Assembly: GCA_016715325.1 (NCBI GenBank)
Contig: JADKAL010000014.1
Location: forward strand, 124,001-188,000
Length of the DNA: 64,000 nt
Source of the DNA: Methylococcaceae bacterium
GTDB lineage: Bacteria > Pseudomonadota > Gammaproteobacteria > Methylococcales > Methylomonadaceae
Direction: 5' to 3'
The first letter of the stretch is position 1. Every line of letters begins with the position of its first letter. A model generated the notes under the pieces. It did no database searches and was not told the DNA's origin. It saw only the letters and a program-made list of their open reading frames with translations. Shown here in pieces: positions 1 to 64,000 of this stretch. The translations under genes and the position numbers were made by a program.

Positions 1-2
1 GT

Positions 3-1775
3 TTTAATATTGAAGTAGAAGGTCAATCGATCCCGCTATTACCGCTGATTATGCCGGTTTTGGAAAATTACGACCTCAATAACCTGCCCGAATTGCTCAA
101 TATTCCAGTCAGCGACTATCGTTTTTTAACGGTGCCGAGCGAGAAAATTAAGCCGTTTCTGGCGATATTGCTTGAATTATTCGGTGGCAGTACGTTCGAT
201 AAAAACGGATCGTTAAAAATATCTCGATTTAACGCCGCCAGTTTGGCCGATATGGAAACCCATAGTTACGGGCTGTTTTCCATCAAAGGCGGGGAGGAAA
301 TTAAAAAACTGGCGAAAAAACTCGCTGATTTTAAAGGGATAGACGATGTCCCGGTTCCTTATAATTTGAGAGCTACGTTACGCGAATACCAAAAGCTCGG
401 GCTTAATTGGCTGCAATTTTTACGCGAATATGCGTTTGCCGGAATATTGGCCGACGACATGGGGCTTGGAAAAACCGTCCAAACCTTAGCCCATTTATTG
501 CTGGAAAAGCAAAGCGGACGGATGAAAGAACCTAGCTTGATTATTGCGCCGACTAGTTTGCTCAGCAATTGGCGGCGCGAATCCGAGCGTTTCACGCCGG
601 ATTTGAATATGCTGATCCTTCAAGGGACCGAACGTAAACAATTGTTTTATAAAATGCGGGATTACGACGTCATCATGACGACTTATCCGTTATTACCCCG
701 CGATGAAGAAACATTGTTGGAGCATCAATATCATTATCTGATTCTCGATGAAGCGCAAATCATCAAAAATCCGCTCTCTAAAGGCGCGCAAATCGTCCGT
801 CAAATTAATTCCCGGCATCGGCTTTGCTTAACCGGGACTCCGATGGAAAACCACCTCGGAGAACTATGGGCGCAATTCGATTTTCTGATGCCCGGTTTTT
901 TGGGTGATAGCGCTACATTTAAACGTCTCTACCGGACGCCGATAGAAACCTTCGGGAATGCCGACCAAAAAGCGAGGTTATCGAAACGTATTGCACCATT
1001 TATGTTGCGACGCACCAAGCAGGAAGTTGCTGCGGAACTACCGCCGAAGACAGAAATTATCCGTTCGGTACCGCTCTATGAAAAACAAGCGGCCTTATAT
1101 GAAAGCATCAGGCTAACGATGGAAAAGAAAGTTCGGGATGCAATCGCAGAAAGGGGATTATCGCGTAGTCATATAACTATTCTGGATGCGCTCTTAAAAT
1201 TGCGCCAGACGTGTTGCGATCCTCGAACGTTGCCGCTCGACGCCGCGCAAAAAATCAACGAATCCGCCAAGCTCGATTTGCTGATGGAGTTATTACCTGA
1301 GTTGTTGGAAGAAGGCCGTAAAATTCTGGTCTTTTCGCAATTTACCCGGATGATTGCGTTGATTGAAGACAAACTCAATCACCAAGGCATTGCATACAGC
1401 AAACTGACCGGTCAAACGAAAGACCGCGACGCAGCAATCGGCATGTTCAAAAACGGCGAGGTTGATGTGTTTTTGATCAGCCTCAAAGCAGGCGGTATCG
1501 GCCTTAATTTGACGGAAGCCGATACCGTCATCATTTACGACCCCTGGTGGAATCCGGCAGTCGAAAATCAAGCAGCGGACCGCGCCCATCGCATCGGACA
1601 AGACAAGCCGGTGTTCGTCTACAAGCTTATTACGGAAAATACCGTCGAGGAAAAAATGCTTGCCATGCAAGACCGCAAACGCGCCTTAGCGGATAGCATT
1701 TACAACGAAGGGGCAAAAGAAGAAGCCTTGCAACTGACGGCGGACGACCTTACCGCCTTGTTTCAACCGTTGTGA
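3..1775 (+). CDS. SNF2-family DNA helicase/ATPase, 5' end outside window
   Basis: The frame is open to the left edge, so the true start lies outside the window; the ATG at 51 is internal. The visible part carries a complete Swi2/Snf2 motor. Walker A is DDMGLGKT about residue 136 counted from that ATG, the motif II box is LILDEAQIIKN, then LTGTPMENHLGELW. The C-terminal helicase lobe has GGIGLNLTEADTVI, DPWWNPAVENQAADRAHRIGQ minus one residue of flank, and the arginine finger region. Family members are DNA-dependent ATPases that remodel protein-DNA or RNA polymerase complexes. This one resembles the bacterial RapA-distant group with long N-terminal SWIM or helicase-associated regions, but that part is not visible. 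truD overlaps its stop codon, which suggests co-transcription. Confidence 0.93.
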   Translation, partial: FNIEVEGQSIPLLPLIMPVLENYDLNNLPELLNIPVSDYRFLTVPSEKIKPFLAILLELFGGSTFDKNGSLKISRFNAASLADMETHSYGLFSIKGGEEIKKLAKKLADFKGIDDVPVPYNLRATLREYQKLGLNWLQFLREYAFAGILADDMGLGKTVQTLAHLLLEKQSGRMKEPSLIIAPTSLLSNWRRESERFTPDLNMLILQGTERKQLFYKMRDYDVIMTTYPLLPRDEETLLEHQYHYLILDEAQIIKNPLSKGAQIVRQINSRHRLCLTGTPMENHLGELWAQFDFLMPGFLGDSATFKRLYRTPIETFGNADQKARLSKRIAPFMLRRTKQEVAAELPPKTEIIRSVPLYEKQAALYESIRLTMEKKVRDAIAERGLSRSHITILDALLKLRQTCCDPRTLPLDAAQKINESAKLDLLMELLPELLEEGRKILVFSQFTRMIALIEDKLNHQGIAYSKLTGQTKDRDAAIGMFKNGEVDVFLISLKAGGIGLNLTEADTVIIYDPWWNPAVENQAADRAHRIGQDKPVFVYKLITENTVEEKMLAMQDRKRALADSIYNEGAKEEALQLTADDLTALFQPL

Positions 1776-2797
1776 TAAACGGGATGACGCTCCGATTGCC
1801 TTATGTTTACGGTGCGCCATCTGCAACTGGAAGACTTCGCTCCATCCCTGAAGACTTCAAAGTCTACGAAAACTTATCCTTCGTCCCGTCGGGCGAAGGG
1901 GAACATGTTTTTTTGCAGATAGAAAAAACCGGCGAGAATACCGAAACAATCGCCCGGCAGTTGGCGCGCTTTGCGGAAGTAAACCAGCGCGATATTGGCT
2001 ATGCCGGACTGAAAGATCGCCATGCCGTCACGACGCAATGGTTCAGCGTTTGGTTGCCGGGAAAACCGGAACCGGATTGGTCGGCAATCGAATCGCCCGC
2101 TTTAAAGGTTATGCAAAACGTAAGGCATTCGCGTAAATTAAAGCGCGGCGTATTATCGGGGAACAGTTTTCAGATTACGATTCGAGATTGGCAAGGCGAT
2201 AACAAAAAGCTTACTGAACAATTAACTTCAATCAAAAATGATGGCATTGCTAATTATTTCGGCGATCAACGCTTCGGCCATGAAGGGCGGAATGTCGAGA
2301 AGGCGCTGGCGATGTTCAAAGGTGTAAAAGTCAAACGCGAGCAGCGCAGTATTTATTTATCGGCAGCACGATCTTACCTGTTTAACCTGATTTTAAGCGA
2401 AAGAGTCGCCCGCGGAACCTGGAATAAGGCGCTTGTCGGGGATATATTGCTATTCGACGGCTCGCAAAGTTGTTTCAAAACGGACTTACCGGATGCCGAT
2501 ATTTTATCTCGCATTGAAGCCAAAGTTATTCATCCTTCCGGTGTGTTATGGGGCAAGGGGAATTTCGATACGACGGGGGACGCCTGGGCTATCGAACAGC
2601 AAGTCATAGAGGCAAATAAAGAAATTGCGCAAGGCTTGATAGCCGATGACTTGGAGAAATCCCGGCGCTCGTTAAGAGTGAATGTAGACGATCTGGCCTG
2701 GGATTTCGTCGATCAAACATCATTGCGGCTTACCTTTTCGTTGCCTGCGGGCAGTTATGCAACCGCAGTGACAAGGGAGCTTATTAACGATGAATGA
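1772..2797 (+). CDS. truD: tRNA pseudouridine(13) synthase TruD
   Basis: TruD isomerises U13 of tRNA-Glu to pseudouridine in the cytoplasm. The family signature GYAGLKDRHAVTTQWFS is present with the catalytic Asp at about residue 82, followed by the conserved NYFGDQRFGHEGRN segment and the C-terminal LPAGSYATAVTRELIN. Length (about 340 residues) is normal. The longest frame starts with GTG at 1772, overlapping the helicase stop codon by four bases; an ATG at 1784 four codons later is an equally good start and fits the family N-terminus better. The gene appears translationally coupled to the helicase upstream. Confidence 0.95.
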   Translation: MINGMTLRLPYVYGAPSATGRLRSIPEDFKVYENLSFVPSGEGEHVFLQIEKTGENTETIARQLARFAEVNQRDIGYAGLKDRHAVTTQWFSVWLPGKPEPDWSAIESPALKVMQNVRHSRKLKRGVLSGNSFQITIRDWQGDNKKLTEQLTSIKNDGIANYFGDQRFGHEGRNVEKALAMFKGVKVKREQRSIYLSAARSYLFNLILSERVARGTWNKALVGDILLFDGSQSCFKTDLPDADILSRIEAKVIHPSGVLWGKGNFDTTGDAWAIEQQVIEANKEIAQGLIADDLEKSRRSLRVNVDDLAWDFVDQTSLRLTFSLPAGSYATAVTRELINDE

Positions 2798-2940
2798 ATC
2801 GAGCTCAAATTCTTGATGAATCGATTTCAGCCTTTTTATTTACCTTTGGCTTTTATGATAGTATTTTGACTAACAATATTCGATCCCAGTAAATTCTCCT
2901 GTATCGATAATTTGCAGCATTCATCTTTCAGAACAATATT

Positions 2941-3504
2941 ATGAAAAATCAATTGCAAGAACAACTATTGAAAGCCGGTTTGGTCAATGCCAATCAACTC
3001 AGGACGGCGAAAACGCAAAAAAATAAACAAGTAAAACAGCAGCAGCATAATAAGACCGAATCGGCCGATGAAGTTAAAGAAAAAGCCCAACAAGCCAGAC
3101 TTGAACAGGCTGCGAAAGACCGCGAATTGAATGAACAACGCAAGCAGGAAGAAGCTCGAAAGCACATAGCGGCGCAGATAAAGCAGCTCATAGAACATAA
3201 CCGCCTGCCGCAAGATAAATCTATTGCCGATCAGTTTGACGATAGCTTGGCGTATCATTTTACGGATAAAAATAAAATTAAAGCGCTTTATGTTTCAAAA
3301 ACCATGCGCGAGCAAATTGCCGACGGCCGATTAGCCATCGTCAAACAAGGTCAACAGTATGAGGTTGTTCCGGTAGAAACCGCCCAGAAGATAAAAGCCC
3401 GCGACGAATCGGTTATTATCGTTTTTAACGAGCCTAATCAGTCCATTGAAAAAACCGACGATCCTTATGCCGCTTATCAGATCCCCGATGATTTGATGTG
3501 GTAG
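2941..3504 (+). CDS. DUF2058 (YaiL-like) protein
   Basis: A 187-residue protein of the DUF2058 family, widespread in Gammaproteobacteria and of unknown function. The N-terminal MKNQLQEQLLKAGLVN stretch and the C-terminal segment ending in PYAAYQIPDDLMW are the family hallmarks. Between them residues 25 to 85 are strongly charged and rich in K, E and Q, which predicts a helical, possibly coiled or RNA-binding region. No signal peptide or membrane segment is seen, so it is cytoplasmic. It stands alone after a 143-base gap behind truD and converges with dsbA. Confidence 0.85.
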   Translation: MKNQLQEQLLKAGLVNANQLRTAKTQKNKQVKQQQHNKTESADEVKEKAQQARLEQAAKDRELNEQRKQEEARKHIAAQIKQLIEHNRLPQDKSIADQFDDSLAYHFTDKNKIKALYVSKTMREQIADGRLAIVKQGQQYEVVPVETAQKIKARDESVIIVFNEPNQSIEKTDDPYAAYQIPDDLMW

Positions 3505-3562
3505 CGGTCCTTAACTTTTTGGTTTATCGAACTTCAGATGAGATAGATTGAATCGATGGGAG

Positions 3563-3592
3563 CCGGGCTTGAAGGATTTACTTCAGACCCGG
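3563..3592. terminator. Hairpin between convergent genes
   Basis: An inverted repeat with outer arms CCGGG (3563-3567) and CCCGG (3588-3592) and inner arms TGAAG and CTTCA lies between the convergent DUF2058 gene and dsbA. It has no clear T tract on either side, so it may be a factor-assisted terminator or a mere hairpin. Confidence 0.35.
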
Positions 3593-3616
3593 ATATTTGA
3601 GATTTGAAGAAAAGAT

Positions 3617-4240
3617 TTATTTTTTACCGCTTTCTTTCTTAATCAGTAAGCTCATCACGTCGATCATTTTTTCTTGCGATCCCGCTAATGTTCCGTTAGT
3701 ACGGTACTTGCCGTTAACGATAATAGCCGGTACACCGGTAATGCCGTATTTTGCAGCAATGGCAGGGGCTTGACGTAATTTAGTGTCGACGATGAAAGAG
3801 TTAAACGTTTCGCGGAAATCGGCATCTTTAACGCCGTGCGCCGCAAAGAACTTGGCTAAGTCGTCTTCCGATTCAAGACTTTGTTTTTTCTCTTGAATAG
3901 CATCAAATAAATCGGAGTGAACGGCATCAACGACGCCAAGGGCTTCAGCGGTGTAATACGCTTTTGCATGCTTACCCCATTGTTCGCTGAAAACCGCAGG
4001 GATGCGGATAAATTCGACATTAGCCGGTTTTGTTTTCAGCCAACTTGCCAAAGAAGGCTCGAAACTGTAGCAGTGAGGGCAGCCGTACCAGAAAAATTCA
4101 ACAACCTCTATTTTATCGGGATTGGCAGTAGGTTGTGCAGGCGAAACGACTTCATAACCCGGTTGATCTTCCGCAATCGCAACGTTTGCGACTAAGGCGA
4201 AAACGGTCAGCAGGGCAAGTCCGGCAATTTTTTTCAACAT
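3617..4240 (-). CDS. dsbA: Thiol:disulfide interchange protein DsbA
   Basis: Periplasmic oxidase that introduces disulfides into exported proteins. The protein has a cleavable signal peptide (residues 1-23, ending AIAE) and the active-site motif FFWYGCPHC with the cysteines at 54 and 57, the classical DsbA dipeptide PH. The cis-proline loop GVPAIIVNGKY follows near residue 165. Length (207) matches the family. It sits directly next to a cytochrome c4 gene on the same strand, an arrangement known in pseudomonads and methanotrophs (engB, cytochrome c4, dsbA), which supports both assignments. Confidence 0.95.
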   Translation of the reverse strand: MLKKIAGLALLTVFALVANVAIAEDQPGYEVVSPAQPTANPDKIEVVEFFWYGCPHCYSFEPSLASWLKTKPANVEFIRIPAVFSEQWGKHAKAYYTAEALGVVDAVHSDLFDAIQEKKQSLESEDDLAKFFAAHGVKDADFRETFNSFIVDTKLRQAPAIAAKYGITGVPAIIVNGKYRTNGTLAGSQEKMIDVMSLLIKKESGKK

Positions 4241-4333
4241 GATTTTTAACTCTCCAAAAATTCAATTATACAATTCCATGATAAAACCGGGAGATGAACC
4301 CTTAATGAATTCCTCCGGTGCTATACACAAAAC

Positions 4334-5030
4334 TTATTTCATGGTCGAAATATAATAAGAAACAGCCTTAATTTCTTCGTCCGTCATCTTTTTCGCGATC
4401 ATGTACATCATGTTTTCGGTATTCTTACTACGAACGCCCGCCTTGAAATCGTTAAGGGTTTTGATTAAATAATCGGCATGTTGCGAATGTAGCGAAGGGA
4501 AAAGATGCGGGTTTATTCCCTTCGCCCGACGGTCCGTGACACGCGATACAAGCCGATACCGCCCTGGTCAGGTCGCCGTTCCGGTAGAGATTGCTGCCTT
4601 TGTTTATCAAGTCAGCCATAGTATCTTTCGGCTTATCGTCATTCGCGGTATCGTCTTCGTCGTCCGGCGGAAGCGTCGGTTCAGGATTTGCCGAAATCGA
4701 TTGAGCGGCGTAATAAGCGGAAATATCGGCTATGTCTGCGTCGTTCAACGTCATGGCCATCGATCCCATAACCTGATCTTTGCGGCTGCCGTCCTTGAAA
4801 GCATATAATTGTTTTGATAAATAAGATGCGTGTTGTTGTGCAAGCTTGGGAAATGTCGGCAACATGCTATTGCCGTCTTCACCGTGGCAACTCGCACAAG
4901 TACTTGATTTTTGCTTGCCTGCATCGCTATTACCCTCGTTCGAGGCAGCAGCGGAATCTTCGGCTTGTAAAAGAGGTGCTGTGCCGGTTAGCGCCAGCGC
5001 CAACGATAATGCCAGCAAATTTTTATTCAT
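4334..5030 (-). pseudogene. Di-haem cytochrome c4, frameshifted
   Basis: A periplasmic cytochrome c4, normally an electron carrier to terminal oxidases. It has a signal peptide (residues 1-23) and two haem sites, CASCHGEDGN (Cys45, Cys48, His49) and CIACHGPSGEGN (Cys161, Cys164, His165). The uninterrupted frame ends at 4452 with a non-homologous tail after ASFPF. One extra base near 4493-4500 explains this: skipping it restores SLHSQHADYLIKTLNDFKAG and a family-like C-terminus with the Met-rich axial-ligand region, ending at the stop at 4334-4336. An acidic linker (PPDDEDD) between the two domains is unusual. Either the gene is recently broken or the base is a sequencing error. Confidence 0.85.
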
Positions 5031-5143
5031 TCGGGTTCCCCTTCGCGGAATTACATCTTTAATTTTATGGTAGCCTTAACGTTCGATAGGCCGATATTTT
5101 GGCTTAAATTCTACCCTAATTACACCAGCTAAGCGAGACAGCG

Positions 5144-5782
5144 ATGAATCCGTTATATCATCAAGCAAAATTTTTGAAAAGTTCGCCCAGTCTCAAAGAC
5201 ACACCGCCCGACATCGGTAAAGAAATCGCTTTTGCAGGCCGCTCCAATGCCGGTAAATCCAGCGCAATCAATACGCTCACCCGTCAAAACTCTTTGGCGC
5301 GGACCAGTAAAACGCCAGGACGGACGCAATTGCTCAATTTTTTCGAAATCAATGAGGACATCCGTTTCGTCGACCTACCCGGCTACGGCTATGCAAAAGT
5401 GCCGGAAGCCGTAAAAAAGCAGTGGCACCAGTTGATGGAAATTTATATGAACGAGCGGCAATCCTTATGTGCAATCGTTTTGGTCATGGATGTGCGCCAT
5501 CCCTTAACTGAGTTCGACTGGCAAATGGTCGAATGGAGCCGGCATAAGCGCTTAGCCTTACATATATTGCTGACGAAAGCCGATAAGCTGACTTTCGGAG
5601 CGGCAAAAAATACCTTATTGCACGTTCAGCGCGAACTTAGAAATGTCGATATTCCGGTTACGGTGCAGTTGTTTTCGGCTTTGAAAAAGACAGGAGTCGA
5701 CGAGGTTCATGACGTTTTAAACGCGTTATTCGGATTTTATGAAGAGGCTGAAATCAATAATACAAAAATAGATACGATATAA
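5144..5782 (+). CDS. engB: Ribosome biogenesis GTPase EngB/YihA
   Basis: An essential TrmE-Era-type GTPase needed for assembly of the large ribosomal subunit. G1 is [10 protein letters not shown] (residues 31-40), the switch region [13 protein letters not shown] follows, G3 is DLPGYGYAK and G4 is LTKADK; all are canonical. The length of 212 residues is typical. It is divergent from the cytochrome c4 gene, with a 113-base spacer that must hold both promoters. The start ATG at 5144 gives the usual N-terminus [11 protein letters not shown]. Confidence 0.95.
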
Positions 5783-5813
5783 AAAGAATGACCGTACGCC
5801 GGATCAATTGTAA

Positions 5814-5844
5814 GGTGGATTTGCCGCTTACGCGGCAATCCGCC
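5814..5844. repeat. Palindromic intergenic repeat, copy 1
   Basis: A near-perfect hairpin: GGTGGATT and GCCGC on the left pair with GCGGC and AATCCGCC on the right around a TTAC loop. It sits 31 bases after the engB stop and shares its outer arms with the element at 5943-5973, so it looks like a dispersed REP-like repeat that may also act as a terminator. Confidence 0.6.
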
Positions 5845-5942
5845 ATAAACGAACCTTATTCTGGTGATTTTCATGCCGACATTTCCGAATATGGGCTTTT
5901 ATGTTGGGTGGCATGTCTGGAAAATTTAAATCGTTTGGCTTT

Positions 5943-5973
5943 GGCGGATTGTCGCTATCGCTCCGAATCCGCC
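5943..5973. repeat. Palindromic intergenic repeat, copy 2
   Basis: GGCGGATT (5943-5950) pairs with AATCCGCC (5966-5973) around a 15-base centre containing CGCTATCG. Same outer arms as the element at 5814-5844, but a different centre. The roughly 100 bases between the two carry no convincing gene. Confidence 0.55.
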
Positions 5974-6006
5974 TTATGGGATTGAATATTAATATCGTTT
6001 ACAATC

Positions 6007-6441
6007 TTAACGCAATTCGCTAAATGCCAAAGTTTCAAAGTACGTGCCGGTATAATGAAAAACAGACAAATTAGCGCGTACGTTTTCTGGATCTACGGTA
6101 CTGACACGACAACGTGCAAAACCAGTATAAGTAGAGGGTCCAATGAGTTCATAAGATGTTCCAGCAATCAAACTAATTGGGGTTGCACCAGTAGTCGCAA
6201 GTACTGTTCCTGAAGCACTGATCAAGTCTATTTTTGCTTTGAGCGCCGCAGTCGTAATATTCGCCACATTACACGCATGATAGCTCTGCCCGCTATCCGC
6301 ATATAATGGTGAGGAATTCATAATATTGGTTGATTCGGGGGTCTGGTCTCCGGCAACGGCATTAGCGAGATTTGGCGTAATTAACGACCCCAACATTGCC
6401 GACAATACCAATGAAATCTTTATATTTGTTTTTGATAACAT
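6007..6441 (-). CDS. Small secreted protein of unknown function
   Basis: I do not recognise this 144-residue protein. It has a clear signal peptide (MLSKTNIKISLVLSAMLG with cleavage after NLANA, about residue 28), so it is exported. The mature part is about 115 residues, with two cysteines (in YHACNVAN and FARCRVST) that could form one disulfide. It is rich in T, S and A with short beta-prone stretches, which suggests a small beta-sandwich. The ATG is preceded by GGAGG about seven bases upstream (on the minus strand), a strong ribosome binding site. It is a lone gene between engB and a membrane protein gene. Confidence 0.65.
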   Translation of the reverse strand: MLSKTNIKISLVLSAMLGSLITPNLANAVAGDQTPESTNIMNSSPLYADSGQSYHACNVANITTAALKAKIDLISASGTVLATTGATPISLIAGTSYELIGPSTYTGFARCRVSTVDPENVRANLSVFHYTGTYFETLAFSELR

Positions 6442-6799
6442 TTTTCCTCCATTTGTGCTGAACGCACAGTGTTTTCGATATAAATTTATGCTGTTCTTTT
6501 ACAATAATCCAGTAATTCCGTTTAAATCAAACGATATTAATTTAGAAATGCAAGAACGCGATCGATTTGCCCTTAATCGGCAATTATTTTACTGCCTTAG
6601 TTTTACAAACCATGAAACCCACGGAATGTATCGGTAGTATATTCCTAAATTAAGTGATTTCAAGACCATAGAGACTAACCAACGGGCAATACGCCGCATT
6701 GTTCGAACGCGGGGCGGAGAAAGATCAAAATGCCGTTAGGTTAAGCCAATCTCCCCCTTTGAAAAAGGGAGATTGTGGGGGGGGTTAGGAAGTTAAAGA
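6442..6799. other. Intergenic region with a hairpin repeat
   Basis: This 358-base gap holds the promoter side of the secreted-protein gene and, at 6747-6775, a hairpin described separately. I see no gene in it. Confidence 0.5.
6747..6775. repeat. CAATCTCCC hairpin repeat
   Basis: Perfect 9-base arms CAATCTCCC (6747-6755) and GGGAGATTG (6767-6775) flank an 11-base loop. The loop and flanking G run resemble a sequence scattered through intergenic regions of many bacterial genomes. It lies just after the stop of the 6800-7252 minus-strand gene and could terminate it. Confidence 0.5.
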
Positions 6800-7252
6800 T
6801 TATTCTTGTTCCAATATTGCTTCAAGAATTCGACCGTATTCATGAACTTTAGGTCGATATAAGTAAACACCGAGCGCGGAGAGGCCAAGAAAGATATAGA
6901 GGCTATTGAAATCATCGCCCAACATAAACATCACAAACCCGAGCACACCGACGCTTTCCACCAATAACATCGATACCATAACCGTCAGCAAATAGCGTGC
7001 TTTTGCCGGTTTGTTACCCGGCATGGTTTGATTCAGCCTGAGTTGAATATGCCGTATTAAATTGGTCAGCGGAAAGGTTGCTATCGCTATCGCATAAAAG
7101 ACTGTTCTGATGAGAACGCGCCGGTCTTCCGGCAAGGGTTCTTGTAGTTCATGACCGAACCGATAGCAAATACCCCAATAAACGAGTAACGATACAAGCA
7201 TCAATCCGGCGATAAACCAATGCGGTAAAAGATCGTTTTTTTCAGTTTTCAA
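6800..7252 (-). CDS. Four-helix inner-membrane protein, unknown
   Basis: A 150-residue integral membrane protein that I cannot assign to a named family. Four hydrophobic segments are visible, at about residues 11-30, 47-67, 87-110 and 115-133, joined by a charged cytoplasmic loop (RLNQTMPGNKPAKARY). The longest frame begins with TTG at 7252; the next in-frame ATG falls within the first membrane helix and would remove it, so the TTG start is preferred although the ribosome binding site is weak. It is followed by a hairpin repeat and lies upstream of nothing obviously related. Confidence 0.6.
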   Translation of the reverse strand: MKTEKNDLLPHWFIAGLMLVSLLVYWGICYRFGHELQEPLPEDRRVLIRTVFYAIAIATFPLTNLIRHIQLRLNQTMPGNKPAKARYLLTVMVSMLLVESVGVLGFVMFMLGDDFNSLYIFLGLSALGVYLYRPKVHEYGRILEAILEQE

Positions 7253-7330
7253 AGGATTTTCGTTTTTAAGTTTACCTTATTTGAATTATAACCGGATAAG
7301 AACAAACCATGCTTGCCGCTTTCGATTGCA

Positions 7331-8575
7331 TTAGGTAAGAATTAAACTGAGCGAAATGGCTAACGTTAGTACGCCAGCAACTGTAAAGCCTAGAACGCGA
7401 TCACCGAACACGATAGCGATGATGCTTTTCACCAGGGAATTGAGCGATACGGCGATGAAAATAGCGTGCGCCGCAACATTAAGGTCAAGTCCGTTCTTAC
7501 TTAATTGCGACATGGACAGTATGATCGGATCAACATCCGCTATTCCCGATAGTGCCGCTAAAGCATAGGTTCCTGTATTTCCATATAAATCTTTCAAAAG
7601 CCTCGATAAGAATAGGATGGCGATTAAAAAAACCGCAAATTTAATAGCGACGCCTAATTGAAACGGATTTTCCAACGGAAAGTCATTTTTTCTCTCAAAA
7701 TCGTTCATCCTTCGCCATAGAATAAAAGCCAATAAATAAGTGGCAATACTGGTTATGCTTAACGCGGGTAACAAAATCGCCAGCAGATCCCTATTTACAA
7801 TCGAAGCCAATACCAATGACCGGACGAACATGGTGGCGCAGGCTGTTAGAATTCCTGCGGAGAAGGCATTCCGCATAGCGGGATTGCCTTTCGACAACCT
7901 TGCCAGATTCAAAGTGACAGCGGTCGAAGACACCAAACCGCCTAAAAGACCGGTTAATACCGGGCCGTGTTTATCGCCGACAATTTTGATACTAAAATAG
8001 CCGAGATAAGAAATCCCGGCAATTAACACCACCATCCACCAGATCAAGTAAGGGTTGAAAATCTCCCAGGGTCCGAAACCCCGATCCGGCAGAATGGGTA
8101 GCATAACTACCGAGATCAGCAACAGTTTAAGTGTTGCTTCCAACTCGAGTTGTTCCAATTTGTTCATCCACCCGTGCAATAAGGGTTTAAAACTGAGCAA
8201 CAACGCAATCACGACGGCGCTCGACGAGGCGAGCTTGGCATGACCGAACACGGTAAGCGTTCCCAAGGTAAAGCAGACGAGCGTGGCTATCACACTGGTA
8301 ATACTGAAATCTTCGAACTTACTGAGGCTTTTACTGTAAGCAACCAACAAAATGGCTGTCAACGATAAAAATCCTATTGCTGTAAGTAAGACATTCGTTT
8401 GAAGCGCGAGGACGCCTAATAAATTTCCTAACATCGCGATGATGCCGTAAGTTCGTAAACCGGCTATTCGCATGCCTTCGCTACGGGTTCGCGCGTGCCA
8501 GCCTCTTTCAAGACTGATGAGCAGTCCAATCGCTAAAGCAACACCCAGATTCTGAAAATTTTCCAGTTCGGTCAT
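7331..8575 (-). CDS. MgtC/DUF4010 family membrane protein
   Basis: A polytopic inner-membrane protein of 414 residues. The N-terminal third matches the MgtC/SapB domain (LGVALAIGLLISLERGW, then RTYGIIAMLGNLLGV), and the rest is the DUF4010 domain with GLLGGLVSSTAVTLNLA and a late GIADVDPIILSMSQL segment. About eleven membrane helices are evident. The MgtC domain is linked to magnesium homeostasis and acid or intramacrophage survival in other bacteria; the substrate or role of the MgtC-DUF4010 fusion is not established. The gene is monocistronic by spacing. Confidence 0.85.
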   Translation of the reverse strand: MTELENFQNLGVALAIGLLISLERGWHARTRSEGMRIAGLRTYGIIAMLGNLLGVLALQTNVLLTAIGFLSLTAILLVAYSKSLSKFEDFSITSVIATLVCFTLGTLTVFGHAKLASSSAVVIALLLSFKPLLHGWMNKLEQLELEATLKLLLISVVMLPILPDRGFGPWEIFNPYLIWWMVVLIAGISYLGYFSIKIVGDKHGPVLTGLLGGLVSSTAVTLNLARLSKGNPAMRNAFSAGILTACATMFVRSLVLASIVNRDLLAILLPALSITSIATYLLAFILWRRMNDFERKNDFPLENPFQLGVAIKFAVFLIAILFLSRLLKDLYGNTGTYALAALSGIADVDPIILSMSQLSKNGLDLNVAAHAIFIAVSLNSLVKSIIAIVFGDRVLGFTVAGVLTLAISLSLILT

Positions 8576-8640
8576 TTAATATTAAAACTCCGATTAAATT
8601 ATTTACTCGGCCCTTTTTGTTTGAACTTAAGGTCTATGTG

Positions 8641-8700
8641 TCTCCTTTAGACTTCGCTCAGGGAACGCCTGATAAGGTTTCTTGAGTGAAGTCGGAGGGA
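8641..8700. repeat. Imperfect inverted repeat with TAGACTTCGCTCA arm
   Basis: The left arm (8641-8662, TTTAGACTTCGCTCAGG core) and the right arm (8681-8700, TTGAGTGAAGTCGGAGG core) are imperfect inverted copies. Sequences of the type ACTTCGCTCAG are common dispersed intergenic repeats. It lies upstream of the MgtC-like gene. Confidence 0.35.
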
Positions 8701-8791
8701 ATTAATCTTCACAAGGTAATCTATAATCAGTCAATGATAATAGCGATTTATCTAAAATATTAAATTGCCGAGGGTACTGCCATGCGTTTCT

Positions 8792-9838
8792 TCAGCATAT
8801 CCTGGGTAACTGTTCGCCGCTCAGTAAATCCAAAACGCGGTTAACGCCCGTCACAGATTTTATTGTAACAATCCCTTTCGGATAAGCGGATTTCACCTTG
8901 CCGACTAAGACCGCTCTGCGGCCTAAAGCGTGATGTGCAAGCACCTTTAATGCCGCCTCAGTCTCTGAAGCCGGCACAAACAGCACGAAACAACCTTCAT
9001 TCGCGATATAAAGCGGGTCGAAACCCAATATTTCACAGGCGCTACCGACATCGCTTAGTATGGGAATTGCAGACTCATCGATTTCGATATGAAGACTAGA
9101 CGCCGATGCCAATTCTATTAAACCGCTCGCCAATCCGCCGCGCGTAAGGTCGCGCAGGCAGTGGATTTCAATACCGGCTTGGATTAATCCTTGTACTAAT
9201 CCTGAAAGATCGGCGCAGTCGCTGACGATATTGTGTTCGAAGTCCATGCCTTCGCGTTCCAGCATAATAGCTATACCGTGGCGGGCTATATCGCTGTTGA
9301 TAATAACGCTGTCGCCGATTTCGATTCGGGAGGACGAAATATTAACATTTTCATCGACAATACCTATTCCTGCAGTGTTGATGTAAATGCCGTCCCCGCT
9401 GTCATGATCGACGACTTTGGTGTCGCCGGTCACAATTTGCACACCCGCTTGTTGCGCAGTTGCTTGCATTGATTGCAGGATACGTTTCAAGTCTTCTATC
9501 GGAAAGCCTTCTTCAATAATCAACGAACAGGTTAGGTATAAAGGTTTCGCGCCGCTCATCGCCAAATCGTTTAAGGTTCCGCACACAGCCAATTTGCCGA
9601 TATCGCCGCCGGGAAAAAATACCGGTTTAACGACATAAGAATCGGTGGTAAAAGCCAATTTCACACCGTTAACCGTAATTACCGCGCTATCTTGTTTTTG
9701 GCTGAGAATGTTATTGTTAAAGATGGGCTGGACTAAATTGTCGAGCAGTTGCTGCATTAATCGCCCGCCGCCGCCATGCGCCATGACGATGTGTTCGTAT
9801 TGCAGCGGCAAAGGGCAATTCAGTTCGAGATCAGCCAT
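8792..9838 (-). CDS. hypE: Hydrogenase maturation protein HypE
   Basis: HypE dehydrates the carbamoyl group received from HypF to a thiocyanate on its C-terminal cysteine, supplying CN for the Fe of [NiFe]-hydrogenase. The family C-terminus PRIC is intact, so the acceptor Cys is present (residue 348). Other hallmarks are [14 protein letters not shown], the [19 protein letters not shown] stretch and [11 protein letters not shown]. An open frame extends 35 codons further upstream to 9943, but that extension lies inside hypD and is not homologous; the start at 9838 ([12 protein letters not shown]) overlaps hypD by eight bases, as expected for coupled translation. Last gene of the hypF-C-D-E operon. 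Confidence 0.95.
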
Positions 9839-10925
9839 GTTGAGCGCGGCGGTAACGGTAATAAGCAGCGCAAGCGCCTTCGGACGACACCATCGTTGCG
9901 CCCAGCGGCTGCTCCGGTGTACAAGCGTTAGCGAATTCTGCACATTGCGACGGCTTCAACAGCCCTTGTAGAATTTCACCGCTTCGGCAGTTTTTAGGTT
10001 CCTGGGGATTTATTGTCGAGACGGCAAAGCGTAATTCTGCATTCCACTCGTTATATTCACTGGATAATGCCAAACCGCTCGAAGGGATTTCCCCTAAACC
10101 GCGCCAATTTCTATCGACAACCTTGAACACCCGTCGCATCAGTTGTTGGGCCGGTTGATTACCTTGTTCTTTCACGACGCGACGGTATTGATTTTCAACT
10201 TGCCAGCGTTTTTCTTCCAGTTGTTTGATACACAGATACAGCCCCTGCAGAATATCGACAGGCTCAAACCCGGTTATCACAATCGGAACATGATGCTGTT
10301 CGCTGATAGGTCTGTATTCGTGATAACCCATAATCGTACAGACATGACCGGCGCCGAGAAATCCCTGTACCTGATGATTCGGAGAATTAAGCAAAGCCTC
10401 CATAATCGGCGGTACACGCACATGACAAATCAATAACGAGAAATTTTTTAACATCAGTTGCTTGGCTTGATACGCCGCTAAAGCCGTTGTCGGCGCGGTC
10501 GTTTCAAAACCCACGCCGAAAAAGACGATCTGTTTTTCAGGATTTCGTTGCGCAATATCAAGGGCGTCCATCGGAGAATAGACGATTCGAACGTCCGCAC
10601 CCTGTGCTTTTATGCCGAGCAAATCCTGCGTCGATCCGGGTACGCGCAACATATCACCGAATGAGCAGAAAATAACTCCGGGTTGAGCGGCGATTGCGAG
10701 TGCTTTATCGATATAAGCCAGCGGCGTAACGCAAACCGGACAGCCGGGTCCATGAATTAAATCGATTTGGTCAGGCAATAGTTGATCGATGCCGTGCTTA
10801 ATAATGCTATGGGTTTGCCCGCCGCAAACTTCCATAATTCGCCACGGTTGGGTAATAATGCTTTTTATCGCACGGGTAAGTTGGCTTACCGTTTCATGGC
10901 TACGATATTCGGCAAGATATTTCAT
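9831..10925 (-). CDS. hypD: Hydrogenase maturation protein HypD
   Basis: HypD is the [4Fe-4S] scaffold on which, with HypC, the Fe(CN)2CO unit is built. Visible signatures are [16 protein letters not shown] with Cys34, [11 protein letters not shown] with Cys62 and Cys65, [13 protein letters not shown], and C-terminal cysteines in [13 protein letters not shown]. Length (364) is normal. It begins two bases after the hypC stop and overlaps hypE, so hypC, hypD and hypE form one translational unit. No hydrogenase structural gene is in the window. Confidence 0.96.
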
Positions 10926-10927
10926 TA

Positions 10928-11167
10928 TTAATTTTCGAATGCCGATAAATCGTCAAACGCTTGTAAACTTGCCGAAGCATCCTCTTCATTGAGAACGGAA
11001 AGCGCAAATCCGGCATGTACGATCACATAATCGCCGATTTTGGCCTCAGGCACATAGGCTAAACTGACTTCCTTACCGATACCGGAAAAGTCGACCTTAC
11101 CTTTCCGTGTTAAAGGATCGGCGGACTCTTGAATAGTTATAATTTGTCCGGGGATTGCTAAGCACAT
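10928..11167 (-). CDS. hypC: Hydrogenase maturation chaperone HypC
   Basis: A small (79 residue) HypC/HybG/HupF protein. It starts with MCLAIPGQI, in which Cys2, exposed after removal of Met, binds the Fe precursor and contacts HypD and the hydrogenase large subunit. The conserved [14 protein letters not shown] core follows. It lies between hypF and hypD with only three and two bases of spacing. It could equally serve as HybG for a second hydrogenase, but only one copy is seen. Confidence 0.95.
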
Positions 11168-11170
11168 ACG

Positions 11171-13540
11171 CTAATGTCCAAGATAGTTGGCGGCAACTAA
11201 TTGACCGAGAGCCAGCCCGCCGTCGTTAGGCGGTATTTTCTCATGGCAGTATACGGTAAATCCGGCATTTTTTAATGAATTGACGGCTTTTTCAACCAAT
11301 AGCGCATTTTGAAAACAGCCGCCGCTTAATACGATAGTCTTTTGCTCAGCCAATTTTGCGACGCATAACATCATTTCCGCTAAGGTATTATGAAATTTCG
11401 CTGCAATTAAGGCCGGAGAGAAACCTAAACGCCGGTCTTCCACTATTTGCTCAAAAGTTTCTTGCCAATCGACAACGATCGATTTCCCGGTATTTAGATT
11501 AAACGGATAGAACCGGTCGGTTACACAGCATGAAGCCGTGTTTTCGATCATCATCGCTGCTTGTCCTTCATACCCGTTAATTGGACATAGCCCTAATAGA
11601 CTGGCTACCGCATCGAATAAACGCCCTGCACTCGTCGTTTGCGGACAGTTTATTAGTTTTTTTATAGCGCTTTTTAACAAAGTTAATTCTTCTGCTGTGA
11701 ACCCTAAATCGGAGATATTGAACACGTTGTCGTTATAAATACCGTAGAGTAGACCCAATGCTGCACGTCTGGGTTCCATAATCGCTTTGGTTCCGCCGGG
11801 TAATACAAACGACCGCAAATGTCCGAAGCGTTGATAACCTTGCGCAGTAATCAGCAAAAACTCGCCGCCCCATAGCGTTTGGTCGTCGCCTAAACCGGAA
11901 CCGTCCCAAACAATCCCCAAGACCGGCGGTTCCAAACGGTGTTCCGCCATACAGGCTAAAGCATGGGCATAATGATGTTGTACGGCTGTTTTAATGCCAG
12001 GTAAAATTTTCAGCAGAGTGACTGCTGACATAACCCGGATGCAAATCGCGCATGACTCGCTCGGTTTTCTTGATTTGATAGAGCTGCTGCAAATCCGCCA
12101 GGGTATTTTGATACTGTTGTTGTGACGCTTCACTGTCCAAATCGCCCAAGTGCTGACTTAAGATGGCATGATTATCCTGACAGACTGCAACCGTGTTTTT
12201 TAATTGCCCGCCGACGGCAATCGTATCGGATAAGTCCCCGGTATTTAATGAAATAGGGAGCGAAGAATAGCCGCGCGCTCGACGTAATACCGTCGTTTTG
12301 CCGTTAATAGTGCGAACAATCGAGTCATCCAACGGCCGCACAATAGGCCGATTATGTGTCAAAAAGACATCGGCGATGTCTTTTAGCCGATCCAGTGCTT
12401 GTTGGTCGTCGATACAGAGCGGCTCATCTTGCCTATTGCCGCTAGTAACGACCAGCGGTCCATCAAACTCGTGTAATAACAAATGATGTAACGGGGAATA
12501 CGGTAACATGATGCCCAATAGGCTTGTATCGGGCGCGACGGCTTTGCTAACTAAGTTGGGTCCAATGGTTTCTTGTCGTTTTAGCAAAACAATCGGCGCT
12601 GCATAGGATAACAATGTCATCCGTTCTTCTTCACTAATCAAGCACAGTTTGTTCGCGTCTGCTATGCCGGAAACCATGATGGCGAACGGTTTTTTAGGAC
12701 GATGTTTTCGATATCTCAAGCGTTCGATTGCTTTTTCTTGATTAGCATCTACAAGCAATTGAAAGCCGCCGATGCCTTTAAGAGCGATAATTTTACCTTC
12801 TCGCAAGTGATGAATAGCTGCTGTTAATGCCAGTTCTTTCTCCGCTAAAATCCGTCCGGCGCGATCTAAAGATGAAGTTGAGGACCGCACTTCGGACAAG
12901 CAATAGTCTGCGCATGAAAGCGCCTATTTTCAATCGATCCGTAGTCGGCTTCGCATTCGTCGCATGGCTTGAATTCCATCATGCTGGTTCGAACACGGTC
13001 AAAAGGTTGAGAATGTATGATGCTGTAACGCGGACCGCAGTTGCAACAACTGGTAAACGGATACCGGTAGAATCGGCTGCTCCTATCGAAAAGATCGTTC
13101 AGACAATCCGGGCATGTCGCTATGTCGGGTAGCAAAAAAGTAGAGCGCTTACTATCTATAATGCTGGCTTGTATTTGAAAGCCGACATAGTCGGTAAGCG
13201 GTTCTTGGCTTACCGAAAGCGACTGGATTTCTGCAAAAGGCGGTAATCGGTTTTTTAAATCATGAAGAAATTGCGTTTGATTGTCCGGCAACCCTTCAAT
13301 CGAAATACAGACGCCATCGGTCGTGTTGGCAACCCATCCGTTTTGAAAGTGCAGCTTGGCAAGCCTTGACACAAAAGGGCGAAACCCAACGCCCTGAACA
13401 AAACCGCTGACCCGAATGTTTAAATTAACTTTATTGATAACGCTATCGGTCGATTGGTTTAGGGGAATTATAAATTTGGCCTTGTAAAGTTGTAATTCTC
13501 GTTCACCTTTACCCGCTTTTCCCATTATTAAAACAATCAC
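11171..13540 (-). pseudogene. hypF: Carbamoyltransferase HypF, two frameshifts
   Basis: HypF makes the carbamoyl adduct on HypE from carbamoyl phosphate. All parts are present but in three frame segments. Segment one (12866-13540) holds the acylphosphatase domain (RVSGFVQGVGFRPF) and two zinc fingers (CPDC, CCNC, CDEC, CPKC). Segment two (to about 12010) holds the YrdC-like domain (LKGIGGFQLLVDA, SGNRQDEPLC). Segment three (11171 to about 12010) holds the Kae1-like domain (VQHHYAHALACMAEH, GIVWDGSGLGDD, LSGGCFQNALL). One missing base near 12875-12882 would join CGPQLHL to LDRAGRILAE; near 12003-12025 one extra or two missing bases join HPGYVSSH to LPGIKTAVQHH. The longest frame starts with GTG at 13540; ATG at 13525 is an alternative. 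Confidence 0.9.
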
Positions 13541-13857
13541 TCTTTATTTCGATTAAAAAATAATACAAGACCGATGATGCCGATAATCGTCGCGGGTATG
13601 GCAAAAAAGCTACTTTGAGGCTGCTCTGTGTTTTCAGTGCCTCTACGTAGCGCCGGGTCTTTAGATTCGTCGTATTTTTCACCACTTTTGATTAAGAGCG
13701 TGTTTACAGGCGAAAATATCGAATTGCTGCCGTCGTGAAAACCTGTAAATATCCGCGTTATGTCATTTAGACCTGAGTTCGCCGAGACTTGAAAACTTAC
13801 GGCAAGTCCGAACAGAAAAGCGATTCGAATCAAAGTTGTTCTTACGTTTTTTATCAT
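13537..13857 (-). CDS. Small exported protein with C-terminal membrane anchor
   Basis: No family recognised. The ATG at 13857 is chosen because GGAGG lies six bases upstream; the longer frame to 13902 lacks such a site. From there the protein has 106 residues: a signal peptide (IRIAFLFGLAVSFQVSANS), a short polar domain of about 55 residues, and a C-terminal hydrophobic helix (AIPATIIGIIGLVLFF) followed by NRNKE. This signal, stalk and anchor plan recalls sortase-like or PEP-CTERM tails, but there is no PEP motif. Its stop overlaps the GTG start proposed for hypF, so it may head the hyp operon. Confidence 0.6.
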   Translation of the reverse strand: MIKNVRTTLIRIAFLFGLAVSFQVSANSGLNDITRIFTGFHDGSNSIFSPVNTLLIKSGEKYDESKDPALRRGTENTEQPQSSFFAIPATIIGIIGLVLFFNRNKE

Positions 13858-14004
13858 TGATTTCCTCCAGGTAAGTAACCCGTTTTTTTGCATAAAGCGC
13901 ATGAATTTATAATGGCTTTATCCGGGATTGAAGCATTCTTATGACCGAAATTTTAATAGCTATGTACTGCACTCACTATAGGACGAATGATAACAAGATT
14001 CAAT

Positions 14005-15750
14005 TCAGCCTAATGCTTTTGCGGCATCTTCCGTCCGAAAAAAGACCTTGCCCGGCTTAATATCTTCAAGAAAATTTGTTTTTCCCAGTTTATCCAGAAC
14101 CGGTCCTTTGGCTTCTGAAATGTTGAGCGATTTACCGGTGCTTTTTAGCGATTTATTGATAGTTTCCAGTGCTTCCAACGCCGTTGAATCGATATCGCTG
14201 ACTGAGGTAAAAATTAGTACAACATGTTTTATATTCGGCTGCCGGTTTAATTCGTCTGTTAAATAATCCTCGACATAGTTAATATTCGCGTATGTCAGGT
14301 TTTCATCGATTCTAACTAATAGCAAATGATGCCACGTTTCTACAGAATGGCGTTTGATGTTTCGATAATGTTCGGTTTTAGGCACTCTACCTACGACAGC
14401 GATATGAGGTTGACTGGATTTTCGAAGTTGACCGGCCAGAGTAAGCAGGATACCTAACGTGATGCCTTTTTCTATGCCTAAAATCAATACACCGATTAAT
14501 GTCGCTAGTTCGGCAATACCGTCGCCTTGATCGTAATTATACGTGTGCAAGATATGTCTAATACGAACGAGACGAAACACTGCCACGATAATAATGGCCG
14601 AAAGCGCTGCGTTAGGGATGTTGGTAAACCATTGGCTAAAAAAAGAAACGGTTACGCCTAAAATGATTGCAGCGATAATCATCGCCATTTGGGTGCGCGC
14701 CCCTGCCGAAAAGTTAACCATAGTCCGGCTAAATCCCCCGGCAACAGTCATGCCTCCGGACGTAGCGGCTATCAAATTAGCGGCGCCTAATGCAATCAAC
14801 TCTTGATTCGGATTGATTTTTTCACCCCTGAGATTGGCGGTTACTTTCGCAATGGCGATCGTTTCCACATAAGCAATCAACGCTATGAAAGTCGCGCTCG
14901 GAAACAATACGGACCAGTTTTTTAGCGGCGGAAAATTAAAATTAAACGAAGGAAAACCGGATGGAATTTGCCCTACTACAGTAACGCCGTAATCGGACTG
15001 TAAATCGAACCGGGTAACGGCAAGTGTGCCAAGAAAAACGATCAATAACGGCCCGCATTTACTAATAGCGGTTACTATCGTTAAAGGGACTTGAGCTTTC
15101 TTGAGTAAGAAATTGAGCGGCTTTCCAAAAAAAATCAGCAGGATTAACGAAGTTATCGACAGAATCGACGTTGAGTGATTAACACCGTCCAGGTAGAGTT
15201 GATAACAAGTTATATCGAATCCGCATGAGGGTGTTTTTAAACCAGCCATCTGAGGTATTTGGCTGACAATAATGAGTAAAGCCGCGCCGCTAGTGAACCC
15301 TGCTAACACCGGATGGCTAATAAAATTGACCAATCGTCCCATGTTGAAGATTGCCATCGTCAGCATGATACATCCGCACTCAAACGCCAATATCAATGCG
15401 CTTTGCATAGGATTGCCCAGTGCTATCGCATCGGGTGTCGATAATGCCCCGGCAATCATGATCGCCGCGATTGAAACAGGTCCGACGGAGAGGGTGCTGC
15501 TGGTGCCGAGAAATGCATAGATCGCAGTCGGTAAGATACTGGCATACAGCCCCATTTGCGGCGGCAAACCTGCCAAACTAGCGTAAGCTATCCCCTGTGG
15601 AACCAGCAGAATCGCCGTAATAACGCCTGCAAAGATATCGCCGTCGAAATCCCGGCGAGTATAATTTTTCAGCCAATGGAGCTGAGGAAAAAATTGTGTC
15701 ATTAGATAATCGGTGGACTTGAAATCAAGCACACTTATTTTCCTTGTCAT
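14005..15750 (-). CDS. SulP-family anion transporter with STAS domain
   Basis: An inner-membrane SLC26/SulP protein of 581 residues. The sulfate transporter signature region LLVPQGIAYASLAGLPPQMG is at about residues 48-67 and is followed by about twelve to fourteen membrane spans up to residue 440. The C-terminal STAS domain includes VVLIFTSVSDIDSTALEALE. Family members carry sulfate, bicarbonate or other anions, often with Na+ or H+; the substrate cannot be read from sequence. The position next to sulfide:quinone oxidoreductase makes a sulfur anion plausible. The start is uncertain: a second Met 16 codons in (MTQFFPQLHW) fits the family better, and neither has a strong ribosome binding site. 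Confidence 0.9.
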   Translation of the reverse strand: MTRKISVLDFKSTDYLMTQFFPQLHWLKNYTRRDFDGDIFAGVITAILLVPQGIAYASLAGLPPQMGLYASILPTAIYAFLGTSSTLSVGPVSIAAIMIAGALSTPDAIALGNPMQSALILAFECGCIMLTMAIFNMGRLVNFISHPVLAGFTSGAALLIIVSQIPQMAGLKTPSCGFDITCYQLYLDGVNHSTSILSITSLILLIFFGKPLNFLLKKAQVPLTIVTAISKCGPLLIVFLGTLAVTRFDLQSDYGVTVVGQIPSGFPSFNFNFPPLKNWSVLFPSATFIALIAYVETIAIAKVTANLRGEKINPNQELIALGAANLIAATSGGMTVAGGFSRTMVNFSAGARTQMAMIIAAIILGVTVSFFSQWFTNIPNAALSAIIIVAVFRLVRIRHILHTYNYDQGDGIAELATLIGVLILGIEKGITLGILLTLAGQLRKSSQPHIAVVGRVPKTEHYRNIKRHSVETWHHLLLVRIDENLTYANINYVEDYLTDELNRQPNIKHVVLIFTSVSDIDSTALEALETINKSLKSTGKSLNISEAKGPVLDKLGKTNFLEDIKPGKVFFRTEDAAKALG

Positions 15751-15797
15751 ATTGTTTAGTTTGGCAAAGCAATGGACTGGTCTAACGTGTTGAATTT

Positions 15798-15827
15798 GCG
15801 AAGCCGGATATGTTTATCTGGCTTCGC
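15798..15827. terminator. Hairpin after sulfide:quinone oxidoreductase
   Basis: Arms of 13 bases (GCGAAGCCGGATA at 15798-15810, TATCTGGCTTCGC at 15815-15827) pair with one mismatch around a TGTT loop. It lies 37 bases past the stop of the minus-strand sqr gene and before the SulP gene. It lacks a T tract, so termination is inferred only from position and stem strength. Confidence 0.45.
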
Positions 15828-15863
15828 ACTTCACCGTGTCGAGCGTTGTGAAAATACTAGCGG

Positions 15864-17114
15864 CTATCCTTCGTTCATAAACTTTTTAGCATAAGATTCT
15901 AAATGAGGAATATCTATCCGATAACCTTTAAGCATTAAATGCCAGTACAACCACGGAAAACCGGTAGTTTTACCCCACCACCAGATGAATCGGTTCTTCC
16001 TTGGATCAAGGAATGGGAAGGACGGTGTTACTTTCCCATCGTAGGAGAATTCGGCCAACATAACGGTATTCAACGATGTCGTTAACGGACAAGAACCGTA
16101 GCCGTCATAACCTTCTGCAATTTGTTTGCTGTTCATTAAGGCAAGAATATTGTCGACAACAACCGGAACCTGCTTACGGACTGCCGCAGCGGTTTTAGCG
16201 TTGGGTGTAGAGGTTGCGTCGCCTAACCCGAAGATATTCCCGTATTTAGCGTGTTGCAGCGTTTTAGGATTAACATCGACCCAACCGGCGGCATTCGCCA
16301 ATGGGCTTTGTTTAATAAAATCCGGTGCGCTTTGCGGCGGCGTGACATGAATCATATCGAACTGTCTCGTCACTTGCTGTTTAGTACCGTCGCTGCCGGT
16401 GACTTCAAATGTTGCTGTTTTATTCGGTCCGTCGATAGCTATTAAATTAGTATTGAAGTTAGTTTTGATACCGTAATCGGCAACGACTTTTAATAACGCC
16501 TTGGCGAAAAAAGGCACACCGAACATGCCGGGACCTGCATTGCAAAATTCGATAGTAAATTTATCCAAAATACCTTTTTTGCGGAAGCGGTCGGCAGCCA
16601 GATACATGATTTTCTGCGGCGCACCGGCGCATTTGATCGGCATGGGCGGTTGGGTGAAAAGCGCCGTACCCGATTGCATTGCTTGAATCGTGGTCGCGGT
16701 ATACTCCACATGATCGACCGAATAATTACTGCAAACATTGTTTTTACCCAGCGTTTCCTTCAAGCCGCTGATTTTGCCCCAATCCAATTGCAATCCCGGA
16801 CAAACGACTAAATAGTCGTAACCGATTTTTTCACCGGAACGCAATGTAATCGTATTTTCATCCGGTTGAAAAGATTCGGCATAATCCTTGAGCCAAGTAA
16901 CGCTCGGATGAATGAGATCTTTTTCATCTTTAGTCGTCTGCTTTAAGGTGTAAGCGCCGCCCCCGATAATAGTAAAACCGGGTTGATAATAATGCTTTTC
17001 GGACGGTTCGATCAAACCGATGGCGATAGACGCATTTTGCCGGCGCATATTGTTGGCGACTGAAACGCCCGCGGCGCCGCCGCCCACGATTAATAAAGTA
17101 AAATGTTGAGACAT
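15864..17114 (-). CDS. sqr: Sulfide:quinone oxidoreductase (FAD-dependent)
   Basis: A membrane-associated flavoprotein that oxidises sulfide to polysulfide or sulfane sulfur and reduces quinone. The N-terminal Rossmann motif is LLIVGGGAAGVSVA. Two conserved redox cysteines are visible, Cys162 in IKCAGAPQKIMYL and Cys342 in GYGSCPLTTS; a second FAD contact is in GNIFGLGDATSTPNAKTAAA. The sequence is of the bacterial/mitochondrial type II-like group rather than flavocytochrome c. No signal peptide is present. The upstream region is unusually long, with a hairpin, a possible sigma-54 promoter and a five-part operator array, listed separately. In other proteobacteria sqr can be activated by the sigma-54 regulator FisR. 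Confidence 0.92.
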   Translation of the reverse strand: MSQHFTLLIVGGGAAGVSVANNMRRQNASIAIGLIEPSEKHYYQPGFTIIGGGAYTLKQTTKDEKDLIHPSVTWLKDYAESFQPDENTITLRSGEKIGYDYLVVCPGLQLDWGKISGLKETLGKNNVCSNYSVDHVEYTATTIQAMQSGTALFTQPPMPIKCAGAPQKIMYLAADRFRKKGILDKFTIEFCNAGPGMFGVPFFAKALLKVVADYGIKTNFNTNLIAIDGPNKTATFEVTGSDGTKQQVTRQFDMIHVTPPQSAPDFIKQSPLANAAGWVDVNPKTLQHAKYGNIFGLGDATSTPNAKTAAAVRKQVPVVVDNILALMNSKQIAEGYDGYGSCPLTTSLNTVMLAEFSYDGKVTPSFPFLDPRKNRFIWWWGKTTGFPWLYWHLMLKGYRIDIPHLESYAKKFMNEG

Positions 17115-17146
17115 GAATCCTCCAAAATTATTTTTATAGTTAGGTA

Positions 17147-17167
17147 GAGGCGCAACATTTGCGCCTC
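17147..17167 (-). promoter_or_regulatory. Perfect hairpin in the sqr 5' leader
   Basis: GAGGCGCAA and TTGCGCCTC, nine bases each, flank a three-base loop, 33 bases upstream of the sqr start codon. On the transcript this would be a very stable stem that could protect the 5' end, attenuate transcription or be part of an operator. Confidence 0.5.
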
Positions 17168-17173
17168 AATCTT

Positions 17174-17187
17174 GCATTTGCGATACC
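17174..17187 (-). promoter_or_regulatory. Possible sigma-54 promoter for sqr
   Basis: Reading the minus strand, GG at 17187-17186 and GC at 17175-17174 are separated by exactly ten bases, with TGCA at the -12 element. The -24 element is poor (AGGTAT rather than TGGCAC), so this is only a candidate. The presence of rpoN in the window and the upstream array make it worth noting. Confidence 0.3.
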
Positions 17188-17686
17188 TTTTTCACCTAAA
17201 AAAAGATAGCAGTCAAATTTTTTCCAAAAAGCCATTGTATTAACCGACCTAAACTTGGGTTTACAAAAATCGCAAACCAATTTGTGAAAGCAACTTTAGA
17301 GAATCATCTACATAGGCATTGTGGATAATAACCGGATTGATTTCAGCATGGCTTCTTTATAGAAGGCGGGTAAACCATTAAATGAACATTAGTCCTTGTG
17401 TCTTGATCGAATAATTGCTAAACATCAATACGTATGACTTTTCGAGTATTTGTCTGAGTAATTGGGTTTAGTATTTCAATAAAAGCAATAGTGATGCCAA
17501 TTATTTAAAGCGGGTGCGATCCTATGGAAATTACTTGCTTTAATAGCTTGAGCAAGTACTTAACGTCATAAATAACTATTAATAATCAGTAGCTTATATT
17601 TTTGTTGAGAATTCAGTAACAATTGAACAAGAGAATTAATACCCTATGTTCGATTGTCGAATTAGCCGGGTAGTAACAAGTTGAAT

Positions 17687-17744
17687 TGTTTCAATTCATA
17701 TGTTTCACTCAAAACATATGTGTTTCAGTGAAACATATGAAACA
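17687..17744. promoter_or_regulatory. Array of TGTTTCA/TGAAACA half-sites
   Basis: Three direct TGTTTCA copies (17687, 17701, 17721) are followed by two inverted TGAAACA copies (17729, 17738). The third and fourth make the perfect 15-base palindrome TGTTTCAGTGAAACA, and the second and fifth lie within 13-base inverted arms (17697-17709 and 17727-17739). Such clustering is typical of enhancer-type operators for bacterial activators. Confidence 0.55.
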
Positions 17745-17859
17745 AGCCTATTTTATATTTTAAATTCCGATTGGTTAAACTACGTCGCCGAAACGGTAAT
17801 CGGTTAAATCTGTTTTTTGATAGACCTGCCGGTTTCATCGTAAAGGTAGCTTGTGTTTT

Positions 17860-17887
17860 GGAGCGACAAACCTAGGTTTGTCGCTCC
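17860..17887. repeat. Perfect 28-base palindrome
   Basis: The sequence from 17860 to 17887 equals its own reverse complement, with half-site GGAGCGACAAACCT. It stands alone between the Slp gene and the operator array and looks like a dispersed palindromic repeat or a terminator for the Slp gene lying upstream on the minus strand. Confidence 0.6.
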
Positions 17888-18010
17888 GCCTATACCACCA
17901 GTCAGAGATTTAACACAACCGGTGAAATTTTCTGTCCTAAATCTTCGAGCAGAGTGCATCGAAGCATAAAATCTTATAGTCAAGCACATGCTTTATTTCG
18001 GAGAGACATC

Positions 18011-18595
18011 TCAGCGTCTATGTCCGTAGTAAGGCCGGTAATATCCGCCCCAGTAATATGGATAGGGTCCGTAAAAACCGCCGTAGGGATAATAGCCTAA
18101 GCCTCCGCCGTAACCAAAACCACCGTATCCTCCGTAATAGGAGTTATAGGTTTGTTCCGGCCATAAATGGATGTTTTTAGCGGCGACTAACGGAAGGCGC
18201 AACGCTTTGTTCCCGACTTTGCGTTCGGTATCGCCGTCAAGAATGCCTGCAACGGTTATCGAAGTGTTTTTGGTATAAACTGCCGGATCGAGAAACTCGG
18301 CGCTTTTAACGACAAACCGGCCTTGGCTTGACTCATCTAAATCCGGACGGCCATAACTGCCGAGTGGATACACCAATATTTGTATAGCGCTGAAGCTGGG
18401 TTCGTTTTCAACTTCCACAATCGTGCCGCCCCAACGCACCGGCGCATTTTTATATTTGTTAAGGTTAGTAACCGCCTCGACGTAACTGAGATCGAATGCG
18501 GGCGGATCTTCAATTTCCCGCGGTAAATTGGAACAAGCGGTCAATATTAAGCAGGCAATCAGTAAATAGTATTTCATGTTCAATATCCGATACAT
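18011..18595 (-). CDS. Slp-family outer-membrane lipoprotein
   Basis: The protein has a lipoprotein signal peptide with lipobox LILTAC, placing the lipidated Cys at about residue 21 from the first Met, and the Slp core (APVRWGGTIVEVEN, then GRFVVKSAEFLDP and ITVAGILDG). Slp lipoproteins sit in the outer membrane and are starvation or stationary-phase inducible in Escherichia coli. Odd here is the C-terminal tail of about 45 residues made almost only of G, Y, P and F, which standard Slp proteins lack or have shorter. A second ATG six codons in (MKYYLLIACL) is an alternative start. Confidence 0.87.
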   Translation of the reverse strand: MYRILNMKYYLLIACLILTACSNLPREIEDPPAFDLSYVEAVTNLNKYKNAPVRWGGTIVEVENEPSFSAIQILVYPLGSYGRPDLDESSQGRFVVKSAEFLDPAVYTKNTSITVAGILDGDTERKVGNKALRLPLVAAKNIHLWPEQTYNSYYGGYGGFGYGGGLGYYPYGGFYGPYPYYWGGYYRPYYGHRR

Positions 18596-18935
18596 TGTTT
18601 ATTTATTTCAAACGCCAAAAATTTATTCTTGTAATAAGTCACTTTTTAAAACCTTAGGCAAATTCAAAACTGAATAATTCAATTCAAACTTTAATTTAAA
18701 CAAAAAACAGGTCTAAGATGTTATTCAATTTCAATTGATTGGGGCTGAATTAATTAAACTTAAACGAAATGATCGATTTTCGCCGATGATTTTTTAGTAT
18801 TGATAAGTTCGATTGGTCTCAGCTTAGTTTTCAACGCATATTCGGTGGATAACCAATTAATGTAAAGGATGCATTATTATGTTCAATGAACGATAGAGCA
18901 CTGTCCTGACGAAATAAAATTTAAACTATACCCCT
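18596..18935. other. AT-rich divergent promoter region
   Basis: The 340 bases between the divergent Slp and TIGR03032-type genes are AT-rich. They must hold both promoters; I see no clear operator or gene. Confidence 0.5.
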
Positions 18936-20429
18936 TTGACGATGGCAATAACACATTCAAGCGAACTCATTCAAACCGACAACCTCCAGCAACAACAGGA
19001 TGTTTCGATGATGGGTTCCGATGGGCTTTGGGATTGGCTGCGCACCTTGAACATCAGTCTGGTGTTCACGACTTATCAAACTAACCGCCTATTTTTGTTG
19101 GGATGTAAGCCGGATGGCCGATTAGGCGTTAACGAACGTTTGTTCGACAAACCGATGGGACTTTATTATCGCAACGATAGCCTTTACATGGCATGTCGCT
19201 ATCAGCTCTGGCAATTGGAAAATCGCTTAGCCGAGGGCGAAACGCATCTCGGTTACGACCGCTTATTCGTTCCTAGTGTTGCCCATACCACAGGCGATTT
19301 GAATATTCACGATGTCGTGATGACCTCGGAACAAAAGCTGTTTTTTATCAATACCGACTTCAGTTGTCTAGCGACGTTAAAGTCCGGCTTCAGTTTCGAC
19401 CCCCTCTGGCAACCGCCCTTTATCAGTAAATTGGCTGCCGAAGACCGCTGTCATTTGAACGGTTTAGCGATGAAAGACGGCAAGCCCGCTTATGTAACCG
19501 CCTGTAGTCGTACCGATACGGCGGCTGGGTGGCGCGACCACCGCGTTGACGGCGGGATTGTCATTCACATTCCGAGTAACGAAATAGCGGCTACCGGCTT
19601 GTCGATGCCGCATTCCCCGCGCTGGTATCGAGGAAAATTATGGCTGTTAAATTCAGGGACCGGCGAGTTCGGCTTTATTGAAGACGGGCGTTTCGTGCCG
19701 GTGACGTTTTGCCCGGGATTTGTTCGCGGCTTGGCATTTAATGAAGATTACGCCATCGTTGGATTATCGAAATTACGTTCTAAAACCTTTGCCGGTTTAG
19801 CTTTAGAATCACGCTTAGAGAGCGATAACAAAACTTCCGAGTGCGGTTTGCGGGTCATCAACCTTAGAAACGGCGACATCGTCCATAGTCTGCAAATAAA
19901 CGGGGTAGTAGAAGAGTTATTCGATATTGTTTTACTGCCTCAAGTGCGGTTGCCCAAAGCGATCGGATTTCAAAACGACGATATCGATCGCTTAATCAAT
20001 TTCCCGCAATCCGGCGGCATTATCACGACTAAGCCGACTGTTAAACGTCCCGGTGTCGGTAAAATAGCGCCGATAGCGGGCATTCCTAGATCGTCGCAAT
20101 TAGCGCCCGATTCCGATGTTATTGTCAAATATCAGCGAGTTTTTCATCTTAATCCGGAAAATTTGTTAACTTACGAAGCCATGACGTATCCGAGTTTACG
20201 GTCGCGTTGGCAAACTCAACCGCAACGCGGCGAATTGTTCGGGGTATCGGCATCGGTGGACGGGGAAATGATCGGTTTCGCTGTGGCGGAAAAATACGCC
20301 CAACCAAACGCTGATTTATCCGCAGAATTGTTATCGCTGTATGTTGTGCCCGATTATCGACATCAAGGTATCGGCACTTCGCTTGTTAAACACTTACAAA
20401 AACAATTGGGAACCGAGTTGGCAAAATAG
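18936..20429 (+). CDS. TIGR03032 beta-propeller-like domain fused to GNAT, likely frameshifted 3' end
   Basis: Residues about 30-345 match the TIGR03032 (DUF4915) family, seen in LWDWLRTLNISLVFTTYQTN minus a residue, MGLYYRNDSLYMACRYQLW and HCHLNGLAM-like DRCHLNGLAMKDG. The C-terminal 100 residues are a GNAT acetyltransferase with motif A LYVVPDYRHQGIGTSLVKHL. The function of either part is unknown. The frame stops at 20429 right after motif A, too early for a full GNAT fold. One extra base near 20420 would continue as RLLYQAGKSKRLAQDYEHL and end at 20526, resembling the missing GNAT strand, so a frameshift or sequencing error is likely. Confidence 0.8.
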   Translation: MTMAITHSSELIQTDNLQQQQDVSMMGSDGLWDWLRTLNISLVFTTYQTNRLFLLGCKPDGRLGVNERLFDKPMGLYYRNDSLYMACRYQLWQLENRLAEGETHLGYDRLFVPSVAHTTGDLNIHDVVMTSEQKLFFINTDFSCLATLKSGFSFDPLWQPPFISKLAAEDRCHLNGLAMKDGKPAYVTACSRTDTAAGWRDHRVDGGIVIHIPSNEIAATGLSMPHSPRWYRGKLWLLNSGTGEFGFIEDGRFVPVTFCPGFVRGLAFNEDYAIVGLSKLRSKTFAGLALESRLESDNKTSECGLRVINLRNGDIVHSLQINGVVEELFDIVLLPQVRLPKAIGFQNDDIDRLINFPQSGGIITTKPTVKRPGVGKIAPIAGIPRSSQLAPDSDVIVKYQRVFHLNPENLLTYEAMTYPSLRSRWQTQPQRGELFGVSASVDGEMIGFAVAEKYAQPNADLSAELLSLYVVPDYRHQGIGTSLVKHLQKQLGTELAK

Positions 20430-20919
20430 ATTGTTATACCAAGCCGGTAAATCAAAGAGACTCGCGCAGGATTACGAGCATTTAAGCTGCGACAAATTGT
20501 CGCACCTAGGGTGGAATCGAAAGTAGCCCAATAAGCGCGATGGAGTACCTAAGGGAAAATCTGCAAAATAACATAAAATCATTGGTTTACAAATAATTTT
20601 AACATTGATGAATTCCCCCCACCTCAGGCGAAATAAATTTGCAAGCGGGTCAAACATGCTGGTTAACGTCAAAGCTAAGTTTGACAAAAGGAAAACGCCC
20701 GCTTAGACTTCTGCCGCAACAAGCAGTTCAAAAAAATAAAAAAGCTGTAATCCCCATTCAGAGAGAGGAAACCGAAGGTGTATCCATTACCAAGACGTGG
20801 TCAACCACGGCAAGGTAAGCAGCGGCAATGCTGTCCCGGCCACCCTTAACCGTTGGCATTGACCGGGAAATAACCGGATCAACGCTGATTTGTACAATTA
20901 AATTTGTAAGGTTTCAGCT
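20430..20919 (+). other. Intergenic region with structured leader
   Basis: The first 100 bases may be the frameshifted end of the GNAT gene. The part from about 20740 to 20880 can fold into several hairpins and is listed separately as a candidate leader RNA. Confidence 0.45.
20740..20885 (+). ncRNA. Candidate structured leader RNA
   Basis: Within 90 bases lie three pairable elements: CGTGG-TCAA-CCACG (20796-20809), AGCA-N7-TGCT (20818-20832), and CCCGG (20835-20839) with CCGGG (20863-20867), inside which GCCA (20839-20842) can pair with TGGC (20854-20857). The stretch is GC-rich compared with its flanks, lacks an open frame, and ends 35 bases before the start of the STN/HEAT gene. I could not match it to a known riboswitch class. 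Confidence 0.4.
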
Positions 20920-21816
20920 ATGGGTCTCTCTCGATCCTCGATATCGGCGTTGCCGAAACTATTTTCCAGCGTGGCGTTATTCGCTATAAGCAATCTTTTG
21001 CTTGCCGGACAGCCTGCCAGCCAAAGCCAACAAACCAGCCAGCCACCCAGTATCCAGCTTAGAGTCACCCAAGAACCGAATCCCTTTCTTCATCTGGAAG
21101 CGCGGCAAGCGCCGTTAGGACAAATCCTCAAAGCCATCGCCGACAAAACCGGCGCGCAAATCCATTACTCCGTCCTGCCGGAAGCCCCGGTAACCGCCAC
21201 CTGCATTGGCAAGACCGTCCAAGAAATCATGGATTGCCTCGTCGGTAAACAAATTGGGATGGTTGCCCATAAGCCAACTATAGCTAAGCTCGCCGAATTC
21301 TGGCTTTTGGGTTCAAGTGTCGGCAGTTGTCAGGCGGTAACGGTAACAGAAATCCCAAACAAGGAAGTAAAACATCGAAAAACTCAGGAAACTCCAGAAT
21401 CGATTGCAGAAAAGGAGCGGATGATACAAGAACAAACCGACCTTCTGTTAAAACAGTACGAATCCAAAGACCCCAGCCAACGCGCCGAAGCTATTGGCAA
21501 CTTAAGTTCGGTTGCTCGGAGCAATAATCCGGATGTAGAAGGTGTTCTTCATAATGCCCTGAATGACCAAGATGCTACGGTCAGGGAACAAGCAATTTCG
21601 ACAATCATAAGACGGGGGGGTAATGTCGATAGCGAACTCGGTAAGGCGCTTAGGGATAGTAATAACAATGTTAGGTTCGCTGCCGTAAGCGGTATAAATG
21701 ACGACGTTGTTTTGTTGCAACAAGCTTTAAACGACACAGAACCCTCTGTGCGAGACTTGGCGAAGAGTAAGCTGGAAAGCATAGCAGCTAAAGGGGTTGA
21801 CACCAACAAGCAATAA
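20920..21816 (+). CDS. Exported STN-domain plus HEAT-repeat protein
   Basis: A 298-residue periplasmic protein with a signal peptide (residues 1-30) followed by a Q/S/P-rich linker. Residues 50-100 (FLHLEARQAPLGQILKAIA, then IHYSVLPEAPVTATC) match the secretin/TonB short N-terminal (STN) fold. Residues 165-295 are HEAT-type repeats with the pattern of LNDQDATVREQAI, RDSNNNVRFAAV and LNDTEPSVRDLAK. STN domains usually bind partners at the outer membrane, and HEAT repeats mediate protein contacts, so an adaptor role for the neighbouring barrel protein is an inference. It follows the structured leader and opens the locus. Confidence 0.75.
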   Translation: MGLSRSSISALPKLFSSVALFAISNLLLAGQPASQSQQTSQPPSIQLRVTQEPNPFLHLEARQAPLGQILKAIADKTGAQIHYSVLPEAPVTATCIGKTVQEIMDCLVGKQIGMVAHKPTIAKLAEFWLLGSSVGSCQAVTVTEIPNKEVKHRKTQETPESIAEKERMIQEQTDLLLKQYESKDPSQRAEAIGNLSSVARSNNPDVEGVLHNALNDQDATVREQAISTIIRRGGNVDSELGKALRDSNNNVRFAAVSGINDDVVLLQQALNDTEPSVRDLAKSKLESIAAKGVDTNKQ

Positions 21817-22047
21817 ACGAGGCGATACAAAAACACTTAGTTTTCAAGAAATAACAAGGATGCCTATTGAAACAGACACCCTTGTACAATGGATAGTGCT
21901 AAGGATGGTGCTTAACTGGTTGTGATTGAAAAACGCAACCGGATAAACCGGCAAATGATATTAGAGGTATCACGTGCCATTTAAACGCTGTTTTGCCAAG
22001 AGATATAAGTCGGCAGACAGTCTTTTTATATATAACGAGGTAATAAT

Positions 22048-22542
22048 ATTTTAAGTAAAGCATTCTTTAAAGCAGTTTTATTTGTTTCCACTTTGTTGCT
22101 AGCATCCGGTTATACGGTGCTTGCTCAAGCGCACTGTCTTGACAACCTGACCATAGCGGCTGGCGATGATGACAGCCAATACGATGCTTTCGTCACCCAG
22201 TGTCCGGCTGGATCGACCGGCCTGACCGCCAAGGTTGGCAAACAAGCCGCAGGCGGCAATGGAAGACTCACCATCGGATCGCTGGATTTAGGGCAATCAT
22301 CTGTAACAGACACCACCGTATCCGCTGTGGCTTGTGCTGGTGGTGCTATTCCGTCCGGTGCCTCGGTGCAGGCATCACTTACAAACTCTGTCGGCAATCC
22401 GGAAAGGGTCCATACCTTGGGGGTTTCTAAAAACTCTGCCAGTTCTAGTACTTATGACCTGGAATGGCATTGCACAGGCAATGATTCCCCTGAGTCGCCT
22501 AATGACGCTGCTGAGGAAATTGAAAATTCAATTAATTTTTAA
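22048..22542 (+). CDS. Small secreted protein, apparent ATT start
   Basis: I do not recognise this family. The longest frame with a standard start begins with TTG at 22093, which would cut off half of the signal peptide. Reading upstream in frame, an ATT codon at 22048 has GAGG at 22037-22040, seven bases away, and yields LSKAFFKAVLFVSTLLLASG, a complete n-region and h-region ending in VLAQA. No ATG, GTG or TTG fits this better. The mature domain of about 135 residues is Ser/Thr/Gly-rich, with four cysteines (HCLDN, TQCPAG, VACAGG, WHCTG) that may form two disulfides, and an acidic C-terminus. Confidence 0.6.
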   Translation: MLSKAFFKAVLFVSTLLLASGYTVLAQAHCLDNLTIAAGDDDSQYDAFVTQCPAGSTGLTAKVGKQAAGGNGRLTIGSLDLGQSSVTDTTVSAVACAGGAIPSGASVQASLTNSVGNPERVHTLGVSKNSASSSTYDLEWHCTGNDSPESPNDAAEEIENSINF

Positions 22543-22606
22543 TGGCCTGCCGTTAATTAACAGGTTGGTTTAATGCAACCCAGACATTTGGATTGCTTGC
22601 TGACAC

Positions 22607-22642
22607 GAGCAGGGATTTTGGTTAACACCGAAACCCCTGCTC
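22607..22642. terminator. Strong intergenic hairpin
   Basis: GAGCAGGG (22607-22614) pairs with CCCTGCTC (22635-22642), and the inner TTTTGGT and ACCGAAA extend the stem with a G.U pair. It separates the small secreted-protein gene from the barrel gene and may terminate the former or stabilise a processed end. There is no T tract. Confidence 0.5.
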
Positions 22643-22699
22643 ATCTCAAGATTACATTAATCATTCACCGATCAATTTTGGGCTAAAACGGAAAATCTA

Positions 22700-25537
22700 A
22701 TGGCTCAGCTTAATCTTAATCCATCGCAAAAAATATTTGCTATCTCCTCCGTCTTGCCTTTACGCGCATTAACCGCCGCCGCCTTGGTATTGCCGGGACT
22801 GATGTATCCACAAGCCGAAGCTGCCGATGAAGACAGCGTGGACTTCCAGTACAGCCATTTCCAGGAAGGCAGACGCGACGGTGTATATATCCGGCAGCTT
22901 GCCCCCGGCGGGCAATCTTTCGTCAATATAAAGTTGCCCGACAACCGGAACCCGATCGAGGTGGACAGTGTCCACAGCAGCGCCAGGGTTAGCCTGACCG
23001 ACCGCATCAAGTTCGCCTTCAACTACATACAGGACACTTGGTCGGGCGCCACCCCCTACGGCATTGCGCCTGAGTTTTCAAATGCCTATCGCGCACGCGA
23101 GTTGTACACCAATGAGGACGGCAATACTGTTTACGGTGGTGCATCGCCCATTTTAAATCATGAAGGGATTTTCGACAAAAACGGGAACTTTTACACGCCC
23201 AAGGTTAATGAAGCAGGACAATTGTCTTATCTAAAAAGCCGCAATGTCCATGTGATGGGCTTTGCTTCGCCGGAAACCCGCAAACAGGGCGATTTTAAGC
23301 TGAGTTATGACTGGGACGATGCGGCATTAGAGGCAGGCGGCGGCATTTCCGTTGAACGGGATTATGAGTCGCGTTTTGTCAACTTGGGGGGAAGAATGGA
23401 TTTCAACCAGAAACAAACCACGGTCAATGTCGGCATTAGTTACACCAACAGCAGTATAGAGGCCAATCCGGATATCACTAACTTTGCCCGATGGAGCAAG
23501 CAACATGCAAACCTAATCACCTCCGATCCGCTCACTAAGGTCGCTACGTTGCGCGCCAACCGCGAGGATTGGGCAGCCCAGCTCGGGCTTACCCAAGTCG
23601 TCTATAAAGATGCGGTTTTCGAGCTGGGCGCAAGCTATACCCGCAGCACCGGTTTTTTGGAAAACCCTTATAAATTAAGCTGGTTGTTTGGCGTAGACCC
23701 TGACGATCCTAGGCAGCAAGGTTTACCTGATGGGTTATTTTTCGCCGATGGCGGCGGGGGAGCTTTTATCGAACAACGCCCTGATGCCCGCGACCAGTGG
23801 CGCTGGAACACGCGCTGGACGCAATATGTAGAACCCTTGGATGCCGCTTTACACCTGGGCTATGCCTTTGCCCACGACGACTGGGGCATTAACGCCCACA
23901 CCTTCGATGCCGATTGGGTGCAGCCCTTGGGTGATAGCTGGACAATAACACCGCGTATCCGCTATTACTCACAAGAAGCGGCGTATTTTTATGAAGCCAA
24001 TACTTTTGCCAAACCTCCGCAGTCGGATATTTACAATGGGCAGTCGGCTAACTCCACGTTGATTTGGCCGTTTACCTTGCCGGAAAATTTTTCCAGCGAC
24101 CAGCGCTTATCGGGATACGGCACACTGAGCGGGGGGGTCACCGTCGAGAAAAAATTCGCCAAAGGACTAAGTTTGGAAGCCGGATTTGAATATTACACCC
24201 ATCAAGGCAGCCTGAAAATGGGCGGTGGCGGGGAAGACAGCTTTGCCGACTTCGATTATTGGGTGGCGAATGCCGCGCTTAAGGTTAATTTGTCCGCCTT
24301 AGGGCAAACAAGCTCTAGCAGCCGTTTCGATCATGCTAACCACGTTGATCACCCCAATATTCCGGCGGGCGTTTTATTTGGTCATACCCTGAAAAAGGCG
24401 GGTGACATGATGGTCGGTTACCGCTATATGCGTAACCAGCAAGCAGGCGATTTCTTGCACGGCGCCAAGAGCGTCAGCGAGCAAAGAATCCTAGCCAAAG
24501 GCTGTCCCGGTTCGATCGATAATAATACTGGCAAATTTAACGGCGGTTGTACGTTATTGCCGCGTGAAATGACCATGAGCATGCACATGCTGGATTTGAT
24601 GGTTGCCCCGACTGATTGGCTCACCTTGATGCTGATGCCGCAGTTTGCCGACATGGCCATGGACAATTATCAACCGGCGAGCCTAATCGACCCTAATGTC
24701 ATCCATGCACACGGCAACGGCGGGCACGACCACGATACCGGCGGAATAGGCGACACCGGCATGTACGCGCTGGTCAAACTGTTTGACCGTCCTAACCATC
24801 AACTCCATACCAGCCTGGGCGTAACCGCGCCGACCGGCGATGTGGGCATCCGGTCAAAGATTATCGGCCTCCAAAATCTTCGAGGTGAAGACGACGCCTA
24901 TGTCCATTATGGTATGCAATTGGGCAGCGGCACCTGGGACTTCAAACCCAGCCTGACCTACACCGGCAAGGCCGATGACTGGTCGTGGGGCGCGCAAGCC
25001 GGCGGTACGTTACGGCTGGAAGGCAGTAATAAATCCGGCTACGCCTTGGGCGACCTCTTTGAAACCAGCGTTTGGGGTGGCTATAGCCTGACCCATTGGT
25101 TGTCAACCTCGGTTCGCGCCGCCTACACTTGGCAAGGCAACATCAAAGGCCGATTTCTCCGTAATACCCGGAGTGACTACAAGCTTCCCACTTGCAACAA
25201 GGCTGATTATTTTCTTCCTGACTTCGTTGAGGAGACTGGAGAACCGCTAGGCCCCCCCTTTTTTCATGAGGCGGAATTCAATTTATGCCAGAGAGGCATC
25301 GAAAACCAAATACGTGAATTAGATGCCCTCGACCGTCCCAATCCGATGGATTTCCCTGGCAATTACGGCGGTCAATACGTAGACATCGGCTTTGGCCTGA
25401 GCACCACCGTGCCCAGCGGTTCTCTAGCTGGCAATAAACTCAGCTTTGAATGGCTGCAACCGGTGTACACCGATGTCAACGGTTACCAGCTTGACCGCGA
25501 CGGGGCGTTGTCGTTTACCTGGAGTTATGGGTTTTAA
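22700..25537 (+). CDS. Large outer-membrane protein: DUF3570 plus transporter-like C-terminal domain
   Basis: A 945-residue exported protein with a signal peptide ending in AEAAD (about residue 42). The N-terminal half resembles DUF3570, a predicted outer-membrane beta-barrel family (VDFQYSHFQEGRRDGVYI, ARVSLTDRIKFAFNYI). The C-terminal half from about residue 540 resembles a separate family found beside metal-resistance genes: HMLDLMVAPTDWLTLMLMP, then a His-rich loop (HAHGNGGHDHDTGGIGDTG), GMQLGSGTWDFKPSLTYTG, and a final barrel strand ending LSFTWSYGF. The alternating aromatic pattern and terminal Phe are typical of barrels. The His-rich loop suggests metal (copper or zinc) contact, which is inference. 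The fusion of the two barrel types in one chain is notable. Confidence 0.8.
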   Translation: MAQLNLNPSQKIFAISSVLPLRALTAAALVLPGLMYPQAEAADEDSVDFQYSHFQEGRRDGVYIRQLAPGGQSFVNIKLPDNRNPIEVDSVHSSARVSLTDRIKFAFNYIQDTWSGATPYGIAPEFSNAYRARELYTNEDGNTVYGGASPILNHEGIFDKNGNFYTPKVNEAGQLSYLKSRNVHVMGFASPETRKQGDFKLSYDWDDAALEAGGGISVERDYESRFVNLGGRMDFNQKQTTVNVGISYTNSSIEANPDITNFARWSKQHANLITSDPLTKVATLRANREDWAAQLGLTQVVYKDAVFELGASYTRSTGFLENPYKLSWLFGVDPDDPRQQGLPDGLFFADGGGGAFIEQRPDARDQWRWNTRWTQYVEPLDAALHLGYAFAHDDWGINAHTFDADWVQPLGDSWTITPRIRYYSQEAAYFYEANTFAKPPQSDIYNGQSANSTLIWPFTLPENFSSDQRLSGYGTLSGGVTVEKKFAKGLSLEAGFEYYTHQGSLKMGGGGEDSFADFDYWVANAALKVNLSALGQTSSSSRFDHANHVDHPNIPAGVLFGHTLKKAGDMMVGYRYMRNQQAGDFLHGAKSVSEQRILAKGCPGSIDNNTGKFNGGCTLLPREMTMSMHMLDLMVAPTDWLTLMLMPQFADMAMDNYQPASLIDPNVIHAHGNGGHDHDTGGIGDTGMYALVKLFDRPNHQLHTSLGVTAPTGDVGIRSKIIGLQNLRGEDDAYVHYGMQLGSGTWDFKPSLTYTGKADDWSWGAQAGGTLRLEGSNKSGYALGDLFETSVWGGYSLTHWLSTSVRAAYTWQGNIKGRFLRNTRSDYKLPTCNKADYFLPDFVEETGEPLGPPFFHEAEFNLCQRGIENQIRELDALDRPNPMDFPGNYGGQYVDIGFGLSTTVPSGSLAGNKLSFEWLQPVYTDVNGYQLDRDGALSFTWSYGF

Positions 25538-25639
25538 ACTAGCCGAAAGATGAAAAAAATGAAACATCAACAGATGTACCAAATCTTGAAAGATTCATGA
25601 TTTCAAGCACTAACCGACCTTACTATCAAGGAATTAACC

Positions 25640-26062
25640 ATGAAATCGGCCTTAGCCAATGCCGTCCTCGACTCAGATGAGGATGAAGACTGGTATCAGC
25701 GCGCTGAATATGCCCTAAAAGCAAAAGGGCTGCTGAGCCTTTATTTGATCGATAATGAACTTTCAAACCGGCGTAAGTATTTAGCGGAATCCAACCCCGA
25801 AACCCTGGTGCAATGCTTTATGGATTTAGCGCGGAAGGAACTGAACCCATTTTTACAACAAGTTGTATCATCAGGCCAGCCGGACATTCTCACAAATGCA
25901 GACGGCAAGGCCTTATGTTGTCAACGTTCGATGATACTGGGATTTTACCCAGGGTTGTCGGCTGAGGTTTTGATTTACCCCTTAATTCTAATCGATACCG
26001 CTCCTGCAATTCATTTGGATTCGACAGGGATATTGAAGATTTTCCTCATCGTCAGGCTATAA
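25640..26062 (+). CDS. Hypothetical acidic protein
   Basis: No family recognised. The start has a plausible ribosome binding site (AAGGA seven bases before ATG). The first 95 residues look like a genuine helical, acidic, cytoplasmic protein with no signal peptide (SDEDEDWYQRAEYALKAKG, FMDLARKELNPFLQQV). A short motif SSGQPDILTNADGKAL faintly recalls the N-terminal sensor part of AcoR-type sigma-54 activators. The tail from about residue 96 changes character, so the frame may be shifted there or the gene truncated. A T-rich terminator follows at 26122. Confidence 0.45.
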   Translation: MKSALANAVLDSDEDEDWYQRAEYALKAKGLLSLYLIDNELSNRRKYLAESNPETLVQCFMDLARKELNPFLQQVVSSGQPDILTNADGKALCCQRSMILGFYPGLSAEVLIYPLILIDTAPAIHLDSTGILKIFLIVRL

Positions 26063-26455
26063 GTTAACTTTCCGTTTAAGCTTCGCGTCTAGCTTGCTTT
26101 TTGAAGTTTTCTCCTCGGCTTGCCCAGGACAGCTTGGGCTTTTTTTTGCGGCAAGGTTGCCTTCCCCGGCGACGACTTGTTAGAAAATTGAGTGCGCCCT
26201 CGATAAGGAAGTTGATCCGGCAGACTTCAGATCAATTTGTTGAGTACTTAGAACAGCGGCTTCAATCTCGATTTGACCCTAACCTTAGATCAATTTCAGT
26301 AGTATTACTTATTGCAACTTAAGTGCTCGGCTGATAACTTCATTTATTTGTAGCGCTAACGATCAAAAAATAATCGCAAAGAATCAGTGAATAAATAGTA
26401 GAACTTGTTCTTAATTTAGAATTTCGTATTACTTCAGTAACCCAGAGAAACCGCC
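26063..26455. other. Intergenic region with a terminator
   Basis: Apart from the terminator at 26122-26147, I see no supported gene in these 393 bases. The right part is AT-rich and is presumably the promoter of the RTX gene. Confidence 0.5.
26122..26147 (+). terminator. Rho-independent terminator
   Basis: GCCCAG and TTGGGC (five pairs plus a G.U) close a six-base loop at 26122-26139 and are followed by eight T residues. It is placed to end transcription of the locus starting at 20920. Confidence 0.65.
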
Positions 26456-28533
26456 ATGACCGACCCCATTTTTAGCAGTCCAGTCAGCAATCCTTATGGA
26501 TTGAATGTTGTCGGCGATTTTTCTTCCCCGAGCTTTGTCGACATAGACAACGACGGCGATCTGGACCTGTTTGTCGGGACTAATTTTGGTTTTACGTTTT
26601 ATTATAAAAACATAGGCGATGCCGTTACGCCCAATTTTGTCATCCAAGCTAGCAATTTCGGCATCATCGAAGTCGGGTTTTCCGCTTCTCCTACTTTTGC
26701 CGATATCGACAATGATGGCGATCAAGACGCCTTTGTCGGAGAATTCAACGGTAATATACGGTTTTTCCGTAATAACGGAACGTCCAGTGCCCCTAGCTTT
26801 GCCAGCGAAACCGGCAGTTTCGGTCTGAGCTTCATCGGCTCATTTGTAAATCCGGCGTTTGCCGACATCGACGGCGACGGCGATTTGGATGCCTTTGTGG
26901 GCGAGCGTTACGGCGCGACCCAGTTTTTTCGGAACACCGGTACAGCGTCTTCACCTGCTTTTGTCAGCGAATCCGGTAATTTTGGGATTGCCGATGCCGG
27001 TTCTTTCTCCAAACCTGCATTTGTCGATATTGACGGCGACGGCGACTTAGATGCATTTGTAGGGGAACGTTATGGCGATACGTTATTTTTTCGGAATACA
27101 GGAACAGTGACCGCTGCTGCTTTTGTTAAGGAGGCAGGAAATTTTGGAATTTCCGACGTTGGTTTTAGCGCCAGCCCTACCTTCGCAGACATCGACAACG
27201 ATGGCGATATAGATGTTTTAGTTGGAAATAGCGTTGGCGAGCAACAGCTCTTCGAAAATACGATTAAAAACAGACCGTCTTTAGTAGTGCCTTCCGGAAT
27301 AATCTACACGGATACTAAATTCGACGACATCTTCTCGACATTTAGCGGAACATTGTTAGCGAGCGATGCCGACGGCGATGTTTTAACCTACGGTATTGTC
27401 GGCGGAATCGATTTAGGTAATGGAGCCGTCAAATTAAGCAACACCTTCGGAACCTTAACAGTGAATAAAAGCACGGGTGCTTATACATTTGCCGCCAACG
27501 ACAAAGCGATCGAAAGTTTAAATGCCGGTGCAAATGCTGATTTTACGATCACTGTCAGCGATGGCTTATTACTCGCTAACCAAACCATAACACTAAACAT
27601 CACCCAAAGCGGTGTGACCGAAACCAACGGCAACGATGTGTTAACGGGTACGGCGGGTAACGACAGCTTCGACGGCTTGGCCGGGAACGATACCATAAAC
27701 GGACTGGGCGGCGCAGACACCATGCGCGGCGGACTCGGCAACGACAACTACATCGTCGATAACATCGGCGACAAAGTCATCGAAACCTCAGCCTTGGTCG
27801 CAGAACTGGACAAAGTGACGAGCAGCGTCACCTACACCTTAACCGCGAATGTGGAAAACCTCAGCCTTAGCGGACTAAACGCCATCAACGGCACCGGCAA
27901 CACATTAAACAACGTCATCATCGGCAACAGCGCAGCCAATACCTTAAACGGCGGAGCCGGGGCCGACAGCATGACCGGCGGCCTGGGAATGACGCCTATA
28001 TCGTCGAAAACATCGGCGATAATGTGATCGAAACGTCGGCATTGACAACCGAAATCGACCGGGTAGTAAGCACGATCAGTTATACCTTAAAAGCCAATGT
28101 GGAGAACCTGATACTAAGCGGCGTAGACAACCTAAGCGGTAAGGGCAATACCTTAAACAACAACCTGATCGGCAACAGCGGGAATAACATCCTAAACGGC
28201 TTGGAAGGTATCGACATAATGACCGGCGGCTTAGGCAAAGACCTCTTTAGGCTGACGACGCTGACCAGAGACAGAATAACCGACTTTAACGTCGCCGACG
28301 ACACGATCCAACTCGAAAACGACGTCTTTACTCAGCTCACGACAACGGGCGTATTATCGGTCAACAACTTCAAAATCGGTGCGGCAACCGATGCCGACGA
28401 TTTCATCCTCTATAACAGTGTAAACGGCGTACTCACTTACGACAGCAACGGCAACGGCGCGGGCGGTGCAACCCAGATTGCTGTGTTGGGTATCAGTTTA
28501 GCGTTAACTAATGCCGATTTTGGGGTGATTTAA
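26456..28533 (+). pseudogene. VCBS/FG-GAP and RTX-repeat secreted protein, frameshifted
   Basis: Probably a calcium-binding protein exported by a type I secretion system. Residues 1-275 hold about six FG-GAP/VCBS repeats with calcium-binding DIDNDGDLDLFVG-like loops. Residues 280-385 form a cadherin-like domain (YTFAANDKAIESLNAG), and from 390 RTX nonapeptides appear (GNDSFDGLAGNDTINGLGG). The frame breaks near 27986: in GGCCTGGGAATGAC one base is missing compared with the repeat copy GGACTCGGCAACGAC. The second part (28024-28533) continues the RTX repeats and ends in a typical C-terminal secretion region (LTNADFGVI). There is no signal peptide and no T1SS gene beside it. Joined length is about 690 residues. 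Confidence 0.85.
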
Positions 28534-29425
28534 GCAATAATTTTATTAAAAAAACATTTTTCAATTTTAATTCCGGTAAAGATGCCAAATATTGGTCTCT
28601 ACAAATGGAATAGCCATTTCTCTTAATTTATTGAAATTATTTCCGCTAAATAGAGTTAATACTTTGTAAGTAGTGGCTAGACATTAACAATATGCTTGAG
28701 TTATTGGAGGCAACAAACGAATGGATCACGGCATCATGCCAGTTTGCATCACTGAAAGGCCAGAGCATTTTCCGGCCCATCCGCAGACCGGCTGGCGCTT
28801 GTTGCCCAGAGGGTATAGTCCACGATCTGGCCCGCAATAATATTCTAAAGGGTAGAAGTGTCCTTTAGGTTGCACCGCCTTCCGCTGCATCTAGTTTCAT
28901 AACATAGTGAAACTTTCCGCTACTTTTGGTAAGCACTGAAGTTATTTTAGCCATGTAGATACGATAGTGCGCCCCCTAAAACATGAAAATACCCAGGCAG
29001 ACGCGTTTCCGGTTGTAAGCATGATCGCTCCACCGTTGTATCGAACAGTCGTTTCTAAGACCTTATAAGCACTGCAGTCCTTACAACGGTATTGTGCTTG
29101 TGGCTCGCATAGCGTGCGATATTGACAATGTTTTAGCTTCGGCAAACTCGGTAAATTTGCATTTTTTGTCATTTGGCTCATTAGGTGATAGTAAAAATTA
29201 TCAGTTATGATTTAGCTAATACTGAAATAGGTTGTTCTTTCTGCATCGAGGTATCTTCTTTTTGATGACTATTTGTCTATGTAATATTCTAGTCGGTTAA
29301 ATAATCGGATCTTAAATTTTAATAAGCTGTGCCTGTAAGGTACGTTCTTCGTAAATATGACATAATTACGGTTATTTGCATTGACCTAGCAATCGAAGAA
29401 CGGCATTAAGTACGAAAACTAAATT
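28534..29425. other. Long intergenic region before kdsD
   Basis: About 890 bases with no recognised gene. A GC-richer patch at 28690-28870 has a 58-codon open frame (28692-28868, plus strand) without a known family. Inverted arms CGTTCTTCG (29343-29351) and CGAAGAACG (29394-29402) lie just upstream of kdsD. Confidence 0.5.
28942..29181 (-). CDS. Doubtful small ORF with paired cysteines
   Basis: A 79-residue open frame with four closely spaced cysteines (HCQYRTLCEPQAQYRCKDCS) that could bind zinc, as in some transposase N-termini. I cannot name a family. It may be a remnant of a mobile element. Codon use does not clearly support translation. Confidence 0.25.
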   Translation of the reverse strand: MSQMTKNANLPSLPKLKHCQYRTLCEPQAQYRCKDCSAYKVLETTVRYNGGAIMLTTGNASAWVFSCFRGRTIVSTWLK

Positions 29426-30403
29426 ATGAAATTGCATAACGACAAGCTCCGCGAACTTGCGCTTGCTGTGATTCAGGTCGAATCGCAAGCAATTACCGCA
29501 TTGGCCGGACAGATTAACGAGAGCTTTGTCGAGGCTTGTCAGTTAATGTTCAACTGCAAAGGCCGCGTGGTTGTAATCGGTATGGGCAAATCCGGTCATA
29601 TTGCCGGTAAAATCGCTGCAACGTTGGCGAGTACGGGAACGCCTGCTTTTTTTGTGCATCCGGGGGAAGCCAGTCACGGCGATCTAGGCATGATTACTAA
29701 GCAGGATGTGGTGCTGGCCTTATCGAATTCCGGCGAAACCGATGAAATCGTCACGATTTTGCCGATTATCAAACGGTTGGACGTCCCTTTAATTGCAATG
29801 ACGGGGAATCCGAAATCGACCTTGGCGATTTTTGCAACGACGCATATTAACGTTAGTGTCGCGCAAGAAGCGTGTCCTTTAGGTTTGGCGCCGACTTCAA
29901 GTACGACGGCCGCTTTAGTGATGGGCGATGCTCTCGCCGTCTCGCTGCTCGAAGTACGCGGTTTTACCCGCGACGATTTTGCCATGTCCCATCCTGGCGG
30001 TACACTGGGGAAACGTTTGTTGTTGCGGGTCGCCGACGTTATGCATGAGAATGGCGCTATTCCGGCTGTGCATCAATCGGCGTTTATTAGCGAAGCTTTA
30101 CTGGAAATGACGGAAAAAAAATTAGGGATGACCGCTATCGTTGAAGATAACAATAAACTAACGGGCATCTTCACCGATGGGGACTTACGACGTATGCTTG
30201 CGAAAAGCTTAGACATTCATACTACTTCTATTACTGATGTTATGACGCCGAACTGCACTGTCATCAAAGCCGATGCGTTGGCCGCAGAAGCGATGCAGAT
30301 CATGGAACAGAAAAAAATCAATGCGTTGATCGTGGTAGACGACAGACAACATGTCATCGGTGCACTCAATATGCACGACTTAATTCGTGCCGGAATTGTT
30401 TAG
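29426..30403 (+). CDS. kdsD: D-arabinose-5-phosphate isomerase KdsD
   Basis: Converts ribulose 5-phosphate to arabinose 5-phosphate, the first step of Kdo synthesis for LPS. The N-terminal SIS domain contains VVIGMGKSGHIAGKIAATLAS minus one residue and the LALSNSGETDEI motif; the two C-terminal CBS domains run from about residue 205 to 325 (ALLEMTEKKLGMTAIVED, IFTDGDLRRML). The length of 325 is normal for the KpsF/GutQ family. Its stop codon overlaps the kdsC start. It opens the LPS transport cluster that reaches rapZ. Confidence 0.95.
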   Translation: MKLHNDKLRELALAVIQVESQAITALAGQINESFVEACQLMFNCKGRVVVIGMGKSGHIAGKIAATLASTGTPAFFVHPGEASHGDLGMITKQDVVLALSNSGETDEIVTILPIIKRLDVPLIAMTGNPKSTLAIFATTHINVSVAQEACPLGLAPTSSTTAALVMGDALAVSLLEVRGFTRDDFAMSHPGGTLGKRLLLRVADVMHENGAIPAVHQSAFISEALLEMTEKKLGMTAIVEDNNKLTGIFTDGDLRRMLAKSLDIHTTSITDVMTPNCTVIKADALAAEAMQIMEQKKINALIVVDDRQHVIGALNMHDLIRAGIV

Positions 30404-30957
30404 TGGCTAGGATGGATAGTTACCCATGTGTTTCGCCGCAGGTCGCGGAAAAGGCTAAAAACATCAAGCTATTGATTCTGGATGTCGACGGCGTATTAAC
30501 GGACGGCAGGCTTTTTTTCGATAATGAAGGCAAGGAATACAAATGTTTTAATGCTCGCGACGGTCACGGCATTAAACTGTTACGGCAATGCGGCGTGGAA
30601 GTGGCGGTTATTTCGGGTCGGCGGTCGAATTCGGTTGCCTTACGGATGCAAAGCTTAGGCATCGAATATGTTTATCAAGGTCATGAAGATAAAAGGGCGG
30701 CCTTATCCGAACTATTGCAAAATACCGGCATTAACGCAGCCGAAGCCGCGCATGTAGGCGACGATCTTTTAGACTTGCCGATTATGATGCGTGTCGGTTT
30801 GGCTATTGCCGTCAATGACGCTAATTTCGCCGTTAAGGAAAAAGCCGATTGGTGTACCTCTCTTCCGGGGGGGCAAGGGGCTGTTAGAGAAGTTTGCGAT
30901 TTTATCTTGCAAGTACAAGGGCATTTTGAAGACATTTTGGCTTCTTATCTCAAATGA
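30403..30957 (+). CDS. kdsC: Kdo-8-phosphate phosphatase KdsC
   Basis: A HAD-superfamily phosphatase that removes phosphate from Kdo-8-phosphate in the cytoplasm. HAD motif I is LLILDVDGVLTDGR, motif II is VAVISGR and motif III/IV is HVGDDLLDLPIM; there is no cap domain, as expected for the tetrameric KdsC type. The frame can start with GTG at 30403, overlapping the kdsD TAG by one base, or at ATG 30412. It overlaps lptC by four bases. Confidence 0.95.
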   Translation: MARMDSYPCVSPQVAEKAKNIKLLILDVDGVLTDGRLFFDNEGKEYKCFNARDGHGIKLLRQCGVEVAVISGRRSNSVALRMQSLGIEYVYQGHEDKRAALSELLQNTGINAAEAAHVGDDLLDLPIMMRVGLAIAVNDANFAVKEKADWCTSLPGGQGAVREVCDFILQVQGHFEDILASYLK

Positions 30958-31523
30958 CGCATTTTAGTGAAAAATTCATTTACATTTTCCTAACGGGATT
31001 GGCATTGCTCAGTTGGTGGTTGTTGCAATATTCGGGTTTAATCGAATCTAAGAAAGCAATCACTCCAAAGCAAAGTCCGGATTATTTCAGCGCCGGTTAT
31101 ACGAAATGGGAAATGGATGAAAACGGACGACTGAAGAGTAAATTAGTCGCGGAAGAAATGACGCATTCTACGAATTACTGGGCTACCAATACAAAAAAAC
31201 CGATAATGTATTTTTTTAACGAGAACAAGCCGCCCTGGATTATTGAATCGGAAACGGGCGTTTTATCTAAAGACGGTTTGAAGCTTCAACTAAACGGCAA
31301 GGTTAAAATAACTCGTGATAAATCCGATGGAGCGAAACCGTTAACCGTGAATACATCCAATTTATTGGTCAATCCGAAAACCAGTTACGCCGAGACGAAA
31401 GCCTGGGCGGAATTAATCAGTCCGCCCCATATCACCACCGGTACGGGTATGAAAGTAACCTTTAAGGAGCCGATCCATTTGGAATTACTTTCAAAAGTGA
31501 AAGGTAAATATGAAACAAAATAA
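30954..31523 (+). CDS. lptC: LPS export protein LptC
   Basis: Bitopic inner-membrane component of the LPS transport bridge. An N-terminal membrane helix (IYIFLTGLALLSWWLLQY) is followed by a periplasmic jellyroll, in which W and ESETGVLSKDGLKLQLNGKV are characteristic of LptC. Length is 189 residues, normal. It passes LPS from LptBFG to LptA. The LptF and LptG genes are not in the window. The gene overlaps kdsC by four bases and lptA by fourteen. Confidence 0.92.
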   Translation: MTHFSEKFIYIFLTGLALLSWWLLQYSGLIESKKAITPKQSPDYFSAGYTKWEMDENGRLKSKLVAEEMTHSTNYWATNTKKPIMYFFNENKPPWIIESETGVLSKDGLKLQLNGKVKITRDKSDGAKPLTVNTSNLLVNPKTSYAETKAWAELISPPHITTGTGMKVTFKEPIHLELLSKVKGKYETK

Positions 31524-32061
31524 CATAATAAAAATCTGTTTCCTGACGTTTTTACTGACTTGCTATACACAAAATTCATTGGCGTTGGAGAGCGACCCCG
31601 ATCAGCCGATCACCATCGATTCGAATACGGCGACCTATGACGATGCTTCCGCCACTAGCACCTATACCGGCGGCGTTATTACCGTACAAGGCAGTATCCG
31701 GGTTAATTCGGATAAGCTGGTCGTTTATTTTGTTAACGGCGATGCCGAAAAGCTGGTTTTCACCGGCAATAAAGCAAAGTTTAAACAAACTCCCAGCGAA
31801 GGCGCCGAAGATATTACCGGTGAGGCGCTAACCGGCGAGTATTATCCTAAACAAAATCTGTTAGTGCTGATAAAGGAAGCGACTGTGTGGCACGGTAACG
31901 GCACTTATTCCAGTGATCGGATTGAATACAACAGTAAAACTTCGGTTGTGAAGGCGGGCGATAAAGCTTCGGATGCCAAACGCGTCCACGTGCTGTTAAA
32001 GCCAAAACAAAATTCGGAAAAAAAGAACAATGACAACGCTATCGGCAAATCACCTGATTAA
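31510..32061 (+). CDS. lptA: Periplasmic LPS-binding protein LptA
   Basis: Forms the periplasmic beta-jellyroll filament that carries LPS to LptD. A signal peptide (residues 1-25) precedes the OstA-like domain, with [20 protein letters not shown] and [19 protein letters not shown] as hallmarks. Length is 183 residues. A basic, low-complexity C-terminus overlaps the lptB start by 32 bases, an unusually long overlap. The order lptC, lptA, lptB is conserved in Gammaproteobacteria. Confidence 0.94.
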
Positions 32062-32755
32062 AACCTACAACAAGCGCAACGTCGTCAACGGCGTCTCGTT
32101 AGAGGTGAATACCGGCGAGGTTGTCGGCTTACTTGGACCGAACGGAGCGGGGAAAACCACCAGTTTTTATATGATGGTCGGTTTAATCAAAGCCGACGAC
32201 GGCGAGATTTTAATCGACGCTCAGGATATTACCCACCATCCTATGCATGTAAGATCCCAACTAGGTGTTGGCTATTTGCCTCAAGAGCCGTCGGTTTTCC
32301 GCAAGTTGAGCGTAGCGGATAACCTGCGGGCAGTCTTGCAAATTCGTTCGGATTTAACGGAAGGACAGATTGAACTGGTTATCGAAGAGTTGTTAGAAGA
32401 ATTCCATATTCCGCACCTGCGCAATCAACTGGCTTTGAGTTTATCGGGCGGCGAAAGACGCCGCGTGGAAATTGCCCGTGCGCTTGCCAGTAATCCTCAG
32501 TTCATCTTGCTGGACGAACCGTTCGCCGGCGTCGATCCAATTTCGGTGGAAGACATCCAAAAGATTATCAAACATCTTAAAGACCGGGGTATCGGTATTT
32601 TAATTACCGAACATAATGTCCAAGAAACCCTAGGCATTTGTAACCGTGCGTATATACTTAACGAAGGTAAAGTCATTGCGGAAGGGAGCGCTGATTCGAT
32701 TGTTAAAAACGAAGAAGTACGTAAAGTTTATCTGGGCAGTAATTTCAAGTTATGA
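32030..32755 (+). CDS. lptB: LPS export ATPase LptB
   Basis: Cytoplasmic ABC ATPase that powers LPS extraction. Walker A is GPNGAGKTT (residues 36-44), the signature is [10 protein letters not shown], and Walker B is [13 protein letters not shown] with the switch His in [10 protein letters not shown]. The length of 241 residues is standard. The C-terminal extension ending VYLGSNFKL is typical of LptB. It partners with LptF and LptG elsewhere in the genome. Confidence 0.96.
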
Positions 32756-32782
32756 TGCTTTCTTATGTAATTTAGCGTGATT

Positions 32783-34228
32783 ATGAAACATTCAATCAAT
32801 CTCAAATTAGGCCAGCATCTATCGATGACACCGCAATTGCAACAAGCGATCAGGCTGTTGCAAATGTCTACTTTAGATTTACAACAGGAAATTCAGCAAG
32901 CGCTCGAGTCCAACATGATGCTCGAAGTCGACGAAGAAGATGTCAACTTCCAACAGCTTGAAACCTTGCCTGAGAAAAAAACCGAGAATGCGGATAATGT
33001 GACCAGTGAGGGTTCTCAGTCCGATATGCCAGATGAGCTTCCGATTGATTCATCGTGGGAAGATGTCTACGAAGAAGATTTCGAATCGGCCAATTCGCAT
33101 GCCGAACCCGTCGAATTTGAAACTCAGCGCACCGGCACCTCAACATTGATCGATCATTTAATTTGGCAATTGGAAATGACGCCCTTTTCCGACCGCGATC
33201 ACGATATTGCCTTAAGCGTCATCGACTCGATTAACGAAGAAGGCTATTTGTCCAGTAGTCTTGAAGACATCTATTCAGGATTAAGCGATCAGATTGAAGA
33301 CCTGGATTTCGACGAAGTACAAGCCGTTCTCCACAGAATTCAAAACTTCGATCCTTCCGGCGTCGCCGCTATCGATCTTCAAGATTGCCTTAGAATCCAA
33401 TTGTTGCAGTTGCCGGAAAATACACCTTATAGAAAAGAAGCGCTGGATATCGTTATCAACCATCTCGAATTATTAGCTAACCACGACAAAGCTAATTTGA
33501 TACGCCATTTGTCTGTGCCTGCAGATCGGCTGGATAAAATTGTCGCGCTCATCAGATCGCTCGATCCCAAACCGGGCTTACAAATTCAACAATCGGAATC
33601 CGAGTATGTGATACCGGATGTGTATGTAACCAAGCGCAATAATGTTTGGCAAGTTCAACTCAACCCGGAAACATCACCCAAATTACGCATCAATTCCGAA
33701 TATTCCGCTTTAATTAAAAGAGCTGATGAAAGCAAGGATAATCAATGCCTGAAAGAGCATTATCAAGAAGCGAAATGGTTTATAAAAAGCTTACAAGGCC
33801 GTAACGATACGCTTATTCGCGTCGCCCGCTCGATTGTCGCCAAACAAACCGAATTCCTGGAACACGGTGCAATTGCGATGAAACCGATGGTACTTAAGGA
33901 TATCGCCGAAGAATTGGAATTACACGAATCGACGATTTCAAGAGTCACAACGAATAAATACATGCACACCCCCAACGGCATTGTTGAATTCAAATATTTC
34001 TTTTCCAGTCATGTTTCTACCGAAGAAGGAGGTGAATGTTCGTCAACAGCCATTAGAGCGTTTATAAAAGAACTGGTTGGGAGCGAAAATCCGGCCAAAC
34101 CGTTAAGCGATAGTAAGATCGCCGATTTATTGAAAGAAAAAGGGATTAACGTTGCAAGAAGAACGATTGCAAAATATCGCGAGGCTATGTTTATTTCTTC
34201 GTCTAGCGAAAGGAAACGTACTTTATAA
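32783..34228 (+). CDS. rpoN: RNA polymerase sigma-54 factor RpoN
   Basis: Recognises -24/-12 promoters with enhancer-binding activators. Region I is the N-terminal Gln/Leu-rich LKLGQHLSMTPQLQQAIRLLQ minus one residue. An acidic region II follows (residues 50-105), then the core-binding domain. The RpoN box appears as ARRTIAKYREAM near the C-terminus. Length is about 480 residues. GTG at 32777 is an upstream alternative, but ATG at 32783 gives the family N-terminus MKHSINLKLG. The conserved position between lptB and hpf supports the call. Confidence 0.96.
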   Translation: MKHSINLKLGQHLSMTPQLQQAIRLLQMSTLDLQQEIQQALESNMMLEVDEEDVNFQQLETLPEKKTENADNVTSEGSQSDMPDELPIDSSWEDVYEEDFESANSHAEPVEFETQRTGTSTLIDHLIWQLEMTPFSDRDHDIALSVIDSINEEGYLSSSLEDIYSGLSDQIEDLDFDEVQAVLHRIQNFDPSGVAAIDLQDCLRIQLLQLPENTPYRKEALDIVINHLELLANHDKANLIRHLSVPADRLDKIVALIRSLDPKPGLQIQQSESEYVIPDVYVTKRNNVWQVQLNPETSPKLRINSEYSALIKRADESKDNQCLKEHYQEAKWFIKSLQGRNDTLIRVARSIVAKQTEFLEHGAIAMKPMVLKDIAEELELHESTISRVTTNKYMHTPNGIVEFKYFFSSHVSTEEGGECSSTAIRAFIKELVGSENPAKPLSDSKIADLLKEKGINVARRTIAKYREAMFISSSSERKRTL

Positions 34229-34278
34229 TAGCGTTTTCTTATCCCTAACACATTATCAACACTGAAGGAGCACATTAC

Positions 34279-34569
34279 ATGCAAGTCATCGTAACAGGAC
34301 ATCACCTAGAAATCACAGACTCTTTAAGAGCTCATGTTAATTCAAAATTCGAGAAATTAGCGCGCCATTTTGATAAGGTTACCGATGTACATGTTATATT
34401 GAGCATAGAAAAATTAATGCAAAAAGCCGAGGCCACTGTACACATCAATGGGGCTACCGTGTTTGCAGAAGACCATCAGGAAGACATGTATTCAGCCATA
34501 GACGATATGGTCGATAAACTGGATCGTCAAATTACTAAACACAAAGAAAAGCAGACAAATCACAGATAA
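34279..34569 (+). CDS. hpf: Ribosome hibernation promoting factor, short type
   Basis: A 96-residue HPF/YfiA family protein that binds the 30S decoding region and silences ribosomes in stationary phase. The core MQVIVTGHHLEITDSLRAHV and the VTDVHVILSIEK strand are diagnostic. The short length without a C-terminal dimerisation domain marks it as the gammaproteobacterial HPF. A GGAG ribosome binding site precedes the ATG. It lies between rpoN and rapZ; the usual ptsN gene between hpf and rapZ is absent here. Confidence 0.95.
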   Translation: MQVIVTGHHLEITDSLRAHVNSKFEKLARHFDKVTDVHVILSIEKLMQKAEATVHINGATVFAEDHQEDMYSAIDDMVDKLDRQITKHKEKQTNHR

Positions 34570-34573
34570 TTCA

Positions 34574-34621
34574 CTTTGCAATGGTGCAAAGGTGAGATTT
34601 ATCTTTTAGACTTTGCACCAT
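34574..34621 (+). promoter_or_regulatory. Alternative-hairpin element between hpf and rapZ
   Basis: CTTTGCA (34574-34580) can pair with TGCAAAG (34585-34591) across a four-base loop, or ATGGTGCAAAG (34581-34591) can pair with CTTTGCACCAT (34611-34621) across 19 bases with 11 perfect pairs. The two folds exclude each other. It lies 5 to 52 bases past the hpf stop and ends 18 bases before rapZ. Confidence 0.5.
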
Positions 34622-34639
34622 CATCTATAAGCCGCCAGT

Positions 34640-35497
34640 ATGAAATTGATCATTGTTAGCGGACTTTCCGGTTCGGGTAAAAGTATTGCTTTAGAAACGC
34701 TTGAAGACTGCGGTTTTTACTGCATCGACAATCTTCCCATCACAATGCTGGAAGACTTTATTAGCCACGTGATGCTGGTTGATAGGAATACCTATTCTAA
34801 AACCGCTATCGGAATCGACGCCAGAAACCAAAGCGAAAGCCTGATCAATTTTACCGACAGCTTAAGACTGATTCGTAGCAAGGGAATCGATTGCGAAATT
34901 ATTTTTATGCAAGCCGAGGAATCGACCTTGCTAAAACGTTACAGCGAAACTAGAAGAAAACATCCGCTCACCGACTTTAACATCCCGTTAAAAGAAGCCA
35001 TCAAGATTGAAAAAGAAATGCTGGTGCCGATAGCGCGCCATGCCAGCGTCGTCATCGATACCAGCCGGACGCATTATCATCAGCTCCGCGACTTGATAAA
35101 AGATCAAATCGGCGAGCGCGAAGTCCGGCACATTTCATTGCAATTTCAATCCTTCGGATTCAAAAACGGCGTACCTTTAGATGCCGATTTCGTATTCGAT
35201 GCCCGCGGCCTTCCTAACCCGTATTGGATACCTGAATTAAGAGGATTGACCGGCAAAGATCAGCCTGTAAGTGATTTTCTTAAAGGCCAAGTCCTGGTTT
35301 CAGAGCTATTTCAGGATATAACTGAATTTCTGGAACGCTGGATTCCGCGATTCGAAGCAGAAGGGCGAAGTTATCTTACTATTGCGATAGGCTGTACAGG
35401 CGGGCAGCATCGTTCTGTCTACTTGGTTGATATGTTAGCCAAACAATTTAAAAGCCCTTCCTTGAACGTGATTGTCCGGCATAGGGAACTCAGCTAA
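34640..35497 (+). CDS. rapZ: RNase adapter protein RapZ
   Basis: In enterobacteria RapZ binds the GlmZ/GlmY sRNAs and guides RNase E, balancing glucosamine-6-phosphate synthesis for cell-wall and LPS precursors. The N-terminal P-loop is GLSGSGKS (residues 8-15); the C-terminal RNA-binding half contains FVFDARGLPNPYWIPELRG and GCTGGQHRSVYLVDMLA. The length of 285 residues is standard. Whether it acts with sRNAs in this organism is unknown. Confidence 0.95.
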   Translation: MKLIIVSGLSGSGKSIALETLEDCGFYCIDNLPITMLEDFISHVMLVDRNTYSKTAIGIDARNQSESLINFTDSLRLIRSKGIDCEIIFMQAEESTLLKRYSETRRKHPLTDFNIPLKEAIKIEKEMLVPIARHASVVIDTSRTHYHQLRDLIKDQIGEREVRHISLQFQSFGFKNGVPLDADFVFDARGLPNPYWIPELRGLTGKDQPVSDFLKGQVLVSELFQDITEFLERWIPRFEAEGRSYLTIAIGCTGGQHRSVYLVDMLAKQFKSPSLNVIVRHRELS

Positions 35498-35524
35498 AAA
35501 CCGAATTCCCTTTATAAACGATTA

Positions 35525-35728
35525 TTATTTTAACGAAATCGTTTCAATACGTCCTTTCAATTCAATCTCTAATTTGTCTTCCTTGGCTAACCAGCCGATC
35601 GCTCGCTGAATTTCATTTTTGCCTAATCCGGTATCGGCAGTCGCTTTTGTGACACTTGAAGGGCCGTTCTTTTCCAAATATTGCCAAAGCTTACCTGCGG
35701 CTACGCCAATTTCTGTAATTGCTGACAT
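35525..35728 (-). CDS. DUF2582 winged-helix protein
   Basis: A 67-residue protein of the DUF2582 family. The sequence GVAAGKLWQYLEKNGPSSV followed by GKNEIQRAIGWLAKEDKLEI fits a winged helix-turn-helix domain in full. Family proteins are small, presumably DNA-binding, of unknown role. It lies convergent with rapZ and directly before minE on the minus strand. Confidence 0.82.
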   Translation of the reverse strand: MSAITEIGVAAGKLWQYLEKNGPSSVTKATADTGLGKNEIQRAIGWLAKEDKLEIELKGRIETISLK

Positions 35729-35758
35729 GATATTACCTTTATAACTGTTTAATAAATC

Positions 35759-36028
35759 TTAAAACTTCCTGGTTTGATGTTCAGGAAGAACGATATTCAG
35801 CTCCAAAGTCTCCTGATGTTCGTCTTGCTCGAAGCTGACAGAAATGGCGTCTTTATCGACATTCACATATTTCTGTATGACTTCAAGAAGCTCCTTTTGC
35901 AACTGCGGCAAATAGGAAGGCTGATTATGAGAGACTCTTTCATGAGCAACCAAAATTTGCAGCCTTTCTTTAGCAAGAGAAGCCGAACTGGTTTTGGAGA
36001 TCTTAAAATAATCCAGCAAGCTGCTCAT
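35759..36028 (-). CDS. minE: Cell division topological specificity factor MinE
   Basis: Drives pole-to-pole oscillation of MinCD by stimulating MinD ATPase. The N-terminal anti-MinCD part (LLDYFKISKTSSASLAKERL) and the C-terminal topological domain (YVNVDKDAISVSFEQDEH) are both present; 89 residues. GTG at 36031 is possible, but ATG at 36028 overlaps the minD TGA by one base with GGGAG six bases upstream, so it is preferred. Confidence 0.94.
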   Translation of the reverse strand: MSSLLDYFKISKTSSASLAKERLQILVAHERVSHNQPSYLPQLQKELLEVIQKYVNVDKDAISVSFEQDEHQETLELNIVLPEHQTRKF

Positions 36029-36837
36029 CACTTACTCCCAAATAACTTTCCAAAGAAGCCCTTTTTATCGTCAATAAAACGATGAGGCTTATTTTCGCCC
36101 AAATAGCGGGCAACGATGTCGGAATACGCTTGTCCGGCATCGCTTTTTTCGTCGAGAATAACCGGAATCCCTGAGTTTGAAGCATTCAAAACAGATTTCG
36201 ATTCAGGAATCACACCCAATAAATGCAGCGATAAAATTTCCTGAACATCGTCCACGCTCAGCATTTCACCCAGCCTCACCCTTTCCGGAGAATAGCGTGT
36301 CAATAAGAGGTATTCTTTGATTGGTTCTTTATTTTCTTCGGCACGTTTCGATTTACTTGCCAATATACCCAACATTCGGTCGGAGTCCCGTACTGAAGAA
36401 ACCTCTGGATTTGTCACTACAAAAGCATCGTCTGCAAAATACATGGCCAAATGCGCACCTTTCTCGATTCCGGCCGGCGAATCGCAAACAATGTATTTGA
36501 AGTCCTTCGATAAATCTTCCAATACTTTGCCGACGCCCTCTTGTGTCAATGCGTCTTTATCGCGTGTTTGAGAGGCAGGCAATATGTAAAGCATGTTGCA
36601 GTTTTTGTCCTTTATCAAGGCTTGGTTAAGACTTGCTTCGCCGTTGATAACGTTGACAAAGTCATACACCACACGGCGTTCGCAGCCCATGATCAAGTCG
36701 AGATTTCGTAAGCCTACATCGAAATCGATAACGGCTGTTTTATGTCCTTTCTTCGCAAGTCCCATAGCGATAGCGGCGCTGGTGGTGGTCTTGCCAACGC
36801 CCCCTTTACCAGATGTTACGACGATGATTCTTGCCAA
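36028..36837 (-). CDS. minD: Septum site-determining ATPase MinD
   Basis: Membrane-bound ATPase that recruits MinC. The deviant Walker A is TSGKGGVGKTT (residues 8-18), Walker B region is VIDFDVGLRNLD, and the C-terminal amphipathic helix ends in GFFGKLFGSK, the membrane targeting sequence. It starts with TTG at 36837: no ATG is available in this region, and GGGGGA lies seven bases upstream. Length is 269 residues. The order minC, minD, minE on the minus strand is classical. Confidence 0.96.
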   Translation of the reverse strand: MARIIVVTSGKGGVGKTTTSAAIAMGLAKKGHKTAVIDFDVGLRNLDLIMGCERRVVYDFVNVINGEASLNQALIKDKNCNMLYILPASQTRDKDALTQEGVGKVLEDLSKDFKYIVCDSPAGIEKGAHLAMYFADDAFVVTNPEVSSVRDSDRMLGILASKSKRAEENKEPIKEYLLLTRYSPERVRLGEMLSVDDVQEILSLHLLGVIPESKSVLNASNSGIPVILDEKSDAGQAYSDIVARYLGENKPHRFIDDKKGFFGKLFGSK

Positions 36838-36876
36838 TGGATGTTCCCCCTATATACGGAATTGTAGCGGAATGGA

Positions 36877-37614
36877 TTAAATTTCTTTGATGACTAAGGT
36901 GTGCTTATCCAAATAGATTTGCACAGGTTTATTTCGAACGTTCGGATTAAGGTCTTCGCTGATTTTATAATTTCCCGCGATGGAAATCAGTTCTGCTTGA
37001 AGATCGTGGCAAAAAATGCGCGCCTCTGTATTGCCCTGCACACCGGCTAATGCGCGTCCTCGGAGCGCGCCGTACACGTGGATATTACCTTCAGCCAGAA
37101 TTTCCGTCCCCGGACTGACCGGAGCTACTATCACTAAATCGCCTGCCGCATAAACACGCTGACCGGAGCGAATAGGATGTGTAATAAGTGTAGTACCCGT
37201 TTGCAACAGATCTTTAGTTTCAGGTTCGGGTATTTGCGCTTTCGGCGGTTTTTTTGTTTCAACCGTTGTGCTGCTGGTATGGATGGAATGAATAGGAATC
37301 CCAAGTCCAATCATGTTTTCATTCTGCTGAGCATTTCCGCCCCGGATACCGATCGGAAGCAAGCCCAGTTTTCTAATCAGCTCGATAACGGCAACGATGT
37401 CGATTTCAATGTTATGTTTATTTATTTCCTGAACATCTAAAACTAAGGGTGAGTTTTTAAAGAACTCGGGCGCTAAACGAATTTTTCCTTGTAGTTGTTG
37501 TTCGATCAGGATTAAATCGTCACTTGAAAGAACTAAAACAGGTACTGAAAACGTACTGCTTTTGAACTCCAAGGCAGGTGGATTATAGGAGGTTTTTTTT
37601 GTGTCGTTTGACAT
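36877..37614 (-). CDS. minC: Septum site-determining protein MinC
   Basis: Inhibitor of FtsZ assembly. The N-terminal domain (residues 10-100) is FtsZ-binding; the C-terminal beta-helix domain with TLITHPIRSGQRVYAAGDLV and GALRGRALAGVQGNTEARIF binds MinD. The linker (THSSTTVETKKPPKAQIPEP region) is Pro/Lys-rich. Length is 245 residues. ATG at 37614 has AGG upstream. It opens the minCDE operon. Confidence 0.95.
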   Translation of the reverse strand: MSNDTKKTSYNPPALEFKSSTFSVPVLVLSSDDLILIEQQLQGKIRLAPEFFKNSPLVLDVQEINKHNIEIDIVAVIELIRKLGLLPIGIRGGNAQQNENMIGLGIPIHSIHTSSTTVETKKPPKAQIPEPETKDLLQTGTTLITHPIRSGQRVYAAGDLVIVAPVSPGTEILAEGNIHVYGALRGRALAGVQGNTEARIFCHDLQAELISIAGNYKISEDLNPNVRNKPVQIYLDKHTLVIKEI

Positions 37615-39953
<2,339 letters not shown>

Positions 39954-39987
39954 TTAATCGGCTTCGCGATAAGTTAACAACAAAAAA

Positions 39988-40014
39988 AGCCGAAGCAAAA
40001 AAATTGCTTCGGCT
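39988..40014 (-). terminator. Intrinsic terminator between thiC and tetR
   Basis: AGCCGAAGC (39988-39996) pairs perfectly with GCTTCGGCT (40006-40014). On the minus strand the stem is followed by seven T, so it terminates the TetR-type gene; the A-rich loop and flanking bases may make it work for thiC as well. Confidence 0.8.
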
Positions 40015-40044
40015 ATTAACTAAATCGGCTTGTAGAGCTTTTCC

Positions 40045-40722
40045 TCAATAATATACTGGACTTGCAGTCGGCCACAAACGCCATGTATTTGCAGAAGCAC
40101 TCTTGTTGGGCGTCATTTCGCTCATAGCGTTCATCCAACCGTCATGGATGAAACGTCTAATGAGCAAAATAACACTTTCTTCCAAATCATTGTCATTTAA
40201 TCCGGCAAGTTGTGTTGTTAGCATAAGGGAACAAATTCCATGTATACCACCAAGAAAAGCTAACGCAGTTTGTCTACATTGGTTGGATGTTAAATCCGGT
40301 GCAATAATTGAGAATTGCGCCTCAAACTTTCCATAAACATTATCCAGCTTTTTTTGATACCAAGAAGGGACTTCGCTTCCTTCCGGCAAACGATGTTCAA
40401 AAACCAAACTCCAACGGTTAAGATTTTGACTTGCAAACCTAATATACACTCCTGCCAGTTCTTCTAAGCGTTGCTCGGCATTCGGCGCTTGCACTTGATC
40501 CATTTTTTCCGCTATTTCATCCAACGACCTTGCTTTGACATGCAAAATCAAATCATCCATATTTGAAAAGACCATGTAAATACTGCCGACGGTATACCCG
40601 ATTTTTGCCGCAATATTACGTACTCTAAGTTGAGACAAACCGCCTTGGATGACTAATTCTTCAGCCGCGACCAAAACCATGTTTTTTATTTGCTCCAGAG
40701 TGTGATGCCCTCTTCTAGCCAT
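40045..40722 (-). CDS. TetR-family regulator with WHG domain
   Basis: A 225-residue regulator. The N-terminal helix-turn-helix is LVIQGGLSQLRVRNIAAKIG followed by TVGSIYMVFSNMDDLI. The C-terminal part resembles the WHG-type ligand domain (LAGVYIRFASQNLNRWSLVF). No target can be read from sequence. It lies 29 bases beyond the stop of the subtilase gene on the same strand, so it may be the last gene of the sigma/anti-sigma/protease operon; the terminator at 39988 follows it. Confidence 0.88.
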   Translation of the reverse strand: MARRGHHTLEQIKNMVLVAAEELVIQGGLSQLRVRNIAAKIGYTVGSIYMVFSNMDDLILHVKARSLDEIAEKMDQVQAPNAEQRLEELAGVYIRFASQNLNRWSLVFEHRLPEGSEVPSWYQKKLDNVYGKFEAQFSIIAPDLTSNQCRQTALAFLGGIHGICSLMLTTQLAGLNDNDLEESVILLIRRFIHDGWMNAMSEMTPNKSASANTWRLWPTASPVYY

Positions 40723-40751
40723 TGTGATTTCCTCCAGAAATTTAGTTTATC

Positions 40752-42065
40752 TTAATTTGATATAGGGTTAGCGAGTGCAAAACCTAATAGCTTGTTGGCA
40801 CAGGTTGTTGTTTCGCATAATGTATTTACCGCAGCATTTGCATTGACGCCGGCTAAAATGCCATCTTTTGATAATAACTTAGAGCCTTGTAAAACTGAGT
40901 GCGCTTCAGTTACTGTTAAATTCGGCTTCAACTCGAGGAGTAAAGCAACAACCCCTGATATTTCTGCCGCAGCAATAGAACTGCCGGATATAAAGTCATA
41001 AGTACCGTGCGGCAAAGTTGTGAGTATCTTGTCTCCCGGCGCGGAAATGTTGTTCTTCAGTGAATCTAGCTTATTTATCGAACGCACTGAAATCACGTCT
41101 TTTAATGAAGCAGGAAAATTCTCTGACGTTTTACCGGAACCGGTATCGGCGGCCACAACAATTATTCCTTTTGCGATTGCTTCTTTTAGCAATAATTCCA
41201 AAATAGGATCTTGAGGGCCGGTCAGGCTCATATTCAGAATATCTACGCCCGCCTTTATTGCCGTATTAACAGCAAATGCCAAGGTAAAGCTATTACAAAC
41301 CGCTTCAATGTCGTCTTTTTTGTCAGGCCAGCAAGCTTTAAGTGCAAACACCTTAGCATTCGGCGCTACACCGATTATGCCCTTTGCATTATCTTTTTTA
41401 GCGACCATAACGCCGGCAACAGCAGTACCGTGAATATCTGTCGTGAAACTGCCTGAAATTTCTTCAGCAAAATTTTGATTTTTTGATATTTGACCTGTTA
41501 AATCAGGATGATCGAAATCAACGCCGGTATCAATCAATCCAATCGTGATGTTTCGACCGGTCGCCTTACCGTGCGCTAAAGAAATTTCCATTTGCTGCAG
41601 GTTAGTTTGGAGCTTGAAATAGGGGTCCTTGTCATAATTTGCACGGGTTTTAAATACGTTCATGTTTTGAACTAACTCAACCCGGTCGTCTTTGGAAAGC
41701 TTTTCAATCGCACTGGAAACGGAATCGTTACCAGCAACCCGATACACAACGCAATGGACGCCTACGGCTGTCATCGGCCATTCAGACAGTTTTTCTAGTC
41801 CGTAATCTTCAGCTAAATCATTCGTAATCCGTTCGCTCCAAGTCGAACTCCCGTAACTACCGCGCTGCCTATAAGACGTCGGTGAGGCCGTACTCTTAAT
41901 ACTGTTGATCGTATTATCGGTAAATCCGACCAACAACAAACGATCGGCATTTTTTTGATCTAGAAGTGCATAAACATCGCTTTTGCTATTGTTATCGGTT
42001 TTACATTCCGCAGGAACCGACAACACCGCCATAGCAATAAACGCCGAAATTAAATAAGTTTTCAT
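40752..42065 (-). CDS. Exported S8 (subtilase) peptidase, divergent
   Basis: A 437-residue exported protein with a signal peptide (1-20). Residues 40-145 form a propeptide-like region. The catalytic triad is Asp179 in LIDTGVDFDHPDL, His212 in DIHGTAVAGVM and Ser363 in SGSSIAAAEISG. Two deviations are clear: the oxyanion-hole Asn of AAGN is replaced (VVAADTGSG, Asp307), and the usual GTSMAAPH is GSSIAAAE. Asp in this position also occurs in the eukaryotic convertase PC2, so activity is not excluded. It starts two bases after the anti-sigma stop and probably works with it. Confidence 0.85.
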   Translation of the reverse strand: MKTYLISAFIAMAVLSVPAECKTDNNSKSDVYALLDQKNADRLLLVGFTDNTINSIKSTASPTSYRQRGSYGSSTWSERITNDLAEDYGLEKLSEWPMTAVGVHCVVYRVAGNDSVSSAIEKLSKDDRVELVQNMNVFKTRANYDKDPYFKLQTNLQQMEISLAHGKATGRNITIGLIDTGVDFDHPDLTGQISKNQNFAEEISGSFTTDIHGTAVAGVMVAKKDNAKGIIGVAPNAKVFALKACWPDKKDDIEAVCNSFTLAFAVNTAIKAGVDILNMSLTGPQDPILELLLKEAIAKGIIVVAADTGSGKTSENFPASLKDVISVRSINKLDSLKNNISAPGDKILTTLPHGTYDFISGSSIAAAEISGVVALLLELKPNLTVTEAHSVLQGSKLLSKDGILAGVNANAAVNTLCETTTCANKLLGFALANPISN

Positions 42066-42067
42066 AA

Positions 42068-42820
42068 TTAATCCTCCGCTTGCGTTGAAGACAATAACGC
42101 ATAGGCAGGTTCTGCAAAAATAACATTTTTATCTTTTCTCAATAAATCAATGGCATCGAGAAGATGGTTTTCCGCAACATTCTTTTCCAACCTAACGGTG
42201 TAAACACCTTGAGCGGTAGGATTGTTATCGATAAACTGACCGTGCACTTTTTCAAGAATTTTATCTTTTTGTTGCTGATTAACGTTATCGGCAAATACCA
42301 CCCTAATTTCATTCGATTTCATGGCTTGCAATTGAGAATCGGATGACAATGTTCTGAAATTACCGATCAATTGTTTATCGCTTTCAATGTAATGCGGCAT
42401 TAAAACCGTTAAAGATAACAATAAAGCCGCCGCCATCGCTAAAGCAGGACGGCTTATGATGTTAGCGGACCAAAATTGTTTTTTATCGGCTCTAAGGGGC
42501 TTAACATTTCCGGAAATATTTTGAACGCTTGTACCTTGCTTAATGGGTGCTTGTAAATCCAGATCCTGCCCATTATGCAAACGCTTTTTAAGTCTTGAAA
42601 ATGACGCATGTTCCGCGGTGTCGATTGAGCCGTTGTGAGCGATAACTTGCGCCAACTTTTGAAGTTGCGTCTGTTCGCGTTTGCACATCAAGCAGACCTT
42701 CAAATGATCCTCCACTGCTTTGAGTTCCGTTCCTTGTAATGTCTTGTTGACATACCAAGGCAGCAATTGAGAAAGTTCTTGATGATCTGAATAAGATGCT
42801 TTGTTGATTTGTTTCATCAT
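42068..42820 (-). CDS. Anti-sigma factor with protease-prodomain-like periplasmic part
   Basis: A 250-residue membrane protein. The N-terminal anti-sigma zinc finger (zf-HC2) has ligands His39, Cys43 and Cys46 (EDHLKVCLMCKRE). A single membrane helix covers about 123-142. The periplasmic part (171-241) has EIRVVFADNVNQQQKDKILE and then VYTVRLEKNVAENHLLDAI and NVIFAEPAY, a pattern seen in I9/fervidolysin-like propeptides of subtilases. It lies between the ECF sigma factor and the subtilase, with 14 and 2 base gaps. It likely binds the sigma factor at the inner face and senses the protease outside; that coupling is inference. Confidence 0.82.
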   Translation of the reverse strand: MMKQINKASYSDHQELSQLLPWYVNKTLQGTELKAVEDHLKVCLMCKREQTQLQKLAQVIAHNGSIDTAEHASFSRLKKRLHNGQDLDLQAPIKQGTSVQNISGNVKPLRADKKQFWSANIISRPALAMAAALLLSLTVLMPHYIESDKQLIGNFRTLSSDSQLQAMKSNEIRVVFADNVNQQQKDKILEKVHGQFIDNNPTAQGVYTVRLEKNVAENHLLDAIDLLRKDKNVIFAEPAYALLSSTQAED

Positions 42821-42834
42821 AAACTCCTGAACTT

Positions 42835-43464
42835 TCAGTTTGAAGGCATCGAACTGTCGTTCGTTGGTGTTAGTATCGCAGCCAGATTCTTTCTGGCGTG
42901 ATGCATTCGGGTTTTAACGGTATTTTCCGGGCATTCCATAATGGTCGCTATTTCGCTGTAATGAAGCCCTTCGAAATAAGTCAACTCAATAACCGCTCTA
43001 TGTTCGGCTGATAATTGACTTAATGCGAATTCCAGCCATTCATCCATTTCAAGTTGGTTCATTCCGGCATCTTGCTTACCCAGCCATGAACTGTCCTCGT
43101 CGATTTCATCAAGCGATTCCAATTCAGAGCGGTCATCGTCACGCAAAGCATGGCGAGCTTTATTAAATGCAATTCCAAAAATCCAAGTTGAAGGTTTACA
43201 TTGTTTATCGTAAGTCGCTGCTTTTTCCCAAACGACATACATCACATCATTAATGATTTCGTCTATAAAATCATCGCGTCGGGTAACCCTGGCAACGAAC
43301 CGGAACAAACGCGTATAGTAATTGTGATATAGCTGTTCGAGCGCGTTTTCGTCGGCATTACAGAGTCTCGCAATGAGATCGGCGTCTTGCATTTGCTGAC
43401 CATATTGTTGTTTACTCAATGGCGTACCTGCAAAGTATTGTGTTTCTAAGGCATGCGCTTTCAT
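42835..43464 (-). CDS. ECF-type sigma-70 factor
   Basis: Alternative sigma factor of the extracytoplasmic function group, 209 residues. Region 2 covers about 45-110 (LEQLYHNYYTRLFRFVARV, DEIINDVMYVVWEKA, STWIFGIAFNKA), and region 4 about 145-200 (LSAEHRAVIELTYFEGLHYS, ENTVKTRMHHARKNL). It heads the operon with the anti-sigma factor and the subtilase and is expected to autoregulate. N-terminal residues 1-25 are less conserved, so the start may lie downstream at Met25 (MQDADLIARL). Confidence 0.92.
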   Translation of the reverse strand: MKAHALETQYFAGTPLSKQQYGQQMQDADLIARLCNADENALEQLYHNYYTRLFRFVARVTRRDDFIDEIINDVMYVVWEKAATYDKQCKPSTWIFGIAFNKARHALRDDDRSELESLDEIDEDSSWLGKQDAGMNQLEMDEWLEFALSQLSAEHRAVIELTYFEGLHYSEIATIMECPENTVKTRMHHARKNLAAILTPTNDSSMPSN

Positions 43465-43918
43465 TAAACATAAACCAATTTAATTTACTTTGTATATTAA
43501 TTCCAAAAACGCTGCAAAACGTTCATTCAATAATTAAATAAATCTTAATTTTTTAACAATTTTTTTTGAAAAAAAATATATCATTTAAAAACAATTATAT
43601 GAAAAGTTAAGGTCGAATAAATAAATCACCCTGAAACTGATATTTTCTCCCCCAATAAGCTCGGTACTACAGACATAAAGACGGATGCAAAAGCAATCCA
43701 AAAAATGATTCTTTCAAAATAGATATTTTTTATATCCACTTAGTACCCTGTTTTACTCTTTTTCCTGTTGTTGCTCTAAGCATCTGCATCTAACAAAATT
43801 AGCATCACGAATTATGTTGCACAGCGTCTGTAAAACCATTCGTTTTCAACGGCTGACTTTTTCAGTCTTGTGAAAATAAGCAAATAGACATTTATCGACA
43901 ACACCTGGATTTTTAGCA
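43465..43918. other. AT-rich divergent intergenic region
   Basis: The 454 bases between the sigma-factor gene and the 43919 gene contain A and T runs around 43550-43610 and no clear gene. It must hold the promoters of both sides; I could not identify a -35/-10 pair for the ECF factor. Confidence 0.5.
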
Positions 43919-44395
43919 ATGAGCCCGAATGAATTGATTCATGGTCGAAGTAATATGAATGAACAGTTACGTCCTTATTTTGTAAGAGGACGGGAATTAT
44001 CGAATACGGATTCTGACTATCTACCCTATTTTTTTAGAATTCCCGAAAATTCAATGGATGGGCTGCTAAAAAAAATCAAAATCGTAAGATTTCTGGATAT
44101 TGGTCGAATTGAGAATAAAAGCAAAAATTCGAATGATGTTTACATTATTTTCTCCGGCAAGGTACACATAAAAACCGATGAAAAGGATAGAACCTTTCTT
44201 ATTAGGGAAACTTTTCCAAATCATTCCGAGTTTGCTTTATTGGCTGAAGATATAGCACGAAAATCTGGGGTGAGCTTAGAAAAATCGGTGTTTACAGTCT
44301 TAGACAAAGGCGAATTTATTAATTGGCTGCTGAATTGTTCTGATTTTTCGTTTGGTTTTTTGGGTGTAGAGGATAAAAAACAGGGATTTAATTAG
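43919..44395 (+). CDS. Hypothetical protein with cNMP-binding-like fold
   Basis: A 158-residue protein with no signal peptide. Residues 50-140 show a pattern of cyclic-nucleotide-binding/cupin-like strands (IVRFLDIGRIENKSKNSND, then VYIIFSGKVHIKTDEKDR, ETFPNHSEFALLAED). The phosphate-binding cassette with Arg is not preserved, so it may not bind cNMP. No helix-turn-helix is seen. A second Met at residue 13 is an alternative start. It precedes the DUF2934 genes. Confidence 0.55.
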   Translation: MSPNELIHGRSNMNEQLRPYFVRGRELSNTDSDYLPYFFRIPENSMDGLLKKIKIVRFLDIGRIENKSKNSNDVYIIFSGKVHIKTDEKDRTFLIRETFPNHSEFALLAEDIARKSGVSLEKSVFTVLDKGEFINWLLNCSDFSFGFLGVEDKKQGFN

Positions 44396-44529
44396 CGCTG
44401 GAAAATCGGTAATCAATAATAATTTTGTCAGATTAACTTATTAAACACTTTCCGAATAATGTAATCGTTCATCGGCTCTGATATACGAAATATCCATATT
44501 TTGGGATTTTTTGAAATGAAGGTTTTTAT

Positions 44530-44784
44530 ATGGCTATCAACAGTCGAGAAAAAATGACTACAGACAATACGAATAATGGCTTTTCATTAGATACGGAAAG
44601 CCAACCCAATTCCAGTTTGCACGCAAGAATTGCCGTGGCCGCTTACTACAAGGCAGAATTACGAGCCTTTTGCACAGGGCATGATCTGGACGATTGGCTG
44701 GAAGCGGAACAGGATGTGCTTTCCCGTGAAGGCATGATTCACAACCTCAAACCGGCTGTAAAAGAAACGGCCTCTAATGCTTAA
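44530..44784 (+). CDS. DUF2934 protein
   Basis: An 84-residue protein with the DUF2934 core RIAVAAYYKAELRAFCTGHD followed by LDDWLEAEQDVL. Such small proteins are frequent near stress genes in proteobacteria and have unknown function. GAAGG before the ATG is the likely ribosome binding site. A second, shorter member follows at 44959. Confidence 0.8.
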   Translation: MAINSREKMTTDNTNNGFSLDTESQPNSSLHARIAVAAYYKAELRAFCTGHDLDDWLEAEQDVLSREGMIHNLKPAVKETASNA

Positions 44785-44958
44785 GCTTCGGCATTCCGAT
44801 GAAGTTGCTCAGTAGTTTAAATTTCAATGAAATTTAACAACGAAATCTTACAGATTTTACTTTTAAAACCCTGCGAGAAGTTTTGGCCGTTTTGGGTTGA
44901 GAGAATGACAGCCTTTTAATTTTGATGATCCTAAAGTCGCAATCGATGAGATAGAAAG

Positions 44959-45138
44959 ATGAGTAAAACCCTAAAAAAAGTAAATGAAGAAAGCATTTTT
45001 CATTACAAAAATGCTAAAAAAAACAAGCAATCATTAGGAAAGCTTCTTAATAACCGGGAAAAACTCTATAAGGTGAGCTTTGCTCAAGCCGAACTCAGAG
45101 GTTTTGTTTCAGGCCATGATATGGATGACTGGATTTAG
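44959..45138 (+). CDS. Short DUF2934-like protein
   Basis: A 59-residue gene with start ATG at 44959 and stop at 45138. The C-terminal KVSFAQAELRGFVSGHDMDD then WI matches the core of the DUF2934 protein at 44530-44784 (YKAELRAFCTGHDLDDWL), but the acidic end is lost. The N-terminal half is Lys-rich. It looks like a diverged paralogue or a truncated copy. Confidence 0.65.
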   Translation: MSKTLKKVNEESIFHYKNAKKNKQSLGKLLNNREKLYKVSFAQAELRGFVSGHDMDDWI

Positions 45139-45224
45139 TCGACGGTAATTTTTCATTTTACGGCATTTCATACTTTATAAAGCCGCTTAGATGAACGTTA
45201 TTTCTTTATCATTTGGAGAACACG

Positions 45225-45710
45225 ATGAATACAGAAGAAAATGACAGCAAAAAATCCGAATTTGCGCCAGCGCAATCCTCCGGCGGCTTAATTTCACCGG
45301 TTGATTTAGACCAATTTTTCGACGACTTCCTTTCCCGGCGCTGGCCTCGGTTATTCGACTGGAATTATCCTTCAATGACCGCGTTGGAAAAGAATCTACC
45401 TAAAGTAGACATTATCGATCACGAAACGGAGCTGGAAATTCAAGCGGCTTTACCGGGCGTAAAAAAAGAGGATCTTGATGTTAGCATCACTCATCAAACC
45501 ATAACTATCCGTACCGTTACCAAGGAAGAAAAGAAGAAAGAAGGGAAGTTTTTCCGACGCGAAATAAGCCGGGGAGAATATCAGCGTTCGTTAGCATTAC
45601 CGGATAATGTCGATGCCGACAACGCGAAAGCAACGTTTAAAGACGGCATACTGAGGGTGGCTATTCCTAAAACTGAAAAAGCAAAGCGCAAGAGCGTTGA
45701 GGTTCAATAA
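45225..45710 (+). CDS. Small heat shock protein Hsp20
   Basis: ATP-independent holdase chaperone of 161 residues. The alpha-crystallin domain runs from about residue 55 to 155 with LPKVDIIDHETELEIQAALP, GVKKEDLDVSITHQTITIR and the FKDGILRVAIPK motif typical of Hsp20. The frame can be read from TTG at 45213, but those bases are the ribosome binding site (TTGGAGAA) of the ATG at 45225. Confidence 0.93.
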   Translation: MNTEENDSKKSEFAPAQSSGGLISPVDLDQFFDDFLSRRWPRLFDWNYPSMTALEKNLPKVDIIDHETELEIQAALPGVKKEDLDVSITHQTITIRTVTKEEKKKEGKFFRREISRGEYQRSLALPDNVDADNAKATFKDGILRVAIPKTEKAKRKSVEVQ

Positions 45711-45886
45711 GCGCTAATTTCGGAATTCCTGATGAATTTAAAGCTCGCGAAGTCATCCGTAAAAGATAATTCGCACCTGGTGCCAGTATCAATCTGCGGG
45801 TTATTTTTTTCGATCTAGTGATCAATTATAGCTCTATCCCATCACGTATGGGACTAGGGCGCTAACTATTACAAGGGGGACTATTT

Positions 45887-46138
45887 GTGAAAATACCTTT
45901 AATTTTTGTCGGTTTACTTGTTTTATTGATTACACTCGGATTTCAGCTTTATTTCGGGTTTTATATGTTTCAGCAAATTAATAATCAAGTATCGAACGCT
46001 AGTTACAGTCCGAAGACGCTTCCATCGATGAAACTATTAAAACGTGACACTCTCGAAATTGAAAAACCGATTTTGGATGATCGGCAAACGGGAATTTCCG
46101 ATTGGTCTACAAACAAACCGATTCCCGTTCGCATGTGA
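45887..46138 (+). CDS. Small membrane-anchored protein, GTG start
   Basis: No family recognised. The protein has 83 residues with one N-terminal hydrophobic segment (LIFVGLLVLLITLGFQLYFG) that may be a signal anchor, followed by about 50 polar residues (DDRQTGISDWSTNKPIPVRM at the end). GTG at 45887 is chosen because GGGGGA is six bases upstream. The C-terminus is probably periplasmic. Confidence 0.5.
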   Translation: MKIPLIFVGLLVLLITLGFQLYFGFYMFQQINNQVSNASYSPKTLPSMKLLKRDTLEIEKPILDDRQTGISDWSTNKPIPVRM

Positions 46139-46190
46139 AGTAAAAAAATAAAAACTGTCCAACGACAAATTATTTACACCCCTAACTAAC

Positions 46191-46211
46191 GCGGATTGAT
46201 TACAAATCCGC
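46191..46211. repeat. GCGGATT/AATCCGC hairpin
   Basis: GCGGATT (46191-46197) pairs with AATCCGC (46205-46211) around a seven-base loop. The arms share the GCGGATT core of the elements at 5814 and 5943. Confidence 0.4.
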
Positions 46212-46235
46212 ATCGTGAAAAAACGGTGGCATTCT

Positions 46236-46925
46236 ATGAATATAAATCCTGCACAAACGGTTTTTAATCTCTCGAACACAGCCTATTTTAAAATCAGTAG
46301 AAAATCGGCCTTTCATGTCGCCGGTCATGCCGCTGCAATCTATTTCAGAAATCGTCAGTTAAGCTTGCCTACTGTTTTTTTTCAGATTCAACTTTGCGAA
46401 GATTTTTATCCACGGAAATCTTCCAAAACTATCGATAAAAAATACAATTCATTTTTCCCTAAACTTGAAGGCGGTCGATTGATCCCCGAATTACCGTTTT
46501 CTTTGACGGAAATGGAACAAAAAATGCCATCTAGTCAGCTCGCTTATCAAGAAGCATTCGAAGCCGATATTGTTAATTTACTTGCCGGACCCATCGCGGA
46601 AGCTAAATATGTCGCGCTACGCGACGATGAAGTTATAACGCCAAGGCTAGTGAATTTAAAAGCTTTACACCGTTATGGCGGAGAAACCGCAATCGATGTA
46701 GTCTATAAATATTTCGAGTGCATCAACGAAACCGATAAAAGCAAAGAGAAGCTCATCATCGGTCTGTATTTATCGGCGTTCGCTTTTGTAAACGAACGAG
46801 CGAATTGGCTGGCAATAACTGCGTTAGCCGAGCATATTTTAGCAACCCAAAAACCGTTAATCGCGTTTGAAGAAATTGTTTGCATACTGGAAAGTAATCA
46901 TAAAAATCTCAAACGGATTCATTAA
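46236..46925 (+). CDS. M41-like protein with degenerate metal-binding motif
   Basis: A 229-residue protein resembling the peptidase domain of FtsH without the ATPase. Where FtsH has HEAGH, this has AFHVAGHAAAIYF, so the catalytic Glu is Val; the two His are kept. A second FtsH-like part is VNLLAGPIAEAKYVAL, and ALAEHILATQK resembles the later helix. The substitution suggests loss of protease activity and a binding or regulatory role. GTG at 46215 could start the frame, but ATG at 46236 has GGTGG six bases upstream. Its role beside Hsp20 and DUF2934 genes may be protein quality control, which is inference. Confidence 0.7.
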   Translation: MNINPAQTVFNLSNTAYFKISRKSAFHVAGHAAAIYFRNRQLSLPTVFFQIQLCEDFYPRKSSKTIDKKYNSFFPKLEGGRLIPELPFSLTEMEQKMPSSQLAYQEAFEADIVNLLAGPIAEAKYVALRDDEVITPRLVNLKALHRYGGETAIDVVYKYFECINETDKSKEKLIIGLYLSAFAFVNERANWLAITALAEHILATQKPLIAFEEIVCILESNHKNLKRIH

Positions 46926-46961
46926 TTTCGACCTTTCTTTACCCAATATTAATACAAAATC

Positions 46962-47405
46962 ATGAAATCGACCTGGATACTTGCCGCCGATAATACGCAT
47001 GCTCGCTTTTTTAAAGCCGCCACACCTTCTTCCGGTTTAGTGGAAATTGTGGATATAGCACATACGGAAGGTCGTTTACATGATCGAGAAATGACCACCG
47101 ATTTACCCGGCAAAATTAAAAGCTCGGACGGCGGCGGCCATGCGTTTGAACAACCCACCGATCCGAAAAAGCATGAAGCGGACAATTTTGCCCGGTTAGT
47201 TGCTCAACATCTGGAAACGGCTCACAACGCAAACAAATTCGAGCAATTGTTGATCATTGCCGATCCGTCTTTTCTAGGGTTATTACGTAACCGTTTACCG
47301 GAACAACTTAAAAAGCTTGTTTGTTTCGAACTCGATAAGAATATAACGACTCTGAGTGCTTCGGAAATCCGTAAACATCTTCCCGATTACTTGCCTAATC
47401 AATAA
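46962..47405 (+). CDS. Host attachment family protein
   Basis: A 147-residue member of the host attachment protein family, named after plant-bacterium work but found in many free-living bacteria. Visible signatures are WILAADNTHARFFKA at the start, GGHAFEQPTDPKKHEADNFA in the middle, and LLIIADPSFLGLLRN. No signal peptide is present, so the name may mislead about function. Confidence 0.85.
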   Translation: MKSTWILAADNTHARFFKAATPSSGLVEIVDIAHTEGRLHDREMTTDLPGKIKSSDGGGHAFEQPTDPKKHEADNFARLVAQHLETAHNANKFEQLLIIADPSFLGLLRNRLPEQLKKLVCFELDKNITTLSASEIRKHLPDYLPNQ

Positions 47406-47607
47406 AACTCTGCGTTCACCTTAGCTCAAAAATGAGTCAAATCTTTTCATGACCTTTAATTTTGATTGCTGTTGTTATGAGAGGTTTTTTAAATCGAGCG
47501 TTATTAGGGCGCGATTAGACTTTTTCAAAATGCGTGTCACTGCGCCCAAACATCTGATTAACTCGGAAAGATACATATGTTACTCACTTCGTTGATTGAA
47601 TATTCGA

Positions 47608-48828
47608 TCATTTAGCTTGGTCTAGATTAAACGCCGAATGCAATGTTCTTACGGCGAGTTCCAAATATTTTTCATCCACGACGACAGAAATTTTAATTTC
47701 CGAGGTGGAAATCATCTTGATATTGATACCCTCCGCCGCCAAGGCTTGAAACATCGTGCTGGCGATGCCGGCATGGGAACGCATTCCGACACCGACAATT
47801 GAAACCTTAACAATGCCTTCATCGCCTGACACTTTCTTGGCGCCCAACTCGGCACAAGTAGTATCCAACAACTTTTTTGCGCGTAGATAATCGTTACGAT
47901 TTACTGTGAATGTAAAGTCGGTCGTCGCATCGTCGGCGATATTCTGAATGATCATATCGACTTCGATATTGGCATCGGCAATCGGCGTTAGGATTTTTGA
48001 TGCAATACCAGGGCGGTCGGGCACGCCGTTAATGGTGAGTTTAGCTTCGTCTCTGTTGAAGGCGATGCCCGATATTAAAGCACTTTCCATTTCTGATTCC
48101 TCGTAGGTAATGAGTGTCCCTTGACCTTCCGCAAATGAAGATAACACTCTCAGCGGGACATTGTATTTTCCGGCAAATTCGACCGATCTGATCTGCAAGA
48201 CTTTTGAACCTAAGCTGGCCATTTCCAACATTTCTTCAAAAGTAATTTTATCGAGTCTGCGCGCTTTCGGTTCGACGCGCGGATCGGTCGTATAAACACC
48301 GTCGACATCCGTATAAATATGGCATTCGTCGGCTTTTAAAGCCGCCGCTAACGCCACAGCGGTGGTATCGGAGCCGCCGCGTCCTAATGTGGTAATGTTG
48401 CCTTGTTCGTCTACACCTTGGAAACCGGCGACCACTACTACTTTGCCTTTGGCTAAATCGCTCCGCATACGCTGGTCTTCAATATGCAAAATCCGCGCTT
48501 TAGTATGGCTGCTATCGGTCAGGATTTTGACTTGTCCACCGGTATAGGAACACGCCTCGCAACCAACCTGATGAAGCGCCATACTTAGCAGCGCTACCGT
48601 TACCTGTTCGCCGGTAGAAATCAGGACATCGAGTTCGCGGTCCGTCGGTTGCTGCTGGATGTCTTTTGCCAGCGCAATCAAACGATTGGTTTCACCGCTC
48701 ATCGCCGAGACCACCACGACAAGCTGGTTGCCTTCATCCTGAGCGCTTTTGACTTTCTCTGCGACCGCTTTGATGCGTTCAACCGAACCCACCGAGGTGC
48801 CGCCGAATTTATATACGTAAAGTGTCAT
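47608..48828 (-). CDS. lysC: Aspartate kinase
   Basis: Phosphorylates aspartate, the first step to lysine, threonine and methionine. The N-terminal kinase domain has YVYKFGGTSVGSVERI and GRGGSDTTAVALAAALKADE with VDGVYTTDPR; two ACT domains follow (about 265-405, GIASKILTPIADANIEVDM, and GIASTMFQALAAEGINIKM). Length of 406 is that of the monofunctional type. It likely is feedback-inhibited through the ACT domains. Stands next to alaS and recA, an order seen in Methylococcales and pseudomonads. Confidence 0.95.
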   Translation of the reverse strand: MTLYVYKFGGTSVGSVERIKAVAEKVKSAQDEGNQLVVVVSAMSGETNRLIALAKDIQQQPTDRELDVLISTGEQVTVALLSMALHQVGCEACSYTGGQVKILTDSSHTKARILHIEDQRMRSDLAKGKVVVVAGFQGVDEQGNITTLGRGGSDTTAVALAAALKADECHIYTDVDGVYTTDPRVEPKARRLDKITFEEMLEMASLGSKVLQIRSVEFAGKYNVPLRVLSSFAEGQGTLITYEESEMESALISGIAFNRDEAKLTINGVPDRPGIASKILTPIADANIEVDMIIQNIADDATTDFTFTVNRNDYLRAKKLLDTTCAELGAKKVSGDEGIVKVSIVGVGMRSHAGIASTMFQALAAEGINIKMISTSEIKISVVVDEKYLELAVRTLHSAFNLDQAK

Positions 48829-48946
48829 TTTTAGGCTTTATTTCCTCTGTTTGAATATTGTTTTCTCTATTTGTTATATATAAGGACTTGTGAACACTGA
48901 GCGTTTCGAAGCCCCGTTGATTGTAATTGCTGAGTAAAATAATGGC

Positions 48947-49312
48947 TTACGACTTAAGCTCCTCATGCCACTTCTTTTGGCTTTCTGGTAATAGGATGGG
49001 AATTCCAAATTGAATGCGGCTAATTTTGGTATCTTTTGAAGATGATTCACCTTCCAGATTTGCACCGATTCCAGCAACTTTAAGCCCTCCGCCCCCTGAT
49101 GTTTTACTAGAGTCCTCTACCGTTAATGCTATGTCGAAGTCTACAATTGTTGATTTTAATTTACCATTTGAAGAAACTCTGGAGTGGTTTGCATATGCGT
49201 GTCCACCATCCCCTGCAGGAACAATGAATGCACCTCCATCATTAGCTTGTGCTTCTCGAATTCCAGCTACAATCTTTGTTAGAACTTCTTTAACAAACTC
49301 ATCCAGATTCAT
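48947..49312 (-). CDS. Trypsin-co-occurring domain (trypco2) protein
   Basis: A 121-residue protein with the trypco2 pattern: an N-terminal helix (LDEFVKEVLTKIVAGIREAQ), strands STIVDFDIALTVED, a Gly-rich turn KTSGGGGLKVAGIGANLEGE, then KISRIQFGIPILLPE. The family was described from genomic co-occurrence with trypsin-like proteases in presumed conflict or signalling systems. No trypsin gene is adjacent here. An AGGAG site precedes the ATG. Downstream is lysC; upstream is a VapBC-like pair. Confidence 0.78.
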   Translation of the reverse strand: MNLDEFVKEVLTKIVAGIREAQANDGGAFIVPAGDGGHAYANHSRVSSNGKLKSTIVDFDIALTVEDSSKTSGGGGLKVAGIGANLEGESSSKDTKISRIQFGIPILLPESQKKWHEELKS

Positions 49313-49368
49313 TCATTACTCCTACAAAACGAAACAAACATTAATCAATTAATCCGTAATTTAACAAA

Positions 49369-49767
49369 TTAATTTAAAGGCAACACGGACACATTCGAAT
49401 AACTGCGTATTTTCCCATCTAAAGTCATCAACGAACATCCATAAATCCTTGACGTAGCTACAATCAATTGATCCGCCGGATCACGATGAAAAGGTTGAGG
49501 TAGTTGCGTTGATTCAACGGCTATTTGCGGCGTTAAGTTGAGCAGTTGAATATTGGGATAAGCCAAGGCTTGAGTTAACCATTCCTTTATCGGGCATGGC
49601 AAGATTAAACGCTGATGTTCAACTAATTTTGCGATTTCCCAACAAGAAATAATACTAATACCTAAGCCTTCATTTTGCCGTTGCTGTAATAAGTCAGAAT
49701 ACTCCGTTGGCAAATTTCCATCGCCATGTACCCACCATACCCAAATATGGGTATCCAGGAGGATCAT
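49369..49767 (-). CDS. PIN-domain toxin (VapC-like)
   Basis: Predicted ribonuclease toxin of 132 residues. The PIN acidic residues are visible: LLDTHIWVWWV (Asp near the start), the Glu in CWEIAKLVE, and FHRDPADQLIVATS with Asp, followed by MTLDGKIRSY. The ATG at 49767 overlaps the antitoxin TGA (ATGA), which supports this start over the longer frame to 49782. Toxicity is inferred from the family. Confidence 0.88.
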   Translation of the reverse strand: MILLDTHIWVWWVHGDGNLPTEYSDLLQQRQNEGLGISIISCWEIAKLVEHQRLILPCPIKEWLTQALAYPNIQLLNLTPQIAVESTQLPQPFHRDPADQLIVATSRIYGCSLMTLDGKIRSYSNVSVLPLN

Positions 49768-49985
49768 TTCAACACATCCCAATCAGACAATGCCGCCGGT
49801 TCAAAAGGCTCATGATATTGAACGGACTTGCCACGCAAAGGATATTGGTTTTCTTGAGTTATTTGTATTTTTTCGTGCAATAGCCCCAAACGAAAATAAT
49901 GTATTAAGTCATAAAGTTCGGAAAGTTTTTCGGGCGGAATACCGTTAATTTCCTTCATAATTTGCTCTTGCAATAGCATTTTCAT
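49764..49985 (-). CDS. Antitoxin of VapBC-type pair (DUF2281)
   Basis: A 73-residue protein just ahead of the PIN toxin and overlapping it by four bases. MKEINGIPPEKLSELYDLIH followed by YFRL is typical of the DUF2281 antitoxins. The C-terminal part (HEPFEPAALSDWDVLK) would contact the toxin. A second Met three codons in is an alternative start. Confidence 0.82.
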   Translation of the reverse strand: MKMLLQEQIMKEINGIPPEKLSELYDLIHYFRLGLLHEKIQITQENQYPLRGKSVQYHEPFEPAALSDWDVLK

Positions 49986-50024
49986 TCTTCTTATGATGTT
50001 TGCGCGAAAAAGGAAGTAATAAGG

Positions 50025-52637
50025 CTAATCCATCAATTGCTGTTGCACCCAAGCCGGAACCTGCGTCAATGCTTCTGCCAAACCCGAAGGATCATTACCC
50101 CCAGCCATCGCCATATCGGGACGTCCGCCGCCTTTGCCGCCGACTTTGGTAGCCACGACATTAACGAGATCGCCAGCTTTGATTTTAGCGGTTTGGTCTT
50201 TGGAAACACCGGCGACTAAACTGACCTTATCGCTTTCGACAACCGCCAAGACGATGGCGCAACTTCCCAACTTGTTTTTGAGTTGATCGGCAAGGTCACG
50301 GAGCGTCTTTGGATCGACCTGATCTAATTTGACCGCCAAGACTTTTATGCCTGATACGTCAACAGCTCGATTAACCAGATCGTCGCCAGCAGAACTTGCC
50401 ATCTGCGCTTGGATTTTTTCCAGTTGCTTTTCTAAAGCACGGGTTTTGTCGAGCAATTGTTCGACTTTTTCAGCCGCTTTTTCCGGTGCACTTTTCAGTA
50501 ATCCTGCGATGATGGCGAGCGTCTTTTCGCGGCTCGCTAACCATTCAAGCGCACCGCTGCCGGTAACGGCTTCAATTCGCCTTACTCCCGCCGCAACGCC
50601 GGTTTCGCTGATAATCTTGAAACAACCGATATCGCCAGCGCGCTCAACATGCGTTCCACCGCAAAGTTCGGTTGAGAAATCGCCGATTTTTAGCACCCTA
50701 ACTTCATCGCCGTATTTTTCGCCGAACAACGCCATAGCACCGGCTTTAACGGCATCGTCTTTCGCCATGACGGACGCAGAAACCGAGTTATTGAGCCGAA
50801 TTTGTTCATTAACAATGCGCTCAAGTTCAGCAATTTGATCGTTGGTAACAGGTTCGAAATGGGAAAAGTCGAAACGCAGACGTTCGGGATTTACTAAAGA
50901 ACCTTTCTGGGAGACGTGCTCGCCTAATAGCCGACGTAATGCCGCGTGCAGCAAGTGCGTAGCGGAATGATTCAGTTCCGTAGCTTTGCGTGATCGCTGA
51001 TTGACTCTGGCTAGGCATTCCTGCCCTATTGTTAAACTACCTTGCCTCACCCAACCCTTATGAAGTAATCGACCACCTTGCTTTTGTGTATCAGTAACTT
51101 CAAAGATTAATCTTTCTGAAATTAATTGGCCTGTATCACCAATCTGACCACCTGATTCGGCATAAAAGGGCGTTTTGTCCAACACCACTAATCCTTCATC
51201 ACCTTCATTCAGGGAAGCAACAACTTCATCACCTCTATATATTGCATTGATTTGAGATTTCTCATCTAAATGCTCATAACCGGTAAATTCAGTTATATCC
51301 GAAGAAACTGTAAGTTCTAATGGGATAGAAAGCTTGAAAGTGCTGGAAGCGCGTGCTCGTTCGCGTTGCGCGGCCATCGCCACTTCAAAACCGGCATGAT
51401 CGACGGTTAGATTGTTTTCTCGCGCAAAGTCGGCAGTCAAATCGACAGGGAAGCCATAGGTATCGTAAAGTTGGAATACAGTCTCGCCGGGTATAACGGC
51501 GCCTTCCATTTTGGCGACACAGGCTTCAAGGATTTTCATGCCTTGGCCTAAAGTTTCCGCAAAGCGCTCTTCTTCTTTCTTCAAAACCCGTTCAACTTGC
51601 GCTTGAGCCGTTCTCAACTCAGGATAAGCTTCGCCCATGACTTCAGCTAGAGGCGCAACCAGTTTATAGAAGAAGACATCCTGGATGCCTAAACGGTATC
51701 CGTGACGTATCGCACGACGAATAATTCGGCGCAGTACGTAACCGCGACCTTCGTTGGATGGCATCACGCCGTCGGCAACGAGGAAAGCACAGGAACGGAT
51801 ATGATCGGCAATCACACGTAGCGAACTTTGATCGAGATTCGATGTGCTGGCCAATTCGGCAGCGGCTTTCAGTAGACTTTGGAATAAATCGATCTCGTAG
51901 TTGCTGTGGACGCCTTGCATCACGGCCGCAATCCGTTCCAAGCCCATTCCGGTATCAACCGAAGGCTTCGGCAACGGCGTTAAAGTGCCGTCGGCGGAAC
52001 GGTCGTATTGCATGAATACGAGATTCCAAATCTCAATATATCGATCGCCGTCTTCATCCGGCGTTCCGGGCGGCCCGCCGGGAATATGTTCGCCGTGATC
52101 GTAGAAGATTTCTGTACACGGTCCGCACGGACCGGTATCGCCCATCGACCAGAAGTTGTCTTTGGCTCCAATTTTTGAAAGTCTTGCGGGATCGACACCC
52201 ACTTCGTCCAGCCAAATCTTTTCTGCTTCCGCATCCTCTTCGAAAACCGTTACCCAAAGTTTTTGCGCCGGTATACCCAACTCTTTTGTCAGAAGATCCC
52301 AAGCAAAAAGAATGGCTTCTTTTTTAAAGTAATCGCCGAAACTGAAATTGCCCAGCATCTCGAAAAAAGTATGGTGCCTTGCAGTATAGCCGACGTTTTC
52401 GAGATCGTTATGCTTTCCGCCTGCGCGGACACAACGCTGACTGGTTGCAGCGCGAACGAAATCGCGTTGCTCCCTGCCTAAAAAAACATCCTTAAACTGA
52501 ACCATCCCGGCATTGGTGAATAGCAGAGTCGGATCGTTACCCGGAACAAGCGAGCTGGAAGGCTGAACGGAATGCCCGCGCTGGCGAAAAAATTCCAGGA
52601 AAGCCGCACGTAATTCAGCGCTAGTCATTTTTTTCAT
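50025..52637 (-). CDS. alaS: Alanyl-tRNA synthetase
   Basis: Class II synthetase of 870 residues. The catalytic domain starts at [20 protein letters not shown] with [19 protein letters not shown]. The editing domain has [16 protein letters not shown] and the [13 protein letters not shown] motif that binds zinc. The C-terminal DHHA1 domain ends [18 protein letters not shown]. An in-frame ATG three codons later is possible. It is downstream of recX by 14 bases, part of the recA-recX-alaS group. Confidence 0.97.
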
Positions 52638-52651
52638 AGTAACCGTAAAAC

Positions 52652-53164
52652 TTATGTTGATTTTTTGGATTGCCGATCAAGTAGCGAATTTATCATTCCA
52701 TTTGAAAATCCGCGCTGAAGCAGAAAGCGTAACCGTTTTCCGCGTTCGTTCAAGTCGAACCGATTGTTGTCGGGAAATTTTTTGAAATAAACGGCTTCTA
52801 AAATCGAGTCCCAATCATTGGTTGCGGCTGTTAAAGCGGACTCGACGACTTCGGGTTCTATCCCTTGTTGCCGAAGTTCGTAAGCGATGCGAACCGGACC
52901 GAATCCTTTCTGACAACGAACTCTGGCATAGCTTTCGGCATATCTCGAATCGTTTTGCCAATTTTGCCCGGATAATTCGTCGATCACTTCAGACACTTGG
53001 CCTCGATCAAAGCCTTTATAGGTTAATTTGTCCTGAATTTCTTTCCTGCTATGGTCCCGGCGCGTCAACAAGCGTAAGCATTCTTTTTTAATGCGTTTGC
53101 TATCCTGATTAATCGTCAGGTCGTGCGTTTCCGGACTATTCCTCATCGGCAATCGGCGGCTCAA
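52652..53164 (-). CDS. recX: Regulatory protein RecX
   Basis: Binds RecA filaments and inhibits recombination and coprotease activity. It has the three-helix repeats ([56 protein letters not shown]). The longest frame starts at 53164 and overlaps recA by 29 bases; ATG at 53146 also overlaps the recA end. Both starts are inside the recA 3' end, so translational coupling is probable. Length is 164-170 residues. Confidence 0.92.
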
Positions 53165-54167
53165 TAAATGTTATCGGTTTATTGAAAGCTTCCGTCCGTA
53201 TTTTCGTTTCGATTTCCTTGGCTTTCTCGGGATTTTCCTTCAAATAGGCTTTAGCATTGTCTTTACCTTGACCGATTTTGTCATTGCCGTAGCTATACCA
53301 AGATCCCGATTTCTGGATAAATCCGTACTTCACGCCTAAATCGACTAATTCACCGTGAAACGAGATACCTTCGCCGTACAAAATTTCGAATTCGGCTTCT
53401 CTAAACGGCGGCGCTACTTTGTTTTTTACGACTTTAACGCGCGTTTCGTTGCCGATGATCTCCTCACCCTTCTTTATCGATCCGATCCGCCGGATATCCA
53501 GTCTGACAGATGCATAGAATTTAAGCGCGTTTCCGCCGGTCGTGGTTTCCGGACTACCGAACATCACGCCGATTTTCATGCGGATTTGATTGATAAATAT
53601 GACCAAGGTGTTGGAGCGTTTAATATTACCGGTCAGTTTTCTGAGCGCTTGCGACATCAGTCGCGCTTGTAAGCCCATATGGGAATCGCCCATGTCGCCT
53701 TCGATTTCCGCTTTCGGCGTCAGCGCGGCGACCGAATCGACAACGACAATATCAACCGCACCGGAACGCACCAGCATGTCGGTGATCTCTAAGGCTTGCT
53801 CGCCTGTATCCGGTTGAGAAACCAGAAGGTCGTCGACATTCACGCCGATTTTTTCGGCATAGCCTGGGTCGAGCGCGTGCTCGGCATCGACAAAAGCGGC
53901 GGTGCCGCCCAACTTCTGCATTTCAGCGATGACTTGCAGGGTTAATGTCGTCTTACCAGATGATTCAGGACCGTAGATTTCTACCACGCGACCTCTCGGC
54001 AATCCACCGCAGCCCAGTGCGATATCCAAGCCTAACGAGCCCGTAGATACGACTTCAATATCCCGAGAAGCGGCGACGTCGCCCATGCGCATAACAGAAC
54101 CTTTGCCGAACTGCTTCTCAATCTGCATCAGCGCAGCGCCTAGCGCCTTTTTTTTGTTCTCGTCCAT
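53136..54167 (-). CDS. recA: Recombinase RecA
   Basis: Homologous recombination and SOS coprotease. Walker A is GPESSGKTT (about residues 66-74), the L1/L2 regions contain [15 protein letters not shown] and [19 protein letters not shown], and the acidic C-terminus ends in IADEE. Length is 343 residues, standard. A good ribosome binding site (AGAAGGA) precedes the ATG. Upstream, CTGTGCGAATAAGCAT (54186-54201, minus strand) is only half of a LexA box, so SOS control is not proven by sequence. Confidence 0.98.
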
Positions 54168-54473
54168 TATCGGTGTCCTTCTAATATGCTTATTCGCACA
54201 GAAACGTCAGTCAATTAATTGATTATTATCACATAGAGACATAGCTTCGGGTAGTGTTGATTTATCGACCCGAGCAATATTGCTAAATTCTCCGCAACAA
54301 CTAAGCAAGTCATTCTCAAAACCTTCCTGCCAAACAAAAACATCAGCATTGAAATTCGGTAATTCTACTTACCAAAAAACGACTATCGGAGCCCCTTTTT
54401 ACTTGCAATTTTAATCTGATGAGTTATACAATCATTTTAAACACTTGTTTAATACAATCGTTAAAAACCTGCA
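54168..54473. other. recA-tetR divergent promoter region
   Basis: Holds the promoters of recA (minus) and of the TetR-type gene (plus). The only clear element is the palindrome at 54437-54452, listed separately. Confidence 0.55.
54437..54452 (+). promoter_or_regulatory. Palindromic operator upstream of tetR-type gene
   Basis: TTAAACA (54437-54443) and TGTTTAA (54446-54452) form a perfect inverted repeat with a two-base centre. It ends 21 bases before the regulator start codon. Two TACAATC copies flank it (about 54427 and 54453). This is the expected place for autoregulation and for repression of the downstream efflux operon. Confidence 0.55.
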
Positions 54474-55118
54474 ATGTCATCAAAAGCATTAACCGATTCC
54501 ACTGTTCAGCGCTTGCTGCATACCGCCATCGAAGTATTTGCCGAACGCGGTTTTCGGGCTACGACGGTTCGGGAAATTTGTGCAAGGGCCAACGTAAACG
54601 TAGCATCCGTTAATTATTACTTTCGTAGTAAGGAAGCGCTTTACAGCCAAGCCTTGGGATTAGCCATAAGGGAAGCGAACGAACGTTATCCTATCGCCCA
54701 AGCACAAGATAAAGCCCTACCGTCCGAACAAAGGCTGGTTTTGTTCATTGATAATTTTTTACACAAATTACTCGACGACAGCCACTTGGGGTATCACAGT
54801 AAATTAATAACCCGTGAAATTGCCGAACCGACGAACGCTTTCGATGAAATTATTGCTTCGGCAATAATTCCGCAATTTGCTTTGCTGGAAGACATTGTCC
54901 GGCAACTATTAGGCCCCGATGCCGGTCACAATACCGTAAAACGTTGCCTGCTAAGCATTTTAGGACAATGTTTGGTATTCAAACATTCCCGCTCGGTTGT
55001 AGCGCGTTTGCACCCCGAATTGATTGCCGACGAAAGTGCGATAAAGCAAACTGCCGAACATATCGCAAAATTTTCTTTATCGGCGCTTTCACAACTTTCC
55101 GAAATTCGACGAGATTAA
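54474..55118 (+). CDS. TetR/AcrR regulator with CerR-type C-terminal domain
   Basis: A 214-residue regulator. The HTH is EVFAERGFRATTVREICARA with NVASVNYYFRSKEAL, and the C-terminal part fits the DUF1956/CerR group, which controls efflux and stress genes. It lies four bases before the permease gene, making it the first gene of the export operon. The palindrome just upstream is its likely operator. Confidence 0.9.
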   Translation: MSSKALTDSTVQRLLHTAIEVFAERGFRATTVREICARANVNVASVNYYFRSKEALYSQALGLAIREANERYPIAQAQDKALPSEQRLVLFIDNFLHKLLDDSHLGYHSKLITREIAEPTNAFDEIIASAIIPQFALLEDIVRQLLGPDAGHNTVKRCLLSILGQCLVFKHSRSVVARLHPELIADESAIKQTAEHIAKFSLSALSQLSEIRRD

Positions 55119-55122
55119 AGCC

Positions 55123-56283
55123 ATGTACCATATTGCGCTAAAAATGTTGATGGGCGACCGCGGTAAATATCTCGGGATTGTGATGGGCTTAACGTTTGCC
55201 TCATTGATTATGACGCAGCAACCCGCCATTTTTTTGGGCTTGATGACGCGGACTTTCAGCTTCATCAGCGATGTCGGCTTACCCGACATTTGGGTGATGG
55301 ACTCTAAAGTGCAATTTGTCGATGACATAAAGCCCTTACAAGACACCGAACTGTATCGAGTTCGCGGCATCTCCGGCGTGGAATGGGCCATGCCCATGTA
55401 CAAAGGTATGCTGAAAGCCCGATTGGCCGACGGCACTTTTCAAACCTGTATTGTTATCGGCTTGGACGATGCAACTTTGATCGGCGGCCCCCCTGTTATG
55501 CTGCAAGGGAAGCTGGAAGATCTCCGGCGGAGCGATGCGGTGATCGTCGATATCGACGGCGCCAAAGATAAGCTCGCCAAACCGTCGGCCACACCCGGCG
55601 GTAAAACGAAGCCCTTGCAAATCGGCGACGACTTGGAACTGAACGACCGTCGCGCCATTGTGGTCGGCATGTCCAAAGTCAGCCGGACCTTTCAAGCGCA
55701 GCCGGTTGTGTATACAACCTATTCCAGAGCAAAAAACTATGCGCCGAGAGAGCGTAAATTGCTATCTTTCGTGCTGGTAAAGGCGAAAAAAGGGCAGGAC
55801 TTAGCCCAGCTAACTAAACGGATTCGCGAAACGACCGGTCTGGCAGCCTACACCAGTTCGGAGTTTAAGGATTTAACCTACCGGTACTTTATGAAAAACA
55901 CCGGTATCCCGATTAACTTCGGGATTTCGGTGACTTTAGGTTTTATCGTCGGCGCTGCCATTGCGGGTCAAACTTTCTATAACTTCACGCTGGAAAATCT
56001 GCGTCAATTCGGTGTTTTAAAAGCAATGGGGACCAGTAATTGGGTCTTGCTTAAGATGATTTTGCTGCAGGCGATTTTAGTCGGCAGTATCGGCTACGGC
56101 TTAGGCGTAGGATTGACGGCCTTATTCGGCTATTCCATGCGCAACACCATTTTGGCATTCCGATTTCCCTGGCAATTGCTCATTTTCAGCGGCGCAGGTA
56201 TCAGTTTAATTTGCGTCTTCGCTGCTATCATCAGCATTCTTAAAGTCATCCGCCTAGAACCCGCGGTCGTGTTTAAAGGTTAA
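55123..56283 (+). CDS. ABC transporter permease (FtsX/DevC type)
   Basis: Inner-membrane permease of 386 residues with one N-terminal membrane helix, a periplasmic domain of about 220 residues (MacB-like), and three C-terminal helices (VTLGFIVGAAIAGQTFYNF, ILLQAILVGSIGYGLGVGL, LLIFSGAGISLICVFAAII). This is the layout of DevC in the DevABC glycolipid exporter of heterocyst cyanobacteria and related exporters. Works with the ATPase and HlyD-type protein downstream. Confidence 0.88.
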   Translation: MYHIALKMLMGDRGKYLGIVMGLTFASLIMTQQPAIFLGLMTRTFSFISDVGLPDIWVMDSKVQFVDDIKPLQDTELYRVRGISGVEWAMPMYKGMLKARLADGTFQTCIVIGLDDATLIGGPPVMLQGKLEDLRRSDAVIVDIDGAKDKLAKPSATPGGKTKPLQIGDDLELNDRRAIVVGMSKVSRTFQAQPVVYTTYSRAKNYAPRERKLLSFVLVKAKKGQDLAQLTKRIRETTGLAAYTSSEFKDLTYRYFMKNTGIPINFGISVTLGFIVGAAIAGQTFYNFTLENLRQFGVLKAMGTSNWVLLKMILLQAILVGSIGYGLGVGLTALFGYSMRNTILAFRFPWQLLIFSGAGISLICVFAAIISILKVIRLEPAVVFKG

Positions 56284-56285
56284 CT

Positions 56286-56990
56286 ATGGAGAGCAACACA
56301 GCGGTAAGCTGCCGTAACGTTGTAAAAGTTTACGATACCGGCGGACAGAAAGTCACTGCATTGAACGACATCGATCTTGAAATACGAATGGGCGAATTAA
56401 TGATGCTGGTAGGTCCTTCCGGTTGCGGAAAGACAACCTTAATCTCGGTTATCGCGGGTATCTTGGATCAAGACGAAGGCAGTTGTGAAGTCTTCGGCAA
56501 AAATTTATTAACGCTGCGTAATCACGAAAAACTCGATTTCCGAGCGAAAAATATCGGCTTTGTTTTTCAAGCGTACAATTTACTGCCGTCGTTAACGGCG
56601 GCTGAAAACGTTTCCGTGCCTTTGATTATAAACGGCATGAAACGAGTCGAAGCCGAACGCAAGGCAAGTCAACTTTTGGAGCAGGTGGGGTTAGGCGAAC
56701 GTACAGCGTCCTTGCCTTCGCAGCTTTCCGGCGGTCAACAACAGCGAGTAGCCATTGCACGCGCCTTGGTTCACGACCCGCGCTTGATCGTATGCGACGA
56801 ACCTACCAGCGCACTCGATCACGAAACCGGACACACGGTCATGGAACTGCTGAAAGACGTTGCGCTGCACAAAGACAGAGTGCTCGTCATTGTTACCCAC
56901 GACGCACGGATATTCAACTTTGCCGACCGCATCGCCGCTATGGATGATGGGCATATTCTCAAAGTCGTGAATTCCGCTGCTCAACTCTAA
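56286..56990 (+). CDS. ABC transporter ATP-binding protein (DevA/LolD type)
   Basis: Walker A is GPSGCGKTT (residues 39-47), the signature SQLSGGQQQRVAIARAL and Walker B LIVCDEPTSALD are intact, with the switch His in IVTHDARIF. The length of 234 residues fits the LolD/MacB/DevA clade that pairs with FtsX-like permeases. It starts two bases after the permease stop. Confidence 0.93.
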   Translation: MESNTAVSCRNVVKVYDTGGQKVTALNDIDLEIRMGELMMLVGPSGCGKTTLISVIAGILDQDEGSCEVFGKNLLTLRNHEKLDFRAKNIGFVFQAYNLLPSLTAAENVSVPLIINGMKRVEAERKASQLLEQVGLGERTASLPSQLSGGQQQRVAIARALVHDPRLIVCDEPTSALDHETGHTVMELLKDVALHKDRVLVIVTHDARIFNFADRIAAMDDGHILKVVNSAAQL

Positions 56991-57014
56991 TATTAGTATC
57001 TAAAGGACGACATT

Positions 57015-58001
57015 ATGAAAACTAAATGGTTACTTCCTTTATTGGCGATTGCAGGATTTCTCTTTGCCTCTTATACCGTTGTCAACGGCAGCAAGCCCAC
57101 GCCGGTCGCGCCAGCGGTTGCAGAACCCGCATTTGCACCTTATAAGGCTTTTATCGCCGGCGCAGGTATCGTTGAAGCGCAAAGCCAGAATATCGCCATC
57201 GGAACGCCATTGCCCGGCATTGTTAAATCTGTAGCTGTTAAAGTAGGCGATCAAGTCAAAACCGGTGATGTATTATTCGTGTTGGACGAGCGCGAACACC
57301 GCGCTGTGCTGGGGGTAAAGAAAGCGGATTTATCGAAAGCCCTTGCCGATGTTAAAGTTGCCGATGCCTCGCTAGCCGATGCGAGATCGCTATTGAAAAT
57401 TGCCGAATCCGTCACCGACCGTCGCGCTATCAGCACGGAAGAATTGCTCAAGCGGCGCAATGCCGTTTTAATCGCAAAAGCCAAATTGCAAAGCGCAAAC
57501 GCTTTCGTACAACAAACTAATGCGGGAATAACCGACACACAAACCACATTGGATAGGCTGGTTATCCGTGCGCCAGTCGATAGCGAAGTACTGCAAGTAA
57601 ATGTAAGGCCCGGCGAATTCGCTCAAGCCGGGGCTTTATCCACGCCGTTGCTGGTGCTTGGCAATCTCGACCAATTTCATGTCCGCGTCGATATCGACGA
57701 AAACGACGCTTGGCGCTTCGATAAGAACAGTAAAGCTGTTGCTTACCTGCGCGGCAATCGACAATTTAAAGCCGAATTGACTTTGGCTTACGTTGAACCG
57801 TATGTGATCCCTAAAAAATCGTTGACCGGCGATAGCACGGAACGGGTCGATACCCGCGTACTCCAAGCCTTATACCGTTTTAACCGCGACCAAATTCCCA
57901 TCTATGTCGGGCAACAAATGGATGTTTTCATTGAAGCGCAAGATGTCTCAAACACTTCGAATAACGAATCCCAACTCAAACCGGCAGGACCGCAATCATG
58001 A
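57015..58001 (+). CDS. HlyD-family membrane fusion protein
   Basis: Periplasmic adaptor of 328 residues. An N-terminal membrane anchor (LLPLLAIAGFLFASYTV) is followed by the lipoyl-like half (AIGTPLPGIVKSVAVKVGDQ), a helical hairpin (about residues 95-180) and the second lipoyl half (RLVIRAPVDSEVLQVNVRPG). It would link the ABC pump to the outer-membrane channel downstream, whose start overlaps its stop by four bases. Confidence 0.9.
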   Translation: MKTKWLLPLLAIAGFLFASYTVVNGSKPTPVAPAVAEPAFAPYKAFIAGAGIVEAQSQNIAIGTPLPGIVKSVAVKVGDQVKTGDVLFVLDEREHRAVLGVKKADLSKALADVKVADASLADARSLLKIAESVTDRRAISTEELLKRRNAVLIAKAKLQSANAFVQQTNAGITDTQTTLDRLVIRAPVDSEVLQVNVRPGEFAQAGALSTPLLVLGNLDQFHVRVDIDENDAWRFDKNSKAVAYLRGNRQFKAELTLAYVEPYVIPKKSLTGDSTERVDTRVLQALYRFNRDQIPIYVGQQMDVFIEAQDVSNTSNNESQLKPAGPQS

Positions 58002-59446
58002 GATCTTATCTGTCGATTGCCGCCACCGTCATGATGTCGGCCTGTGCTGTCGGTCCGGATTATAAAAGCCCGGCTATAAGCGTGCCTAATCAATGGCACG
58101 AATCGAATGTAACGTCGAAACCAAACTTGCCGGATCAATGGTGGAAAACATTTAACGACAAGGAACTTGAAAGGCTGATTTCTGAAGCTGTAATCGCCAA
58201 TTTGGATTACAAAATAGCGCTAGAACGCGTGATAGACGCCAGAGCGCAACGTTCCATTACGTTTGCGTCAGGATTGCCCAGTTTATCGGCCAAGAGCTCG
58301 GCGAGCCGCCGGTTTAATAACTCCGCAGGGACGGCGCAATCGGGGGGTGCGACGTCGGGCGGCGGTTTCGGTATCGGCAATCAGCTCATCAATATCTTTC
58401 AAATGGGATTCGATGCGGAATGGGAACTGGATTTTTTCGGCGGCGTGCGGCGAGCCTTGGAAGCCGCCGAAGCGACCATTGAAAGCGAACAGGAAAACAG
58501 CCGGGATGTTCTGGTGACGCTGCTCGGAGACGTCGCCCGCAATTATATCGACCTGCGTGCTAACCAGCTAAAGATGGACATCACGCGGAAAACTCTGTCC
58601 GCTCAGCACGAGATACAAAACTTAGTCCGGATCAGGCAACAATCAGGGCTTGCCGACATGCTCGACGTTGCGCAAGCGCAATCTCAAGCCGATACGACGG
58701 AAGCCCAAATACCCGGTTATGAAGCACAAATCGATCAATCGATTCATGCAATCAGCGTTTTATTAGGCCGAGAGCCCGGCGCATTAGCCATTCGGCTTCA
58801 AAACAACTCGCCGGTTCCAAAAATAGATACCACAATCTTGGCCGATTTACCTTCGGAATTATTAAAACGCAGACCGGATATTCGCCGCGCCGAACGTCAA
58901 CTGGCGCTCGCCAACGCTTCGGTCGGCGTCGCTACCGCAGAGTTGTATCCGAAAATTAATTTGGCGGCATTTATCGGTCTGCAAAACATGTCCATCAAGG
59001 ATTTCACACCGATCGGAAAATCCTGGTCGACAGCGTCGACCTTGACCCTGCCTATTTTCAACTGGGGAAAGCTTAACGCCAACATCAGAAGCAAAAAATC
59101 TCAATACGAACAAGCCTTTCTGAGCTACAAATCCTCCGTTTTAAATGCCTTTAAAGAGGTTGAAGATGCTTTAGTTGCTGTTCGTAAAGAACAAGTGCGT
59201 TATCAATCTTTGGAAAAAGCCGCTGAAGCTAACCGGTTAGCCGTAACATTAGCCGAAGAGCGCTATGAAAAAGGCTTAACCGGATTCATCGATGTACTGC
59301 AAAGCCAGCAATCTCTCTATCAAACCGAAACCAGCTTAGCCGACAGCACAGCCAAAGTCTCAAGCAACCAAGTTGCGTTATATAAAGCATTAGGCGGCGG
59401 CTGGCAGATCGAAGATCAGACCAATCGAATCGGCTTAAAAAAATAA
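57998..59446 (+). CDS. NodT-family outer-membrane efflux lipoprotein
   Basis: A TolC-like channel of 482 residues. The lipobox MMSAC places the lipid on Cys16, and CAVGPDYKSPAISVPNQW is the usual NodT N-terminus. Two OEP repeats follow, with the GVATAELYPKINLAAFIGLQ and LDFFGGVRRALEAAEAT motifs, and the last SLADSTAKVSSNQVALYKAL. With the adaptor and the ABC unit it forms a tripartite exporter. Substrate unknown; RND-type pumps use the same channel family. Confidence 0.92.
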   Translation: MRSYLSIAATVMMSACAVGPDYKSPAISVPNQWHESNVTSKPNLPDQWWKTFNDKELERLISEAVIANLDYKIALERVIDARAQRSITFASGLPSLSAKSSASRRFNNSAGTAQSGGATSGGGFGIGNQLINIFQMGFDAEWELDFFGGVRRALEAAEATIESEQENSRDVLVTLLGDVARNYIDLRANQLKMDITRKTLSAQHEIQNLVRIRQQSGLADMLDVAQAQSQADTTEAQIPGYEAQIDQSIHAISVLLGREPGALAIRLQNNSPVPKIDTTILADLPSELLKRRPDIRRAERQLALANASVGVATAELYPKINLAAFIGLQNMSIKDFTPIGKSWSTASTLTLPIFNWGKLNANIRSKKSQYEQAFLSYKSSVLNAFKEVEDALVAVRKEQVRYQSLEKAAEANRLAVTLAEERYEKGLTGFIDVLQSQQSLYQTETSLADSTAKVSSNQVALYKALGGGWQIEDQTNRIGLKK

Positions 59447-59536
59447 ATTTTAATACTTTACGATCCTTCGATTCGTGGCGAGACATCGAAGAATCGACCA
59501 GAGATCGATATGCTATTCGTGAAAAAGCGGAATAGG

Positions 59537-60946
59537 TTAACGTTTTTTAGGCGAATCCGGATTATTGCGCGGAGCGGGCGAATCGGGTTTAACAGGATCA
59601 GGCTTAGGTGCTGGCCTAGATTCCGGCTCCGGTTTCGGTAACGGCGCAGCTTTTGGAGGTTCTTGCCTTTCAGGCGGGGATTCTCTAACAACCCGTTCTT
59701 CCCGGCTAGGCTTAGGTTCAACGGGGATACGAGGCTCCGGCACAGGTCGATATACAGTGGAAGCGGGTTGATCGCGGCGTATCGGCGCTTCGTTTACCTG
59801 TTTATCGACCGGTTCTGGCCGACGTTGCGGTGTCTCGATTTGTTGGGGCTTGTCATTGCCGTTCATTCGGCTTTGGGTTTCTAATTCCGCTCTCGATTGC
59901 GGGATTTTAGGGAAAGATTGATTATCCTTATCCGGCCTTGGTATAGATGAGTTTTTTTGCTGATTTGACAGCTCATCTTTGACATTATCGCGCACACGGC
60001 TTTTATCAACGGCAGGTCTAGCTGTTTCTTCCGTTCGCTTTGCAGATTTTGTTGTGGATGATTCTGTTAGTTTTTCATGCTTACGATCTACAATTTCTCC
60101 GTTATTAACATTACTTTTTATATTATTCTTTGCGCTATTATTTCTGTTTGATTCGGATAAAGCTTTTCTTGTCTCATGATGTGCCGGTGGATTGTTCAGA
60201 GACTTGTCTGTCGACTCTATAAAGTTAGATGGTATCCGACCGGCTGATTTATTTTCTTTAACCACCGGAAACACCTCGGATTGCGACTGATGGAGTGAGC
60301 TTTCCTCCTTAGCGGATTCGGTTTTCATGCTAGGTGGTTTTTCAAGTTCTTCGGGTGAATTTAATCTATTGCGTGAATTTTTATCACTCAAAACTTGCTT
60401 CGACTTTTCAATAGCTTTTGAAATCACTGGCGCATCTTTCTTAGGCGGTTTTTCTAAGCGAGTTATAGGCATTTCTTGAGTTGAAATAGGTTTCATCTTT
60501 AGATTGGTAGTCAACTCTGGTTTGACCGGTGGCTGCGAAATGTGCCGAATCGGTTTAGGAAAGTCTTTCGGCGGTTTTGCCACAGGTTTCGTTACGGGGG
60601 GACGTTTAGGCGGTATTTCTGCAGGAATTACCGGTTTAACCGGTTTTGGTTTTTTTTGCGGAGGATTGCGATGATGTTTACTTCCCCAATACGGTTTGTC
60701 CAACTCATGACACTGAAAAGCAAGCGCACTCGGTGAGTCAGGATAACTGTATAGACCGTATGAATATTCCCAGCGCGGTTCGGGATAAAAGTTATAGTGC
60801 CAGTAAGGTTCCGGCGATAAATATTTAAGGTAAGGGTTGGTGCTTTGGGATGTTATTGGATTGCGGTCAGACGTTTTAATAGTTGAGCAACCGTTAATTG
60901 TCAGTGCAAAAACCAAGCATAATATCCCTTTTAATTTTGAATTCAC
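59537..60946 (-). CDS. Proline-rich lipoprotein, unknown function
   Basis: A 469-residue protein with lipobox LTINGC, which lipidates Cys20. A short aromatic region follows (residues 38-85: PEPYWHYNFYPEPRWEYSYG). The remainder is low-complexity, rich in P, K, E, S, N and R, and certainly disordered; the far C-terminus is PEP/PKP-rich (KPEPESRPAPKPDPVKPDSP). This resembles a periplasm-spanning or wall-associated tether, but no family is recognised. It converges with the efflux operon. Confidence 0.65.
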   Translation of the reverse strand: MNSKLKGILCLVFALTINGCSTIKTSDRNPITSQSTNPYLKYLSPEPYWHYNFYPEPRWEYSYGLYSYPDSPSALAFQCHELDKPYWGSKHHRNPPQKKPKPVKPVIPAEIPPKRPPVTKPVAKPPKDFPKPIRHISQPPVKPELTTNLKMKPISTQEMPITRLEKPPKKDAPVISKAIEKSKQVLSDKNSRNRLNSPEELEKPPSMKTESAKEESSLHQSQSEVFPVVKENKSAGRIPSNFIESTDKSLNNPPAHHETRKALSESNRNNSAKNNIKSNVNNGEIVDRKHEKLTESSTTKSAKRTEETARPAVDKSRVRDNVKDELSNQQKNSSIPRPDKDNQSFPKIPQSRAELETQSRMNGNDKPQQIETPQRRPEPVDKQVNEAPIRRDQPASTVYRPVPEPRIPVEPKPSREERVVRESPPERQEPPKAAPLPKPEPESRPAPKPDPVKPDSPAPRNNPDSPKKR

Positions 60947-61452
60947 AATCTGTCTCCCTGTAGATTATTTTCCGAAGACGTAACATACTTAAACCAACCT
61001 GAAATGAAGATGAACCGATAACTGAAAATCGCAATTTTAGGATCTTATTGATCCGGCCTTATGAAGGCTTAACTTCCGTTCCCCTTGAGCCTGTTGAAAG
61101 GCTTGATGTGCTTCGACTAGCTCAGCACGAACGGTTCAAACATTTAAAGGCCGGATCAATAATTTAGACAGCCTTCACACTCTAACTGAATTAAGCAAAC
61201 ACATCAGACTTTGATCGATATCGTCGTAATTTGATTTTTTCCTTTGCGAATCGGACTTTTGAGTCTTCTAAAAACATGCCTCTCTTATGCCGGGTAGTTT
61301 ACTTTACTGATGTCAATAGGTGTTTTTACCTATAGCTTATCGATCGAGAAAATTCATAATATCGCACTGGAATACTTGGAATTTGCCTTTTTTCTTGAAA
61401 GGTTGCTTCCTAAACCGCAAATAAATAATTTATATCAAAAGGATTTGAGCTT
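60947..61452. other. Intergenic region with MITE-like element
   Basis: About 500 bases without a gene, containing the element at 61045-61162 and, downstream, an AT-rich promoter region of the OmpA-domain gene. Confidence 0.55.
61045..61162. mobile_element. MITE-like element with 16-base terminal inverted repeats
   Basis: TTATTGATCCGGCCTT (61045-61060) and AAGGCCGGATCAATAA (61147-61162) are perfect inverted copies bounding a 118-base element without coding capacity. The interior has GCTTCGACTAGCTCAGCACG, a variant of a widely dispersed bacterial intergenic sequence. It may be a composite repeat rather than a true transposon relic. Confidence 0.55.
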
Positions 61453-62775
61453 ATGACGCAAGAAGAGTTAAAAAATGCGTTACTAGATGCATTGCTAGAA
61501 TACGAAACCTTAAAGAAAACAAGGCGTTTAAAAGCACTCAAAAAGGCGCTACGAGGTACTGTAATGGCAACTGTCATCGGTAGCGCCGGTTTTACAGGTG
61601 CTAACAGCGACCGTGCCAACCCGCTTCGAGAAACTCCAAAGGTAGAGTTTTCTAACCCGGTCGATATAGCGAAACAGCCAAGCACATCTCAAGAATTTTT
61701 CATTAAGGGTGTTGCTCACTTCGAATTAAATCGATTCACTTTAACTCCGGAATACGAGGCATGGTTAAGCGAAATAAGCAAACAATTTCCTAAAGGAACA
61801 GAGGTTAGCGTTATCGGTCGAGCAGACGGTCACGGCATTCCGCTGCACAACAAAAAACTGGGGCGACTACGTGCGATAGCGGTGGCCAATTTTTTAGTCG
61901 ACCACGGTATTAAAATCAAAGCTATTCACTGTAAAGTTTCCAAAAACGCCCCTATCGGCTGGATGGAACGTCGTGTCGATCTCATCGTAAATTCGGCACC
62001 CTTGCTTGCGAAAACAACTTCGAAGCCATCGGATATACAACAGGCTAGTAAACAACGACCAAATCTCCAGGCGCCGCAAAAAGCGTTAAGTACGATAGAT
62101 TATCATGATGCGCTTTTGCAGACTTTGCAGGAAAATGAAAATCAAACGCTTTTGAGGAAGTATAAAAATTCAGAACCTAAACCTGCTTATTCCGATACAA
62201 AAACTAAACCGGATCGATTAGTTAAACAACGTCTAAAGGTAAGCGGCGTTACGCATTTCGCCTTGAACCGACATACGTTGACTTCAACGCATAAAGAACG
62301 GTTACTTGACTTAATTAAGCAACTGCCCAAAGATGCCGAATTAACTGTTATCGGACGGACCGATTCGGTCGGCAACGACGATTTTAATAAAACACTAGGT
62401 ATGCAACGAGCCAAAACAGTGGCGATTTTTCTGGCTAATCAAGGAGTAAAAGTTAAAGCCGTTGCAAGCAAAGTATCCAGCGATAAATACGCCGGTTGGA
62501 TGGCCCGCCGCGTCGATATTATTGTCGATTCCGATTCCGCTCATCAACCGATCAGTCTTCCGCCGCCCGTTGTACAAGAATCAAAAGTCAGATCTGAATT
62601 TGAAGCCCAATTTATTTCTTCAATTCAACATAAAAAACCAAGAGCTATCGAGCGTGATGTATCGAGCATAATACAACATGCCCGTTACCGTTTTAACACG
62701 AATGAGTCCGGTGATGCATTTACAGAAACCGCACAGCGATGGTACGGGTTGGGAAAAGGCTTTAATGCAAGATAA
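61453..62775 (+). CDS. Protein with two OmpA-like domains
   Basis: A 440-residue protein with two copies of the OmpA-C peptidoglycan-binding fold. Copy one is about residues 87-178 (VAHFELNRFTLTPEYEAWL, GRADGHGIPLHNKKLGRLRA), copy two about 265-355 (VTHFALNRHTLTSTHKERLL, GRTDSVGNDDFNKTLGMQRA). Each has the Asp and Arg that bind diaminopimelate (RADGH, RTDSVGN and MARRVDIIVD). The N-terminus (LKNALLDALLEYETLKKTRR) is not a classical signal peptide, although a hydrophobic stretch follows (GTVMATVIGSAGFTGA). The two copies are similar in sequence and imply an internal duplication. Confidence 0.8.
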   Translation: MTQEELKNALLDALLEYETLKKTRRLKALKKALRGTVMATVIGSAGFTGANSDRANPLRETPKVEFSNPVDIAKQPSTSQEFFIKGVAHFELNRFTLTPEYEAWLSEISKQFPKGTEVSVIGRADGHGIPLHNKKLGRLRAIAVANFLVDHGIKIKAIHCKVSKNAPIGWMERRVDLIVNSAPLLAKTTSKPSDIQQASKQRPNLQAPQKALSTIDYHDALLQTLQENENQTLLRKYKNSEPKPAYSDTKTKPDRLVKQRLKVSGVTHFALNRHTLTSTHKERLLDLIKQLPKDAELTVIGRTDSVGNDDFNKTLGMQRAKTVAIFLANQGVKVKAVASKVSSDKYAGWMARRVDIIVDSDSAHQPISLPPPVVQESKVRSEFEAQFISSIQHKKPRAIERDVSSIIQHARYRFNTNESGDAFTETAQRWYGLGKGFNAR

Positions 62776-62928
62776 CGTTAAACCGGCGCTCAATTCGTCT
62801 GCCGGTAAGTCTGACTGTATATCGGTTAATTTAAGAATTTTTGAACATGACCTGTATTTATCCTGTCAGCCGCAAGCCAATCGGACAGCATTGTAGTAAG
62901 GCAAATCGGGGTAATTATGAATTGTAAG

Positions 62929-63999
62929 CTAACTCAGCATTTCCAAAGCTAATTGAGCCATATTTTTCGAGCCGCCGCCTTCGCCCAATAAGGTTTTTAC
63001 GCGACGCAGATCTTCTCGAATGAGATTTGCATAACTTTCATCGTTTAATAGCTTACTAATTTCTAAAGTGAGATTTTCGCCGGTGGCCTCGTGTTGAATC
63101 AATTCTTTAACAGCGGCTTTACCGAGAATGATGTTAGGCAATCCGATATAAGGCGTTTTAACCAGCAATCTGCCTAGCCAGTAGGTCAACGACGCTAATT
63201 TATAGGCGATAACCATCGGCACGCCCAAAAGGGCAATCTCCAACGTTGCCGTACCCGATGTTGTCATAATGGCGTCGCAGCATTGAATAACATCGTAGGG
63301 TTTCTTTTTGATGACTGTAATCAGCAATTTCGCCGACCTTAAATAGTCTTCTAATAAGGCATCGGGTATAGATTCCGCTTTAGGTAAAAGAAAATGAATG
63401 CCGGGAAATTTATTTTGTAATGTATGCGCTGCATCGAGCATAACCGGCAGCATCCTTTCGATTTCGTTTCTTCGGCTGCCGGGCAATATCCCGACTACAC
63501 GCGTGTTTTTGCCTAAACCGAATTGACGTAAATCCTCCTCTTTGCTGAATTGAGGACATACTTTATCCACCGACGGATGTCCCACATAACGAACCGGCAC
63601 GTTTTCCGCTTCGTAATAAGGCACTTCGAAAGGGAAAATTACGGCCATCATATCTATGACGGCGCCGTATTTTTTGACCCGGCCAGGACGCCAAGCCCAT
63701 ACTTGAGGGCTGACATAAAACAAAACCTTGATGCCGTTTTCCTTGGCAAACCGTGCCAGCTTGAAGTTGAATTCTTTGTAATCCACGCAGACTAACAGGT
63801 CGGGGCGGCTAGTTAACAGCATATTTTTCATGATTTTTAAGGCGCGGCGGATTTCGGCATAATGTTTGATTACCTCGATCACGCCGATAACGCCGATTCC
63901 AGAAGAGTCGTAGCTCAATTCAATGCCCACCAGCTTCATGCTGGTACTGCCCATGCCTATCCCTTTAATTCCCGGTTTTTGTTTTTTCAGTTCCAAAAA
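62929..63999 (-). CDS. lpxB: Lipid-A-disaccharide synthase LpxB, N-terminus outside window
   Basis: Joins UDP-diacylglucosamine and lipid X to form the lipid A disaccharide. Signatures are the internal LVCVDYKEFNFKLARFAKEN, YVSPQVWAWRPGRVKKYG, FPFEVPYYEAENVPVRYVGH and ILPGSRRNEIERMLPVM. The frame is open to the window edge, and the usual GE-SGD N-terminal motif is missing, so about 25-30 residues lie outside. The gene runs on the minus strand into the right end. Confidence 0.94.
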   Translation of the reverse strand, partial: FLELKKQKPGIKGIGMGSTSMKLVGIELSYDSSGIGVIGVIEVIKHYAEIRRALKIMKNMLLTSRPDLLVCVDYKEFNFKLARFAKENGIKVLFYVSPQVWAWRPGRVKKYGAVIDMMAVIFPFEVPYYEAENVPVRYVGHPSVDKVCPQFSKEEDLRQFGLGKNTRVVGILPGSRRNEIERMLPVMLDAAHTLQNKFPGIHFLLPKAESIPDALLEDYLRSAKLLITVIKKKPYDVIQCCDAIMTTSGTATLEIALLGVPMVIAYKLASLTYWLGRLLVKTPYIGLPNIILGKAAVKELIQHEATGENLTLEISKLLNDESYANLIREDLRRVKTLLGEGGGSKNMAQLALEMLS

Positions 64000-64000
64000 C

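Follow-up and report, generated by a model that had tools for sequence, protein, structure and literature searches.

On the minus strand of the window, by which we mean the whole stretch of 64,000 nucleotides analysed here from a Methylococcaceae bacterium, positions 40752-43464 encode, in the order of transcription, a sigma factor of the ECF type, its neighbouring anti-sigma factor of the zf-HC2 type, and an exported subtilase (Table 1). Gaps of 14 bases between the sigma and anti-sigma genes and of 2 bases between the anti-sigma and subtilase genes, together with the coordinates and the Pfam matches, bear out the first-pass annotation, which had placed three tightly packed genes here. Both region 2 and region 4 of the sigma factor were matched by Pfam. 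The TetR-type regulator that follows in the window adjoins the subtilase in six of 14 named loci (L001, L002, L004, L006, L010, and L014).

Table 1. Coordinates of the module, its parts and its flanking elements in the window
Feature	Positions	Strand	Evidence
TetR-type regulator, often the next gene after the subtilase	40045..40722	-	Pfam, locus gene order
Exported subtilase, 437 aa	40752..42065	-	Pfam Peptidase_S8 E 2.2e-33; signal peptide judged by eye
Subtilase catalytic domain, Asp179, His212, Ser363; canonical AAGN oxyanion loop absent	40866..41633	-	
Subtilase's own cis propeptide, residues ~40-140	41646..41948	-	
Membrane anti-sigma factor, 250 aa	42068..42820	-	
C-terminal tail AYALLSS, anti-sigma residues 239-245	42086..42106	-	Entropy
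I9/fervidolysin-type propeptide-like domain in trans, anti-sigma residues 168-238	42107..42319	-	PF22148, AF2, Foldseek/VIA, hhalign
Juxtamembrane motif FRTLS, anti-sigma residues 155-159, in linker predicted disordered	42344..42358	-	
Single membrane helix, anti-sigma residues ~121-145	42386..42460	-	Hydropathy
Zinc-type anti-sigma segment, anti-sigma residues 13-49, H39-x3-C43-x2-C46	42674..42784	-	
ECF sigma factor, 209 aa, first gene of the module	42835..43464	-	Pfam Sigma70_r4_2 E 3.7e-16, Sigma70_r2 E 1.6e-09
Promoter element TGAACGTTT-N12-GGAATTA, 33 bases before the sigma ATG	43498..43525	-	Comparison of loci

A predicted propeptide-like domain on the anti-sigma factor

Against zf-HC2 the window's anti-sigma factor scored E 0.011, which is under the Pfam cut-off; the model was matched at E<=1 by 32 of 33 family members, with a best E of 2.5e-06. 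The zinc ligands were conserved (H39 91/91, C43 91/91, C46 90/91) in a set made up of the window and 90 of 93 loci, from which L044, L107, and L114 had been dropped as frameshifted, chimeric, and a fragment. Judged by gene order and by this domain, the protein would bind and inhibit the sigma factor. Hydropathy peaked at 1.84 over residues 127-145 and no other 19-residue stretch exceeded 1.4, leaving a sole hydrophobic segment and upholding the one membrane helix that had been annotated.

The periplasmic part had been said to resemble a subtilase propeptide over about residues 171-241. The Fervidolysin_NPro-like model PF22148 matched residues 169-238 of the window's protein at E 0.0011, with 19.7 bits against a cut-off of 21. 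The same model was matched at E<=1 by 31 of 33 family members (best E 1.2e-06), and six listed relatives are annotated with it in a precomputed table. In the AF2 model, the order of strands and helices fits a propeptide, with block mean pLDDT of 84-96 over residues 171-240. Foldseek/VIA comparisons of the predicted domain agree with a subtilase-propeptide-like fold, the VIA alignment joining anti-sigma residues 169..247 to residues 7..77 of the BPN' propeptide. With hhalign, the profile of the anti-sigma domain aligned to the cis propeptide of the neighbouring subtilase over 80 columns at E 8.1e-05, the controls giving E 0.093 for the catalytic domain and E 0.26 for a reversed profile; these were deeper profiles, earlier shallow ones having yielded a 25-column match to the cis propeptide. 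When the anti-sigma profile was searched against PDB sequences, no match reached E<=1.

On the occurrence of PF22148 in relatives, the AF2 fold, the Foldseek/VIA comparisons, and the hhalign match to the cis propeptide, a chance resemblance was rejected; the kept gene order described below also speaks against chance. Alignments and models thus confirm anti-sigma residues 168-245 as a predicted subtilase-propeptide-like domain. The range first annotated was close, the domain being better set at residues 168-238 with a conserved tail at 239-245, and the I9-like fold on which that annotation depended is the one that AF2 and Foldseek/VIA point to. The fold itself is of the common ferredoxin-like type.

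Between the membrane helix and this domain runs a linker, residues 141-163 of which have pLDDT <50 in the AlphaFold (AF2) model. Its juxtamembrane motif, in the form [FY].T[LV][SAT], is present in 88 of 91 anti-sigmas of the wider family, and T157 and L158 are invariant (113/113 sequences). This motif is a likely candidate for the site of cleavage or switching, and it is more general in the family than the AYALLSS tail, which directly follows the last strand of the propeptide-like domain.

Among 104 subfamily sequences, the tail had a mean entropy of 0.40, the lowest of 11 segments compared, and residues 246-250 were variable (mean entropy 2.48). The tail was gapped in seven of nine sequences of a paralogous family. 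Because the length table shows at most seven residues after the AEP glutamate (the position of Glu237) in 42 of 91 anti-sigmas, the tail is not general, and plugging of the active site by it was rejected as a universal mechanism. Where present, the tail would match the part of a propeptide that enters the active-site groove of the protease. Counting from the last strand, residue 245 would correspond to P1 of BPN'; Glu237, by count, presumably aligns with BPN' Glu69. Glu237 is kept in 81 of the 91 anti-sigmas. Glu69 is described in PMC6993865 as one of two helix-capping residues of the BPN' propeptide.

The subtilase and its own propeptide

Pfam, fold, and triad place the protease in family S8. 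In an alignment of 85 subtilases, the window's and 84 relatives (relatives of <=330 residues were excluded), the catalytic Asp and His were found in 85/85 and the Ser in 83/85, the two gaps being copies cut by contig ends. The printed segments of the 85 aligned sequences contain no AAGN oxyanion loop; one relative has AATN and another AAN, and AAGN is present in partner subtilases of other clades (e.g., those of L126, L128, L136, and L145). The Asn of AAGN is the oxyanion-hole residue. With the triad kept and the canonical loop absent, the sequence suggests an enzyme that is probably active, if perhaps slow. A pseudoprotease is not supported by so strictly kept a triad; with the canonical loop missing, weak activity is possible.

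A displaced propeptide, leaving the subtilase without its own, was rejected: the cis propeptide was found both in the alignments and in a fused AF2 model of the anti-sigma domain and the subtilase. In that model the canonical docked position was predicted to be occupied by the cis propeptide rather than by the anti-sigma domain; the single-chain alignment may also have favoured the cis copy. As the subtilase retains its cis propeptide, the anti-sigma domain is a second, additional copy. On this modelling, it would reach the canonical position only once the cis copy is gone, or would dock elsewhere. The first-pass annotation is supported in part. The structure prediction that it had suggested gave an I9-like fold for the periplasmic part but left the canonical position to the cis propeptide, and the propeptide domain that it had placed on a membrane anchor in trans does lie on the anti-sigma factor but is additional to the cis copy. 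A mirror-tree comparison of distances in the window and 76 loci gave no specific signal and no extra support for the mechanism discussed below.

Gene order across genomes

The 14 named loci come from recorded Methylococcales-type genera or families, one being recorded as a gammaproteobacterium. The subtilase lies downstream in 13 of them, the copy in L003 being cut by its contig, and the sigma gene lies upstream in 13, L012 beginning at the anti-sigma gene. At the level of the order, matches were found in 86 of 301 genomes (119 match rows). From these we examined 93 loci, which overlap with several of the 14 named ones and represent most of the stronger rows; the omitted rows were mostly partial, the strongest being in G219 (E 9e-37, positions 101-218). 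A subtilase lies directly downstream in 88 of the 93. The five loci lacking it are L018 (the same place as L007), L107, L108, L111, and L114, with frameshifted remains of a subtilase in L108. The sigma gene lies upstream in 84 of the 93 by a strict rule, and by eye also in L095 and L103, where it is overlapped by an over-long start.

A sample of the class gave anti-sigma matches in 50 of 369 genomes. Among 19 class loci besides that of the query genome (20 were fetched), 14 have an S8 gene downstream, some of them weak (26-79 bits); L130, L131, and L133 are cut by contig ends, and L122 and L129 hold the sigma and anti-sigma genes alone. In the phylum sample, 61 of 398 genomes matched; the phylum is Pseudomonadota, since the sample was drawn from that of G001, which carries locus L004 of Methyloglobulus morosus. 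Here 17 new loci were obtained, 15 with an S8 gene downstream, six of these 15 being near-identical, and in L142 and L144 it lies upstream of the sigma gene. The order, class, and phylum samples overlap, and many of the weaker rows match the zinc part alone. In a control of 15 zf-HC2 matches in eight genomes, the two outside the family (L184 and L196) had no subtilase in their ORF lists as judged by eye. The co-occurrence proposed earlier as a check thus extends across and beyond the Methylococcales, in 88/93, 14/19, and 15/17 loci.

A shared promoter element and its candidate regulon

We take the promoter element upstream of the sigma gene to be ECF-type by its resemblance to such elements. 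In a set of the window and 12 loci (L010 and L012 were left out), TGAACCTTT-N12-GGAATTA stands upstream of the sigma gene in 13/13 sequences with 0-3 mismatches and constant spacing. Mononucleotide shuffles reached <=3 mismatches in 13 of 3900 cases and <=1 in none, and 0.11 occurrences of the element are expected by chance in the window.

A degenerate form of the motif was found five times in five genomes, in three of them, with none in the reversed control; two of the sites precede sigma operons and three precede related small secreted proteins of ~130-160 residues. In 18 further genomes it occurred 31 times, in 16 of them, against three in the control. Of 30 sites fetched, six precede sigma genes, three small secreted proteins, and seven ORFs that are presumably the starts of IS630-type transposases; the other 14 are mixed or have no clear gene. 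Matches before sigma operons are partly circular because the motif was derived from such operons, whereas those before the secreted proteins are not. In L001, L002, L004, L010, and L014, too, small secreted proteins are encoded at a distance of 0.2-0.6 kb upstream from the sigma gene. Pfam gave no match at E<=1 for three of these proteins, and a search returned 73 relatives, all named "hypothetical protein" at most.

No subtilase adjoins the sigma/anti-sigma pair (L007/L018) of genome G003. A different contig carries an intact subtilase, which follows the same promoter element and a small secreted protein and is preceded by a remnant, NVIFAGQAYALLSS, that corresponds to the 3' end of a lost anti-sigma gene. 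Thus, even when unlinked from the sigma gene, the protease keeps a promoter of the same kind.

Discussion

That the anti-sigma factor of methane-oxidising bacteria and their relatives carries a copy of the propeptide of the next gene's protease suggests that the cell senses that protease with it. We hold it to be about evenly balanced whether the locus encodes a switch of sigma and anti-sigma factors in which a second subtilase propeptide, tethered to the membrane, serves as the periplasmic sensor and pairs with the subtilase encoded downstream. In its favour stand the domain and its predicted fold, the profile match to the cis propeptide, the gene order, the want of a subtilase near the two zf-HC2 matches outside the family, the arrangement in G003, and the conservation of Glu237, of the linker motif, and of the tail. 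In such a switch the subtilase would be exported with its own cis propeptide and then mature, and the anti-sigma domain would take hold of the free mature enzyme in the manner of a propeptide binding its own protease. In the subfamily of the window, the AYALLSS tail would sit in the active-site groove. Capture would expose the juxtamembrane [FY]xTLS linker, or the protease would cut it directly; a site-2 protease would next cut the membrane helix, and the freed sigma factor would transcribe its own operon, in positive feedback, and the genes of the small secreted proteins. Binding, cleavage, the site-2 step, the order of the steps, and the sign of the signal are what we infer here. Capture of the mature subtilase followed by linker cleavage and sigma release is the course that we favour, with RsiV as a precedent by analogy.

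In the account of PMC5014341, the RsiV ectodomain binds the active-site pocket of lysozyme, inhibits the enzyme, and thereby triggers its own proteolysis. RsiV and sigma-V of Bacillus subtilis would be the closest known system by analogy, a membrane anti-sigma factor whose ectodomain senses an enzyme. The enzyme there is a foreign lysozyme, whereas the ligand proposed here is a subtilase that the cell itself makes from the operon of the anti-sigma factor, and the sensing domain resembles a propeptide. We claim a likeness in the way of working, not homology of the ectodomains. RseA is not known to carry a propeptide-type sensor. The RpoE-RseA-DegS-RseP pathway, as treated in PMC8103513, is alike in joining an ECF sigma factor to a membrane anti-sigma factor and in freeing sigma by stepwise proteolysis; site-1 cleavage there falls to DegS, a PDZ protease of the HtrA type and not a subtilase. 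In the ECF54 group, too, the genes regularly found around the sigma factor include subtilases (PMC8999054).

Propeptide-like proteins that act in trans are familiar from POIA1, the yeast peptidase B inhibitor, Arabidopsis SPI-1, TgMIC5, and Plasmodium SUB1-ProM, the last encoded beside subtilase genes, according to PMC6993865. These stand-alone I9 inhibitors are alike in that a propeptide fold acts in trans on a subtilase; they are separate small proteins, described there with neither a membrane anchor nor a part that binds sigma. We found no paper on an anti-sigma factor with a subtilase propeptide domain in the open-licence PMC literature searched. The earlier remark that no such system was known therefore stands, in the literature searched, for the combination but not for its components, since trans-acting propeptides (PMC6993865) and enzyme-sensing anti-sigma factors (PMC5014341) are each known singly; it is their joining that appears new.

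Several other explanations have to be weighed. Improbable, but still to be reckoned with, is a tethered inhibitor in negative feedback: the domain would mainly hold and inhibit the protease at the inner membrane, and substrate or misfolded envelope proteins would titrate the protease away and so free sigma, whereupon the output of protease and anti-sigma would rise. This agrees with the potency of stand-alone propeptide-like proteins as inhibitors (PMC6993865), with the conservation of the AYALLSS tail in the manner of a product-type inhibitor, and with a protease encoded in an operon behind a conserved promoter; the tail is, however, missing from many relatives, and the juxtamembrane motif (88/91) suggests processing rather than simple holding.

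To the same degree unlikely is the re-use of a fold, in which the I9-like domain would sense another ligand, be it one of the small secreted proteins, a protein of the outer membrane or a lipid, and the subtilase would act as site-1 protease or as a regulon effector with no binding through the propeptide site. The promoter links the small secreted proteins to the module, the fused model has the canonical position already taken by the cis propeptide, some I9-type anti-sigmas lack a neighbouring subtilase, and ferredoxin-like folds are common; yet such re-use would leave unexplained why the neighbour is so regularly a subtilase and why the domain's profile matches the cis propeptide of its partner.

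We think it quite improbable that the domain is a folding helper in trans, aiding the subtilase during export while sigma release reports unfinished folding. Subtilase propeptides do assist the folding of their catalytic domains (PMC6993865), but the aligned subtilases keep a full cis propeptide, so that a second helper is not obviously needed. The least probable reading, that the genes are plain operon neighbours with the protease merely a regulon member and the resemblance of a common ferredoxin-like fold without functional meaning, is opposed by the PF22148 matches, the profile match between the cis and trans copies, and the breadth of co-occurrence.

In conclusion, we propose tentatively, and with slightly less confidence than the switch itself, a Pseudomonadota-wide and so far undescribed class of envelope signalling. 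Its anti-sigma factors would use a tethered trans copy of the propeptide to gauge how much of the cell's own secreted subtilase is present, or in what state; a conserved motif next to the membrane would be the cleavage site, and the regulon, under positive autoregulation, may in methanotrophs include a family of small secreted proteins. If this is true, the cell would gauge its free protease by means of an extra copy of the very domain that otherwise keeps the enzyme silent, an example of a propeptide recruited as a receptor. The proposal gives a testable function to many "hypothetical" anti-sigma ectodomains and neighbouring S8 proteases in Pseudomonadota, and it offers a defined promoter and a candidate regulon in methanotrophs.

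Variation in the module

Three cysteines are invariant in the subtilase alignment (first-row positions 201, 341 and 353), one within the cis propeptide, the subtilase's own N-terminal propeptide, and two within the catalytic domain; these residues may serve redox or disulfide control.

A second, distant match was found in all five genomes first searched. At three loci (L020, L021 and L022) we observed a sigma/anti-sigma/subtilase module paralogous to this one; its anti-sigma has no AYALLSS tail, and its subtilases, judged by eye, look like lipoproteins.

Several loci depart from the three-gene order. At L107, a single 589-residue ORF combines a sigma-54-activator-like part, a membrane helix, the FYTLSS motif and the propeptide domain, and is either a genuine new fusion or an assembly chimera. 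Two loci (L122 and L129) carry sigma and a propeptide-type anti-sigma without a subtilase; by eye, the next same-strand gene resembles a Gfo/Idh-type oxidoreductase. At L028, a remnant of an anti-sigma C-terminus has a small secreted protein on one side and an intact subtilase on the other, and is the trace of a sigma/anti-sigma pair lost by deletion.

Genes near the module or its promoter motif

Seven promoter-like sites in four genomes lie 129-135 bases 5' of IS630-type-like ORFs, which we take to resemble the first part of the transposase. Either an insertion sequence carries an ECF-like promoter, or one chance match has been copied.

Features at loci outside the window
Feature	Locus and position	Strand	Basis
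Promoter-like sites	L155, L156, L158, L170, L172, L179: 1501	+	
Promoter-like site	L159: near locus end	-	
Fused 589-residue ORF	L107:2168-3937	-	
Anti-sigma C-terminus remnant	L028:4082-4162		
Gcw_chp (PF09694) outer-membrane protein	L011:6497-7228	+	Pfam match
Gcw_chp (PF09694) outer-membrane protein	L027:596-1405	+	Pfam match
Small secreted protein	L025:1003-1395	-	FDFDSNxxDIxxGATAI family
Small secreted protein	L026:946-1428	-	same family
Small secreted protein	L027:1605-1994	+	same family
Small secreted protein	L164, L173, L181		same family
Small secreted proteins	L001:711-1157, L001:1336-1773		same family
Small secreted protein(s)	L004:5908-6818		same family
Small secreted protein(s)	L014:6210-7134		same family

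The two Gcw_chp genes are located directly 5' of sigma or of a small secreted protein. Comparable proteins seem to be encoded ahead of sigma at some further loci.

The small secreted proteins form a family with the common motif FDFDSNxxDIxxGATAI. Their genes either follow a promoter motif of the sigma-operon type or lie a short way 5' of sigma. None of three members tested matched Pfam, and no member was found among window ORFs of at least 40 amino acids. Proteins of this family are possible candidates for a substrate, ligand or effector.
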